48,751 nt of DNA from Bacteroidota bacterium (GTDB lineage Bacteria > Bacteroidota > Bacteroidia > Flavobacteriales_D > Sanyastnellaceae): assembly GCA_027624855.1 (NCBI GenBank), contig JAQBTQ010000018.1:1-48751 (forward strand). Reading direction: 5' to 3'. Below, piece after piece: positions 1-48,751 of this stretch (within the stretch, counting starts at the first letter, position 1; each line of letters starts with the position of its first letter). A model generated the notes under the pieces. It worked only from the letters and a program-made list of their open reading frames with translations, was not told where the DNA came from and did no database searches. The position numbers were made by a program, and so were the translations under genes.

Positions 1-600
1 CGGTGGCTGCATCGTTGTAGTTACAGGCTGCCGCGTCGGTACATCCAGCGACTTCAAATTCGTCGCAGACACCGTCACCGTCGGTGTCGCTGAGGCAGTT
101 TCCATCGCAGTCGTAACCGGCGTCAGCATAGGTGCAAGAACCGTCTTCGTCGGTTGCAGCGGCGTCGTAGTTGCATGCAGCAGCATCGGTACATCCAGCG
201 ACTTCAAATTCGTCACAGACTCCGTCACCATCGGCGTCATTCAAGCAGTTGCCGTCGCAGTCGTATCCCGCGTCAGCATAGGTGCAAGAACCGTCTTCGT
301 CGGTTGCAGCGGCGTCATAGTTACATGCAGTAGCATCAGTACATCCAGCGACTTCAAATTCGTCACAGACTCCGTCGCCATCGGCATCGCTTAAGCAGTT
401 ACCGTCGCAGTCGTATCCGGCGTCAGCATAGGTGCAAGAACCGTCATTATCGGTGGCAGCAGCATCGTAATTGCAAGCCGAAGTGTCATCGCAACCGCCA
501 ACTTCTAATTCATCGCAAACTCCATCGCCATCGGCATCATTCAAACAATCCCCATTGCAATCGAGCAGTTCCTCCGGATAGATGCATGCTGCAAGGATTT
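1..600 (-). repeat. 150-bp in-frame tandem repeats (50 aa each)
   Basis: The block containing acttcaaatt recurs at 51, 201 and 351, and a diverged copy (acttctaatt) occurs at 501, an exact period of 150 bases. Copies beginning near 41, 191 and 341 are nearly identical at the DNA level, while the copy at 491 is more diverged. This gradient suggests expansion toward the left, past the window edge. The period equals 50 codons, so the reading frame is kept. The unit encodes six cysteines and an acidic DGDGVCDE loop. Confidence 0.93.
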
Positions 601-2155
601 CAGGGCCGTAGCAGGCTTCTTGAAAATCGATGAGTTTACGCAATTCATTCGATGGGTCTCCGTGGGTAAAGAATTGCACGTACATGGATCCTGAGAGTGC
701 TCCATTGGTTGTAACCTGCCCGAGTAGGACCTTGTAGTCATCACCAGCGACCCCATTGGTGTTGCCATTAAAAATAAACCAACTGCCACCCAAATCGTCA
801 TCTATAAGTAGGTCGGAACCGCTTTCAAAGTTTGCTCCCCAGGGATTCACAGGCGTTTCTACAACATTGATGTCGCCTTCTCCGTTTGTAGAAACTGGAG
901 ATTGGGTCAAACCAATCGAAACGTATGAATCATACAATGCACTCGGGAAGAATGCGAAAAGGGCGGGATTTTGGTCACCACCCGTGAGTCCGCCAAATGG
1001 ACTTTGATAAAAATCTCCGGTAGATTGAATTCGAGTTGGGAATTCGGAATCCCCGGAAACACTCGAAACAAAATCATCGGTGTTAGCGCAAAGGGCATAA
1101 ATGCGATAAGTTGTGTATCCATCCAAATTGTCATCTCCTACAAATCCTGAATGCTCCGCGATGGCCTCAATTTGCAAGCAATAGGCTGGACCTGAAAATG
1201 GCTGGTAATTGCAGGCAGCTTCATCTGCACAATTCAAATCTTCGACATAAGCACAAAATCCATTGTCATCGGTTGCTTCAGCATCATAGTTCAGTGCAGT
1301 AGCGTCGGTACATCCCGAAATTTCGAATTCATTGCAGACTCCATCTGCATCATCATCATTCAGGCAGTTGCCGTCGCAGTCATAACCTTCATCCGCGTAG
1401 GTGCATTCAGCATCAGAACCGGGATAGGAAGGAGCGTCAGGATCATAGTTACAAGCTGTAGCGTCGCTGCAACCAATCGGACCACATTCAGTACAATTGA
1501 ATTGCTGAGCCAGAACAAAGGGGTCGGACCCGTCTGCTGGTTGAATCAGCGCATGAATCACGCCATGAAGGCATTCTGTGCTCGTAAATTGAGCAATGAG
1601 CACACGCAAATCATCTCCGGAAAGGGCATTGGTTACACTACTTGGAACGGACCATGAGCCACCTTGGTCCGTATTGATGTAGATGCTTTCGCCCGAAGTT
1701 GCCGAAGGATAAAAAAGATTGGACACCCATTGTTGATTGAGGTCTTCATCAACGGAAATGAACCATTCGCCCAAGCCCAAATTCGGCTCATGTTCAATTC
1801 CGATTGTGACGTAGCTGTCAAATGAAAGCGAGGGGTACACTGCCAATCCCTCGAGGGAAATACCGCCTGCAGTTGGTCCTGAGGCATAGAGGCTATTGAA
1901 ATACCCTCCTGGTGCTACAATTTCTGTGGGGAATTCGGTGCTTCCAAAAACGGAAAGGACTTTGTCGCCCGGGTCTGCTGTTTCGATGTAGAATTGGTAG
2001 GTGGTATGGCCGGTTAAATCAACCTCTCCAACCATTCCCGTATGTTCCGCGGTGATTTCAATGGACATTTGATAGTCCTGGGCATGCGACATTTGAAGTG
2101 CGAAAAGCACAGTCGCAACCGCCCAGAAAGACCGGGTTAGGCAATTTTGGCTCAT
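1..2155 (-). CDS. Large secreted Cys-rich repeat protein (C-terminus beyond window edge)
   Basis: The gene is open to the window edge, with 718 residues visible. It starts with a signal peptide (residues 1-25, ending SHAQ). Two copies of a roughly 200-residue module of unknown function follow, at about residues 27-220 and 326-520. Both copies open with an EH(T/S)G.VG...L.G.TTY motif and contain a S.(S/T)EFPT motif and matching Trp- and Gly-rich blocks. Between and after them lie Cys-rich units of the GCTD.TACNYDA type. From about residue 520 these become a strict 50-residue tandem array in which each unit carries DGDGVCDE, an acidic turn resembling thrombospondin type 3 calcium loops. Such units are common in secreted proteins of Flavobacteriales. 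An adhesin or calcium-stabilised stalk is an inference. The C-terminal anchoring or sorting domain lies outside the window. The next gene shares the same repeat family. Confidence 0.85.
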   Translation of the reverse strand, partial: MSQNCLTRSFWAVATVLFALQMSHAQDYQMSIEITAEHTGMVGEVDLTGHTTYQFYIETADPGDKVLSVFGSTEFPTEIVAPGGYFNSLYASGPTAGGISLEGLAVYPSLSFDSYVTIGIEHEPNLGLGEWFISVDEDLNQQWVSNLFYPSATSGESIYINTDQGGSWSVPSSVTNALSGDDLRVLIAQFTSTECLHGVIHALIQPADGSDPFVLAQQFNCTECGPIGCSDATACNYDPDAPSYPGSDAECTYADEGYDCDGNCLNDDDADGVCNEFEISGCTDATALNYDAEATDDNGFCAYVEDLNCADEAACNYQPFSGPAYCLQIEAIAEHSGFVGDDNLDGYTTYRIYALCANTDDFVSSVSGDSEFPTRIQSTGDFYQSPFGGLTGGDQNPALFAFFPSALYDSYVSIGLTQSPVSTNGEGDINVVETPVNPWGANFESGSDLLIDDDLGGSWFIFNGNTNGVAGDDYKVLLGQVTTNGALSGSMYVQFFTHGDPSNELRKLIDFQEACYGPEILAACIYPEELLDCNGDCLNDADGDGVCDELEVGGCDDTSACNYDAAATDNDGSCTYADAGYDCDGNCLSDADGDGVCDEFEVAGCTDATACNYDAAATDEDGSCTYADAGYDCDGNCLNDADGDGVCDEFEVAGCTDAAACNYDAAATDEDGSCTYADAGYDCDGNCLSDTDGDGVCDEFEVAGCTDAAACNYNDAAT

Positions 2156-2346
2156 GTCAGACAATTTGGGACTTCTAATATAAGGATTGATACCTTACAT
2201 TATACTATTCGTCGACATAAATTATTTATCGCAAGAGAAAAATAAGAGGATTATCGAATTTTTAATCGAAAATTTGAATTGCAAAACGGGAGAAATTATT
2301 CCATGAATGATCGAATAATGATGACGAATTGCAATTGTTGGGTAAG

Positions 2347-4083
2347 TTAATTCGGGCAATTGGCCCCGAAATCAGTCAACAAAAGAAGGAGATCCGCTAC
2401 GGTAACAATGCCGTCTTCATTGATGTCGGTGGCGCAGTTTCCATTGCCTTCTGGAAAGAGGCAAGAGCCATCGTCTATTGTCGATAAGGGATTGAAATTC
2501 AGTGCGTTTTCGTAGCTGCATCCTAAAGTCTGGCAACTGGAAAAATCACAACTGCCATCGTCTACATTGGCGTTGTTATCGAAGTTGCAAGCTGATGCAT
2601 AGGTGCAACCGGGAATGTCTTCTTCGTTATTTCCATTGTTTCCAGAAGGGTCGCAAGCGACATCTGCATCATGGAAACCATAATTTGACCAATTGTCCAT
2701 TTCGAGGACGATCCACTCACTGTTCTCAATGGTGGTGCCAGCTGATGCACTCCAGTCGCCGCTATTTCCACCCAGCACTTCTGGTTTCCTAACCAGTGTA
2801 TGATTCGCAGTAGCTGCTGTCGTACCAGCAACATCCCAGCCGGTTCCAGGGTCGCCATTCCAATCACCTATGATGTCTAGAATGGCATATTCAGATGGTG
2901 TTCCTTGAACCAGCCCAAACCCATCATCACCATTTGAAAGGTTTCCATAAGTGAAATCTGCTGTATTGATTAATTCCAAGGCAGCAGAAGTATGAACGAT
3001 GCGATAGACGCCGCCGGGTTCGATGGTGGATGAACTTGGCAAATCGACCCATGTCTCATACATACCGGGCACTGCAGGGTCATTGACAGTATGTGCCAAA
3101 GCATAGCCATCAAGTGTTATAGGGCTTAAGCCAGGATTGTATATCTCAAGGTATTTGTTGTTGGAAGAGCCTTCCGCATACTCAGAAAAGAACAAGGAAC
3201 AGGATGCCAGTGGATTTCCATCACAATCGAGTCCTGATTCTGCGTACACGCATGAGTCGTCATTGGTGGTTGCTTCAGGGTTGAAATTGCAAGCAAGAGG
3301 GTCGGTGCAACCGAGAATCGTTTCACCTTGCCAGAACCAAGCTAATTCAATCCATTCGGGATGGTTTATGAAAGGATTGTAATTGCCTTGAACTTCTTGT
3401 ACGCGTTGATTTCGTGTGGTTTCAAATGCATCAATCGGATCGCCCAAATGCCATTCATAAAACATTTCTGGGTTGCCCAATGCACTCATGGATCCAGCTT
3501 GGGTAGGGTAAACCGTGTAGAAGTAAAAAATCATCCGGGCCAAATCTCCCTTTTCAGATTCTTTTGGTTCCCAGGAATCTCCAGATCGTTCTGACCAATT
3601 CGCAGGATTTGAGGGGATGTTGCCTTGGGTGACGTAATTCCCGTTTGAATCAATCCCATACCACTGTGCATTTTCATCCAAGACTTCTGCATACGGGCTA
3701 TTGCCTCTTGCAGAATTTGCGCTGCTGTGCGAGGGTTGAATATTGAATAAGTCCGACTTCATCGGGGAAAGGCTTCCAAAAAAGCTTTGAGGGACTATGT
3801 GCTCTGTGTTGATGGGATCGAGGTAGGTCGTGAATTCAGCATTCTGCTGGAATCCGGTGTAGATGCATTCTATAATGCCATTCGATTCATCCGTATATCC
3901 AAACATTTGCGTTCTGGCACCGTTGTAACCAAGGTCGCTGAAATACGGATCGTACCATTCGGACTTAATCCAATCCCTGAGACTTTCAGAGTTTAAACTT
4001 CCAGGGTCATTGGGTTGCGACCAAGCAACAATTCCCCAACCCATGGCCACTAAAAAGGCCGCATGTTTTGGTGTAATTCGCAT
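2347..4083 (-). CDS. Secreted endonuclease I family nuclease with lamin-tail domain
   Basis: This is a 578-residue protein with a signal peptide (1-22, cleavage before Q23). Residues about 30-250 match the endonuclease I family of extracellular His-Me-finger nucleases. The catalytic stretch is NTEHIVPQSFF (H95), followed by SDLFNIQP and a Ser/Asn-rich segment. A GCTD..ACNFNPEA Cys-rich unit follows near 258-298. Next is a lamin-tail-like domain (about 297-470, opening SLFFSEYAEGSSN.KYLEIYN), then two more Cys-rich units (about 495-550). The protein ends in a dockerin-like acidic tail (TDINEDGIVTVADLLLLL). Family knowledge predicts non-specific DNA or RNA cleavage outside the cell, useful for nutrient scavenging or competition. 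The tail replaces the usual T9SS sorting domain. It lies 191 bp downstream of the repeat-protein start and may share the surface-display route of that neighbour. Confidence 0.88.
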   Translation of the reverse strand: MRITPKHAAFLVAMGWGIVAWSQPNDPGSLNSESLRDWIKSEWYDPYFSDLGYNGARTQMFGYTDESNGIIECIYTGFQQNAEFTTYLDPINTEHIVPQSFFGSLSPMKSDLFNIQPSHSSANSARGNSPYAEVLDENAQWYGIDSNGNYVTQGNIPSNPANWSERSGDSWEPKESEKGDLARMIFYFYTVYPTQAGSMSALGNPEMFYEWHLGDPIDAFETTRNQRVQEVQGNYNPFINHPEWIELAWFWQGETILGCTDPLACNFNPEATTNDDSCVYAESGLDCDGNPLASCSLFFSEYAEGSSNNKYLEIYNPGLSPITLDGYALAHTVNDPAVPGMYETWVDLPSSSTIEPGGVYRIVHTSAALELINTADFTYGNLSNGDDGFGLVQGTPSEYAILDIIGDWNGDPGTGWDVAGTTAATANHTLVRKPEVLGGNSGDWSASAGTTIENSEWIVLEMDNWSNYGFHDADVACDPSGNNGNNEEDIPGCTYASACNFDNNANVDDGSCDFSSCQTLGCSYENALNFNPLSTIDDGSCLFPEGNGNCATDINEDGIVTVADLLLLLTDFGANCPN

Positions 4084-4101
4084 TATATAAATATATGTAA
4101 C

Positions 4102-5709
4102 TTACTGTTTAACAAAGTGTAATTCTGTAAAATCAAAATCTGGATTTGGCACATCAATATCCAAACTTTGAACCTTGCCTTGAACATCTATTGAAAAATG
4201 AGCCATGCCACTCGGCAGCATCATTTGCTCGTCCCAGTGCAATCGAAATGTATCGTAGTGCCAATGTTCGAGATGGCCATGAAAAAGTGGAGTGGGCAAG
4301 AATTCGAAGGCCAAAGTACCTTCTTCCGATAATTCGATGTTCAGATCGCCGTACATCTTATCCGTGTAGATCCCTGTGTAATCGATCAATGAGTGGGAAG
4401 GTGCGGTGTTGAGGATTCTGCTTGCATTGAGTTCCTCCTTTTCTTTTTCGCGTTGGGCTTGCTCCCCGCTTCGTCTATCTCGCATCATCTCCAACAACGG
4501 GGTTTCTTTAGAGTTTTCAAGCAAAATTCCCAGAGCGTCATAACCAATAGCCCATGGCACAGAACTATTCGTGTTGGTTGCAATGAAAATGCCCAGTTTC
4601 TCTTCCGGCACCAACATTTGGCGAGAAATCATGCCATCGTAGCCTCCTGAATGTCCGACAATTTTTTTTCCATGAAGCGTGCCCAATTCCCAACCCAAGC
4701 CATACCCTCGGAAGTGCATTGAAGGGATATGGTCGGAGTAAAAAGATGACACGGGAATAGGGGTATGAAGGGTCCACATTTTTTCAGTTTGTTGAGGATT
4801 CCATAACTGCTCAAAATTCGTTCTGCCGCTATCCATTTGAACAATCATCCATTTACTCATATCGGAGACGCTAGCAATCAATGCTCCTGCAGGAGCCATG
4901 TTGTCCCAATTCACCCAATCAATCGGTACAAGTGACTGATCTTCTAATTCATTGTGCGGCTGAGCCACATTTTTCAAGCCCGGTAAATCGTTTGTTGAAA
5001 GCACGCAGTCATCCATGCCCATCGGGACGAGCAGAGAATCTTGAATGAAGGATTTCCATGGAATTCCACTGACCTTTTCAATGACTGAACCGGCGGCGAT
5101 GTAAAGAATGTTTTGGTAGCCAAAATCAGTTCGAAAACTGCTCACGGGTTCCAGATATTGAGCGCGCTCAAGTACTTCTTCAGAGCTCCATGTGGTACCA
5201 TACCAGAGCAGGTCTCCAGAAAATGTTGCCAGACCACTGCGATGACAAAGCAAATCTTCTATGGTTAATTCTGAGGTGACATAAGGGTCATAGAGTTTGA
5301 ATTCGGGAAGAAATTTGGTCACAGGATCCTTCCAGCTGATCAACTCTTGATCCACCAGTTTTGCCAACGCAGCTGACGTAAAGGCCTTGGTGTTTGAAGC
5401 AACGGCGTACTTACTTTTTTCATTGGCCGTGGCCGAAAGGCCTGTTTCTAATATCCCAGCACTTTTAATATGAACCAATTTTCCCTGATGGACGACAGCC
5501 ACAGAGAGCGATGGTAAATTAAAATCTTCCACAGCCTGTTCAACTGAGGCATCAATCCGGGACCATTGTTGTTTCGAAATTCGCAAAGGATCTTGCGCGT
5601 TTCCTGCATGATTTGCGTGAACTCCGAGCACAGAAATGAATGGAATTAACCATCTTTGGATTCGGCGAGGTAGAATTGGTTTCAACATTCTTACGAATTT
5701 CGGTAACAT
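4102..5709 (-). CDS. Serine hydrolase, beta-lactamase class C / PBP-like, exported
   Basis: This is a 535-residue protein with an N-terminal export signal (hydrophobic 20-31, ending GNAQ). The beta-lactamase/transpeptidase-like fold is recognised by the S-N-T-K nucleophile motif (S105, K108), the Y-Q-N motif (Y198) and H-S-G-G (353-356), which stands in for the KTG box. A C-terminal region (about 400-535) resembles the DUF3471-type beta-barrel extension of such esterases. The likely role is hydrolysis of a D-amino peptide or ester in the periplasm; true beta-lactamase activity cannot be claimed. The start at 5709 overlaps the start codon of the divergent Smr gene. An alternative ATG at 5688 would give a tidier signal peptide (MLKPILPRR...). 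Confidence 0.87.
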   Translation of the reverse strand: MLPKFVRMLKPILPRRIQRWLIPFISVLGVHANHAGNAQDPLRISKQQWSRIDASVEQAVEDFNLPSLSVAVVHQGKLVHIKSAGILETGLSATANEKSKYAVASNTKAFTSAALAKLVDQELISWKDPVTKFLPEFKLYDPYVTSELTIEDLLCHRSGLATFSGDLLWYGTTWSSEEVLERAQYLEPVSSFRTDFGYQNILYIAAGSVIEKVSGIPWKSFIQDSLLVPMGMDDCVLSTNDLPGLKNVAQPHNELEDQSLVPIDWVNWDNMAPAGALIASVSDMSKWMIVQMDSGRTNFEQLWNPQQTEKMWTLHTPIPVSSFYSDHIPSMHFRGYGLGWELGTLHGKKIVGHSGGYDGMISRQMLVPEEKLGIFIATNTNSSVPWAIGYDALGILLENSKETPLLEMMRDRRSGEQAQREKEKEELNASRILNTAPSHSLIDYTGIYTDKMYGDLNIELSEEGTLAFEFLPTPLFHGHLEHWHYDTFRLHWDEQMMLPSGMAHFSIDVQGKVQSLDIDVPNPDFDFTELHFVKQ

Positions 5710-6316
5710 GTCTGTTAAAGCACTGAAAATTGGGTCAAAAGTTCGATTTGTCGATGAAATTGGGGGAGGAATCGTAACAGAAATCCTTTCTGAAGAATTG
5801 GTTATGGTAGAGGATGATAGTGGTTTTGAGAATGCCCATCCTACTCAAAATTTGATTGTCATCGAAAATACAGAGGCGGAAATGCAAGCATACGAGCGAG
5901 CGGTGCCCACGGTATTGGAAATCCTTCAGCAAGAGGCAGATCCACAGAAAACCAAGCGATTGGAAAAGGATTTCAATCAGAAATACGCAGAGGTGGCATC
6001 CAAAGGGCATCAAGATTCAATGGAAATTGATCTGCATATGCATGCCATTGTCGACTCTCAATCTGGGTTGAGTCCATCGGTAATGTTAGAACTGCAACTC
6101 GCCCACTTTGAACGCATGTTGCAAATTGGCATTCGACAGCGCACAAAGAAAATGGTCTTTATCCACGGGATTGGGCAGGGTGTTTTGCGCCATCAAATTT
6201 GGAGCCGGGTCGAGCAGTATTATCCGGACTGTTCTTGTCGATCAGCTGATCCTCGCAAATATGGGAGTGGGGCTACTGAAATTTGGGTGGGTGAATCAGC
6301 TTTTCGGACAAATTGA
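5708..6316 (+). CDS. Short Smr-domain protein with N-terminal SH3-like domain
   Basis: This is a 202-residue cytosolic protein. Residues about 1-52 form a small SH3/KOW-like barrel (IGSKVRFVDEIGGGIV). Residues about 55-100 are helical and charged. Residues about 105-197 are an Smr domain, with DLHMHAI (108-114) and the diagnostic HGIGQGVLR (153-161). Smr domains are nicking endonucleases or RNA-cleaving domains, as in MutS2. Bacteroidota usually carry a longer DUF2027-Smr protein of well over 300 residues, so this copy appears to lack the middle DUF2027 barrel. An in-frame ATG exists at 5636, but the start at 5708 begins the conserved barrel. It is divergent from the serine hydrolase and converges with the next gene, with one base between the stop codons. 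Confidence 0.87.
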   Translation: MSVKALKIGSKVRFVDEIGGGIVTEILSEELVMVEDDSGFENAHPTQNLIVIENTEAEMQAYERAVPTVLEILQQEADPQKTKRLEKDFNQKYAEVASKGHQDSMEIDLHMHAIVDSQSGLSPSVMLELQLAHFERMLQIGIRQRTKKMVFIHGIGQGVLRHQIWSRVEQYYPDCSCRSADPRKYGSGATEIWVGESAFRTN

Positions 6317-6317
6317 A

Positions 6318-7175
6318 TCAATTGCCCTCAGCAGGAGCTTGGGCCTTTTTTGCTGCCCACTCCTTGGCCACAGTTTTCAAATCTCGTTCTGGATCCGAAA
6401 TCACCAATTCGCGGGTATCGATGACCATGGGTTCATCAAACTCAATCCAGTCTTCACAAACTAATCGATACAAGACCACCCCGTTCTTATCAGAGATTTC
6501 CAAAGACCGGATGGGATATTTTTCTATTTCATTCGGCAATGCAAGCGACTCGATGGGTTGTAAGCGAATCCATTCAATGCACGCTTGAGCAAAGCCTTTG
6601 TCTTTTTCTGTGAAGCATTCGATAGTCACTCGTCGGTTGGGTTCATTTGAAGTGAACTTCAGTCCCATTTCAGCTTGATTCGATTGCGTCCAACTCTGAT
6701 CGTTTTTTGGAAGGATTTCGCTAGAGTTCCCCATGAATCCGGCTTTTTCGGCGATTCTGGCAGGAATAAAGGTCCCTTGGAGGGTGCGCAAATTCAGCGT
6801 TGCCGCCCGATTAGCAATAGGGTCGATGTAGAAAATTTCAATGGGCTCTTCCTGTCCCGAGTACCAAGCTCTCGGATTGTCCGACTTTTTTGGGCTGTAC
6901 CAGAATGATTGTTGTTGAACGACTCCTGCTCGGTCGATTTTGAACTTCGCAAGGTGAGTCCATTCGACCAAATGAGTGCCCAATGTTGTTTTCGAAAGCG
7001 CTGCGATTTCTCCTGCTAATTTGGATTGGGTGGCCATGCGCGCAAGTGTAACAGAATCAATAGTCAAGGTATCGTTTGTAGTTTCTTGAACTGCCGTATT
7101 CGTTTCTTGTGCTTCGCTCGCAATAGCGAAAAGAAATGTGCATGTCAGCAGGGAGATGATGCAGTGCTTTTTCAT
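6318..7175 (-). CDS. Secreted protein of unknown function
   Basis: This protein has 285 residues when started at the ATG that gives a clean signal peptide (MKKHCIISLL, cleavage after SEAQ). An upstream in-frame ATG at 7196 adds seven residues that do not look like a signal. The mature part is an all-beta-looking domain with blocks such as SFWYSPKKSDNPRAWYSG and a Lys/Ala-rich C-terminal helix. I see no catalytic motif and do not recognise the family. It lies 79 bp downstream of another exported protein of similar size in the same orientation, so the two may be co-transcribed. Confidence 0.75.
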   Translation of the reverse strand: MKKHCIISLLTCTFLFAIASEAQETNTAVQETTNDTLTIDSVTLARMATQSKLAGEIAALSKTTLGTHLVEWTHLAKFKIDRAGVVQQQSFWYSPKKSDNPRAWYSGQEEPIEIFYIDPIANRAATLNLRTLQGTFIPARIAEKAGFMGNSSEILPKNDQSWTQSNQAEMGLKFTSNEPNRRVTIECFTEKDKGFAQACIEWIRLQPIESLALPNEIEKYPIRSLEISDKNGVVLYRLVCEDWIEFDEPMVIDTRELVISDPERDLKTVAKEWAAKKAQAPAEGN

Positions 7176-7216
7176 GATAAGTAAAGATACATCCAAAGCC
7201 TTACAGAATCAGGATT

Positions 7217-8095
7217 TTACTGCACGGGTGTTGGCTTGATCCAGGGTTTGGTTTGATCTAAATCACGCACTTCAATGTTTTCCAATAGAACCCATTTGTT
7301 TTTGTCCCATGTCAGGGCATCGTAGGTCATATCGGGCCCGTAGAAAGATGTCTGTCCCTGCAAAAATTGTTGAGGAGGACTCAAATGATCCATGACAATC
7401 ATTTCCATATCCGGGCGCCATTTCAAAAGAACGGACACCTCTTCTGCATACTCCAAAATAATTCGTTTCGTGGTCCCCATGCCCGATAGAATCACTGGTG
7501 CTCCAAATTTGACTTCGTCATTTTGTATCGTCAAAGGCTCGATCACCTTTCGGTTTCGAATATCGTCGGCACCGTCCCAACCGAGTAATGTGTAGATAGG
7601 TTTTTTCCCTTTGTAAGTTAGTACGGCATTGTAATACACTGCCCCAGGCCAATTTTCTGCAGAGTAACGTTCGGAATTACTGATGGCTTTAGAGGCCTCA
7701 TCCGAAGGCTCAGCATGCAATCGTATAACACGCTGTACATGCTGTGATTCATTCCAAACCACGATGCCATCGTATGCCTGCATCTTGTTGGTCAATTCAA
7801 CATTCCATGTGATTATCGCAAAAAATTCCTCTCCTTCACCGGCGGTGGCAATACCCAAATGGCCTTCCAGTGGTTTGAGGGATTCTCGGGTGCAACCATT
7901 CTCTGTGAACGCTTCTTCGAGGAGCGATGCAAATTGATTGCTGAGCCCAAGTCGTGCCGTGTCCAGCTGAGCCGTTCGAATGGACTTATGGATGGACAGG
8001 TAATGCGCTAGGTTTTGGCCTTGAGCAATGGAGGTAATCCCAAATGCCAAGAAAAGAAACAAGCCCTTTTGCATGGAACACACGTTCATGTTCAT
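7217..8095 (-). CDS. Secreted protein of unknown function, Bacteroidota-type
   Basis: This is a 292-residue protein with an N-terminal signal peptide. The second methionine (8074, MQKGLFLFLAFG) gives a more typical signal than the first. The mature protein has conserved-looking blocks (LLGWDGADDIRNRKVIEPL, RIILEYAEEVSVLLKWR, FYGPDMTYDALTW), a pattern I associate with an uncharacterised family of exported Bacteroidota proteins. No catalytic residues are obvious. It is 28 bp downstream of the ferredoxin gene, on the same strand, and may be read from the ferredoxin promoter. Confidence 0.75.
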   Translation of the reverse strand: MNMNVCSMQKGLFLFLAFGITSIAQGQNLAHYLSIHKSIRTAQLDTARLGLSNQFASLLEEAFTENGCTRESLKPLEGHLGIATAGEGEEFFAIITWNVELTNKMQAYDGIVVWNESQHVQRVIRLHAEPSDEASKAISNSERYSAENWPGAVYYNAVLTYKGKKPIYTLLGWDGADDIRNRKVIEPLTIQNDEVKFGAPVILSGMGTTKRIILEYAEEVSVLLKWRPDMEMIVMDHLSPPQQFLQGQTSFYGPDMTYDALTWDKNKWVLLENIEVRDLDQTKPWIKPTPVQ

Positions 8096-8123
8096 TGAAA
8101 CGTGAAAATTAATCGAACCAGTA

Positions 8124-8471
8124 TTATAGGTGCAAAAAAGCTTTTTTGGCGAGCAGCAATTCCTCCGATTCTCTGTGATCAGGGTCGTCTACGCAGCAGT
8201 CTACCGGGCAAACTGCAGCACATTGTGGTTCATCATGAAAACCAACGCATTCGGTGCACTTTTCGTGAGCAATGAAATAAACATCCATATTACGGGGGTC
8301 GTTTTCACTTTCTGCTTCAACAGTTCCAGCGGTCGGATGATTTCCGGATCCATTGAATCCGGTGCCATCTGAAAACTTCCAGCCAGCTCCACCTTCATAG
8401 ATTGCGTTGTTGGGGCATTCAGGTTCACATGCACCACAATTGATGCATTCGTCGGTTATCATAATAGCCAT
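8124..8471 (-). CDS. YfhL-like 2[4Fe-4S] ferredoxin
   Basis: This is a 115-residue ferredoxin. The first cluster motif is C9-x2-C12-x2-C15-x3-C19-P. The second is C72-x2-C75-x8-C84-x3-C88-P, with the extended [11 protein letters not shown] loop typical of Alvin-type and E. coli YfhL ferredoxins. It differs from YfhL by an insertion of roughly 35 residues between the two motifs (about 26-66, Gly-rich then acidic). Upstream in-frame methionines would put unrelated sequence in front, so the start at 8471 is preferred. It is divergent from an acyl-CoA reductase gene with 56 bp between the start codons. I recall this pair being linked in other Bacteroidota, and an electron-transfer role alongside that enzyme or in cofactor metabolism is inferred. 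Confidence 0.92.
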
Positions 8472-8488
8472 TTGCTCGTAGTTGTCTC

Positions 8489-8518
8489 TTGATGCGACGT
8501 TAAATTTGTGCGAAGATA
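8489..8518 (+). promoter_or_regulatory. Bacteroidota-type promoter for the acyl-CoA reductase gene
   Basis: A TTG (8489-8491) and a perfect TAnnTTTG element, TAAATTTG (8511-8518), are separated by 19 bases. This matches the -33/-7 promoter architecture of Bacteroidota. The ATG at 8528 lies ten bases past the element, so the mRNA would have only a few untranslated bases. Confidence 0.6.
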
Positions 8519-8527
8519 CATTGCAAA

Positions 8528-9580
8528 ATGACCAACACATTGAAGTCCAGCCTTGTTCATATCGGTGACTGGCTGAGCGGAAAAATTTCAAATGAAGGAA
8601 GCAATGATGATGCATTGCTGCGCACAGCGGAAGCGGAGAACAGGTGGTTTACCCCACATTTTTCAAAGACGGCAATGCTGGCCTGTGGAAATATGTTACA
8701 GGAAGAAAAGCTGGATGAATGGATGTCAAGATATGCAGCAATCAATCAGAAGCGCTCTCCGAAAAGGGTCGGATTGGTGCTGGCTGGAAATTTACCGATG
8801 GTCGGTTGGCATGATGTGTTGTGCGTGTTAATCAGTGGCCATCATGCTGTAATCAAATACAGTACGAATGATCGGGTTTTGATTTCTACCACTTTGAACG
8901 AATGGGTCAAACACCACCCTCAAATGGCGGCACAGATCGAAGTCACCCAAGGCAAGGTTGAAGGGGTTGATGCTGTGATTGCGACCGGAAGTTCCAATAC
9001 CAATCGTTATTTCGATTACTATTTCAGGAGGATCCCGCGCATACTTCGCTCACAAAGGACGAGTATTGCGGTGCTCTCCGGGAATGAACCGCCGGATGAA
9101 TTGAGAGCGCTGGGGCACGATGTTTTCACATACTATGGTATGGGTTGCAGAAGCGTAACGCAACTGTTTGTTCCTGCAAATTTTGATTTGAATCGGCTCT
9201 TTTCCGTTTGGACTGAATGGGCCTATTTGTCTGAGAACAATAAATACGCGAATAACTACGACTACCACAAAGCCATTTGGCTGCTGAATCAAGAGGTTTT
9301 GATTGAAAATGGATTTTTACTCATGAAAGAAGATACTGGATTTTTCAGTCCGGTTGGTACGCTTTACTATGCATTCTATGATGAGCTAGAAGCCGTTCAA
9401 GACTTGCTTTTGAGTCATTCGGATCAGATTCAATGCATCGTGACAGGCAACTCCACTGACTGGTCTGAGGGTAGAATACCTCAGGTCGCGTTTGGACAAT
9501 CCCAAAATCCAAATCCATGGGACTTTGCCGATGGGGTGGATACCATGTCTTTCTTATTGGAGTTATCTTCGCCAGAATGA
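8528..9580 (+). CDS. Acyl-CoA reductase, LuxC-like
   Basis: This 350-residue protein matches the LuxC/acyl-CoA reductase family, an aldehyde-dehydrogenase-fold enzyme that reduces activated acyl groups to aldehydes using NADPH. It shows [15 protein letters not shown] (82-96), [15 protein letters not shown] (152-166), RTSIAVLSG, and the putative nucleophile Cys207 in GMGCRSV. It is shorter than LuxC of luminous bacteria (about 480 residues). No luciferase (luxAB) or fatty-acid transferase (luxD/E) genes are present. The divergent ferredoxin is its only plausible redox partner here. Its physiological substrate in Bacteroidota is not established. Confidence 0.85.
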
Positions 9581-9607
9581 TGGAGGCAAAGCACAATTGA
9601 GACCAAC

Positions 9608-10711
9608 ATGAGTCGGAGTAGAGTATGGTTAATTTTTTTGGTGGCATTCCTTTCTGGATGCAGCACAGAAGTGGATTTAAATGCACCTTATCAGCGCACT
9701 CCGGTTGTTTTTGGTTTGCTTGATGCCGCACAGGACACCCAGTGGGTACGTCTGAACCGCACCTGGTTGGGAGAAGGCAATCAATTTGACGCAGCGCTGA
9801 TTGCTGACAGCAGTGAATTCTCACCGGACGATGTTGTGATGGAAGTGGTAGAGCGGCAAGGTTCTAATGCTTCGAATAACTGGTATTTGAAGGATACCAT
9901 CATTGAAAACAAGTCTGAGGATGGCATTTTTTATGCCCCCTTTCATCAAATGTGGTATTTCGTGCCAGAGTCGGGGCTCAATTCGGGTGCTGAGTATGAC
10001 TTGTCGATCTTGATTGAAGGTGAAGATCCGGTTTCTTCTACGACCAACATGATTGCTGAGCAGATAGGAAATATCACTCAACCGCCACCTGGAGTGAACA
10101 ACTTTAAGTTGGGATTTGCGAGTATCGGATTCCAGACGACTTACCCTGATATTACCTTTAAATGGGCCTCCACTGCCGGAGCGAGTCGATACGACGTGAC
10201 CGTCTTCATTCATGTAACGGAAATGGTATGGAATGATCTAGAGCATACTGATTTGTTTGAAGAACGAGAGGTTTTGGTTGAATGGAATATCGGCACCTTG
10301 AATACAACGGATGACGAAGGAGGAGAAGTCTTGCAAAAGGAGGTGAGTGGAGAAAGATTTTACACTACACTGGCCACCAAACTGGAAGCAAATCCTTACA
10401 TCACGAGGGTTCTCGGAACATGGGATGATCAGGTTCAGATTGCTCGTGCAATTGATTTTGTGCTAACGATCGCGAATGATGAGCTTTCAACTTACCTCGA
10501 AGTCAATGCTCCTGTAACGGGTGTAATCCAAGAGCGCCCCGCGTATACAAACATCAATGGGGGATTGGGGCTGTTCGCTGCAAGGGCGAGCCAAGGTGTC
10601 TATGGAATCGGATTTACAACAGCTTCCGTTGAACACCTCATCGAGGGCGATGCGACAGCTGCTTTGAATTTTTGTTCCCCGAATCCATTTTCTGAATTTT
10701 ATTGCGACTGA
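9608..10711 (+). CDS. Outer-membrane/periplasmic lipoprotein, DUF4249-like
   Basis: This is a 367-residue lipoprotein. The signal ends in a lipobox, LSGC, with lipidation at Cys18, followed by TEVDLNAPYQ. The body has the general pattern of DUF4249: an early conserved VFGLLDAAQDTQWVRLNRT block and a C-terminal NINGGLGLFAARAS block. DUF4249 lipoproteins usually sit beside TonB-dependent receptors, but none is present here. It begins 27 bp after the acyl-CoA reductase and overlaps the next gene by one base (TGATG), so translation is probably coupled. A second member of this family lies at 46852-47841. The family call is moderate; the lipoprotein call is firm. Confidence 0.78.
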   Translation: MSRSRVWLIFLVAFLSGCSTEVDLNAPYQRTPVVFGLLDAAQDTQWVRLNRTWLGEGNQFDAALIADSSEFSPDDVVMEVVERQGSNASNNWYLKDTIIENKSEDGIFYAPFHQMWYFVPESGLNSGAEYDLSILIEGEDPVSSTTNMIAEQIGNITQPPPGVNNFKLGFASIGFQTTYPDITFKWASTAGASRYDVTVFIHVTEMVWNDLEHTDLFEEREVLVEWNIGTLNTTDDEGGEVLQKEVSGERFYTTLATKLEANPYITRVLGTWDDQVQIARAIDFVLTIANDELSTYLEVNAPVTGVIQERPAYTNINGGLGLFAARASQGVYGIGFTTASVEHLIEGDATAALNFCSPNPFSEFYCD

Positions 10712-11151
10712 TGGAGCATACTCTTTCAACTCAAGTCCAAGATGCGACAATTGAACTTTCCATGGGTCTATATACCATTCGTTTTACTGACGAGGCGGTT
10801 CTCGATCTTGAGCAGATGAAGCGTGTGGAGCAAGCTCGTCGAGACTTGATAGAAGGAGGAGTGGGACCTGTATTGGTAGTGATTCCTCGAAATGCAGCAC
10901 TCGTTGATCAAGAAGCGCTGGCATGGCTGGGTTCAGAAGAAAGCATGTTGGACGTGCCAGCACGAGCAGTGGTGGTTCCATCGTCCATCCAAGCACTCCG
11001 GGACCGAATCCGATGGGCCCTGTTTAAACCAGCGGTCCCTTTTCGGGTTTTTGGCAATCCGCAGGTAGCAAAAGGCTGGGTCTTAGATCAATGGTATGAT
11101 GCCCAGGTCGGAGCTGAAATTGATTCTTTCGAATCAGATGGGCTGATTTAG
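10711..11151 (+). CDS. Small cytosolic protein, STAS-like (DUF7793-like)
   Basis: This is a 146-residue protein with no signal or membrane segment. The start ATG overlaps the stop of the lipoprotein gene (TGATG). An in-frame ATG at 10702 adds only three residues. The pattern (a beta strand YTIRFTDEAVLDLEQM, helix, PVLVVIPRNA strand, VPARAVVVPS strand, then VPFRVFGNPQVAKGWVL) resembles small Bacteroidota proteins with an alpha/beta STAS-like fold. Those proteins end in a P.K.F.....A..WL motif. Function is unknown. Confidence 0.72.
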   Translation: MEHTLSTQVQDATIELSMGLYTIRFTDEAVLDLEQMKRVEQARRDLIEGGVGPVLVVIPRNAALVDQEALAWLGSEESMLDVPARAVVVPSSIQALRDRIRWALFKPAVPFRVFGNPQVAKGWVLDQWYDAQVGAEIDSFESDGLI

Positions 11152-11179
11152 ACAGGCAATGGTTGTAACGAAGTGCCAA

Positions 11180-12214
11180 TTACTGGATGACCAAGATGGC
11201 CTTGGTCGATTCTCCTCTTATGAAGTACATCCCAGGATTTAATGAAGCAGGCACGTTGAATCCTTTTGCTTTTCCCCGCCAAATCTCGCGTCCAGAACCA
11301 TCCAGCACTTCCCATTCACTCAGCTTATTGAATGTGACGTATTGGCCAGGTTTTGCAGGATTTGGAAAGGGTTGAACATCAGAAACGGAAATGGATTGAA
11401 AGCCATTTGAAGAGCTGAAGTCCTGAAAGGTCGCTAATAGGGGCAGTCCGGCCACTTCAGTGATTTCCAACAAGGGATAGCCTTTTTCTTTTGCCCACCA
11501 TTGATAGGTGATCTGTTCTCGATCAATTGTGAATGGTTCCCCCAATTGTTCAATGAAAACATCATCTGTAGCAACCAGTTCTGTGCGGGTTCGGAGCACT
11601 TCATATGCCCCATCGGGAAGGATAAGGGTGCCCCATCCGTCGACCGTTACCTGTCGTTCTTGCACCAAGCCATACGACAGGATGCCGGCAAGTTCAAGCT
11701 CAAATGCTGCAGAACTCGTCATTTCATCACCAAACTGGAGAGGCAAGGGCAGGATTTCATCGATGTCATCATACGGCACGGGCAAATCAAATCCCGCCGC
11801 ACTCAAACCAATTCCAGCAATGGTGTAGTGGTCGCCGTCAGTTTGATAGAAATTATTGAATCCATCCAGCGGAATGCCCAAATCCACTCCCAAATCTGGA
11901 AATTCAGTTGGGAGAAAAAAATCGCACTGGTACGCGGGATTGAATGGGCTATTGAATGCAAATGCTGCGCTTAAACTCGCCTCTGACATCGATACAGGTG
12001 AAAGGGGCGCCTCAGAAACAGAAATGATATCACTTGCATCCCACACCACATTTTCACCAGACTGATCACCCAATGATAAGTCCAATATTGTCGCATTCAT
12101 GATGTTATAGGTGACACCGGGTTGGGGCATATCTTCTGAATTGATGGTGATTTGGCCGGAAAGATCAAGAAGAGCGATATGCAGTGAAGCCAGGGCGAAA
12201 ATGGTGATGCGCAT
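11180..12214 (-). CDS. T9SS-exported protein of unknown function
   Basis: This protein has 344 residues from the ATG at 12214, which gives a typical signal peptide (MRITIFALASLHIALL, ending SGQ). An ATG at 12268 would place the signal internally and overlap tamB. The mature part is a beta-rich domain with a W-D-A-S motif and an LxLP repeat-like acidic region. The C-terminal 70 residues form a T9SS type A sorting domain: FPNPAKPGQYVTF, then a VLDGSGREIW strand, then LNPGMYFIRGE. It would therefore be moved across the outer membrane and displayed or released. It lies 35 bp downstream of tamB, on the same strand. Confidence 0.85.
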   Translation of the reverse strand: MRITIFALASLHIALLDLSGQITINSEDMPQPGVTYNIMNATILDLSLGDQSGENVVWDASDIISVSEAPLSPVSMSEASLSAAFAFNSPFNPAYQCDFFLPTEFPDLGVDLGIPLDGFNNFYQTDGDHYTIAGIGLSAAGFDLPVPYDDIDEILPLPLQFGDEMTSSAAFELELAGILSYGLVQERQVTVDGWGTLILPDGAYEVLRTRTELVATDDVFIEQLGEPFTIDREQITYQWWAKEKGYPLLEITEVAGLPLLATFQDFSSSNGFQSISVSDVQPFPNPAKPGQYVTFNKLSEWEVLDGSGREIWRGKAKGFNVPASLNPGMYFIRGESTKAILVIQ

Positions 12215-12249
12215 AGCGTTTAGTTTGAAACGAAAATACGCAGGCTTCA

Positions 12250-15200
12250 TCAATCCTGCGTTTTCCAATCACCCCAAGTATTGAATTCTCTTTTGAGACG
12301 CAATCCAACGCCTTGAGTCTGTGTTCCCTCCAACGCATTGCTCAGCCCTGGGTTTTGACGAGAGTGCCCGGTTAGCTGTAGGCTTCCATCGGGGTTTAAA
12401 TCGTAAGAAATGGTCAAATCTTGAACTTGCAAATCGTCTGCATGAATTTGACCGATCGATTGCGCTCCAACTTCGCCTTCGATGTGAAGTCGATCATTTA
12501 GAAGCTGAGTGCTCATGGCAATGCCTAAGGCTTGTTCTCCACTTAAATCGTCTTGGTCATAATCCAAGCCCACCTCCATTCCTGGAGAAATTTGCGAGAT
12601 CCAATGGCCCAGTTGGTTGGCGATGAGTTGTGTGCTTTGATTCGGTTTTAGAAATCCCCCAATAGAGGATTCCATGGGGTTGGTATTGAAAAACTGATTC
12701 ATGACCAAGAGACTGATGGCTTGCCTTTGCGTTTCTTCCTCGCTAATGAGCGCATTTTCAACCAACGCTTGAATTCGCGAATCTGAGTTTGGAACGTCAA
12801 TTTCGAACTTGAGATTCGGTCGCATCAGCGATCCAGTGAGCCCGAGATTGAGGTCAACAGGAACTCTTCCTGGTAGGTCGTTGATGTTTGGTAAGAGTGG
12901 ATTCAATCGAGCTCTCGTGGCATAACGGGTGGTTAAATCGATTTCTGCTGCATAAGGATCACCGTCCCACGCGATTCTTCCTCCGGAAATGATTTCAAAG
13001 CGCTTGCTGAGCCAGTTTTGCAGGGTGAAGTTGTACGTTCCTTCTTGAATGAAAAGTTCACCAGTGAGGTTTAATTCTTCAAAGTCATCAATGCTCAAAT
13101 CAAGGTGGCCTTCGGCGTTTCCAATGATTTCATCTCCAACATTTCGGTCAAAAATGATTCTTGCTTGAGCGTCCGGGGTGACGTCGATGCCGAGATTCAG
13201 GTTGACTTGGGAAAATTCACCTGAGCGAAGAATTTGTTCCGTTTGTCCTGAGTCGTTGGTTTTGAATCGAACAAAATCGGCATACGTGACGTCTGATTGG
13301 CTGTCTAAGGGAAGAGAAAATTCGGTGCCTTCTGCTGTTTCGATTTGTGCATCGAACAAGAGATTCGATCCAAAGCCCGAAATATTGATGTCGCCCAAGC
13401 CCGCCGCTTTTCCGAAAAAATAGGCATCTTCTGAAGGTGGAATGTCCATGAGGATGATTGGGCTGTCGTTCGCATCGATCCCGAAATCAAGACTCCATCG
13501 GGTAAAATCTTCATGGAGGGCCGTTCCGTTGAAAATCGCTTTACTCCCTTGGCGATCGGTCAGAATCCATTGATCGAGGTAGAACGCATTGGGGTCTATA
13601 TCAACGACGCCCTTGATGGCATAGGCAGTCCCCAAGTAGGGGATGAAAAGTTCAGCTTCTGTTGTGCTTATTTTCCCAGCTAGCCGTGGATTTTCGATGA
13701 AGTTTTCAATTTGCACGCGGCCGGTCGCATTGCCGATTAGCGTGAAGGTTTCATCAGGCAAAAAAGGATTTATGGTTTGTAAATCAATATCCCTGATGCG
13801 CACATCCACATTTCCTCGACTCAAATTATTAAGTGGCAATTGAGCTCGGGCAATCAAGGTTCCTTTTTGGCCCAGCTTTGCTGTAATGTCAATTTGCGAT
13901 TGAAAGCGTTCGTTTCTAAATGTTGCACTTACCTCTTTTGCGCTGATGTGTTTCCATTTGAATTCGTCTAATTCTAATTGACCTTGGATGTCTGGGTTTT
14001 TCCACGTGTTTTTGATGTGGGTGCTACCGTTTAATCCGTTGACCGCGTAATCACCAATGACCAACGGCCTTGATTCATTTTTGTTCCATTGAAAATCAAG
14101 CAATAAATCCATCTCATCGAAGGCATTGAAAAGGCCTTGAATTTGCGCGGTGCCATGGATTGATTCGAAAACAAATGGTTCGAACACAACGTCTTTTGAG
14201 TTTGGATTCCAAGTGATTTTACCTCGATCGACTAAGGTGATTTGTTGCTCCTGTATTGGAACACTCAAAGAATCAATGAATACATCGAAATTCCGGTCTT
14301 TAGGCTGCACATGGAATTGAATATTGCCTGGCATGGTGCCATCCGGAATGTCCCAATTTAACTCACCATTCCAGCCGTCCTGCTCGTTTAAAGCGAGTTC
14401 CAAGGCGCTTCCAATGAGCAGTTCAGACCACCATATTTCATCGACTTGGCACGAAAGGATAGGTGCAGTCCCTTCGATATGATCAACGTTGATGTCGATG
14501 CCTGTAGCTTCGAGTTTGTCATAGCGAAAGGATGGAGCAGCAATGGCAATGTGTTCCTTTTTTCCATCCAAGCTGCCATCGAATTGGCTGTTGTTTCCAA
14601 GAGTGAAGGGCAGGTTTCCAAGCAAAGCAATTGGAGCGAATCGCAAGATGTTCCCTTCAATGTTGAAATAGGGGAGGCCACTAGGTTGTTTCGAAGAATT
14701 CCAAGATTCAGGTATCTCCAAGCCTTTCGAAGACAAAAAGGCGCTATTGGCTTCCATGCTTCCATTGGAAAGGTCAGAAGACCAATTCACGGTCCACCGA
14801 TCACCTGCTTTGCGATGTATAGCATCCAATCGCTCAAAAGCTCGAGGCATTTTATCCTCCAATAGCGTAATCTGCCGAACCTCTAAAATTTGTGTCCAAT
14901 CCCCATTCCAATTGCCATTTCCTCGAACCGATGCCTTTGCAAAAAGCTCCCATTTATTCGACTTGGTTTGAGATTTGAGGCCTTCTAAATTGAGGTTTAG
15001 GCTGGATTGCCAACGCTCCGCATCCCAATAAACTTGGCCGCTTCCAGCGAGTTTCGAGTTCGATTTGTCATTTGCGCGAAAATCCAACTGAACTCCATCA
15101 TTCGTCCAGCTGATGGTTGATTGAATCTTCCACGGAGAACCAATTTGCTTCGAATCAAATAGCTCTTCTTCAATGCCAAACGAGGCAATGGTAATCTCAT

Positions 15201-16317
15201 TCGGGTTGATTTCGGGTCGCCATTCCACATCAAGTGTTCTGCGCAACGCTGTATTTTTCGGAAAGCAATGCAGTTTTAATCCCAATGAATCTCCAGAGAT
15301 TTCAGCAGTCCAATGTCCGAAGGAAGACAAAGAGGCGATCATCTTTCTTGATTCTGAATCTCTCGGCCCGCTCGAATCAGTCGGTAAAGAAAGGGCCCCA
15401 GTTTCCCATGCATCAGCTGACCACTTGAACGGAATTTCCCAGTCGTTCCAGGCAATCGTTCCTTGAACGGCATGATCGGAATCAATTGCCAATTGCCCTT
15501 GAAAGGTGGACTCATTCCATTGTGGTTTGACGGATTGGACCCAAGTTACGGAGTCATTCAATGGCCATGAATCAGTGGACCCCACAAGGGAAAAATCAAA
15601 ATTTGTTTCGCTGGCATTCGTTGAATATGTGCCTTGCAGATTGCCCAAGTTTGATTCCAAGTTCAAGTCGATGCAGGAAGCTGAACCCCCAATATCGAAT
15701 GATGATTGCACCTCCACCAAGTGCAATGGTTGGGTCCAAATATCATTGAATCCCAACGGGTCAATGCTCGAAACTTGTACTACGGCATCTCCGCGAATCA
15801 AATTTGAGCCTAAATGCAATCCGCTTACTGATGCAGATTGAAAGTTCGTCCTAACGGTGTCATTTTCTTGCTCAAAATCGCACGAGAGTTGATTGAATTG
15901 AATGACTTCGATGAAAAGGGATTGTGCAAAGGAGATCGAATCCGACCCGCTCTCGGCATTCATGTCTTCAATGGTTATGAATGCGTGTGTCTTATCCACC
16001 ATGATGGAATCCAATTGCCACATGTCGCCGTTGGCTGTCCAATGCGTCCAATACATGACAATTTCATTGAGTGAAATTGTGGATCCGTTATTTGTCTTGA
16101 CAATGACGTCGTTTGCAACCAAGGTTCTCGAGAATGGATGGATGGACAAACGACCAATATTCCAGGCCTGATTTTCAGGAGTCAATCCTTTCGAGCATGC
16201 ATAATTGATTGCCCAGGTTTGAAAATAACTGGAGAAAATTGTGACGCAGAACATACCTATCCCGACGAATAGGATACCAACCAACCATGCTTTTTTATTT
16301 CTTGGCTGAGCCTTCAT
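12250..16317 (-). CDS. tamB: Translocation and assembly module protein TamB-like (DUF490)
   Basis: This is a 1,355-residue protein with one N-terminal membrane anchor (about 13-33, AWLVGILFVGIGMFCVTIF). A very long run of beta strands follows, of the AsmA/TamB type that forms a hydrophobic groove across the periplasm. The C-terminal DUF490 region (from about residue 950) ends with VDLNLGLTGSLMRPNLKF, then ETQRQAISLLVMNQFF, as seen in TamB homologues. Family knowledge places it between the inner and outer membranes, moving phospholipid or helping assemble outer-membrane proteins. No tamA is adjacent. It is divergent from tsaD, with 37 bp between them, an arrangement I believe is common in Bacteroidota. 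Confidence 0.9.
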   Translation of the reverse strand: MKAQPRNKKAWLVGILFVGIGMFCVTIFSSYFQTWAINYACSKGLTPENQAWNIGRLSIHPFSRTLVANDVIVKTNNGSTISLNEIVMYWTHWTANGDMWQLDSIMVDKTHAFITIEDMNAESGSDSISFAQSLFIEVIQFNQLSCDFEQENDTVRTNFQSASVSGLHLGSNLIRGDAVVQVSSIDPLGFNDIWTQPLHLVEVQSSFDIGGSASCIDLNLESNLGNLQGTYSTNASETNFDFSLVGSTDSWPLNDSVTWVQSVKPQWNESTFQGQLAIDSDHAVQGTIAWNDWEIPFKWSADAWETGALSLPTDSSGPRDSESRKMIASLSSFGHWTAEISGDSLGLKLHCFPKNTALRRTLDVEWRPEINPNEITIASFGIEEELFDSKQIGSPWKIQSTISWTNDGVQLDFRANDKSNSKLAGSGQVYWDAERWQSSLNLNLEGLKSQTKSNKWELFAKASVRGNGNWNGDWTQILEVRQITLLEDKMPRAFERLDAIHRKAGDRWTVNWSSDLSNGSMEANSAFLSSKGLEIPESWNSSKQPSGLPYFNIEGNILRFAPIALLGNLPFTLGNNSQFDGSLDGKKEHIAIAAPSFRYDKLEATGIDINVDHIEGTAPILSCQVDEIWWSELLIGSALELALNEQDGWNGELNWDIPDGTMPGNIQFHVQPKDRNFDVFIDSLSVPIQEQQITLVDRGKITWNPNSKDVVFEPFVFESIHGTAQIQGLFNAFDEMDLLLDFQWNKNESRPLVIGDYAVNGLNGSTHIKNTWKNPDIQGQLELDEFKWKHISAKEVSATFRNERFQSQIDITAKLGQKGTLIARAQLPLNNLSRGNVDVRIRDIDLQTINPFLPDETFTLIGNATGRVQIENFIENPRLAGKISTTEAELFIPYLGTAYAIKGVVDIDPNAFYLDQWILTDRQGSKAIFNGTALHEDFTRWSLDFGIDANDSPIILMDIPPSEDAYFFGKAAGLGDINISGFGSNLLFDAQIETAEGTEFSLPLDSQSDVTYADFVRFKTNDSGQTEQILRSGEFSQVNLNLGIDVTPDAQARIIFDRNVGDEIIGNAEGHLDLSIDDFEELNLTGELFIQEGTYNFTLQNWLSKRFEIISGGRIAWDGDPYAAEIDLTTRYATRARLNPLLPNINDLPGRVPVDLNLGLTGSLMRPNLKFEIDVPNSDSRIQALVENALISEEETQRQAISLLVMNQFFNTNPMESSIGGFLKPNQSTQLIANQLGHWISQISPGMEVGLDYDQDDLSGEQALGIAMSTQLLNDRLHIEGEVGAQSIGQIHADDLQVQDLTISYDLNPDGSLQLTGHSRQNPGLSNALEGTQTQGVGLRLKREFNTWGDWKTQD

Positions 16318-16334
16318 GAGTCACTGTGAAATTA

Positions 16335-16342
16335 TACTTTTG
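16335..16342 (+). promoter_or_regulatory. Candidate -7 element for tsaD
   Basis: TACTTTTG is a perfect match to TAnnTTTG. The tsaD ATG is 13 bases past it, implying a leader under about 10 bases. No TTG lies at the expected distance upstream, so this is a half-site only. Confidence 0.4.
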
Positions 16343-16354
16343 TAGGCAGAAATC

Positions 16355-17368
16355 ATGCCACACGAAAAGGTTATTCTTGCATTTGAGTCTTCCTGTGATG
16401 ATACCGGGGTCGCTGTGATTCGAGGCAACCAAGTTCTTTCGAATGTCGTTTCGAACCAGACGATTCACGAAAAATATGGAGGGGTAGTGCCAGAATTGGC
16501 GAGTCGTGCTCATGCTCAGAATATTGTTCCAGCTTTGGAAGCAGTGTTGGAAGAGTCAGGCTTGAATGATAAAGACATCGATGCAGTGGCCTATACTTTA
16601 GGGCCGGGACTGATGGGCTCTTTGCATGTGGGAACGGCATTCGCCAAATCCTGGGCTTGGAGCCATGGAATTCCTTCTATCCCTGTAAATCACATGCAAG
16701 CCCACATTTTGGCTCATTTTCTCGCTCCGGGTCCGTATCCGGAGTTCCCATTCTTGTGTTTGACCGTTTCGGGAGGTCATACTCAATTGGTGAAAGTGAA
16801 TGCGCCGTTGGATATGGTGGTTCTGGGAGAAACGAAAGATGATGCTGCAGGAGAGGCGTTTGATAAGGTCGCGAAGTTGATGGGGCTGCCTTATCCCGGT
16901 GGGCCCGTTCTCGATCGAATGGCTGCAGAAGGAAATCCTGCTGCATTCAAATTTTCAAAGCCCAAAGTAGAAGGGCTGGACATGAGTTTTAGTGGGCTAA
17001 AAACCCAGATTTGGCAGTTTCTCCAAAAGGAAACACAACGGGATGTCGCTTTCGTTGAAAGCAATATGCACGACATCGCTGCAAGTGTCCAGCAAACCAT
17101 TTTGGACATCTTGATGGAGAAACTGGAAATGGCGGTCAGTGAAACGGCCATCACCCGCGTAGCAATTGCCGGAGGGGTCTCTGCAAACCGTGGCCTGAGA
17201 AGTCGATTGGACGCTAAGTCGAACGAATGTGGATGGGAAGTTTTCATTCCTCCTATGGCCTATTGCACGGATAATGCGGCTATGATTGCAATGGCCGGAT
17301 CTCTGTTGGATGCACATGGTTTTCGTGGAGAATTATCAGATGAACCGATGCCCCGTTGGAAGTTTTGA
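16355..17368 (+). CDS. tsaD: tRNA N6-adenosine threonylcarbamoyltransferase
   Basis: This is a 337-residue protein, normal for the family. TsaD transfers the threonylcarbamoyl group from TC-AMP to A37 of tRNAs that read ANN codons, working with TsaB and TsaE. Visible signatures are the N-terminal FESSCDDTGVA, the metal-binding VNHMQAH (H113, H117), SGGHTQL (139-145), GEAFDKVAK, and the C-terminal metal ligand region YCTDNAAMIA. It is divergent from tamB and converges with the histidine kinase gene, with five bases between stop codons. The conserved set of residues suggests a functional, essential gene. Confidence 0.97.
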   Translation: MPHEKVILAFESSCDDTGVAVIRGNQVLSNVVSNQTIHEKYGGVVPELASRAHAQNIVPALEAVLEESGLNDKDIDAVAYTLGPGLMGSLHVGTAFAKSWAWSHGIPSIPVNHMQAHILAHFLAPGPYPEFPFLCLTVSGGHTQLVKVNAPLDMVVLGETKDDAAGEAFDKVAKLMGLPYPGGPVLDRMAAEGNPAAFKFSKPKVEGLDMSFSGLKTQIWQFLQKETQRDVAFVESNMHDIAASVQQTILDILMEKLEMAVSETAITRVAIAGGVSANRGLRSRLDAKSNECGWEVFIPPMAYCTDNAAMIAMAGSLLDAHGFRGELSDEPMPRWKF

Positions 17369-17373
17369 ATACT

Positions 17374-18447
17374 TCAGCCGGCCTTTTTTTGTCCAGGATG
17401 TTCCCAATTGGGCTCCAAGGACCACAATGGTAGGCGAATCGTAGCAGTGACTCCAGTTTTAAATGGGTGATAATCAGGGGTGTCCTGTATGGATAAGGTG
17501 CCTCGGTGTCGCAACAAACCGAGTCGCTCTTTGATGATTTCTGTCCCTCGTGACTTGTGTTTTTGTGAAGACAATGATGGTTTTGATATGCCCATGCCAT
17601 TATCACTAACTCGGATACACAAATCCTCCTCTTGCCAATCAATTTGAATTACGATGGCAGCTTCCTGAACGGATTCACTTGCGAAGCCATGCCAAATGGC
17701 ATTTTCTACCAATGGTTGTAAGATGAAGAGAGGGCATGGCACGAGGAGAGCATCGACGTAATCGCTTATTTTCCAGGTTAATTGAATTGGTTTGGAAATT
17801 CGGGCGCGTTCGAGTTCGAGGTATTGCTCAAGGTGCTCCATTTCTTGATCTAGCGACCCTAGAATTTGATCCTGGGCCATAAATCCGAGCATCAAAATGC
17901 GTTTGAATCGACCGAAGACCACACCGGCCTTTTCATTTTCATCATTTTGAAGCAGATTCTGTACTCCAGTTAAAACATTGAATAGAAAATGAGGATTCAT
18001 TTGCGATCGAAGGTTTCTTTTTTTTGTTTCGATCACTTTTTCTTTTAGGGTAATGTTTTGTTGGGACTGCGATACATTTTGTAATAGCAATTGCTCTTGA
18101 ATCAGTCGGTTTTTAGTTTGAAGCGGGATGGTCATCAGACCGCGGATTCGCAAGCCGTAGATGATCCCGTTGAAAGATGTGAGGATGAGTATTGAGAAAA
18201 GAACCCAATCAGTTTGAGACTTGGTTAAACTTATTAGGTCCGACATTCCCGAAAAAACGAAGGTTAAGAGGCATGCGGCGTTCAATCCCAGCGTGCCGAG
18301 TGCCAAGAAAGAGCACCATTTAGGAATGTAGCGTGGATTGAGCTGCTTGATGTTCCCATAATTTCTAATTACCCACCAATTGATTGCCAATAAAATGGCA
18401 CCAGACAACAATGGAAGCCATACTTCGCTCATCGGTTCTTGCAGCAT
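17374..18447 (-). CDS. LytS/YehU-type sensor histidine kinase
   Basis: This is a 357-residue protein. Three hydrophobic segments occupy about 12-27, 47-67 and 82-100, then a coiled-coil linker (110-145) leads into the His_kinase domain. The phospho-acceptor box is SQMNPHFLFN, with H153. The ATP-binding part follows with LQPLVENAIWHGF (about 243-255) and a G-box DNGMGI (about 289). Partner regulators are normally LytTR-type response regulators, but none is adjacent, so this kinase is an orphan in the window. The input signal is unknown. A degenerate relative lies at 23414-24379. Confidence 0.9.
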   Translation of the reverse strand: MLQEPMSEVWLPLLSGAILLAINWWVIRNYGNIKQLNPRYIPKWCSFLALGTLGLNAACLLTFVFSGMSDLISLTKSQTDWVLFSILILTSFNGIIYGLRIRGLMTIPLQTKNRLIQEQLLLQNVSQSQQNITLKEKVIETKKRNLRSQMNPHFLFNVLTGVQNLLQNDENEKAGVVFGRFKRILMLGFMAQDQILGSLDQEMEHLEQYLELERARISKPIQLTWKISDYVDALLVPCPLFILQPLVENAIWHGFASESVQEAAIVIQIDWQEEDLCIRVSDNGMGISKPSLSSQKHKSRGTEIIKERLGLLRHRGTLSIQDTPDYHPFKTGVTATIRLPLWSLEPNWEHPGQKKAG

Positions 18448-18526
18448 AAAACCTAAAAATAACTACAACTCCGATTGCCGTGAATTGGAAAATTTATAAT
18501 CGAAGCATTAGAATTTGCCAGCGCAA

Positions 18527-20071
18527 TTAAGCTTCTAGATTATCTGTGACATAGGCCTTGCGAAGTGCACTTTGCAACTTTCTCGCGTACTCTTCTTTCA
18601 ACCAATTTTTATAATTCTCTGTGGTTTTGGCGATGCACTTTGAATAAAGGCGGATTCGGTAGGCTATATCTCCTTCGAGTTCTTTCGCTAATTCAAAAGC
18701 ATCCCATAAATCGTCGCACACATACCGTATGATTTCGACATGATGCATGATGCTGTGGTCGATGGCTTCTTTTGGACGGCCTCCATTTCTCGTCACTCGG
18801 ACGTAGGCTTCTGTCATGTTAAAGTCTGGGTCAGGGCCGCCTTGAAGCTTTTCCATCAATTCGTCAGAATACTCGAATACAAATTCGTCTTCAATTTCTT
18901 CATCGGTGTACAAACCTTCGATGTAAGAATTCGGGGATTTAAAGATTTCTGACCAATTAATATGTGCTTCCCATAATCCAAATCTTCTGGCGTTATTGCC
19001 TAAATCAATGACATTGAAATCACGTTTGTTTGGAAGGATTCTTGATCCACGACCAATCATTTGGTGATACAATGTCAAAGACTTTGTCGCTCGATTCAAG
19101 ATGATGGTTTGGACTGATGGTGAATCAAAACCAGTTGTCAAGATGGAGACCGAACTTAAAATGGCATCGGGCTTTTTCTCAAACCAATCGAGGATGTCCT
19201 GGCGTTCTTTTTCGCTGTGAGTATTGTCCAAGTGCATGCATTCATAGCCTTCTTCTATGAACATTGCTTGCACTTGTTTTGACGTATTGATGCCGTTATT
19301 GAAAATGAGGGTCTTGGTTCCTTTTGCTTTTTCCTCATAAGCATAGAGGAGCTTTTCTTGCATCAGGTAATTACCATACAGACGTTCCGAACTGCTCACG
19401 GTGTAATCCCCATTGATGCCAATTTTCAATGAGCGCAAATTCACGTCGTAGCTATAAGTTACAGCTTTCGCCAGAAATTCATCCTCCACCAAAGTGGAGA
19501 TGGATTCTCCAACGATTAATTCATTGTAATTGTCCTTGAGCGGGAGTTTCACATTCGAGCTCAACGGAGTGGCGGTGACACCTAGGATAATCTGGTCAGA
19601 GAAATAGCCGAATAATTTTCTGAAGCTATTGTAGTGAGCTTCGTCAATCACGACCAATCCCAAATTTTCAAATTCGATGCGTTCGTCGTTCAAGCGGTTG
19701 TTCAACGTTTCAACCATGGCGACATAACACCAATGGTCTTCATCCTCCTCGAGTTCTTTGACTTTGCTGTTGATGATTTTGTTCGGAATACCTATTTCCG
19801 TGAGCATTCTGCTCGTCTGCCCGCATAATTCTATTCGATGCGTTAGGATCAGAACGCGTTTACCTGTTTTCAAGATGTAACGCTTCGCCAATTCAGAAAA
19901 AATCACTGTCTTGCCACCTCCTGTGGGTAATTGAAACAAAAGGTTGTACCGATCAGGGAATTTGTCCATTCGCCCCATCAGTGTTTCGATGGCACTTTCC
20001 TGATACCCGTAAAGGTTTTTTCCTTTGTGGGACTCCAATTGTTTTTTGAGCTGAGGATCGGTCAGAGACAA
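18527..20071 (-). CDS. SF2 DEAD/DEAH-box helicase, RadD/type III res-like
   Basis: This is a 514-residue protein. Helicase domain 1 shows the Q-tip YGYQESAI, Walker A LPTGGGKT (48-55), motif Ia LILTHRIELC, DEAH (143-146) and the GVTATPL motif III. Domain 2 shows TTGFDSPSVQTI and the motif VI arginine finger QMIGRGSRILPN. A helical C-terminal domain (about 395-514) follows. Related proteins include the YejH/RadD-type helicases involved in DNA repair. There is no neighbouring restriction or defence gene, so I read it as a stand-alone chromosomal helicase and not a defence component. The divergent neighbour is ung, 163 bp away, another DNA-repair gene. Confidence 0.88.
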   Translation of the reverse strand: MSLTDPQLKKQLESHKGKNLYGYQESAIETLMGRMDKFPDRYNLLFQLPTGGGKTVIFSELAKRYILKTGKRVLILTHRIELCGQTSRMLTEIGIPNKIINSKVKELEEDEDHWCYVAMVETLNNRLNDERIEFENLGLVVIDEAHYNSFRKLFGYFSDQIILGVTATPLSSNVKLPLKDNYNELIVGESISTLVEDEFLAKAVTYSYDVNLRSLKIGINGDYTVSSSERLYGNYLMQEKLLYAYEEKAKGTKTLIFNNGINTSKQVQAMFIEEGYECMHLDNTHSEKERQDILDWFEKKPDAILSSVSILTTGFDSPSVQTIILNRATKSLTLYHQMIGRGSRILPNKRDFNVIDLGNNARRFGLWEAHINWSEIFKSPNSYIEGLYTDEEIEDEFVFEYSDELMEKLQGGPDPDFNMTEAYVRVTRNGGRPKEAIDHSIMHHVEIIRYVCDDLWDAFELAKELEGDIAYRIRLYSKCIAKTTENYKNWLKEEYARKLQSALRKAYVTDNLEA

Positions 20072-20234
20072 AGTGGCTTCTCGTTAAATGGACGATTTGC
20101 ACGTCCTATGGACAAAATTTGAAAGGGCAAAATTACCGTTTACTTCCGTTGTTTGAAAGAAATCGGGCCAAGAGGTTTTCAACGGTGAGTATTCGATGAT
20201 TGGAAAACGTTCCGATTGAAACGACATTTGGCGC

Positions 20235-20942
20235 ATGCCCGTTGATCCCAAAAAGTTAAGTTTGAGGAGTCAATTCCCTTCAAATTGGAGTTCAATCATC
20301 GACTTCCCAGAAAAGCGCTGGGAGTCCATTGATGAAGCACTGAAAAAGGATCGAACCCTTGGCACTTGTTTTCCTCCAGAAGGAATGGAATTTGAGGCGT
20401 TGAAAAGGGTTTCACCCCAAGATGTGAAAGTTGTTATTTGTGGGCAAGACCCTTATCATGCTCCAGGTCAAGCGCATGGTTTGGCATTCTCTGTTCCTCC
20501 AAGGATCCAATATCCACCATCTCTTCGAAACATCATCCTTGAATTGAAGGATGATTTGAAGGCCGAGTGGCCTTTGGAAAGGGATTTAGATGAAGATGGC
20601 GTTTTGGGTCAGTGGACGCGACAAGGCGTTTTGCTCCTAAACGATGTCTTGACAGTCCGCCAAGGAACTCCTGGTTCCCATCACCAATTTGGGTGGAATC
20701 ACTTGACCGGTGCTGTTTTGAATGCCCTGGCCGATTCAGATCAACCCTTGGCCATTTTGTTATGGGGAAAATCAGCGAAGTCACATGCTGCCCGATTTTA
20801 CAAAGCATGCCATGGTGTCTTCATGGCACCCCACCCGAGCCCGCTTTCAGCATACCGCGGTTTTTTTGGATCACGGCCATTTACACAGGCGAATGATTGG
20901 TTAAAGCGTCATGCCAGAGAGGAAGTGAATTGGATTGGCTGA
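20235..20942 (+). CDS. ung: Uracil-DNA glycosylase
   Basis: This is a 235-residue family 1 uracil-DNA glycosylase, which removes uracil from DNA at the start of base excision repair. Visible motifs are the water-activating loop GQDPYHAPGQAHGLAF (D72), PPSLRNI, LLLNDVLTV, the LLWGKSAK strand, and the minor-groove intercalation loop HPSPLSAYRGFFG. Length and motifs are complete. Confidence 0.97.
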   Translation: MPVDPKKLSLRSQFPSNWSSIIDFPEKRWESIDEALKKDRTLGTCFPPEGMEFEALKRVSPQDVKVVICGQDPYHAPGQAHGLAFSVPPRIQYPPSLRNIILELKDDLKAEWPLERDLDEDGVLGQWTRQGVLLLNDVLTVRQGTPGSHHQFGWNHLTGAVLNALADSDQPLAILLWGKSAKSHAARFYKACHGVFMAPHPSPLSAYRGFFGSRPFTQANDWLKRHAREEVNWIG

Positions 20943-20985
20943 ATTTGAGCACTTATCCGCTCTGCTGGCATCTCGCTCGCTTTGG

Positions 20986-21876
20986 TCATACCACCAGTTT
21001 TCGCACGAGTCGGTCATCGCCGCCGAACAACACTTCATTTTTATGAGATCCTCCTATTGCGAGCGCGTTAATAGAGCGGCTAGATCCACCATCTTTTGAG
21101 GAAATCTTTAAAATTGGACTGAGATCTTTGAGGTCCCATGCTTTGATGGTTTTGTCTCGGCTTGAAGTCCAAAGCTTGATACCATCCGTTCTCAACCGAT
21201 AAATCGATTGTTCATGAGCAGGAAACGTCAAGATCAACGAACCATGCCGATCCCAAACCTTTAAATGACCGTCTCGTCCACCGCTTATCCAAACCTTTTT
21301 GGCTTCATGCCAGATTGCGTCGTATGTGCCGCCTTCATGTCCAATGAATCGGCGACCATCCGTGATTGAATCTTTGGAGTTGAGGTCGGTGCAAAGGATG
21401 ACTTCTCCAGAAGAGCATCCGATGAATACGCCAGGGCTCCCCATGCCGATGCATCGAATTTTTCGCGTGTTTTTCAGGGTCCAGTCCCTTTCAACGATTC
21501 CTGTATTCCAGCGAATCACGCGCTCATCACCTCCTCCCGAATAAAAGATATTATCGTTCAACCAATTGACAGAAAACACTCCGCCGTTGTGGGCAGTGAT
21601 GCGTTGAATGGAGCTTGATTCAAGCGATTTCCAAAGGAAAAGCTCACCGTTTTCAGCCCCGGCAACCCGGTATTCCCGATGTGATTTGATGGTAAAAAAT
21701 GCTTGATCATGGTGTAATAATGCCTTTCCTTCCGCTCGCTGATCGGTCTGCCACTCAGCTATGACACCATCTCCTCCAGCGGTTAACCAGGATTGTGTTG
21801 ACTCGTCCCAATCGGCATCGTAGATCGCTCCTTGATGACCGGAAAATCGTTGAATGGTTTCGAGTGTACTCATCAA
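20986..21876 (-). CDS. WD40-repeat beta-propeller protein
   Basis: This is a 296-residue cytosolic protein without a signal. It consists of about six or seven WD40-type blades. Clear ones include GHQGAIYDADW...TAGGDGVIAEW, GVFSVNWL...SGGGDERVIRW, GHEGGTYDAIWH...SGGRDGHLKVWD and AHEQSIYRLRT...SSRDKTIKAWD. Small stand-alone WD40 proteins of this size occur widely in Flavobacteriales, and their role is not established. A protein-binding scaffold is the likely biochemical function. The second Met at 21873 is an equally good start. Confidence 0.88.
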   Translation of the reverse strand: MMSTLETIQRFSGHQGAIYDADWDESTQSWLTAGGDGVIAEWQTDQRAEGKALLHHDQAFFTIKSHREYRVAGAENGELFLWKSLESSSIQRITAHNGGVFSVNWLNDNIFYSGGGDERVIRWNTGIVERDWTLKNTRKIRCIGMGSPGVFIGCSSGEVILCTDLNSKDSITDGRRFIGHEGGTYDAIWHEAKKVWISGGRDGHLKVWDRHGSLILTFPAHEQSIYRLRTDGIKLWTSSRDKTIKAWDLKDLSPILKISSKDGGSSRSINALAIGGSHKNEVLFGGDDRLVRKLVV

Positions 21877-21911
21877 TTGACGAATTTAGCACCACAAAAA
21901 GATAGGTTCAC

Positions 21912-21989
21912 ATGCAATATGTATTTCTCGCTATGGCGATTTTGACGATTTTCGCCTTCATTCAGTATCGAAGACAACGTCGCAAATAA
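21912..21989 (+). CDS. Candidate 25-residue single-span membrane peptide
   Basis: This 25-codon reading frame, MQYVFLAMAILTIFAFIQYR plus a further five basic or polar residues, has the form of a micro-membrane protein: one hydrophobic span (about 3-17) and a strongly basic tail (RRQRRK) that would stay in the cytosol. It lies in the 133-base gap between the divergent WD40 gene and hisS, 20 bases before the hisS ATG, in the same direction as hisS. The region just upstream is A-rich (aaaaagatagg). Its TAA stop overlaps a TAnnTTTG element for hisS. Real translation is unproven; chance cannot be excluded at this length. Confidence 0.35.
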   Translation: MQYVFLAMAILTIFAFIQYRRQRRK

Positions 21990-21994
21990 TTTTG
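21987..21994 (+). promoter_or_regulatory. Candidate -7 element for hisS
   Basis: TAATTTTG is a perfect TAnnTTTG match ending 15 bases before the hisS ATG (22010), and would give a leader of roughly ten bases. No TTG lies 17-23 bases upstream. The first three bases double as the stop codon of the upstream micro-ORF. Confidence 0.4.
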
Positions 21995-22009
21995 GCATAG
22001 ACCGGTAAA

Positions 22010-23395
22010 ATGAGTAAACCCTCCATCCCAAAAGGAACACGTGATTTTGGACCATTGGTCATGGCCCGACGCAATTGGATGATTGATATCATGCGTCGGT
22101 CATTCGAGCGATTTGGATTTCAGCCCATTGAAACCCCTGCAATGGAGAATTTGCAAACATTGACAGGCAAATACGGGGAGGAAGGAGATCAATTGATTTT
22201 CAAAATCTTGAACAATGGCGATTACCTTCAAAAGGCTGATCAAGCAGCAATTACAGATGGAAATTCTGGCGCATTGACTCCGAGTATTTCGAAAAAGGCC
22301 TTGCGTTATGATTTGACCGTTCCTTTTGCAAGGTTTGTAGTAATGTCAAGAAATGACCTGGCATTTCCTTTCAGGCGTTATCAGATTCAGACAGTTTGGA
22401 GGGGTGATCGACCGGGGAAAGGACGCTATCAAGAATTCACACAATGTGATGCCGATATCATTGGTTCGGACGGTTTGATGTGTGAGTTGGACTTGATGGT
22501 ATTGTTTCATGAGATTCTAACAGAATTGGGGGTTCCAGGATTTGAGATTGCAGTAAATGATCGCCGTTTATTAAATGGACTGGCGAGATCATGGAACATG
22601 GACTCCCATTTTCAAGACTTTACGGTCGCTTTAGATAAATGGGATAAAATAGGAGCAGAAGGAGTAGAAAAGGAGCTCGTTGATAGGGGCATGGATCCTC
22701 GGAATGTGCAACAGTTGATTGCTTTTTTTGATAAGTCTGGTGCAATGGATTCGTCGGATCGTTTAAAAATCATTCAGGCACAATTGCAGGATGATGACGA
22801 AAAGGCACATCAGGCACTGACGGAATTGACTCAATTGTTTGATCTTTCGAAATCCATGGGCGTTTCCAATGAATCGCTTGTTTTTGATCCCACATTGGCC
22901 CGAGGACTGAATTATTACACAGGTGCCATCTTTGAAGTGAGGGTGCCTGAAGCTCCGATAGGAAGCATCTGCGGAGGAGGCCGGTATGCCGACCTGACTG
23001 GTATTTTTGGATGGGAAGGGATGAGCGGTGTTGGAATCAGTTTTGGAGCTGACCGGATTTATGACGTGCTAGAGCATTGTAACAAATTCCCGACGGCATT
23101 GGCGTCTCAATCCAGACTTCTCATTGTTCAAATGGATGTTGAAGGTGAAGCTTATGGTCTGGAGTTATTGAGATTTTTGCGTAAAGAAGGGTACAGGGTA
23201 TTCATGTATCCTGAGGTGACCAAGCTCAAGAAACAATTGAAGTATGCGGATGATGCAGGTATCTCTCATGTGCTGATTGCGGGCGAAGACGAACGAAATT
23301 CAGGCGTTTGGACCGTTCGTAACATGGTGAATGGAGAGCAAATGCAACTTTCCCCGACGGCGATTTCAGAGCATCTAATGTCCAACCTCGCTTAG
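22010..23395 (+). CDS. hisS: Histidyl-tRNA synthetase
   Basis: This is a 461-residue class II aminoacyl-tRNA synthetase that charges tRNA-His. The N-terminal KGTRDFGP is characteristic. Motif 2 is seen in FRRYQIQTVWRGDRPGKGRYQEF as overlapping FRRYQIQTVWRGDRP and GRYQEFTQCDADIIG. The histidine-A motif is LARGLNYYTGAIFE, and motif 3 is GVGISFGADRIYDVL. The C-terminal 100 residues form the anticodon-binding domain. There is an insertion after the histidine-binding region, as in other Bacteroidota enzymes, consistent with the length. Confidence 0.97.
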   Translation: MSKPSIPKGTRDFGPLVMARRNWMIDIMRRSFERFGFQPIETPAMENLQTLTGKYGEEGDQLIFKILNNGDYLQKADQAAITDGNSGALTPSISKKALRYDLTVPFARFVVMSRNDLAFPFRRYQIQTVWRGDRPGKGRYQEFTQCDADIIGSDGLMCELDLMVLFHEILTELGVPGFEIAVNDRRLLNGLARSWNMDSHFQDFTVALDKWDKIGAEGVEKELVDRGMDPRNVQQLIAFFDKSGAMDSSDRLKIIQAQLQDDDEKAHQALTELTQLFDLSKSMGVSNESLVFDPTLARGLNYYTGAIFEVRVPEAPIGSICGGGRYADLTGIFGWEGMSGVGISFGADRIYDVLEHCNKFPTALASQSRLLIVQMDVEGEAYGLELLRFLRKEGYRVFMYPEVTKLKKQLKYADDAGISHVLIAGEDERNSGVWTVRNMVNGEQMQLSPTAISEHLMSNLA

Positions 23396-23413
23396 TTTAA
23401 GGTTTCTTCTCGT

Positions 23414-24379
23414 TCAAGAAGGATGAAGCTCGAGTCGTTGGGTTTCTCCAAGATTCAGCTCCATTCCCTGAAGGATTTCGCTATTCTCATTAAACCAGGG
23501 AGAACCAAGAAGTTTGAATGACTTTGTTCTGGTGATGCTTGATTCAATGCCTGTTTTTGGGTCTACATGATTGCAAATGATGTCGACGTCGATTTGATAC
23601 TCAGAGGCGTCCCACTGAATTAGGATGTGATTGGTTGAGATTTGGACACGTTCCGCGAGCTGAAAATAGGGCCACAGAACTTCTAAAATCCACGGAACGA
23701 TTAGCAGTGATTCTGTATGACGCTGAAGGGAACTCTCTTCGAGCATGCCATCATCAATATCACAACGCATTCGGTTTCCGGTCAATTTTGACAATAATTC
23801 AATTGCCGTTTGCGTGTGACCAATTGTGCTTGCTAATGGTAGAAATGGCATGGAACCTTCATGCAGTACTTCTCTTAGATGCCTCGCGAAAAGAGTAATG
23901 AGTTTAACGGTCTGGGGTTCATTTCCAAAAAATATGTGGCGTTCAATGGTGGTCAAGATCAATTCAAATCGCTCGTTAAATTGGACCATAGCGAAGTGCG
24001 CATGTTGAGTCTTGGTCAAAAGGGTATCCAATTGTTCCTTTTCCCGAAGTCGTTGCAGCTGGAGGGTCAATTGGCGCAGTCGCTGATTCAATTCCGCAGG
24101 TGTTTGGCTGTGCAGTTCAGGATTGAATTCCCAGAAATCCCGCATGGTTGAGCCTATCATGATAATGATCGCGATGGTGTGCCAAATGAGTGTATGGTGG
24201 TTGGAGAGTGGTAGGCTCAAAATGCCCAATAAGCTAATTACGAGTATCAATGAAGATTTTCGTTTTGAAGGAAGCTTTGATCGGGTCGCGCCTCCGATGA
24301 ATGGTTTTGCTTCAACGTGAAACCATCCAATTATACCCAATACACTGATCAAAATTCCAAACCCAAATGTGATCATCAC
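23414..24379 (-). CDS. Degenerate LytS-like membrane protein (pseudo-histidine kinase)
   Basis: This is a 321-residue protein. Two membrane-spanning regions (about 2-20 and 43-78) and a helical linker (95-125) lead into a region that aligns by eye with the LytS-type His_kinase domain. QFNERFELILTTIERH (133-148) stands where QxNPHFLFN is expected, followed by the usual helix LFARHLREVL. The phospho-acceptor His is replaced by Arg136. The later ATP-binding part lacks the N-box asparagine (IVPWILEVLWPYF) and has no glycine-rich G-box. I infer a kinase-dead sensor or scaffold. Its stop is past the neighbour's end, and its ATG overlaps the meaB stop by four bases (ATGA), so translation is coupled to MeaB. 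Confidence 0.65.
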   Translation of the reverse strand: MMITFGFGILISVLGIIGWFHVEAKPFIGGATRSKLPSKRKSSLILVISLLGILSLPLSNHHTLIWHTIAIIIMIGSTMRDFWEFNPELHSQTPAELNQRLRQLTLQLQRLREKEQLDTLLTKTQHAHFAMVQFNERFELILTTIERHIFFGNEPQTVKLITLFARHLREVLHEGSMPFLPLASTIGHTQTAIELLSKLTGNRMRCDIDDGMLEESSLQRHTESLLIVPWILEVLWPYFQLAERVQISTNHILIQWDASEYQIDVDIICNHVDPKTGIESSITRTKSFKLLGSPWFNENSEILQGMELNLGETQRLELHPS

Positions 24380-25458
24380 GGATTGATTTTGCGGGTGGCT
24401 TTATTCCATTTCAAGGCAGCGTCTAGTGGTTGCTGCTTGCCTATTTTGACAGCTTCAGCAATAGCGTTCCATTTTGAAACGAAGTCTTGGCGTGCGAATT
24501 GATTCATTAAATGTAGCCGTTGCACTTGACGTTCAAAAAGTTGAACGCGTTGGACAGATCGCTGCGTCTCAAACCAGTCGTTATCAAGCCAGGCATGCAT
24601 CAAGTATTTTAATGTATCGCTTACAACCGTAAGGTCACCTGCACTTAAGGCGCTGATGACTTGGACATCCAATTCATGACCGCTAGGATGGGGTGGAAAG
24701 AGGTGGATGGCGTTTCGAAAATGATGAGCAGTTTCCTGAGCGTGCGCCTCATCAATATCGGCCTTGTTTACCAATATCATGTCAGCCATTTCCATGATTC
24801 CTCGCTTCATTCCTTGCAATTCATCTCCTCCTCCAGGAAGCATCAATAGTAAAAAGACATCGGTCAATTGCCTCACATCGGTTTCGGATTGACCGACACC
24901 TACCGTCTCAACGATGATTCGGTCATATCCCGCTGCCTCACAAAGCAAAATGGCCTCATAAGTTCCGCGAGTCACTCCGCCAAGTGAATCGGCGGTCGGG
25001 CTCGGTCGAATGAAAGCATTTGGATGGTTCGCCAATCGGGTCATCCGGGTTTTGTCGCCCAATAAACTCCCTCCTGATCGGCCACTTGAAGGGTCAATTG
25101 CGAGTACGGCAATTTTAAGTTGCTGCTGTGCCCAAAGCATGCCAAGTTCTTCAATGAACGTGCTCTTGCCCACTCCAGGCACGCCGGTGATTCCAATTCT
25201 CCAACAATCTCTAGGCCCATTTTGAGAATGTAGCTCCTGCAGAATGTCGTTAACGAATTCGATGTCTCGAGCTTGTTGGCTCTCCGTCAAGGTGATGGCA
25301 CGACTCAACGCTTCACGATGTCCCGCAGCGATTTTCAGTGCCCAATCCTTAGGCGAAAGGTGCTGCAGTTGTGCCTTTTGAATGCGCTGCTTCGCTTTAT
25401 CTCGGGCAATGGCGTTTGCTGTCTGAGGACTTTTTTTATCGTGGCGCTCCTTGGACAT
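24376..25458 (-). CDS. meaB: MeaB/ArgK-type G3E GTPase chaperone
   Basis: This is a 360-residue P-loop GTPase. Walker A GVPGVGKS lies at 92-99, the Walker B region is IAVLAIDPSSGRSGGSLLGD, switch II is ETVGVGQSE, and the base-specificity motif is NKAD. The C-terminal dimerisation arm is helical. MeaB loads and protects adenosylcobalamin on methylmalonyl-CoA mutase. The mutase genes are not in this window, so its client must be encoded elsewhere. The N-terminal 35 residues are a Lys/Gln-rich extension. It is the first gene of a two-gene unit with the pseudokinase and is divergent from the CarboxypepD-reg-like protein. Confidence 0.93.
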   Translation of the reverse strand: MSKERHDKKSPQTANAIARDKAKQRIQKAQLQHLSPKDWALKIAAGHREALSRAITLTESQQARDIEFVNDILQELHSQNGPRDCWRIGITGVPGVGKSTFIEELGMLWAQQQLKIAVLAIDPSSGRSGGSLLGDKTRMTRLANHPNAFIRPSPTADSLGGVTRGTYEAILLCEAAGYDRIIVETVGVGQSETDVRQLTDVFLLLMLPGGGDELQGMKRGIMEMADMILVNKADIDEAHAQETAHHFRNAIHLFPPHPSGHELDVQVISALSAGDLTVVSDTLKYLMHAWLDNDWFETQRSVQRVQLFERQVQRLHLMNQFARQDFVSKWNAIAEAVKIGKQQPLDAALKWNKATRKINP

Positions 25459-25497
25459 GTGTCGAAGTTAACGCCAACACAGAGCTATATTGCGATT

Positions 25498-26274
25498 GTG
25501 AATCGGACTTTTTTACCAACGCTTGGATTAATTTTTTGTGTGTGTTCTGTGGCACCTGTTTTTTCTCAGCAGAGTTCATTGACAGCGCGGTGTGATTCGC
25601 TCATGTTCATTACGGGGAAAGTAGTAGATCAATCTGGTCACTTGGTTCCAGCTGCCATGGTAGTGAATCAAAGTCAGCGGGGCGGGGGACAGTTTGTAGA
25701 TCAACAAGGGCAATTCTTGATGGCGGTTTGTCCCGGAGATACCATCGCATTTGGAGCCATTGGATTTCACACCTTAGAGCGATTGGCCCCAGCGACCGGT
25801 CGTCAATATGAATGGGAAGTGCGTCTGACTCGACTGAAAGTTGATGTGGGAGTAGCTGAAGTTGTAGCGCCTAGGGAGTTACGAGAAATCATAAGGGACA
25901 TTGAAGCTTTGGGTTACAATGATGAAGACTTCAGAATTTCAAAAGTCGATGCGTTGAGCAGTCCAATCACTTTTCTTTATCAAGCCTTGAGTCGGGAAGA
26001 ACGCAGCAAGCGATTGGTAGCTCAATTGGAGAATAGGGACAGGCGTCACGAATTACTGCGGGAGTTGTTCGTGAAATACGTCAATTATGAAATCATTTTA
26101 CTCGAACCCAATGAGTTTGATGCGTTCATAGCATTCAGCGATCCGGGAGATGAACTGCTTCAAACCTGGACGCAATATGAGTTCATACGTTACGTTCAGC
26201 AGCGATTTGAACTTTTTCGATCGCTTCCGTCAAAGCTTGAGGATAGCGATTATCAATACCATATAGATGATTGA
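25498..26274 (+). CDS. Exported protein with carboxypeptidase-regulatory-like domain
   Basis: Translation from a GTG at 25498 gives 258 residues with a fitting signal peptide (NRTFLPTLGLIFCVCSVAPV, then FSQQ). A GTG at 25459 is a second option; any start farther upstream would lie inside meaB. Residues about 33-110 form a beta-sandwich of the CarboxypepD_reg-like type (ITGKVVDQSGHLVPAAMV, QGQFLMAVCPGDTIAF). A charged helical C-terminal half follows (EEVVAPRELREIIRDIEAL-like, then YQALSREERSKRLVAQLE). In Bacteroidota this fold usually fronts TonB-dependent receptors, but here it stands without a barrel. Function is unknown. Confidence 0.78.
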   Translation: MNRTFLPTLGLIFCVCSVAPVFSQQSSLTARCDSLMFITGKVVDQSGHLVPAAMVVNQSQRGGGQFVDQQGQFLMAVCPGDTIAFGAIGFHTLERLAPATGRQYEWEVRLTRLKVDVGVAEVVAPRELREIIRDIEALGYNDEDFRISKVDALSSPITFLYQALSREERSKRLVAQLENRDRRHELLRELFVKYVNYEIILLEPNEFDAFIAFSDPGDELLQTWTQYEFIRYVQQRFELFRSLPSKLEDSDYQYHIDD

Positions 26275-26280
26275 ACGCCT

Positions 26281-26586
26281 TTAAGTCAGCAAAGCGCTGT
26301 CCAAGTAGTGTACAAAAAATTGAAAGCACCATCCCATTGCGCATGCCGCTACGCCCATGACATGAAATGCTCTTGTTCGAGGATTAATGGAATCGTACCG
26401 AACGACCATGTCGACGAACAATACTGCCGTTGCGAAGAACTGAGCCAATAGCCATCCGCCACGATAGCGCTCTGCAAAATCAAGAAAGTTTTTTTCAATC
26501 ATCACTTCTGTCAAGAACAGAATCTGCAGGCTAATCATAAGGAATAGCAAAAGTTGAATCGTTCGAGACGGCATTCTTTCAGACAT
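26281..26586 (-). CDS. Small integral membrane protein, unknown
   Basis: This is a 101-residue protein with three predicted membrane spans (about 10-26, 44-61 and 75-95). It is mostly hydrophobic, with short loops containing RYRGG and RYDSINPRTR. I recognise no family. It converges with the CarboxypepD-reg-like gene, with six bases between stops. Its ATG is divergent from the small lipoprotein-like gene. Confidence 0.6.
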   Translation of the reverse strand: MSERMPSRTIQLLLFLMISLQILFLTEVMIEKNFLDFAERYRGGWLLAQFFATAVLFVDMVVRYDSINPRTRAFHVMGVAACAMGWCFQFFVHYLDSALLT

Positions 26587-26612
26587 TGTTTGCGAAAGTT
26601 ATACTAAGTTTG
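26586..26612 (+). promoter_or_regulatory. Candidate promoter for the 60-residue membrane protein
   Basis: TTG (26586-26588) and a perfect TAAGTTTG (26605-26612) are 16 bases apart, just short of the usual Bacteroidota spacing. The predicted leader is about 33 bases before the ATG at 26650. Confidence 0.45.
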
Positions 26613-26649
26613 GCGTTCCTGCGTTTTTGAAACACCAAATTTGATCGTG

Positions 26650-26832
26650 ATGCACCAGCAGCAAAATAGTTCAGCTAAAGCGACTTCAGCAAAATCAAGT
26701 TCCATCAACCATGGAATGATTCAACAGTTTATTATTCTCGCCCTTGGCATTCTCACGATTGCAGTCTTCCTGACTTCATGTGCGGCACCGGAAACGTGCA
26801 GTGCATATCAGGAAGTTGAAACGTTGAATTGA
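26650..26832 (+). CDS. Small membrane or lipoprotein, unknown
   Basis: This is a 60-residue protein. A polar Ser/Gln/Lys-rich N-terminal tail (1-22) precedes a hydrophobic segment (25-42, FIILALGILTIAVFLTS) and Cys44 in LTSC, a plausible lipobox. The mature end has CAAPETCSAYQEVE. The N-region is long for a signal peptide, so a single-span membrane protein with a periplasmic Cys pair is an alternative. A Bacteroidota-type promoter precedes it, which supports a real gene. It stands alone between convergent and divergent neighbours. I recognise no family. Confidence 0.55.
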   Translation: MHQQQNSSAKATSAKSSSINHGMIQQFIILALGILTIAVFLTSCAAPETCSAYQEVETLN

Positions 26833-26890
26833 ATCATCCTTTCTGTTGTCGCTTACCCCATAGCGATTCATCGAGGGACAAAAGCTAATA

Positions 26891-28030
26891 TTATCGCGAT
26901 TTTGGGATGCACAAGACATCTCCAATTCGAATGTGGTCTTTGATATCGTTGATTTCTTTGATCATATCAGGAGTCGTGCCAGGATATCGCTGGGATAAGT
27001 TCCATAGGGTGTCTCCTTTTTTGACTTCATGGAAAATGCATGGCTTCGATTCTTGGTTTTTGCCAGGTGAGGTTGGAGTATTCGTTGAAATAGGCAAACG
27101 GGGGGTGTATTCATTGAAATCGTCGCAACTCATCGTTTTTGATCCAATCCACCATGGAATGAATTGTTCAATGGTGGTCTCGGTTAATCCAAGCGATTGA
27201 ACCAATTCATTTTTTGAAAGACTGACATCACATGGAACAGGGCTCATGGAATTGCTGAATGCAATCCATTCAATTTGTGTATTCGGTACCTCGACATTGA
27301 CCATCATTCGACTGACAACGCGGTACAATCCGAGCCATGCATCGAGATCGTCATCACTGCCAGGGAGGGCATCCCATGTCATGGCAAATTCGACTCCTTT
27401 GGAAAACGCGACCAAGACGCGAATGGGGTCATCGGGAAAATTTCGCTGCAATTGTTGAAGATGATTTATTGCGGCTGCAGAGGAAGAGCTAGGGATGAAT
27501 CGCTCATCAATGCGGTCATTCATGGTCAATCCGGAATTTTTAGCGATTGTCCGATCCATTGACCACAGGCCATTTTTTCCGTCGGTGGTTGCGTGTCGAT
27601 GGTTGCAATGAGTTAGGAGCATGGGCAGCCATTGAAAAGCAGGAGGAAGCGAAGACTGATCCATTGAATTGCCTATATCACTCGAATACATGCTATACAA
27701 AATGCCCATTTGCTTCAATCGTTTTCCACTTTGATTCAAAAGGATTTGCATACAACGTGCTTCTAGGTGCTTGTCTTCACCCCATGGTTGAAGGGATTCT
27801 TCAAGTTCGTCGAGCGGTGGGATTGCACTCAGAATCGGGGGCATTCGCGAGTCGATGGTTTTTGAAGAAAGCGTATTATAAAACAAAGTGTAATCAGTTA
27901 GTTGAATTCTTCTGTCAAACTCCTGTGCCCAATTTTCCGGAGTTGTTTGGGCCAAAGTCCAAGTCAAACCCGCACAAAAATGTAAGGCCAGGGCCAACAT
28001 TGAACAGTATCTGAGTGCCTGATACGTCAT
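26891..28030 (-). CDS. LysM protein with degenerate lytic-transglycosylase domain
   Basis: This is a 379-residue exported protein with a signal peptide ending TLAQ. Residues about 127-215 align without gaps to the MltD-type transglycosylase core: LPPAFQWLP...NGLWS...IDERFIPSSSSAAAINHLQQL. The catalytic Glu of the LPxxES motif is replaced by Leu139 (LPMLLTHCN), the WQ glutamine by Ser, and the AAYN motif by VAFS. A C-terminal LysM domain (about 334-378, HEVKKGDTLWNLSQRYPG...IRIGDVLCIPK) should bind peptidoglycan. I infer a catalytically dead wall-binding protein, perhaps a regulator or scaffold for septal or envelope enzymes. It is transcribed away from the candidate small RNA. Confidence 0.82.
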   Translation of the reverse strand: MTYQALRYCSMLALALHFCAGLTWTLAQTTPENWAQEFDRRIQLTDYTLFYNTLSSKTIDSRMPPILSAIPPLDELEESLQPWGEDKHLEARCMQILLNQSGKRLKQMGILYSMYSSDIGNSMDQSSLPPAFQWLPMLLTHCNHRHATTDGKNGLWSMDRTIAKNSGLTMNDRIDERFIPSSSSAAAINHLQQLQRNFPDDPIRVLVAFSKGVEFAMTWDALPGSDDDLDAWLGLYRVVSRMMVNVEVPNTQIEWIAFSNSMSPVPCDVSLSKNELVQSLGLTETTIEQFIPWWIGSKTMSCDDFNEYTPRLPISTNTPTSPGKNQESKPCIFHEVKKGDTLWNLSQRYPGTTPDMIKEINDIKDHIRIGDVLCIPKSR

Positions 28031-28101
28031 GAATCAAAAGTAGATATGATTGGATTGGCTTCAATTATTCGATTAATCAAAGTTGTAATAATGATGAAAC
28101 G

Positions 28102-28132
28102 TTGTTTTTATGCGACATATTTAATATATTTG
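28102..28132 (+). promoter_or_regulatory. Bacteroidota-type promoter for a candidate small RNA
   Basis: TTG (28102-28104) and a perfect TATATTTG (28125-28132) are separated by 20 bases, matching the expected -33/-7 pair. Transcription would begin near 28136-28139, directly ahead of a stable hairpin. Confidence 0.6.
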
Positions 28133-28136
28133 ATAA

Positions 28137-28219
28137 TAGGTCATGGAACATTTAGTTCTTGGAGGACCTAGTTGTGAATCGTAGTGAAGCATCTGCAACG
28201 GCGGATGCTTCATTTTTTT
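28137..28219 (+). ncRNA. Candidate small RNA, about 83 nt, two hairpins
   Basis: A promoter match ends at 28132 and a strong intrinsic terminator ends at 28219, enclosing about 83 bases. The 5' hairpin has a 6-bp outer stem (TAGGTC 28137-28142 with GACCTA 28165-28170) and a 4-bp inner stem (GAAC 28146-28149 with GTTC 28155-28158) closing an ATTTA loop. A short single-stranded stretch (28171-28184) links it to the terminator stem. I do not recognise it as 6S RNA, SRP RNA or a known riboswitch. An alternative reading is a transcript for a 13-codon peptide (28143-28184). It could also be a terminated leader for the SRPBCC gene, but I see no alternative pairing that would break the terminator. 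Confidence 0.5.
28185..28219 (+). terminator. Strong intrinsic terminator
   Basis: TGAAGCATCTGC (28185-28196) pairs with GCGGATGCTTCA (28201-28212) over 12 positions with one G-U wobble. The pairing closes an AACG tetraloop and is followed by seven T residues (28213-28219). Confidence 0.85.
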
Positions 28220-28267
28220 ATGATGTACCGGGTAGAACATTCACAACGTTCAATCGTTTTCATTCTC

Positions 28268-28735
28268 ATGAAACTGCATCGACTCGAAACCACCCAATGG
28301 TTGCCATTGAAGCTGGAAGCGGCATGGGATTTTTTCAGTGTGCCTGAAAATCTTGATCGAATCACTCCTCCAGATATGTCATTTGAAATCCTCTCGGGTC
28401 ACGAACGTCGTGCTTTCGCAGGACAAATCATTAGCTATCGCATTCGACCTATTCTGAATATTCCTATGAATTGGGTCACTGAAATCACACAAGTCAAGGA
28501 AGGAGAATACTTCATCGATGAACAGCGATTTGGACCCTATAAATTCTGGCATCACGTACACCGTTTCACGGCTCAGGATGGGGGAGTATTAATGGAAGAT
28601 ACGCTTCATTATGCCTTGCCTGGAGGTTGGATTGGAGAATTGACTGGGGGATTCATTCACAAAAAAGTTCGTGGCATTTTTGAGTTTCGGGAACAAGAAT
28701 TGGAGCGAATTTTTTCCAGAGAATCAGCGGAATGA
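28268..28735 (+). CDS. SRPBCC-fold protein (polyketide cyclase/START-like)
   Basis: This is a 155-residue cytosolic protein of the SRPBCC superfamily. The diagnostic opening is LKLEAAWDFFSVPENLDRITPPDMSF, seen as WDFFSVPENLDRITPP. It continues with ISYRIRPILNIPMNWVTEI, a FGPYKFWHHVHRF strand pair, MEDTLHYALP, and the closing helix IFEFREQELERIF. These small stand-alone members bind hydrophobic ligands; some are annotated as cell-division inhibitor (SulA-like) by historical error. In-frame ATGs upstream (28184) would place the terminator inside the gene, so 28268 is preferred. It converges with the next gene with one base between stops. Confidence 0.88.
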   Translation: MKLHRLETTQWLPLKLEAAWDFFSVPENLDRITPPDMSFEILSGHERRAFAGQIISYRIRPILNIPMNWVTEITQVKEGEYFIDEQRFGPYKFWHHVHRFTAQDGGVLMEDTLHYALPGGWIGELTGGFIHKKVRGIFEFREQELERIFSRESAE

Positions 28736-28736
28736 T

Positions 28737-29201
28737 TCAGTGGCACAAGACGTTTGCTGCCCAAGCGGCCATGAGCAAATTGGGCTTTGCTTTTGCTTGA
28801 AAACCGAGCGAGGTGATATAACCCGCAGAGGCACTGATTAGCTTTTGGGATGGATATTGAGGGTCTGAATTGAAATCGAGGTCAATCTGCTTCACCCGAA
28901 TGTTACACTCGGATAAAATCAAGTTGGCCAATTCAACCGACCGTTCTGTTTCTCCCCACAATTTGGTCCATAGGTCTGTGATTTTCGGTACCCGTTCTTT
29001 TCTGTAAATGACATGGGCTCCGTTATCCGGAAATCGGAAGACAACGGTCGTGACATAAACGGTGTAGCGCTTGTAATTCTGACTATCGCATCCTACGTGA
29101 ATGTCCATGGATTGTTCTGAACACATCGATGCGATGTAGTCACACACATCATGGGCAATATGCCCTCCCATAACCTTGAACTCGCGATTCACTGACATCA
29201 A
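28737..29201 (-). CDS. YkuK-like RNase H-fold protein (DUF458)
   Basis: This is a 154-residue protein. The blocks HVGCDSQNYKRYTVYVTTVVF, read here as HVGCDSQNYKR and YTVYVTTVVFR, together with KLWGETERSVELA and IDLDFNSDP are typical of the YkuK family. That family is predicted to have an RNase H-like fold with acidic metal ligands. The closing segment SASAGYITSLGF.AKAKPN.LMAAWAA also fits. The substrate is unknown. The upstream 87-bp gap holds the terminator of the metalloprotease gene, so this gene should have its own promoter, which I could not identify. Confidence 0.85.
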   Translation of the reverse strand: MMSVNREFKVMGGHIAHDVCDYIASMCSEQSMDIHVGCDSQNYKRYTVYVTTVVFRFPDNGAHVIYRKERVPKITDLWTKLWGETERSVELANLILSECNIRVKQIDLDFNSDPQYPSQKLISASAGYITSLGFQAKAKPNLLMAAWAANVLCH

Positions 29202-29218
29202 GAGTCAAGGTAGCGAGC

Positions 29219-29259
29219 AAAAAGAAGGACGGAAAATCTATTATCAAGAGTTTCCGTCC
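29219..29259 (-). terminator. Intrinsic terminator of the metalloprotease gene
   Basis: GGACGGAAA (29227-29235) and TTTCCGTCC (29251-29259) form a perfect 9-bp stem. After one mismatch it extends with TCT/AGA around a 7-base loop. Read on the minus strand, the stem is followed by TTCTTTTTGC, a U-rich tail. It lies 30 bp past the metalloprotease stop. Confidence 0.75.
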
Positions 29260-29288
29260 AGTTCTTCACACTTTTTGCACAGTCATAC

Positions 29289-31898
29289 TTATCCGGGATT
29301 CAACGCCTTTTCGATAATGAAAACTAAATGTTCTCTATGGGCTCGTGTCAAGGCATCAGGATTGGAACCACTTTTTTGTTCGCGTTGGATACGACGCAAT
29401 GATGACAGCGCCATGGATTGAGCGATGGTGTCGTATTTCTTGGCCGGATCTAAGACATCAATTAGACGTTTGACGTATTCGATTTGCAGTTGCTGCCTGA
29501 CCGTATTGACACTTATTTTCAAATCGTCCTTGAAAATGGCAGTAGTCAAATCACTCATGAACGCGTCTAGCGTATACGCATTACCGTACATATTGGCATC
29601 GGTAATTCTCTGCAGAACACGCGGATGCAAAAGATGATTTAGCGCGTTTTTTTGAGAAGAAATGATTCGAGCGTGAATTTTCGGATCCTCAGGGCTGGCA
29701 AAAAAGCCAAAACCTCTTCGTTGATCTTGCAAATAGCCGTAGACAGAAGTAGCCGCCTCAAATGCATCTGGAGCAAAGGCATAGGTTGCCAAAGCATCCA
29801 TTGCGGCTTTTTGGTCTTCAGCGGATACAGGCTGAAGAGGAGCATTGTCCTGTTGTGAAGGATGAGCTCGATTGTATCGTATCCCCCCAATCTGACGGGT
29901 CATCACGCCCAATTGGGTTATGTACTCTCCTGTTAATGTCAAGTAAGCACGTCGTACTTCAAGAAAACTGCTCTGATCATCATTCCCGTATTCTTCTATG
30001 ATGCCTGGCAACAAATCATTGACCAATTCACAGCGTTCAGCAGCATAAGCGACGGGGTCGCTTGAAAGATCGTAGATATTAACATCAGGATTCATACCAC
30101 CGCCAGGTCTTCGCATGTCATCCGCATCATTTCCAAACATCAAATCTGGATGGGTGGACTTTCTCAGGATTTCCTCAAGTCTCTGAGATTCTTCAAGGGG
30201 GCCATCGTCACTTACAGAATACCCATATTCGATGGCCCAGTGATCGTAAGGTCCTGGCGCATCATCAAAAAACTTTGTTTGTTCGTCAGAATTCCTGGCA
30301 AAATTGATGGAAGGATAATCCATGACGCTGTTGGACATTCCTTGCTCATTCACAACTTCAGCGTTTTTGAGGTCTTCCGGGCTTTGCATGGTCGATCCCG
30401 CCATGTTGTGACTCAATCCCAAGGTGTGACCGACTTCGTGAAGAACCAATCGGTGGAGGGTTTCACGGGTAAATCGCTCCTGATCATCTGAATCAAATGA
30501 TCTTGCGCGCAAGGCGGCCAATCCAAATAATGTTTGCTGAGCATGGATCTGACCTGCATCGCAACGATGCAACATCTCTCCATACAGTGCTCTTGAGCTT
30601 AGCTCTGATTCGTCTTCTTCAGCTTCATCACTTTCATAACCGGCGTTTTGAAATACTTCTGATCTCCACAACCTTCCAGTCATACCGCTCCATTCCAGCA
30701 TGATGTCTGCCCCGAGAATCTCGCCCGTTCGAGGGTTGACAAAGCTCGGTCCGTAACCACTGTAGCGTGGGCTTGGGGAACTCGTCCATCGCAGCACGTT
30801 GTAGCGGATGTCACCGGCATCCCACTCCGCCGAATCCGGTTGAACCTTGACTTGCACCGCATTACTGAATCCAAGAGGTTCAAATGCCAGATTCCACTTC
30901 TCAACGCCCGTGCGGATGTATTCGCGGAATTCGTAAGGGGTGGTGTTTTCAATCCACCATACGATGGGCTTGACAGGTTCAGAAACCTCAGCTTCAGGGT
31001 CTTTTTTCTCAAGCCTCCAGCGGTGAATCATGTCCTTCCATGGTGTGGATGAGGTGGAAGTCATGTGCTCAACTTGTGTGGTGAAGTAGCCAATTCGGGC
31101 ATCGTCCGGACGGGGGGTGAACCCGTCTTCGGGCATTGCGAGCAAACTGTGTTGGTATCGGACAGTAATAACCCTGGGGTCTTCCAATGCCGCTCCTCCA
31201 GATTTAGGGGCTGGATTATCGTAAACATAGTCTACAATAATCTCTGTGTTTTCTGGGTAGTTATTGATGCGGTGAATTTTGGTTTTCTCCTTGGAGAGTT
31301 TTCCCAAAACGGATTCCCCTGGTTTCCTTGAAGGCATTTTGATCATTTCGAAGTCCTCTTGCTTGAAAAGGGCGTCTCCGGAAATCAAGTGCACCGTTTT
31401 CGTAGAATCTTCTCCTTCAATTTTCAAACTTGCGAGGATGGGGGTGTTGATGTTCGCAGAAGCAGCTCGTGAAAGCGGGGATTCGGTATCGAAGAAGTAG
31501 TTTGTATTCTCCGCATGAACTTCCAAGCGCCCGAAATGCTTGTGGAATGAAATGATTTTACTGCTTCGATAACTTCCACGGGTGTATCCTGATTCAGCGA
31601 CTCCATCATCAACATGGGAAAAGTAAATGAATTCACGATTCAACATGGAATCAGGGATTGCCATCCAACTTTCACCATTGATCGTATCACTGTACATGGT
31701 GAAAAGGCCATTGAATTCAATACAATTTTTTGTCAGTTCGTTGATCTTCTTTAATTCCTCGGATCGGGATTTTCCAGAAGGCTTTTCAGTGCTTGATTTA
31801 TTCTTTGACTTTCGGCCTTTTTGAGCCATGCCTTCCGGTGCGACGAGCAGCACAAAGGCGATGAAAAGTAGCCAAGGTAATCGGGCTGATTTGTACAT
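29289..31898 (-). CDS. Exported zinc-dependent metalloprotease (DUF5117/DUF4953 type)
   Basis: This protein has 869 residues from the ATG at 31898, which gives a normal signal peptide (MYKSARLPWLLFIAF, ending GMAQ). An upstream in-frame ATG at 31931 adds non-signal residues. The architecture fits the Bacteroidota zinc-dependent metalloproteases with DUF5118, DUF5117 and DUF4953 regions. The active site is HEVGHTLGLSHN, with H487, E488, H491 and H497 as the metzincin-like set. It is preceded by a region with WWIENTTPYEFREYIRTGVEKWN and followed by NSVMDYPSINFA. A basic Lys/Ser-rich linker follows the signal. It is probably periplasmic or surface-exposed. The substrate is unknown. Confidence 0.92.
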   Translation of the reverse strand: MYKSARLPWLLFIAFVLLVAPEGMAQKGRKSKNKSSTEKPSGKSRSEELKKINELTKNCIEFNGLFTMYSDTINGESWMAIPDSMLNREFIYFSHVDDGVAESGYTRGSYRSSKIISFHKHFGRLEVHAENTNYFFDTESPLSRAASANINTPILASLKIEGEDSTKTVHLISGDALFKQEDFEMIKMPSRKPGESVLGKLSKEKTKIHRINNYPENTEIIVDYVYDNPAPKSGGAALEDPRVITVRYQHSLLAMPEDGFTPRPDDARIGYFTTQVEHMTSTSSTPWKDMIHRWRLEKKDPEAEVSEPVKPIVWWIENTTPYEFREYIRTGVEKWNLAFEPLGFSNAVQVKVQPDSAEWDAGDIRYNVLRWTSSPSPRYSGYGPSFVNPRTGEILGADIMLEWSGMTGRLWRSEVFQNAGYESDEAEEDESELSSRALYGEMLHRCDAGQIHAQQTLFGLAALRARSFDSDDQERFTRETLHRLVLHEVGHTLGLSHNMAGSTMQSPEDLKNAEVVNEQGMSNSVMDYPSINFARNSDEQTKFFDDAPGPYDHWAIEYGYSVSDDGPLEESQRLEEILRKSTHPDLMFGNDADDMRRPGGGMNPDVNIYDLSSDPVAYAAERCELVNDLLPGIIEEYGNDDQSSFLEVRRAYLTLTGEYITQLGVMTRQIGGIRYNRAHPSQQDNAPLQPVSAEDQKAAMDALATYAFAPDAFEAATSVYGYLQDQRRGFGFFASPEDPKIHARIISSQKNALNHLLHPRVLQRITDANMYGNAYTLDAFMSDLTTAIFKDDLKISVNTVRQQLQIEYVKRLIDVLDPAKKYDTIAQSMALSSLRRIQREQKSGSNPDALTRAHREHLVFIIEKALNPG

Positions 31899-31965
31899 GT
31901 TTTGTGGTTTCAGTGAAAGTTGGTTCAGCAAATTATCGGAGCCAAGTTAATTGAAAATGGGAGGG

Positions 31966-32700
31966 TTACTTAAAGCCTCGTTCCCTTTTGATTTGCTCGT
32001 AGGCATTCTGAATGGCATCAAAGCGCTCCCTGGCTTGCTTGCGGTGTGATTCTCCGAGGTCCAGAACTTTATCTGGATGGTATTTGACTGCAAGTTTTCG
32101 ATAGGCCTTTTTGACTTCCGAATCCGTGGCGTCTTTCGTGATTTCTAAGACCTTAAATGGGTCTGATGTGCCTGCACTGAACATTTCTTCAATGCTTTTT
32201 AAGTCACCAGCCGGGATTCGAAGCCACCCGGCAATCTGATGAATCTGATGAATTTCGCTCGAATGAATCTCACCATCCGCTTTGGCTATCCCATACAAGT
32301 ATTGAATCAAGAGTAGCCTCTTCGACAAATCCATGTGGTGCCGAATCTGTTCCGAGACTTCTTTTACCCGAATTTCTTGCTTTAACACATCACGCAACAT
32401 GAGGGTCAATTGGTCCGCTTGATTCGGTCCGAAATTGTTCTTCAAAAAGGCTTTGACGAAGTCCAATTCAGATTTCAATACGCGATCGTCCGCTTTCATC
32501 ACAGCTGCGCTGAGCACAAGCAGCGCAAGACTGAAATCACCCGGTCGTGTTTGGCGATTGCCATTCCAATTGTCATTGGACTCTACGGACAAGGAATTGT
32601 CTGAGAACATCTTGCCGAAGGTGTAACCAAGAATTCCTCCAATTGGCCCTCCTAATGCCCAGCCAATTGCTCCTCCAATCCAAGCTCCGTAGCGGCTCAC
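31966..32700 (-). CDS. DjlA-like membrane co-chaperone with TerB and J domains
   Basis: This is a 244-residue protein starting at a GTG that overlaps the htpG stop (GTGA). The N-terminus is a glycine-rich membrane segment (GGAIGWALGGPIGGILGYTFG, residues about 9-29). A helical TerB/DjlA domain follows (about 55-160, with the KADGEIHSSEIHQI acidic motif). A J domain sits at about 178-244, with the essential HPD in VKYHPDKV. J domains stimulate DnaK. The coupling to htpG suggests that this J-protein and Hsp90 are made in step and may serve the same membrane-associated clients. That last point is inference. Confidence 0.9.
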   Translation of the reverse strand: MSRYGAWIGGAIGWALGGPIGGILGYTFGKMFSDNSLSVESNDNWNGNRQTRPGDFSLALLVLSAAVMKADDRVLKSELDFVKAFLKNNFGPNQADQLTLMLRDVLKQEIRVKEVSEQIRHHMDLSKRLLLIQYLYGIAKADGEIHSSEIHQIHQIAGWLRIPAGDLKSIEEMFSAGTSDPFKVLEITKDATDSEVKKAYRKLAVKYHPDKVLDLGESHRKQARERFDAIQNAYEQIKRERGFK

Positions 32701-34595
32701 GACAACTCAGCGTATCCCTCTTGAATGAAGGTGGTGAGTTCTTCGCCTTCCAACAATCCTTGAGACAAGCGTGCTAAATCTCCGGCTTTTTTGGCCATGG
32801 ATTTTTGCTTTTTCTCATCCTTTTCACCCAGGATTTTCTGAATCAATGCATGGTTTGAATTCACTGCAACGTCGAAACTATCTGGGAGTGAGCCGAACAT
32901 TTGAAAACCGCCTCCACCAACGGCTTGTTGCTCTTTCATGCGGCGCATGAATTCTGAGCGAGTGATGGTCAAAGGAGCTGCTGTTGGCGCCATCGCGACA
33001 AAGTTCACCTTGAATGAGTCGGATGGGAAAGCCCCTTCAATGATTGGTTTAATCTGCGCTTCCTGCTTTTCATCGAGTGCACTGGTCGTTGCCTCATCCG
33101 TTTCGATCAGCTTGTCAATCACGTCGGAGTCAACTCGCTTGAATTGCACATCTGGGTAGGCTTCTTCTAACTTTTGGACCATATGCGCTGCAAGCGGCCC
33201 TTCCATAACCAGTACCTTATACCCTCGCTCGAGAGCTGGTGCAATGAATGCATGCTGGTTTTTAGCATCTGCGGTGTACGGTAAAATGATCTTACCATTC
33301 TTATCTTTTTGCGTGCTACCAACTGCATCAATCAATTCTTCGTAGGTCGTGCATTCCCCAGTGGTGTCCTTGAAGAGCATGAATTTTTTCGCCCGATCCA
33401 AGAATTTTTCGTCAGTAAGCATGCCATATTCGATGAAGATTCGGAGATCATCCCATTGTTCAGCAAATGAATTCCTGTCTTTCTTGAACATTGAATTCAA
33501 TTTGTCTGAAACTTTCTTTGAGATGTGACCACTGATTTTTTTAACGTTGGCATCCTCTTGCAGATAGGATCGCGAAACATTCAATGGAATGTCAGGTGAA
33601 TCGATGACGCCATGCAGCAAGGTGAGAAAGTCCGGAACAATATTTTCGACGTTGTCGGTGATAAACACTTGATTGGAATACAAATGGATTTTATCACGAC
33701 GCAATTCCATTTCCTTTTTCAATTGCGGGAAATAAAGGATCCCTGTTAAGTTGAAAGGGAAGTCTACATTCAGGTGGATGTGGAACAAGGGATCTTCAAA
33801 ATTCATCGGATACAACTCCTTGTAGAATTCTGAGTAGTCCTCATCTTTCAGATCCGCCGGCGTTCGACTCCAAAGTGGCGTCGTTGAGTTGATGACTCGC
33901 GGTATTTCATTTTCAATTTTCTTGACTTTTCCGTCATCGTCTTTCTCACCGTTTGGGTCGTCAATCCATTCTGTTTTCGTGCCGTGAATGATCTCAACAG
34001 GCATGAATTTGCAATATTTCGTCAAGATGCCCTGGATTCGAGCATCTTCAAGAAACTCTTCACTGTCGTCAGCGATGTGCAGAATGATGTCGGTCCCACG
34101 CTCTTCTTTCTCTACTGGATCAATTGAATACTCTGGCGATCCATCACATGACCACTTGATTGCGGTTTCACCGTCTCGCTGACTCCAAGTGACAATGTCG
34201 ACTTGTTTTGCAACCATGAAGGCAGAGTAGAAACCCAAACCAAAGTGTCCTATGATCGCAGTCTTTGCCTCTTCCCCTTGGTACTTATCTAAAAATTCAG
34301 TCGCGCCAGAAAAAGCGATTTGATTGATGTACTTATTGACTTCTTCTTCAGACATTCCAATGCCTCGATCGCGAATGGTCAATGTTTTCGCTTCCTGATC
34401 TCGAATGACTTCAATGGCAGTGTTGCCTTCTACAGTTGGAATTTCTCCGAGCTTGGCCAGGGTTAATCTTTTTTGGGTGGCATCAACCGCATTTGAAACC
34501 AGTTCCCTGAGAAAAATCTCATGGTCGCTGTAAAGAAATTTTTTGATGATTGGAAAAATGTTTTCCGTCTGTACGTTGATGTTTCCTTTTGCCAT
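32697..34595 (-). CDS. htpG: Hsp90 chaperone HtpG
   Basis: This is a 632-residue bacterial Hsp90. The N-terminal ATPase shows LRELVSNAVDATQKR, DRGIGMS (about 77-83) and GHFGLGFYSAF (about 116-126). The middle domain carries SRSYLQEDANVKKI. The C-terminal dimerisation domain ends in GYAELS. The start at MAKGNINVQTENIFP is chosen because upstream in-frame codons to 34709 encode non-conserved sequence. An inverted repeat lies 54-78 bp upstream of the ATG. It is the first gene of a translationally coupled pair with the J-domain protein. Confidence 0.97.
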   Translation of the reverse strand: MAKGNINVQTENIFPIIKKFLYSDHEIFLRELVSNAVDATQKRLTLAKLGEIPTVEGNTAIEVIRDQEAKTLTIRDRGIGMSEEEVNKYINQIAFSGATEFLDKYQGEEAKTAIIGHFGLGFYSAFMVAKQVDIVTWSQRDGETAIKWSCDGSPEYSIDPVEKEERGTDIILHIADDSEEFLEDARIQGILTKYCKFMPVEIIHGTKTEWIDDPNGEKDDDGKVKKIENEIPRVINSTTPLWSRTPADLKDEDYSEFYKELYPMNFEDPLFHIHLNVDFPFNLTGILYFPQLKKEMELRRDKIHLYSNQVFITDNVENIVPDFLTLLHGVIDSPDIPLNVSRSYLQEDANVKKISGHISKKVSDKLNSMFKKDRNSFAEQWDDLRIFIEYGMLTDEKFLDRAKKFMLFKDTTGECTTYEELIDAVGSTQKDKNGKIILPYTADAKNQHAFIAPALERGYKVLVMEGPLAAHMVQKLEEAYPDVQFKRVDSDVIDKLIETDEATTSALDEKQEAQIKPIIEGAFPSDSFKVNFVAMAPTAAPLTITRSEFMRRMKEQQAVGGGGFQMFGSLPDSFDVAVNSNHALIQKILGEKDEKKQKSMAKKAGDLARLSQGLLEGEELTTFIQEGYAELS

Positions 34596-34648
34596 TTTGA
34601 TTTGGTTTACTGCCGATATGAACCAAAGTTCGCGCCAACACAGATTTA

Positions 34649-34673
34649 GGTCAGAAATTCTGCCATTCTGACC
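34649..34673. promoter_or_regulatory. Inverted repeat between htpG and the divergent gene
   Basis: GGTCAGAA (34649-34656) and TTCTGACC (34666-34673) are perfect 8-base arms with a 9-base spacer. It sits in the 165-base divergent gap, close to where the htpG promoter should be. No T-run follows, so an operator is more likely than a terminator. The arm sequence does not match CIRCE. Confidence 0.45.
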
Positions 34674-34760
34674 CTCGAAGCAAGACTTTACGCCGGCTTG
34701 ACAGGTCAAATGGAATTCAAGGGCTAAATTCGAACGAACATTTCTGCCAATATTGTCACA

Positions 34761-37700
34761 ATGAATTTCTCGAAAATCCTTTCATCCTTCATCTTCCTTT
34801 TGGTTCTGACTTGTGTACCTGCACAGGCCCAGTCAACTGCTGAACAGGATCCAGATTGGTCCGTCTTGATGCAGGACGTTGATGCGAACCCCGCTGAAAT
34901 TCGGTCCTTTTTCGAATCCCGATGGGAGGGAAGAGAGCGAGTGAAAGGATCGGGCTATAAGCAGGTTGAGCGTTGGTTGCACTTGACTGACGGAAGGGTT
35001 GATGAGAATGACCACATGATTGGCAGTTCAGCCACGCTAGACGCTCATCGTGACATTCAACAATGGAGACAAGAAGGGCGTTCAATGAATGGCAATTGGC
35101 AGGTGTGCGGACCTACGTTAGATGACATTACGACGCGGGACGATATTCGTGGAGTCGGTCGAATGAACGCAATCGCATTCCATCCCAATGACCCTGCAAT
35201 CATCTTTGCAGGGGCGCCGGCTGGAGGTTTATGGAGGTCGTTTGATTCGGGATCTACTTGGGAAACCAACACCGATGATTTTCCCACCCTTGGTGTGAGT
35301 GCCATTGCTTTTTCACCTTCCAATCCAGAGGTCGTTTACATTGGAACAGGAGATCGCGATGCCTCTGATAGCCCGGGTATGGGGGTTATGAAATCCATCG
35401 ATGGAGGAGCTAGTTGGACCTTCGTGAACTCAGCCATAAGCGGTTTTGTCGTTGGTGCGTTGGCGGTTTATCCCACTGATGAGAATCAAGTCATTGCAGC
35501 TACGAGCAGTGGGATTTACAAAACGACAGATGGTGGCGAAACCTGGAACCAAGTTTCGAGCAACACCCAAAATTACAAGGACATCGCAGTGCACCCAATC
35601 AATCCTGACATCATCTATTGCACAGGCCAAGGGCGATTTTGGAGGAGCGAAGATGCAGGTGAAACGTGGGAATACATCAACGATGGCATTGTTCCGAGCA
35701 CTCGGATGGTCATAGCGGTGACACCAGCAGCTCCCGAAAATGTGTATGTCTTGTCAACGGGTACTTATGAATACAGGGCTTTCTATAAATCGGAAGACAC
35801 GGGTTTAAATTTTGTTGAAATGAGTGATAGCCCAAACATCATGGGTTGGAGCGCATCGGGAGAAGGTGAGGGAGGACAAGCGTGGTATGATTTATGCCTC
35901 GAGGCTGACCCCAATGTGGTTGATCGCGTTTATGCCGGTGGAATCCGAATGAAGCGCTCAGATGATGCGGGTGCCACTTGGATTGATATCCAGGACAGCT
36001 ATTTGCACGTGGATCAGCATGCCCTCGAAGTCAATCCGCACACCGAAGAAATTTGGCTGGCCAATGATGGAGGAATCTATCGCTTGGAGGACAGCAACCA
36101 ATGGCAAGACATGAGTCATGGGATTATCACCGGGGAGATTTATAAAATTGGGCAGAGTCCATTTTATGGCAATGGTGCAATGAATGGATACCAGGATAAC
36201 GGAACCTACCTATTCAACGGTGTTCAATGGCAACGAGGCAGTGGTGGAGATGGATTTGAATGCATTTTCGATCCAACCGACCCAGATTGGTTTTTTTCGA
36301 GTTCCCAATATGGTCGAATCTATCGAACTGGCCCGGGAATTCAGTCTCAAACAATCGTTGCAAATGGTGAGTTGGGCATAGACGAAGGAGGTGCATGGTC
36401 TACTCCGTTCACCGTTGCGCCGGAGAACCCTTCGACCATGTTCGTAGGTCTGCTGAATGTTTGGCGATCGACCAACGTTAAGCATGCGGACCGGGATAGC
36501 ATCGTTTGGGAAAAGATATCATCTGAATTAGGAGGTACCGATGCGAATACGATGCGAGTGGTTCATCGCCATCGCAACAACGAAAACATCCTATTGGCGA
36601 CAGAGGCAACTCGAAAGCTTTTTCGTTGTGACAATGCCCTGGCTGATGTGGATAGTGTAGCATGGTGGGACTTGTCTGAAAATCTGCCGTTGAGCGCGCA
36701 GCCAGTTCTGGCTATAGAAACGGTGGCGGGCGAAGACAGTACGGTCTACATATCGTTCAATTACAAAGTATGGAAGTCGGAAAATTTGGGCGAGAGCTGG
36801 ACAGAATTAGAAGGTGACTTGCCTGAGCTGCCCATTAACACCCTGGTTTATGATACAACCGGAACGGGTGGTTTGTATGCAGGCTCCGATATGGGAGTTT
36901 ATTACTGGAGCAATGCGGATAGTCTGTGGATGGATTTTTCCAATGGATTGCCACTGACAGTTCGCGTGACAGAACTTGAACTTTACCCTGGAAGTTCTGA
37001 GAATGATCCCCAACGCCTGCGAGCGGGAACGTACGGTCGAGGCATGTGGGAATCGGATGTGTACGGCGAGCCCGTTGGGTTTCCAGCCATTGCCTATCTA
37101 GACCCCACAAATGGCGAGACTTCTATTTATGGAAATGCGAATGTGCAGTTGACTTTTCGGCGGAATTTACTTCCCATTGCCATGGAGGGATTTGATGTTG
37201 GTGACATCGCTGTTACCAATGCAACTTTGACCAATTTGATTGAAAACGAAGGCGGATATGAGGTGACCGTAGTTCCAGAATCATTTGGACCCATCCAATT
37301 ATCCATTCCAGACGCCGTAGCAACGGAAGCCGGGGGATTTGAATTACCAAATCTCGGCTCGGACACGTTGCAATTGGTTTATCATCCGGTGCCGGATGCA
37401 TTTGGGCCTTGGGGCCCTGGAGGGGTGGGAAGCCAAAATGATTTATCGATTTGGCTGCGCGCTGACCAAGGCTTGTACGATGAAATGGGAGAGGAGATTG
37501 GGTTTGGTGAGTCTGTTTATGAATGGAGGGATGTTTTGTCAGGAAACTTTGTCTCTGCGTACCAAGAAGATGGAAATGCTAGACCACTTTCGACCATTGA
37601 TGGATTGAATGGACATCCCGCGCTGAAATTTGATGGTGAAAATGATTGTATTGTGGCGCCTGTTGTGGAAATGCGTCGAGATATTTCTGCATTCAGTGTG

Positions 37701-38864
37701 GTCAGAGGTGCAGAGACCGCATGGAATGACCACGGCTGGATTGCCAGTGCTCGGGATCGCAACGGATTCATACTGCATCCATGGAAAAATCAAAGTTCCT
37801 TCCAGTCCGTCGTCATCGATGATGAAGAAAACTATGCACAGGCGACTCCATTATGGATTGTCGATGCATCGCTGCCCCAATTTTATGGTGTCATTTATGA
37901 CCAATCGGACTGGGATCAGAATTTCTATACCATTGTGAACGATACGCGCTTGCCGTTTCCAGGTTCAAATATTGGTGCGCGAGATGAATCGGATTTTGTA
38001 GAAGTTCGATATGGTTGGGATTATGAGGAGCGATTTGGACAAGGATTCATTTCGGAACATTTCATTTATGGCAGACGCTTGTTTGAATCCCATCGAACGA
38101 TTATTTCGAATTATATCGCTGCTCGTTACGGCATTAACTTGGGAAATGTTCAGCATTATTTCCGGTCGTCGTACCCTTCAGACGTGGCTGGAATTGGAAT
38201 GGAAAGTGAATGGGATGCTCACGTCGATGCACAAGGAACAGGTCAGATTCGTATGAGTAGCCCTCAAGGCCTAGAAAATGGTGAATACCTATTTTGGGGA
38301 CATGACGGTGGTGCATTGGCTGTGGTTGAGGCATACCCTTTTCAGTCGCCTCGACTTGAACGCATTTGGGCTTGTGAAGAAGTGGGAGATGCCGGGCCGG
38401 TTACCTTCCGAGTCGTAGATGCGGGAGTTGCGGAATTGTTTGCGTCTTCTGCAATTGGGCTCATCGTTGCCGAAGGCGATCATTTCGACATTTCGAATCA
38501 ACCAGATTTCTATCCGCTACAGAATCAAGGCCAATATTGGAGTGTCGAAGTTGACTTACCCGAACACGGAGTTTTCACCATTGGATTCGATCCTGTGATG
38601 AAGGTTGAAGAGTCCTTAATCGACGGTGGACTCCTGCTGTATCCAAATCCCGCAAATGATTATTTCCGTTTGGAGTCAAAATTTGTCGACTTGAATGGTG
38701 CATTTTGCCGAGCCTTGGATGTTTCAGGCCGCGAGGTCCATTCGTGGAATTGGAGTCAGGGAAAATCAGAAACGGTAGATGTCAGTGATTGGCCCGTTGG
38801 GTTATACGTTGTCGAAATCAGCAAGAACAACCAGCGATTGTCATTGCCATTTTTAAAGCATTGA
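34761..38864 (+). CDS. T9SS-exported Asp-box (BNR/sortilin-like) protein with LamG-like domain
   Basis: This is a 1,367-residue protein with a signal peptide (1-23, ending AQAQ). Residues about 110-770 form one or two beta-propellers carrying six or more Asp-box motifs (SFDSGSTWE, SIDGGASWT, TTDGGETWN, SEDAGETWE, SDDAGATWI, SENLGESWT), as in sortilin/BNR glycosidase-like proteins. Residues about 890-1125 resemble a LamG-like/concanavalin fold (DLSIWLRADQGLYDE, LNGHPALKFDGEND). The last 75 residues are a T9SS type A sorting domain (LLYPNPANDYFRLES, LDVSGREV, WPVGLYVVEI). It is a surface-displayed or released protein, probably polymer-binding. No enzymatic residue set is evident. Confidence 0.9.
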   Translation: MNFSKILSSFIFLLVLTCVPAQAQSTAEQDPDWSVLMQDVDANPAEIRSFFESRWEGRERVKGSGYKQVERWLHLTDGRVDENDHMIGSSATLDAHRDIQQWRQEGRSMNGNWQVCGPTLDDITTRDDIRGVGRMNAIAFHPNDPAIIFAGAPAGGLWRSFDSGSTWETNTDDFPTLGVSAIAFSPSNPEVVYIGTGDRDASDSPGMGVMKSIDGGASWTFVNSAISGFVVGALAVYPTDENQVIAATSSGIYKTTDGGETWNQVSSNTQNYKDIAVHPINPDIIYCTGQGRFWRSEDAGETWEYINDGIVPSTRMVIAVTPAAPENVYVLSTGTYEYRAFYKSEDTGLNFVEMSDSPNIMGWSASGEGEGGQAWYDLCLEADPNVVDRVYAGGIRMKRSDDAGATWIDIQDSYLHVDQHALEVNPHTEEIWLANDGGIYRLEDSNQWQDMSHGIITGEIYKIGQSPFYGNGAMNGYQDNGTYLFNGVQWQRGSGGDGFECIFDPTDPDWFFSSSQYGRIYRTGPGIQSQTIVANGELGIDEGGAWSTPFTVAPENPSTMFVGLLNVWRSTNVKHADRDSIVWEKISSELGGTDANTMRVVHRHRNNENILLATEATRKLFRCDNALADVDSVAWWDLSENLPLSAQPVLAIETVAGEDSTVYISFNYKVWKSENLGESWTELEGDLPELPINTLVYDTTGTGGLYAGSDMGVYYWSNADSLWMDFSNGLPLTVRVTELELYPGSSENDPQRLRAGTYGRGMWESDVYGEPVGFPAIAYLDPTNGETSIYGNANVQLTFRRNLLPIAMEGFDVGDIAVTNATLTNLIENEGGYEVTVVPESFGPIQLSIPDAVATEAGGFELPNLGSDTLQLVYHPVPDAFGPWGPGGVGSQNDLSIWLRADQGLYDEMGEEIGFGESVYEWRDVLSGNFVSAYQEDGNARPLSTIDGLNGHPALKFDGENDCIVAPVVEMRRDISAFSVVRGAETAWNDHGWIASARDRNGFILHPWKNQSSFQSVVIDDEENYAQATPLWIVDASLPQFYGVIYDQSDWDQNFYTIVNDTRLPFPGSNIGARDESDFVEVRYGWDYEERFGQGFISEHFIYGRRLFESHRTIISNYIAARYGINLGNVQHYFRSSYPSDVAGIGMESEWDAHVDAQGTGQIRMSSPQGLENGEYLFWGHDGGALAVVEAYPFQSPRLERIWACEEVGDAGPVTFRVVDAGVAELFASSAIGLIVAEGDHFDISNQPDFYPLQNQGQYWSVEVDLPEHGVFTIGFDPVMKVEESLIDGGLLLYPNPANDYFRLESKFVDLNGAFCRALDVSGREVHSWNWSQGKSETVDVSDWPVGLYVVEISKNNQRLSLPFLKH

Positions 38865-38882
38865 TTCGCAGTTTCGCTTGCG

Positions 38883-39869
38883 CTACTGAATGATAATTCG
38901 TTGATGTCGATTGGCTTCTCCTTCTTTTTGAGATACGAGAAGGTAGGTGCCCGGAGCAACACTTGAACAGTTCCATGAAGCGGTTTGATTCGCCTGAATG
39001 AGCAATTCCTCAACACGAACTCCTCGGCTGTCATAGATTTGAACTGCGATTTCTGTGCCCCCTTCATTTGATAGCCAAACGTGAGACTGTGCAGGATTTG
39101 GAAAACAATGAATCCCCATTGAAAGGGTCGGATCAGTTACAGCGTTCGTTATGGGTCCAAATCGGTAAACAGTTCCTTCCGCTGGAATTCCATCAAGCAT
39201 GGATCCGTTGTAATACCATGCATAAAAATCATCACTTACCGTCCAAGTTGGATCAGCAGGCGCTCCACTAGCCGTGTAAAATAAACCGTCATAGTAGTCG
39301 TAGTCAAAATCCAAGATGATGCCAGAGGTCAAAAAATCCGTGTCCGGTAACCCTTTGCTAATGGTGTTGGGTCCGAAACGATATTCGATGATGTTGTCCG
39401 TTTCGTAGAGCCAAGTTTGAAAGTTGAGCCTGAGTGTGGTGCTGCCTTGGTTGCTTATTTCTTCATACAACCCGACTTCATTCCATTCAACCTTGAGGAT
39501 GCGATTCGGGGCTTCTCCGGTTACTTGATATTGGATTAGACTGAACTCTTCCGCTTCCACCGCTCCTATATCCATGACATCCAAACTGATTGGCCAAAGA
39601 ATGTCCAGCAAGCCAGCGCTACTCATCCCCATCAGCATTTCACCAGTTCCAGAAAGGAGCAGCATACTCATCGGCTCTCCGCCTCCGACAGTGAACTCAA
39701 AAGGCAAGGGGATTTCAACTTCGGGGTCATCCCAACCGACTTCAATCTCTAGTGATTGTGGATCATCTAGAGGAATGTAATATTCATTCAATACAGAAGC
39801 TTCATATGGAAATTGAGCATGAGCAGCTCCAACGAAGAGGAGCATGAATAGGGATATAAGGATTCGCAT
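38883..39869 (-). CDS. T9SS-exported protein of unknown function
   Basis: This is a 328-residue protein with a signal peptide (MRILISLFMLLFVGAAHAQ). The mature portion is a single acidic beta-rich domain (about 20-255) with no motif I can name. The C-terminal sorting domain begins at IHCFPNPAQSHVWL and continues through IYDSRGVRVEEL and SVAPGTYLLVSQKE. It converges with the Asp-box protein, 18 bp apart, and is downstream of the LOG-family gene by 18 bp on the same strand. Its substrate or partner is unknown. Confidence 0.85.
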   Translation of the reverse strand: MRILISLFMLLFVGAAHAQFPYEASVLNEYYIPLDDPQSLEIEVGWDDPEVEIPLPFEFTVGGGEPMSMLLLSGTGEMLMGMSSAGLLDILWPISLDVMDIGAVEAEEFSLIQYQVTGEAPNRILKVEWNEVGLYEEISNQGSTTLRLNFQTWLYETDNIIEYRFGPNTISKGLPDTDFLTSGIILDFDYDYYDGLFYTASGAPADPTWTVSDDFYAWYYNGSMLDGIPAEGTVYRFGPITNAVTDPTLSMGIHCFPNPAQSHVWLSNEGGTEIAVQIYDSRGVRVEELLIQANQTASWNCSSVAPGTYLLVSQKEGEANRHQRIIIQ

Positions 39870-39887
39870 GCAGAAAAGATTTTGAGG

Positions 39888-40577
39888 TCAGAAGTTAGGT
39901 CTCAGGAGGGACTTGGCGTAGAAACCATCGATGACTTGAACCACTTCCTCTGGCGTGTCTACAACGTGAAATAAATCAGGGTCTCCAGGGCTGATGGTTC
40001 GGTATTTGTCGGATAGCGTGGTTTTCATCCAATCAACGAGGCCAGCCCAAAATTTTGAATCATATAAAATGATGGGTACAGGCTCAACTTTTGCAGTCTG
40101 GACCAAGGTCAAGGCCTCGAACAATTCATCCAATGTTCCAAAACCTCCTGGCATCACGACAAAACCTTGAGAGTACTTGACAAACATGACCTTTCGGACA
40201 AAGAAGTAGTCGAAATCGATGCTCTTATCTGGATCGATGTATGGATTGTTATGTTGCTCAAAAGGGAGTTCAATATTGAGGCCAACCGATGTTCCTCCCA
40301 CGTCATGCGCTCCACGATTCCCAGCTTCCATGACGCCAGGTCCACCTCCAGTGATAACGCCATATCCTCTTTCGCTTAATTGTTTGGCGACTTCACGGGC
40401 CTCATTGTACACCACAGAGTCTTCTGCCATGCGGGCCGAACCGTAGATGCTGATGCAAGGGCCAATTCGTTGCAAGGTTTCGAACCCTTGAACAAATTCC
40501 CCCATGATCTTAAAGATGGACCAACTGTCGTTGGTTTTAATTTCGTTCCAATCTCTCTGCTTAAATCCTTTCTTCAT
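39888..40577 (-). CDS. LOG-family protein (cytokinin phosphoribohydrolase-like)
   Basis: This is a 229-residue protein with the lysine-decarboxylase-like Rossmann fold of the LOG family. Signatures are YGVITGGGPGVMEAGNRGA (residues about 77-95) and the catalytic PGGFGTLDELFEAL (about 138-151). LOG enzymes cleave ribose 5'-phosphate from nucleotide monophosphates; older annotation calls them lysine decarboxylases. In bacteria they probably act in nucleotide salvage or clean-up. It follows uvrA by nine bases on the same strand and is probably in the same transcript. Confidence 0.92.
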   Translation of the reverse strand: MKKGFKQRDWNEIKTNDSWSIFKIMGEFVQGFETLQRIGPCISIYGSARMAEDSVVYNEAREVAKQLSERGYGVITGGGPGVMEAGNRGAHDVGGTSVGLNIELPFEQHNNPYIDPDKSIDFDYFFVRKVMFVKYSQGFVVMPGGFGTLDELFEALTLVQTAKVEPVPIILYDSKFWAGLVDWMKTTLSDKYRTISPGDPDLFHVVDTPEEVVQVIDGFYAKSLLRPNF

Positions 40578-40586
40578 AATTCAATT

Positions 40587-43439
40587 TTACACGCCTAAAA
40601 TACCGCGTAAAAATGGACCGGTCGAACTCTGTGGATTTTTAGCAACTTCTTCCGGCGTTCCTTCCGCAACAATTTCTCCTCCTCGCATGCCGCCTTGTGG
40701 CCCCAGATCGATGAGGTAATCGGCCACTTTCAAGACGTCCAAGTTGTGTTCAATGACCAATACCGTATTTCCGTGATCGACGAGTCGTTGCAGGACATTG
40801 ATCAACATCTGTATATCTTGAAAATGAAGACCAGTTGTGGGTTCGTCCAGGAGATAGAGGGTTTGTCCAGTATTGACTTTAGCCAATTCTGCCGCCAATT
40901 TTATGCGCTGGGCTTCTCCACCAGAGAGGGTGGTCGATTGTTGTCCCAACGTGATATAACCGAGTCCAACATCCTTGAGGGTCTTAATGATCCTTTTCAA
41001 CTTCGGAAATGAATCAAAAAATTCGAGTGATTCATCCACCGTCATCTGCAAGACATCTGCAATTGATTTGCCGCGGTAGCGGACCTCTAGTGTTTCGCGG
41101 TTGTAGCGTTTGCCATTGCAAGTTTCGCATGTAACGTGAACGTCAGGCAAGAAATTCATTTCGATGGTTTTGACGCCAGCTCCTTTACATTCTTCGCATC
41201 GACCACCAGCGACATTGAAGCTGAATCTCCCGGGTTTATATCCACGAATCGCCGCTTCTGGTAGTTTTGTAAAAAGGGATCGAATTTCATTGAAAATCCC
41301 GGTATATGTAGCAGGATTGGATCGAGGTGTACGGCCTATCGGACTCTGGTTGATGGCAATGATTTTATCCAGGTGTTCCAATCCTTTTAATGACTTGAAA
41401 GGGAGGGGGCTTTGGGTTTCCTCGTAATAGTGGTTGTGGAGAGCCGGGTAAAGGGTTTGATTGACCAAGCTACTCTTCCCGCTTCCACTAATTCCACTCA
41501 CACAGGTGAATGAACCCAAAGGAATGGTCAAGTCCACATCGGATAAATTGTGTCCTGTTGCACCCACCAATTTCAATTTCTTGCTTCTTCCTAGTTTTCT
41601 TCGATTGGGGATGGGAATGCTCTTTGAACCATTCAAATACTGAGCTGTGGTTCCTTTTAGCTCGAGATGTTCGGAGGGTGATCCCTCTGCGACAATGTAA
41701 CCACCATGGATTCCGGCACCTGGACCGATGTCGATGAGGTGGTCGGCTTGCATCATCATTTCTTCATCGTGTTCAATAACAATGACCGAATTCCCGGCAT
41801 CCCTTAACGCCTTCAAACTGTTTATGAGACGCTCGTTGTCCTGTTGATGCAGTCCAATGCTCGGTTCATCCAAGATGTACAGTACTTCAGTGAGTCGGCT
41901 GCCAATTTGCGTGGCCAGTCTTATCCGCTGCGCTTCTCCTCCCGAAAGCGTTCGCGAGGAACGGTCCAAAGCGAGGTAATCCAAGCCGACTTCAACCAAA
42001 AATCCCAATCGAGCTCGGATCTCTTTGAGAGGTTCTTTTAGAATGGTACGTTGACGATCGGTCAATTCACCATCGAGTTCATCGAACCATTGTGCGAGCG
42101 TATTCAAATCCCATTTTCCCAGCTCTGCAATGTTCTGCCCTGCCAATCGAAATTGAAGACTGATTGGTTTAAGTCTTGTGCCATCGCAAGAAGGGCAGGA
42201 TTTCTTTTTCATGAACCGTTTTGCCCATCGCCTCAATGGAATCGAGCTGCTGCGCTCTGCGGCAGATTCAATTGTAGCGATGACGCCTTCCCAATTGGCA
42301 TGATGACCTCGTGTGTTCGCTTTGCCTGGAATCCAGATGGGTTCTTTTGAACCGTAGAGAATTTCACTGAGGACTTCTGGGCTGAGGTCTTTGATCGGGG
42401 TTTTGAGGGCGTCACCTGATGCAGTCAAAATGGCTTGGATGATTTCTGTGGTCCGACTGCCTTTGATTTCACCCAGTGGTTCGATGCCGCCTTTCTGAAT
42501 GCTTTTCGTGTCATCGGGGATGATCAACTCAATTTCAGCTTCTGCAACTTCACCCAGGCCATTGCATTGCGCGCAAGCTCCATATGGTGAATTGAATGAG
42601 AATAGATTGGGCTCTGGGTTTGGATAGGCTTCTCCGGTCGTCGGACACATCAGGTTTCGGCTAAAGTGCCTGAGGTTCTTCGAATCTTGTTGGAAAACGC
42701 TCATGTTCCCCTTGCCCAGATTGAGTGCAGTTTTGATCGAACGCAATAAGCGCTCTTCGTCATCCAGTCGCACTTCAAGGCGATCGATGACCACTTCAAT
42801 GTCATGGACTTTGTATCGGTCCAATTTCATACCGGGTTCAATCTCTATCAATGCTCCATCAACGCGAGCCCTTAAATACCCTTGTTTTGAAATGGATTCG
42901 AACAACTCGCGGTAGTGACCTTTTCGTCCTCTTACAAGCGGCGCTAGAAGGTGAATCCGCTCTCCATGAAAGGATTCCAGGATGCGTTCTAGTATTTCTT
43001 CATCGGTAAAACGAACCATCGCTTCGCCCGTCTGCATGCTAAATGCATCGGCGGCTCTTGCGAAAACCAACCTCAAAAAATCATGAACTTCAGTGATGGT
43101 TCCAACAGTCGAGCGGGGATTTTTTGAGATTGTTTTTTGTTCGATGCTAATGACAGGGCTCAACCCAGTGATCTGCTCAACTTTTGGACGTTCAAGTCCA
43201 CCCAAAAATTGCCTCGCATAAGCAGAAAAGGTTTCTAGATAGCGTCGTTGCCCTTCAGCATAAAGGGTGTCAAAAGCCAAACTGGACTTTCCACTTCCAC
43301 TGACACCGGTGATGACGACTAACCGATTGCGTGGAATGGATAGTGAGACATTTTTTAGGTTGTGCTCATGGGCTCCGACAATGGTAATTTGCTCATCATC
43401 GAGTTGTTTTGATTGTGACAAAACCTTTGTAGCTGGCAT
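40587..43439 (-). CDS. uvrA: UvrABC excinuclease subunit A
   Basis: This is a 950-residue protein, the usual length. UvrA scans DNA for bulky lesions and hands them to UvrB. It has two ABC ATPase modules. The first Walker A is GVSGSGKSS (45-53) and the second is GISGSGKSS (about 650). Both signature motifs are intact (TLSGGEAQRIRLA and TLSGGEAQRIKLA). The main zinc site in the second module is complete (CEECKGAG, CETCNGKR). The first zinc site has CPTTG where a C-x-x-C pair would be expected, followed by CAQCNGLG, so one ligand is missing. This loss may be normal in Bacteroidota. ATP-binding residues are intact, so it should be functional. Confidence 0.97.
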   Translation of the reverse strand: MPATKVLSQSKQLDDEQITIVGAHEHNLKNVSLSIPRNRLVVITGVSGSGKSSLAFDTLYAEGQRRYLETFSAYARQFLGGLERPKVEQITGLSPVISIEQKTISKNPRSTVGTITEVHDFLRLVFARAADAFSMQTGEAMVRFTDEEILERILESFHGERIHLLAPLVRGRKGHYRELFESISKQGYLRARVDGALIEIEPGMKLDRYKVHDIEVVIDRLEVRLDDEERLLRSIKTALNLGKGNMSVFQQDSKNLRHFSRNLMCPTTGEAYPNPEPNLFSFNSPYGACAQCNGLGEVAEAEIELIIPDDTKSIQKGGIEPLGEIKGSRTTEIIQAILTASGDALKTPIKDLSPEVLSEILYGSKEPIWIPGKANTRGHHANWEGVIATIESAAERSSSIPLRRWAKRFMKKKSCPSCDGTRLKPISLQFRLAGQNIAELGKWDLNTLAQWFDELDGELTDRQRTILKEPLKEIRARLGFLVEVGLDYLALDRSSRTLSGGEAQRIRLATQIGSRLTEVLYILDEPSIGLHQQDNERLINSLKALRDAGNSVIVIEHDEEMMMQADHLIDIGPGAGIHGGYIVAEGSPSEHLELKGTTAQYLNGSKSIPIPNRRKLGRSKKLKLVGATGHNLSDVDLTIPLGSFTCVSGISGSGKSSLVNQTLYPALHNHYYEETQSPLPFKSLKGLEHLDKIIAINQSPIGRTPRSNPATYTGIFNEIRSLFTKLPEAAIRGYKPGRFSFNVAGGRCEECKGAGVKTIEMNFLPDVHVTCETCNGKRYNRETLEVRYRGKSIADVLQMTVDESLEFFDSFPKLKRIIKTLKDVGLGYITLGQQSTTLSGGEAQRIKLAAELAKVNTGQTLYLLDEPTTGLHFQDIQMLINVLQRLVDHGNTVLVIEHNLDVLKVADYLIDLGPQGGMRGGEIVAEGTPEEVAKNPQSSTGPFLRGILGV

Positions 43440-43486
43440 GAGAAGTCAACAATGACGAGAGGTGAGAGTTCAATGATTGAATGGAA

Positions 43487-44971
43487 TTAATCCATCAAGG
43501 GAGGCGTTGGTTCGAGCTTTGCGATTTTAAAGCCGATGGCCGCAATGACCATGGTCATGATTGGACTGATCCAATTAAAAACACAATAAGGCAAATAAGT
43601 CAACGTGCTTATCCCCAAAATTCCACTTTGCGCCACGCCACAGGTGTTCCACGGTATGAGAACACTCGTAACTGTTCCCGAATCTTCAAGCGTTCGACTG
43701 AGGTTTTCAGGTGCGAGCCCTCTGGATTGATAGGCGTCCTTCAACATGTTGCCAGGGACGACAATCGCAAGGTATTGGTCGGATGCAAGAACGTTGAAGG
43801 CAATGCATGTGCCAACCGTCCGCGATACCAATCCAAAGGTGGATTGAACGCCCTGCAAAATCGCTCCTGTGATGCGCTGAAGCATTCCTGTGGCTTGCAT
43901 GGCCGCACCAAAGACCATTGCGCAAAGAATCAACCATACGGTATTGAGCATGCCCGACATTCCCTTTGCCTTGAGCAGCTCATTTGCCATTTCATTCGAT
44001 GAAGCGATCGAGCTATCCAATGCCATAGAGTGGATAGCAGCTTTGAATGATGCCAAAGCATAACTTCCTTCGTTCGTCATGTTCGCGACTTCTCGCACAA
44101 TTTCTGGTTGAAAGACAATGGCTGTGATAGCGCCAAGCACTGTACCAATCATCAGGGCAGCCACTGCTGGTACTTTCTTTGCTATGAGAACTATTACTGC
44201 TACTGGGGCCAAAAATAATCCCGCATGTATGTTGAATTCAGTGAACACCGCTTCGCCAAATTCTTGTGCAAACGAGCTTGAAAATCCATCTTGTGCCGCT
44301 CCGCCTGCAAATCCCACGACCAAAAACACCAATAGTGCGATGACCAAACTTGGGACTGTGGTCAATGTCATGTAACGGATATGCCGGAATAATTCCGTTC
44401 CACCTACGGCTGCGGCGATGTTTGTGGTATCACTTAATGGAGACATTTTGTCTCCGAAATAAGCGCCAGAAATGATGGCTCCGGCAACCCACCCTTCATT
44501 CAATCCCAACGCCGAACCAATGCCGACCAATGCCACACCAACTGTACCGATGGTTCCCCAAGAACTTCCTGTTGCCAGCGATAGAACGCCACAGATAATG
44601 CACGCTGCGAACAGGAAAATTTCAGGTTCTAATACTTGTAGGCCATAATGGATAAATGCTGGAATGATTCCAGCAATGAGCCATGTTCCCGACAAGGCTC
44701 CAATCATGAGAAGGATGAGTATGGCTTCGGTCGTTTGGGAAACAGAACCTGCAATTGCATTGCTAATCTCAGACCATCTTGTACCTCTTGCCATTCCGAG
44801 GGCTGCGGCAATCATCGCTGCGAGCAACATGGCTATTTGATTGGCACCGTACGAGCTATCCTCCCCAAATGCCAAAACATCCGCAGCGAGCAAGGCCATA
44901 AGTACCCCGACTGGAATGAGTGAAACCCCTAATGAGGGTAGGGCAGTTTTGGAGGATGAATTGGAGATCAT
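43487..44971 (-). CDS. NhaC-family Na+/H+ antiporter
   Basis: This is a 494-residue polytopic membrane protein with about 11-12 hydrophobic segments. The pattern SLATGSSWGTIGTVGVALVG and GAYFGDKMSPLSDTTNIAAA is the signature of the NhaC family, which exchanges Na+ for H+ or, in malate-lactate relatives, couples dicarboxylates to Na+. Later motifs are SDQYLAIVVPGNML and SGTVTSVLIPWNTCG. Its ATG overlaps the yajC stop by four bases, so it is translated in the yajC operon. Substrate specificity cannot be fixed from sequence alone. Confidence 0.9.
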   Translation of the reverse strand: MISNSSSKTALPSLGVSLIPVGVLMALLAADVLAFGEDSSYGANQIAMLLAAMIAAALGMARGTRWSEISNAIAGSVSQTTEAILILLMIGALSGTWLIAGIIPAFIHYGLQVLEPEIFLFAACIICGVLSLATGSSWGTIGTVGVALVGIGSALGLNEGWVAGAIISGAYFGDKMSPLSDTTNIAAAVGGTELFRHIRYMTLTTVPSLVIALLVFLVVGFAGGAAQDGFSSSFAQEFGEAVFTEFNIHAGLFLAPVAVIVLIAKKVPAVAALMIGTVLGAITAIVFQPEIVREVANMTNEGSYALASFKAAIHSMALDSSIASSNEMANELLKAKGMSGMLNTVWLILCAMVFGAAMQATGMLQRITGAILQGVQSTFGLVSRTVGTCIAFNVLASDQYLAIVVPGNMLKDAYQSRGLAPENLSRTLEDSGTVTSVLIPWNTCGVAQSGILGISTLTYLPYCVFNWISPIMTMVIAAIGFKIAKLEPTPPLMD

Positions 44972-45288
44972 GCGTTTGCTTTAATGTCCTCTTCAGAGGA
45001 CTCACCAGCCGGGTTCAACGCAGATTTTTCAACGCGGATTTTGGCTCCATCAACCTGAATGAGAACGGTGCGCTCATTCATATCAACAATTTTTCCGTGA
45101 ATTCCACCAATGGTGACAACCTTATCTCCTTTACTCAATCCTTCTCGGAATGATTTGGCTTCTTTCTGTTTCTTCATTTGTGGTCGGATCATGAACAAGT
45201 ACATGATGACGAACATGCCTCCGATGAGAAGAAAAAACTCCATTCCACCGCCTCCTGGGGGTTGACTTTGTAGGATGAGATTCAACAT
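44968..45288 (-). CDS. yajC: Preprotein translocase auxiliary subunit YajC
   Basis: This is a 106-residue protein. One membrane span (16-34) is followed by the conserved YLFMIRPQMKKQKE and a small cytosolic KOW-like domain (KGDKVVTIGGIHGKI, ENRTVLIQVD-like). YajC associates with SecDF at the Sec translocon. The start at 45288 (MLNLILQSQ) is preferred over an in-frame ATG at 45330, which adds a non-hydrophobic tail. A short Gly-rich stretch precedes the span. It sits 28 bp after DUF1573, in a gene order I associate with Bacteroidota. Confidence 0.95.
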   Translation of the reverse strand: MLNLILQSQPPGGGGMEFFLLIGGMFVIMYLFMIRPQMKKQKEAKSFREGLSKGDKVVTIGGIHGKIVDMNERTVLIQVDGAKIRVEKSALNPAGESSEEDIKANA

Positions 45289-45316
45289 ATTTTCTTTTGA
45301 GTTAATTTGTATTAAT

Positions 45317-45784
45317 CTATTCTGGACCAATAACTTCTGCTATTATGAGTAAAGTTTCAGTTGAAGGGTATGCGTTGGTTACCACTTGAACTTTCTTTTC
45401 GTTTTTGCCAATTCGATCTCGGCTATTGAATCGAACTGAAATGCTGCCCATTTCCCCTTTTTCGATGGGGTTGCGTGACCAACTTTCTGCCAGTGTACAG
45501 CCACACGAGGTGCTCACATCAGTGATTAAAAGAGGCGCCTCTCCAGTGTTCTGAAAAGTGAATGTGTGTTCAACTTGACTGCCCTCAGCGAGTATTCCGA
45601 AATCCACTACACTGTCCTGAAATGAAATGGCTGGAAGTTTCACGTTTTCCAGTTCTTGGGTACTTGCGGTGGCTGGAATGTGGATATGAATCGTTGATGC
45701 TTCTTCCTGTTCTGAGGTGGAACACCCGCAAGCAGCGGTGCACAGCATAAAACAAGACCAAATCATGTGTTTTGTTTGCCTCAT
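45317..45784 (-). CDS. DUF1573 lipoprotein
   Basis: This is a 155-residue protein. A short signal ends in a lipobox (CTAAC, Cys19). Residues about 50-150 form the DUF1573 immunoglobulin-like domain, recognisable by the opening VVDFGILAEGSQVEHTFTF, then NTGEAPLLITDVSTSCGCT and VRFNSRDRIGKNEKKVQV. The role of the family is unknown; it is probably periplasmic. Its ATG overlaps the nusB stop (ATGA). It sits between nusB and yajC as in many Bacteroidota. Confidence 0.92.
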   Translation of the reverse strand: MRQTKHMIWSCFMLCTAACGCSTSEQEEASTIHIHIPATASTQELENVKLPAISFQDSVVDFGILAEGSQVEHTFTFQNTGEAPLLITDVSTSCGCTLAESWSRNPIEKGEMGSISVRFNSRDRIGKNEKKVQVVTNAYPSTETLLIIAEVIGPE

Positions 45785-46725
45785 TCGATCAATCCTCGAC
45801 CCGTTTTTTTGATTTTGCCTTCTTCTTTCAACGTGCCGAACAATTCATCCAAAATACCATTGATGAAGCTGTTGCTTTTTGGAGTGCTGTAGTATTTCGA
45901 TAATTCGATGTACTCGTTGAGGGTCACTTTCAGTGGAATGGATTGGAAACTTCTAGCCTCGGCCAATGCCATCTTCATCAAAATTCGATCCATCAGGGCG
46001 ATTCGTTCTAAGTCCCAGTTAGCTGCAGCCTTGGTGACAAAGTCCTCATTTTCATTTGCCTGTGCTAGGGTCTCGGTAAAGAGCCCTTCCAAAAATGCCC
46101 GATCATCATCATCGTCTCTCCAAAGTGGCAGAAGTTGGACATCGTCATCAGACTCCTTGATGGTCTTGATGGTTTTGATGACCATGGAAGAAGCCAGATC
46201 CAAGTCGTCATTCCAGAAAATGCTCAATTCTTCTAAGCTATCTTGGAACAACTCCATGTTGATCATGTGCTTGCGAAACATCCTGATCAAGCACTCCCGA
46301 TCATGACGAAATCCTCTTTCTTCGCTTGCCATATAATTAACATACTCTTCATGTTCAATCAGGCTGCGAAACATTTTTCGAAGCATCTCTTGATGTTCAC
46401 CCCAACCGAGCCCTAATTCTTCAGCTGCTTTGGCCAAAACCTTGCTGTTCGCAAGCACGCGCAGAGGTTTATTAGTGACGAACTTGGTGTTCGGATGCAA
46501 ATCTTCGGGTGAGGGCAATTGCTTTTTGCGGCCTGCTTCGATTCGTTCGATGGCAAAAGCTTGCATGCTGCCAATCATCAGCAATAGCAGGACATAGAGC
46601 TCCTGCATTTTTTGAATGGAATGATCCAACGCCTTTCGGGTTTTCACAACATCCCGCTCCTCGTCCTGGTAAAAGGCGTAGAGCATATGTAAAATCTTTA
46701 TCCGAAGATGTCGTCGATTGAGCAT
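45781..46725 (-). CDS. nusB: Transcription antitermination factor NusB, long form
   Basis: This protein has 314 residues, about twice the length of the E. coli protein, as is normal in Bacteroidota. The N-terminal MLNRRHLRIKILHMLYAFYQ is the NusB opening helix. The C-terminal half (about 170-305) holds the canonical helical domain with NWDLERIALMDRILMKMALAEA and PLKVTLNEYIELSKYYSTPKS, ending in NGILDEL. NusB with NusE (S10) binds boxA of rRNA transcripts to prevent premature termination. It is the first gene of the nusB-DUF1573-yajC-nhaC run and is divergent from a DUF4249 lipoprotein. Confidence 0.95.
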   Translation of the reverse strand: MLNRRHLRIKILHMLYAFYQDEERDVVKTRKALDHSIQKMQELYVLLLLMIGSMQAFAIERIEAGRKKQLPSPEDLHPNTKFVTNKPLRVLANSKVLAKAAEELGLGWGEHQEMLRKMFRSLIEHEEYVNYMASEERGFRHDRECLIRMFRKHMINMELFQDSLEELSIFWNDDLDLASSMVIKTIKTIKESDDDVQLLPLWRDDDDDRAFLEGLFTETLAQANENEDFVTKAAANWDLERIALMDRILMKMALAEARSFQSIPLKVTLNEYIELSKYYSTPKSNSFINGILDELFGTLKEEGKIKKTGRGLIE

Positions 46726-46839
46726 GGCAATTCCTGTTGGACAAAACTAGGTGCCATGGCGTTGGTTTGGACTAAACATTTTCCAATGATTTGGCAATTT
46801 ATCTTCATTTTTTCCACCATCAACCAATGAGGAGGGGCG

Positions 46840-46847
46840 TATTTTTG
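46840..46847 (+). promoter_or_regulatory. Candidate -7 element for the DUF4249 lipoprotein gene
   Basis: TATTTTTG is a perfect TAnnTTTG match ending five bases before the ATG at 46852. If used, the mRNA would be essentially leaderless. No TTG lies at the normal distance, so this is a half-site. Confidence 0.35.
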
Positions 46848-46851
46848 TGCC

Positions 46852-47841
46852 ATGTTCAAAACACCCGGTTTGCTCGAAGCGCTCGCCATGATGCTTCTGC
46901 TGTTGCTTGTTGCATGCGAACAAGAAGTGGAAGTTGACCTTCCAACAACTGAACCGCTGCTAGTAGTCGAAGGAACGATTTTTCAGGGAAGTCCCCCTGT
47001 GGTCTTTATCGGTGAGTCTCAAGGCTATTTCGATCCAGTGGATGCGAACTCAATTGGTCAGGCTTTTCTTTCAGGAGGTATTGTACATGTGAATGACGGT
47101 GAGAATACCTATTCTTTAGATGAGCTGTGTACGAGTGATTTATCGCCAGAGTTATTGGAAGTAGCTGAAGATTTGTTGGGCTTTCCTGCTGAATTGCTGG
47201 CTGTTCTTGATTTGTGCGTCTATACTTCGTTTGATCCTGTTTTGGTTGGTGAAAGTGGGAAAACCTACGAGCTCGATGTAACCTATCAGAATCATTCACT
47301 CTCTGCATCGACGACTATTATCGAACCTGTTCAGCTCGATTCAGCTTGGTTTCAAGCTCCAGGAACGCTGGATACACTGGGCTTGATGTATGCACAATTT
47401 ACGGATCCTGATACGCTTGGCAATGCTTATCGGTGGTTCGCTAAACGCATCAACCGCCGACCAGATTGGGACGAAATGGCTGGAGAGATAAAAGATGCCG
47501 ACTTCGTGGCTCCATTGGGAAGTGTCTTTGACGACGCGTTTTTTAATGGACTGAATTTTGAGTTTGGTACTTTCAGGGGGGTCGCGGCCGGAAGTACCGC
47601 GTGGGACGATGATTTCGCTTCAAGTTCTGAAGCGGGGTACTTTAAATCGGGTGATACGGTAGTGGTCCGTTTTTGCAGCATCGATGATGCTGTATTCCGA
47701 TCGGTTCAGAGCTATGAGAATTTGATTTTAAGTCAGGGCAGTCCTTTTGCACCCCCTGCGAATATGTTAACCAACGTCGAGGGTGGTCTTGGCCTTTGGG
47801 CTGGATATGGGATTTACCAAGACACCGTAATTTGCCCTTAA
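46852..47841 (+). CDS. DUF4249 lipoprotein
   Basis: This is a 329-residue lipoprotein. The signal peptide is strongly hydrophobic (LAMMLLLLLVACEQ, lipidated at Cys22), followed by the family opening VEVDLPTTEPLLVVEGTIF. Later features are a YELDVTY strand, the RFCSIDDAVFRSVQSYENL block and the closing VEGGLGLWAGYGIY. DUF4249 proteins are Bacteroidota-specific and usually accompany TonB-dependent receptors, but this one precedes a DUF4139 protein instead. It ends nine bases before that gene, so the two are probably one transcript. Confidence 0.9.
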   Translation: MFKTPGLLEALAMMLLLLLVACEQEVEVDLPTTEPLLVVEGTIFQGSPPVVFIGESQGYFDPVDANSIGQAFLSGGIVHVNDGENTYSLDELCTSDLSPELLEVAEDLLGFPAELLAVLDLCVYTSFDPVLVGESGKTYELDVTYQNHSLSASTTIIEPVQLDSAWFQAPGTLDTLGLMYAQFTDPDTLGNAYRWFAKRINRRPDWDEMAGEIKDADFVAPLGSVFDDAFFNGLNFEFGTFRGVAAGSTAWDDDFASSSEAGYFKSGDTVVVRFCSIDDAVFRSVQSYENLILSQGSPFAPPANMLTNVEGGLGLWAGYGIYQDTVICP

Positions 47842-47850
47842 ATTTCAAAG

Positions 47851-48751
47851 ATGATGAATCGACAATTTCTCGCTGGTCTGGCCTTTTTCCTGGCCATAGT
47901 GACCTCCAACATGATTATAGGTCAACAGCAACAGAATTGGCCAGTCGTATCCGTTCAAGTTTTTGAACAAGGGGCGAGGATAGAGAGACAAGGAATGGTC
48001 GAACTGGACGCAGATGGAAATGCAGTGATTAACATATCGGGATTGGCCACGGGTGTGCAAGCTGATATGGTCCAAATCAGTTTGGAAGATGGTTGGTCGC
48101 TGGTGAGCAATGTTTTTAAAGTGAAACCCATCGGTGAGGATGCGGCGACTACAGAAAAGATGGATGAACTGGATGAAGCCATTGAATTGAATCGACAGAC
48201 AAATGCTTTGAGAGAAGCGCTGACGCTCACTTACGAGGAGGAATTGACCATGATCCAATCCAATCGACAAGTCGGTGGCAATGAGTTACTACTTGTGGAA
48301 GATTTGCTAGAGCATGCCAACTTTTGGAGGGAGCGGGTGAAAGAGCTCCAATACATGCTGCTAGAACTCCGAATGGAGATGGAGGAGTTGGCTCTAGAAT
48401 GGAATGATCTGTACCAGGAGCGCAACGCCTTGGAAGAAAAAGCCAACCGAACCGAGGGGGTGATGACATTGAGATTTTCAGGGCCTCCTCGAGGAAAAGC
48501 GACCTTGGCGCTAACGTATGTAGCGACCGATGCCTATTGGCATCCCATGTATGATGCTGTCGTTGATGAATCGGGAGACATCGTCATGACTCGGTATGCG
48601 TCGGTTCAGCAAAGAACTGGAAATGATTGGGAAGGGATTCCCATTGTATTCATGGCTGGAAACCCACTGACTTCAATTCAGCCTCCGCCTGTGGTCCAGA
48701 AGCAACTCACTCTTGGTGGAAATGCTGTTGGGTACGATTATGCTTGGGCTC
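47851..48751 (+). CDS. DUF4139 (mucoidy inhibitor MuiA-like) exported protein, 3' end cut
   Basis: The first 300 residues are visible and the reading frame is open to the window end. A signal peptide covers about 1-25 (ending IIGQ). Residues about 28-90 match the DUF4140 N-terminal domain (VSVQVFEQGARIERQG). Residues about 105-210 form a long coiled coil (ELDEAIELNRQTNALREAL, LRMEMEELALEWNDLYQER). From about 215 begins DUF4139, seen in AYWHPMYDAVVDESGDIVMT and QRTGNDWEGIPIVF. The family is named after MuiA, which suppresses mucoid growth in E. coli; a function in Bacteroidota is not known. Start: the ATG at 47851 or the adjacent one at 47854. Confidence 0.85.
   Translation, partial: MMNRQFLAGLAFFLAIVTSNMIIGQQQQNWPVVSVQVFEQGARIERQGMVELDADGNAVINISGLATGVQADMVQISLEDGWSLVSNVFKVKPIGEDAATTEKMDELDEAIELNRQTNALREALTLTYEEELTMIQSNRQVGGNELLLVEDLLEHANFWRERVKELQYMLLELRMEMEELALEWNDLYQERNALEEKANRTEGVMTLRFSGPPRGKATLALTYVATDAYWHPMYDAVVDESGDIVMTRYASVQQRTGNDWEGIPIVFMAGNPLTSIQPPPVVQKQLTLGGNAVGYDYAWA

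Follow-up and report, generated by a model that had tools for sequence, protein, structure and literature searches.

Comparison across genomes shows that positions 28137 to 28219 of the window (the whole stretch of DNA analysed here, 48,751 nucleotides of contig JAQBTQ010000018.1 from a member of the Bacteroidota) most likely encode an independent, structured and conserved RNA unit with its own promoter and terminator. This unit is probably a stand-alone regulatory small RNA, which would act in trans on mRNAs, pairing with their starts without the help of Hfq. The start of the divergently oriented neighbouring gene suggests that the RNA may turn down a cell-wall-cutting enzyme. The features of the region are as follows.

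26891 to 28030, minus strand: gene of a protein with SLT and LysM domains (Pfam PF01464 and PF01476), divergent neighbour of the RNA
28035 to 28042, minus strand: -7-like box TACTTTTG of the SLT/LysM gene, 4 nt before the ATG
28102 to 28132, plus strand: putative promoter of the small RNA, read directly (-33 TTG at 28102 to 28104, 20-base gap, -7 box TATATTTG at 28125 to 28132)
28137 to 28219, plus strand: small RNA of about 83 nt, from the minimum free energy fold, the genus alignment and the four-genus alignment
28137 to 28170, plus strand: 5' hairpin (outer stem 28137 to 28142 with 28165 to 28170; inner stem about 28145 to 28149 with 28155 to 28159)
28158 to 28167, plus strand: proposed seed 1, CUUGGAGGAC, on the 3' side of the 5' hairpin
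28171 to 28184, plus strand: unpaired linker GUUGUGAAUCGUAG, proposed as seed 2; its initial 13 bases are identical in 34 copies
28183 to 28219, plus strand: intrinsic terminator (14-pair stem, AACG loop, T run at 28213 to 28219)
28268 to 28735, plus strand: downstream gene, called SRPBCC in the original prediction; not part of the RNA unit

The original prediction, made from the letters of the window, placed a small RNA gene with a full promoter match in a 237-base gap between the LysM and the SRPBCC gene. This gap is indeed enclosed by the ORF starts at 28030 (minus strand) and 28268 (plus strand), and the promoter can be read directly as TTG-N20-TATATTTG, which fits the Bacteroidota sigma-A consensus. 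In a scan anchored on TATATT, the first six bases of the box, the -7 box was found at the matching place in 20 of 20 copies of the genus; all 20 share the following T and 19 the G, and the -33 TTG lies 19–20 bases upstream of the box in 18 of the 20. According to excerpts of a study on Flavobacterium (PMC9723704), the sigma-A box TAnnTTTG sits at -12 to -5. By this rule the +1 position falls on 28137, where the start of the RNA had been expected.

The minimum free energy fold of the RNA (-31.7 kcal/mol, z = -4.84; none of 200 shuffled sequences was as stable) reproduces the helices that had been described, i.e. the outer helix UAGGUC/GACCUA and the inner helix GAAC/GUUC. Both stems of the 5' hairpin are present, the inner one with five pairs including one G-U pair instead of the four proposed; the outermost U-A pair of the outer stem is not general, as the two bases do not pair in 10 of the 17 distinct copies of the genus. 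The terminator had been described with a 12-position stem, an AACG loop and seven T residues, all of which are there, and in the fold its stem extends to 14 pairs. A pseudoknot between GUUG of the linker and CAAC of the terminator loop is possible; both sides are invariant. With a putative promoter of its own, an intrinsic terminator and no conserved ORF, the locus has the properties of an intergenic small RNA, as judged by sequence signals only, and we infer that it is transcribed.

Conservation is confined to the unit. Kept flanks around changed stems would have spoken against an RNA, and the opposite was observed: within the genus the flanks are 35–38% and the RNA is 98% identical. In detail, the 58 nt from GGAGG to the T run have a mean pairwise identity of 98.1% (19 copies, ungapped), compared with 37.7% over the next 40 nt and 35.4% in the stretch upstream of the promoter (ungapped as well). 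Within the genus, compensatory changes occur in three pairs of the inner stem (alignment of 18 sequences). When copies from four genera of the same family are compared, both sides have changed in 17 of the 24 stem pairs, including five of six pairs of the outer stem and eight of 14 pairs of the terminator stem. Both hairpins thus show the compensatory changes that had been named as a check of the original prediction. In 34 copies (33 distinct) from the four genera, 95.1% of the pair cells are standard pairs, in an alignment which was fitted to the model and therefore favours the structure. The covariation score was reached by none of 500 shuffles, and controls with slid pairing dropped to 40–50% paired. 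These data argue for a conserved RNA structure maintained by compensatory changes. None of the 34 aligned copies departs from the linker sequence GUUGUGAAUCGUA, which the covariance-model search did not require, while the exact pattern scan described below did. The recurrence of the AACG loop is nearly confined to terminators fetched by the model itself.

The RNA was detected in 21 of the 22 genomes of the genus, and the sole genome lacking it (G016) is a bin of 63% completeness. In its own genome the locus was found once, by DNA search and by the RNA model alike. Of the 299 genomes of the order, 51 were matched by the covariance model. Two of these (G146 and G177) were weak and had no core and were discarded, so that 49 genomes remain: 21 in the genus itself (g1), 11 in g3, two in g9 and 15 in g10, where the copies of G206, G233, G247, G253 and G267 were not read individually under these names. 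An exact scan for the pattern of linker and terminator loop over 84,980 species, which demands an unchanged core and is blind to diverged relatives, returned 50 stretches, and 49 of them are this RNA. These 49 records, two of which are contigs of one bin, are labelled Flavobacteriales (41), Crocinitomicaceae (3), Bacteroidetes (3), Bacteroidia (1) and 'bacterium' (1). The fiftieth stretch (L100, Lysobacterales) is without the hairpins and was regarded as chance. The hosts are uncultured and apparently mostly marine bacteria; the names of several bins suggest that the samples came from sea water.

No convincing copies were found outside the family. A scan of the class with strict filters matched four of 395 genomes, namely the own genome and three without the core, and viral contigs gave no matches. 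When 24 genomes (family members that had given no match, together with G016 and G177) were searched with lax settings, weak matches appeared at 19 places in 12 genomes, and none of the 13 places inspected had the full core. Nine loci searched with the filters off reached at best 22.6 bits and likewise showed no core. Two further matches (L076 and L077) were judged to be chance. As stated in the original prediction, no known RNA family could be recognized: nothing in the whole window reached the gathering score of an Rfam 15 family, and a search of the locus at E values up to 10 yielded only weak matches, with scores far below the cut-off and none of them credible (best E 0.18). The RNA did not turn up in a text search of the literature, and its core sequence matched nowhere as text.

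Two further elements were observed during these searches. Three g3 genomes contain a second, shorter match (L073 1426–1480, L074 1520–1574 and L075 1456–1510), consisting of AGTTGTTAGTTAGAGAGGC and a GCAACGGC hairpin, which is either a diverged paralogue or merely a similar terminator. The motif TTTGGTTAAGG, a few bases before a terminator, is common to several weak matches in sister genera (L136, L138, L139, L141, L142, L149 and L150, near position 1500). In L139 it follows a promoter-like box and a hairpin; L265 and L272 resemble these matches, and GGTTAAG occurs also in L073 to L075. This element possibly represents a separate small RNA family.

The gene on the other side of the putative promoter encodes a protein with SLT and LysM domains, and due to these domains its product is probably a murein lytic transglycosylase. 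A box TANNTTT(G/A) precedes the ATG in 20 of 20 genomes of the genus, at a distance of 4 nt in 19 and of 6 nt in one; a regular -33 TTG was not found by eye for this gene. From the position of the box and the Flavobacterium promoter rule, the mRNA of the SLT/LysM gene is probably leaderless or nearly so. In F. psychrophilum, 5.5% of the mRNAs are leaderless, according to excerpts of PMC9723704.

In 11 of the 20 readable genomes of the genus (G004, with a contig end, and G016, in which the RNA was not found, are left out), the SLT/LysM gene begins with ATGTCCTCCAAG, and in those genomes the RNA segment CUUGGAGGAC is exactly complementary to codons 1–4 (AUGUCCUCCAAG) from the G of the ATG onward. 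The exact complement comprises 10–11 nt and covers nucleotides 3–12 of the coding sequence. At position 11 of the pairing, the RNA has C opposite G of the mRNA in two genomes, and U opposite A in seven and opposite G in two. A twelfth genome (G014) has one mismatch in the site. The remaining eight genomes, including that of the window, have other starts and no such site; G007 and G009, both genomes in which the RNA reads CUAGGAGG, are among those without it. According to a tree of bamA, from which G020 and G021 were left out, the genomes with the site stand on the main branches, including the earliest, and this spread makes an ancestral site with several later losses probable.

The codons at this site are frozen. 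For the codon test, starts were set by the promoter box and genomes were chosen by the amino acids MSSK only, which gave 11 genes; in G015 and G010 a longer frame runs from an upstream ATG, and the MSSK start rests on the promoter box. Selection by MS[SA]K gives exactly the 12 genomes with an exact or one-mismatch site, and MSSK the 11. Among 50 columns with invariant amino acids (M and W excluded), a single codon is used in all 11 genes only at codons 2, 3 and 4 (TCC TCC AAG), and no genome encodes MSSK otherwise. Elsewhere in the same genes, TCC accounts for 62 of 295 serine codons and AAG for 40 of 139 lysine codons. Kinship among the 11 genomes means that the codons they share do not count as independent; in a control within nine of them, bamA had six frozen columns of 224, versus four of 68 in the LysM gene of those nine. 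In larger controls with a different set of genomes, no column was frozen, neither among 71 of the SRPBCC gene (16 sequences) nor among 197 of bamA (20 sequences).

The predicted duplexes show the same distribution. Compared with 29 control genes of the window, all of which come from the window's genome, the duplex of RNA and LysM mRNA was better than every control in nine of the 11 genomes with the site; equally good pairing was seen for two controls in G017, one in G013 and five in G014, which carries the mismatch. In the eight genomes without the site, the pairing of the LysM mRNA is equalled or surpassed by between 2 and 18 of the 29 control genes. A scan of the genus for GTCCTCCAAG gave 156 places in 22 genomes versus 99 for the control, and no clear wider excess, as the copies of the RNA and the LysM starts are included in this count. 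Of these places, 49 outside the RNA were classified (from 30 returned loci, 20 hand-chosen stretches and one in the window, with further known LysM starts omitted); three overlap a start codon, and all three belong to SLT/LysM genes. Taken together, the codon usage and the pairing strongly suggest that in part of the genus the transglycosylase start is under selection to match the RNA.

The mechanism proposed here would begin with pairing of CUUGGAGGAC, which lies on the 3' side of the 5' hairpin in a partly open internal loop, with coding nucleotides 3–12 of the SLT/LysM mRNA. The outer stem, which holds part of this seed, would have to open. If the message starts at its AUG, the pairing would cover the initiation site, and translation would be repressed. 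The invariant linker GUUGUGAAUCGUA may serve as a second seed for other mRNAs, for which the leader of a TonB-dependent receptor gene is the best candidate. Since the window's own genome lacks the transglycosylase site, other targets must exist, and use of the linker as a second seed would account for an RNA that stays unchanged in such genomes. Pairing in the cell, repression of translation and the use of the linker as a seed are what we infer from these comparisons. Hfq was found in none of 60 genomes, and five of 14 control genomes were positive in the same search; because of this, the pairing would need another chaperone or none. The full version, in which a family-specific RNA uses one seed for blocking the 5' end of the leaderless transglycosylase mRNA without Hfq and an invariant one for targets throughout the family, has a little less than an even chance of being correct.

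With respect to the second seed, the TonB-dependent receptor gene (L204 to L210; named from its sequence) has a AGATTCACAAC-like block just before the ATG, which is complementary to the linker. It reads AGATTCA in six of seven orthologs and AGGTTCA in the seventh. The duplex energies are 2.6 to 4.4 standard deviations below those of simple shuffles in five of six leaders (the exception is L207; L209 was omitted), and this site, chosen after a scan, is to be taken as a lead. A scan of the window's genome for the linker complement gave 19 sites, including the RNA itself, versus seven for the reversed pattern. In the genus, GATTCACAAC occurred 180 times versus 27, where the reversed pattern contains TAG and is an unfair control. 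Among 28 of 30 GATTCACAAC loci that are not the RNA, two and perhaps three lie at gene starts, with a chance estimate of about 0.7, so that the linker complements show no more than a mild preference for starts. Linker complementarity over the genes called in the window was not above that of shuffled linkers. Two other candidate targets were discarded: the bamA site is in fact coding sequence of uppS, and the site of a lipoprotein gene is not kept in eight orthologs.

One more complementarity was noticed in G016. In locus L152, an ORF starting at about position 1540 on the minus strand is complementary to the linker (11 nt) and to the terminator loop (GCCGTTGC, 8 nt), in both cases within its first 35 bases. 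The locus had surfaced as a weak antisense match (E 0.416); the gene, observed in this one genome, encodes a secreted protein of at least 513 codons within the locus.

The invariance of the linker could also be caused by a protein. A 13-nt single strand and an AACG loop, both unchanged over four genera, might be expected if the RNA binds a protein with its linker, as a decoy or in the manner of 6S RNA, with base-pairing being secondary, and firm targets of the linker were indeed not found. This reading is unlikely, as pairing directly accounts for the frozen codons at the start of the transglycosylase gene, and the Rfam search gave no 6S match.

The repeated CTTGGAGGAC, once at the LysM start and once in the RNA, may alternatively be a pair of operators recognized by a protein on the DNA instead of a site of RNA-RNA pairing. 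The two copies are direct repeats on the same DNA strand, about 170 bases apart, and also agree at position 11, as operators would. Against this, the RNA keeps GGAGGACC within a compensating stem in g3 copies for which no adjoining LysM gene was detected, and the copy at the LysM gene falls exactly where the presumably leaderless message begins. Two operators are therefore quite unlikely, and pairing between the RNA and the mRNA start is preferred.

In g1 and g3, the SRPBCC gene lies downstream of the RNA, begins about 40–75 bases past the terminator and is oriented on the same strand, which would fit a 5' leader with a premature terminator, i.e. an attenuator or riboswitch. This gene itself had no Pfam match at E 0.001. 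Its position is not kept in the other genera: it was not found downstream of the RNA in g9, where in the two genomes (four loci) the next gene encodes a metallopeptidase on the opposite strand, whose aligned end is close behind the terminator, and in most g10 loci the RNA is followed by an RNase H-like gene and then by a distant relative of SRPBCC. In G113 the RNA sits just after a gene which, read by eye, resembles a histidine kinase. Moreover, the SRPBCC gene has its own short upstream region in genera without detected RNA. A cis-acting leader should be followed by one gene or pathway in all members, and here the downstream gene differs or converges. As it differs or faces the RNA across genera, the RNA is not the leader of one gene, and a leader of SRPBCC is improbable. 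The same arrangement supports the view of a self-contained unit. The observation behind the original prediction is confirmed by direct reading, and its interpretation as a small RNA gene gains support from the comparisons.

Two observations concern the SRPBCC gene as such. In L122 (G010), it appears to be broken into short pieces, and the RNA is intact. In genera without detected RNA, the gene seems to share an upstream region of the form GAACA...TATG.

A small peptide gene, for which GGAGG, a spacing of eight bases and GTG AAT CGT would resemble a Shine-Dalgarno start, is extremely improbable, because the frames in 51 distinct copies (240 nt read per copy) run from 15 to at least 80 codons without a common stop, the frame shifts inside the hairpin in four g3 copies (L064, L065, L067 and L071), the changes follow base pairs, and GGAGG is absent from most g10 copies and from the L064 type.

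The RNA forms a well-defined family: its core is conserved, a promoter is likely, and there is a concrete candidate target. If the pairing is real, a small RNA would act on a leaderless mRNA, which has no upstream region to block, and RNA control would be tied to peptidoglycan cutting in uncultured Flavobacteriales. To our knowledge, only a small number of regulatory RNAs have been characterized in Bacteroidota other than the gut genera. In Proteobacteria, MicA and RybB are Hfq-dependent small RNAs which control the envelope. Like these, the RNA described here would repress the mRNA of an envelope protein near its start codon; unlike these, its proposed target is the adjacent and apparently leaderless gene.

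Among the RNAs of Bacteroidetes, Flavo-1 (RF01705), Bacteroidales-1 (RF01693) and 6S-flavo (RF01685) likewise came from comparative genomics (excerpts of PMC2864571), and none of them matches the window at gathering score. Rfp18 of Flavobacterium psychrophilum is, according to excerpts of PMC9723704, a conserved flavobacterial small RNA with several mRNA targets predicted for one stem region. It occurs in another genus, and its predicted targets are proteases. GibS of Bacteroides thetaiotaomicron (RF04182) uses a conserved single-stranded seed to pair with translation initiation regions, as excerpts of PMC7366714 report, and at 17.1 bits, compared with a gathering cut-off of 115, the window RNA is not a homologue of it by this measure. 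Judged by the same excerpts (PMC7366714), both are intergenic small RNAs of Bacteroidota with a terminator at the end and a shared type of promoter, and they differ in that GibS has about 145 nt and uses an open 5' end as seed. In comparison with these systems, the RNA of the window is a new RNA family of an established sort, with an unusual proposed target.
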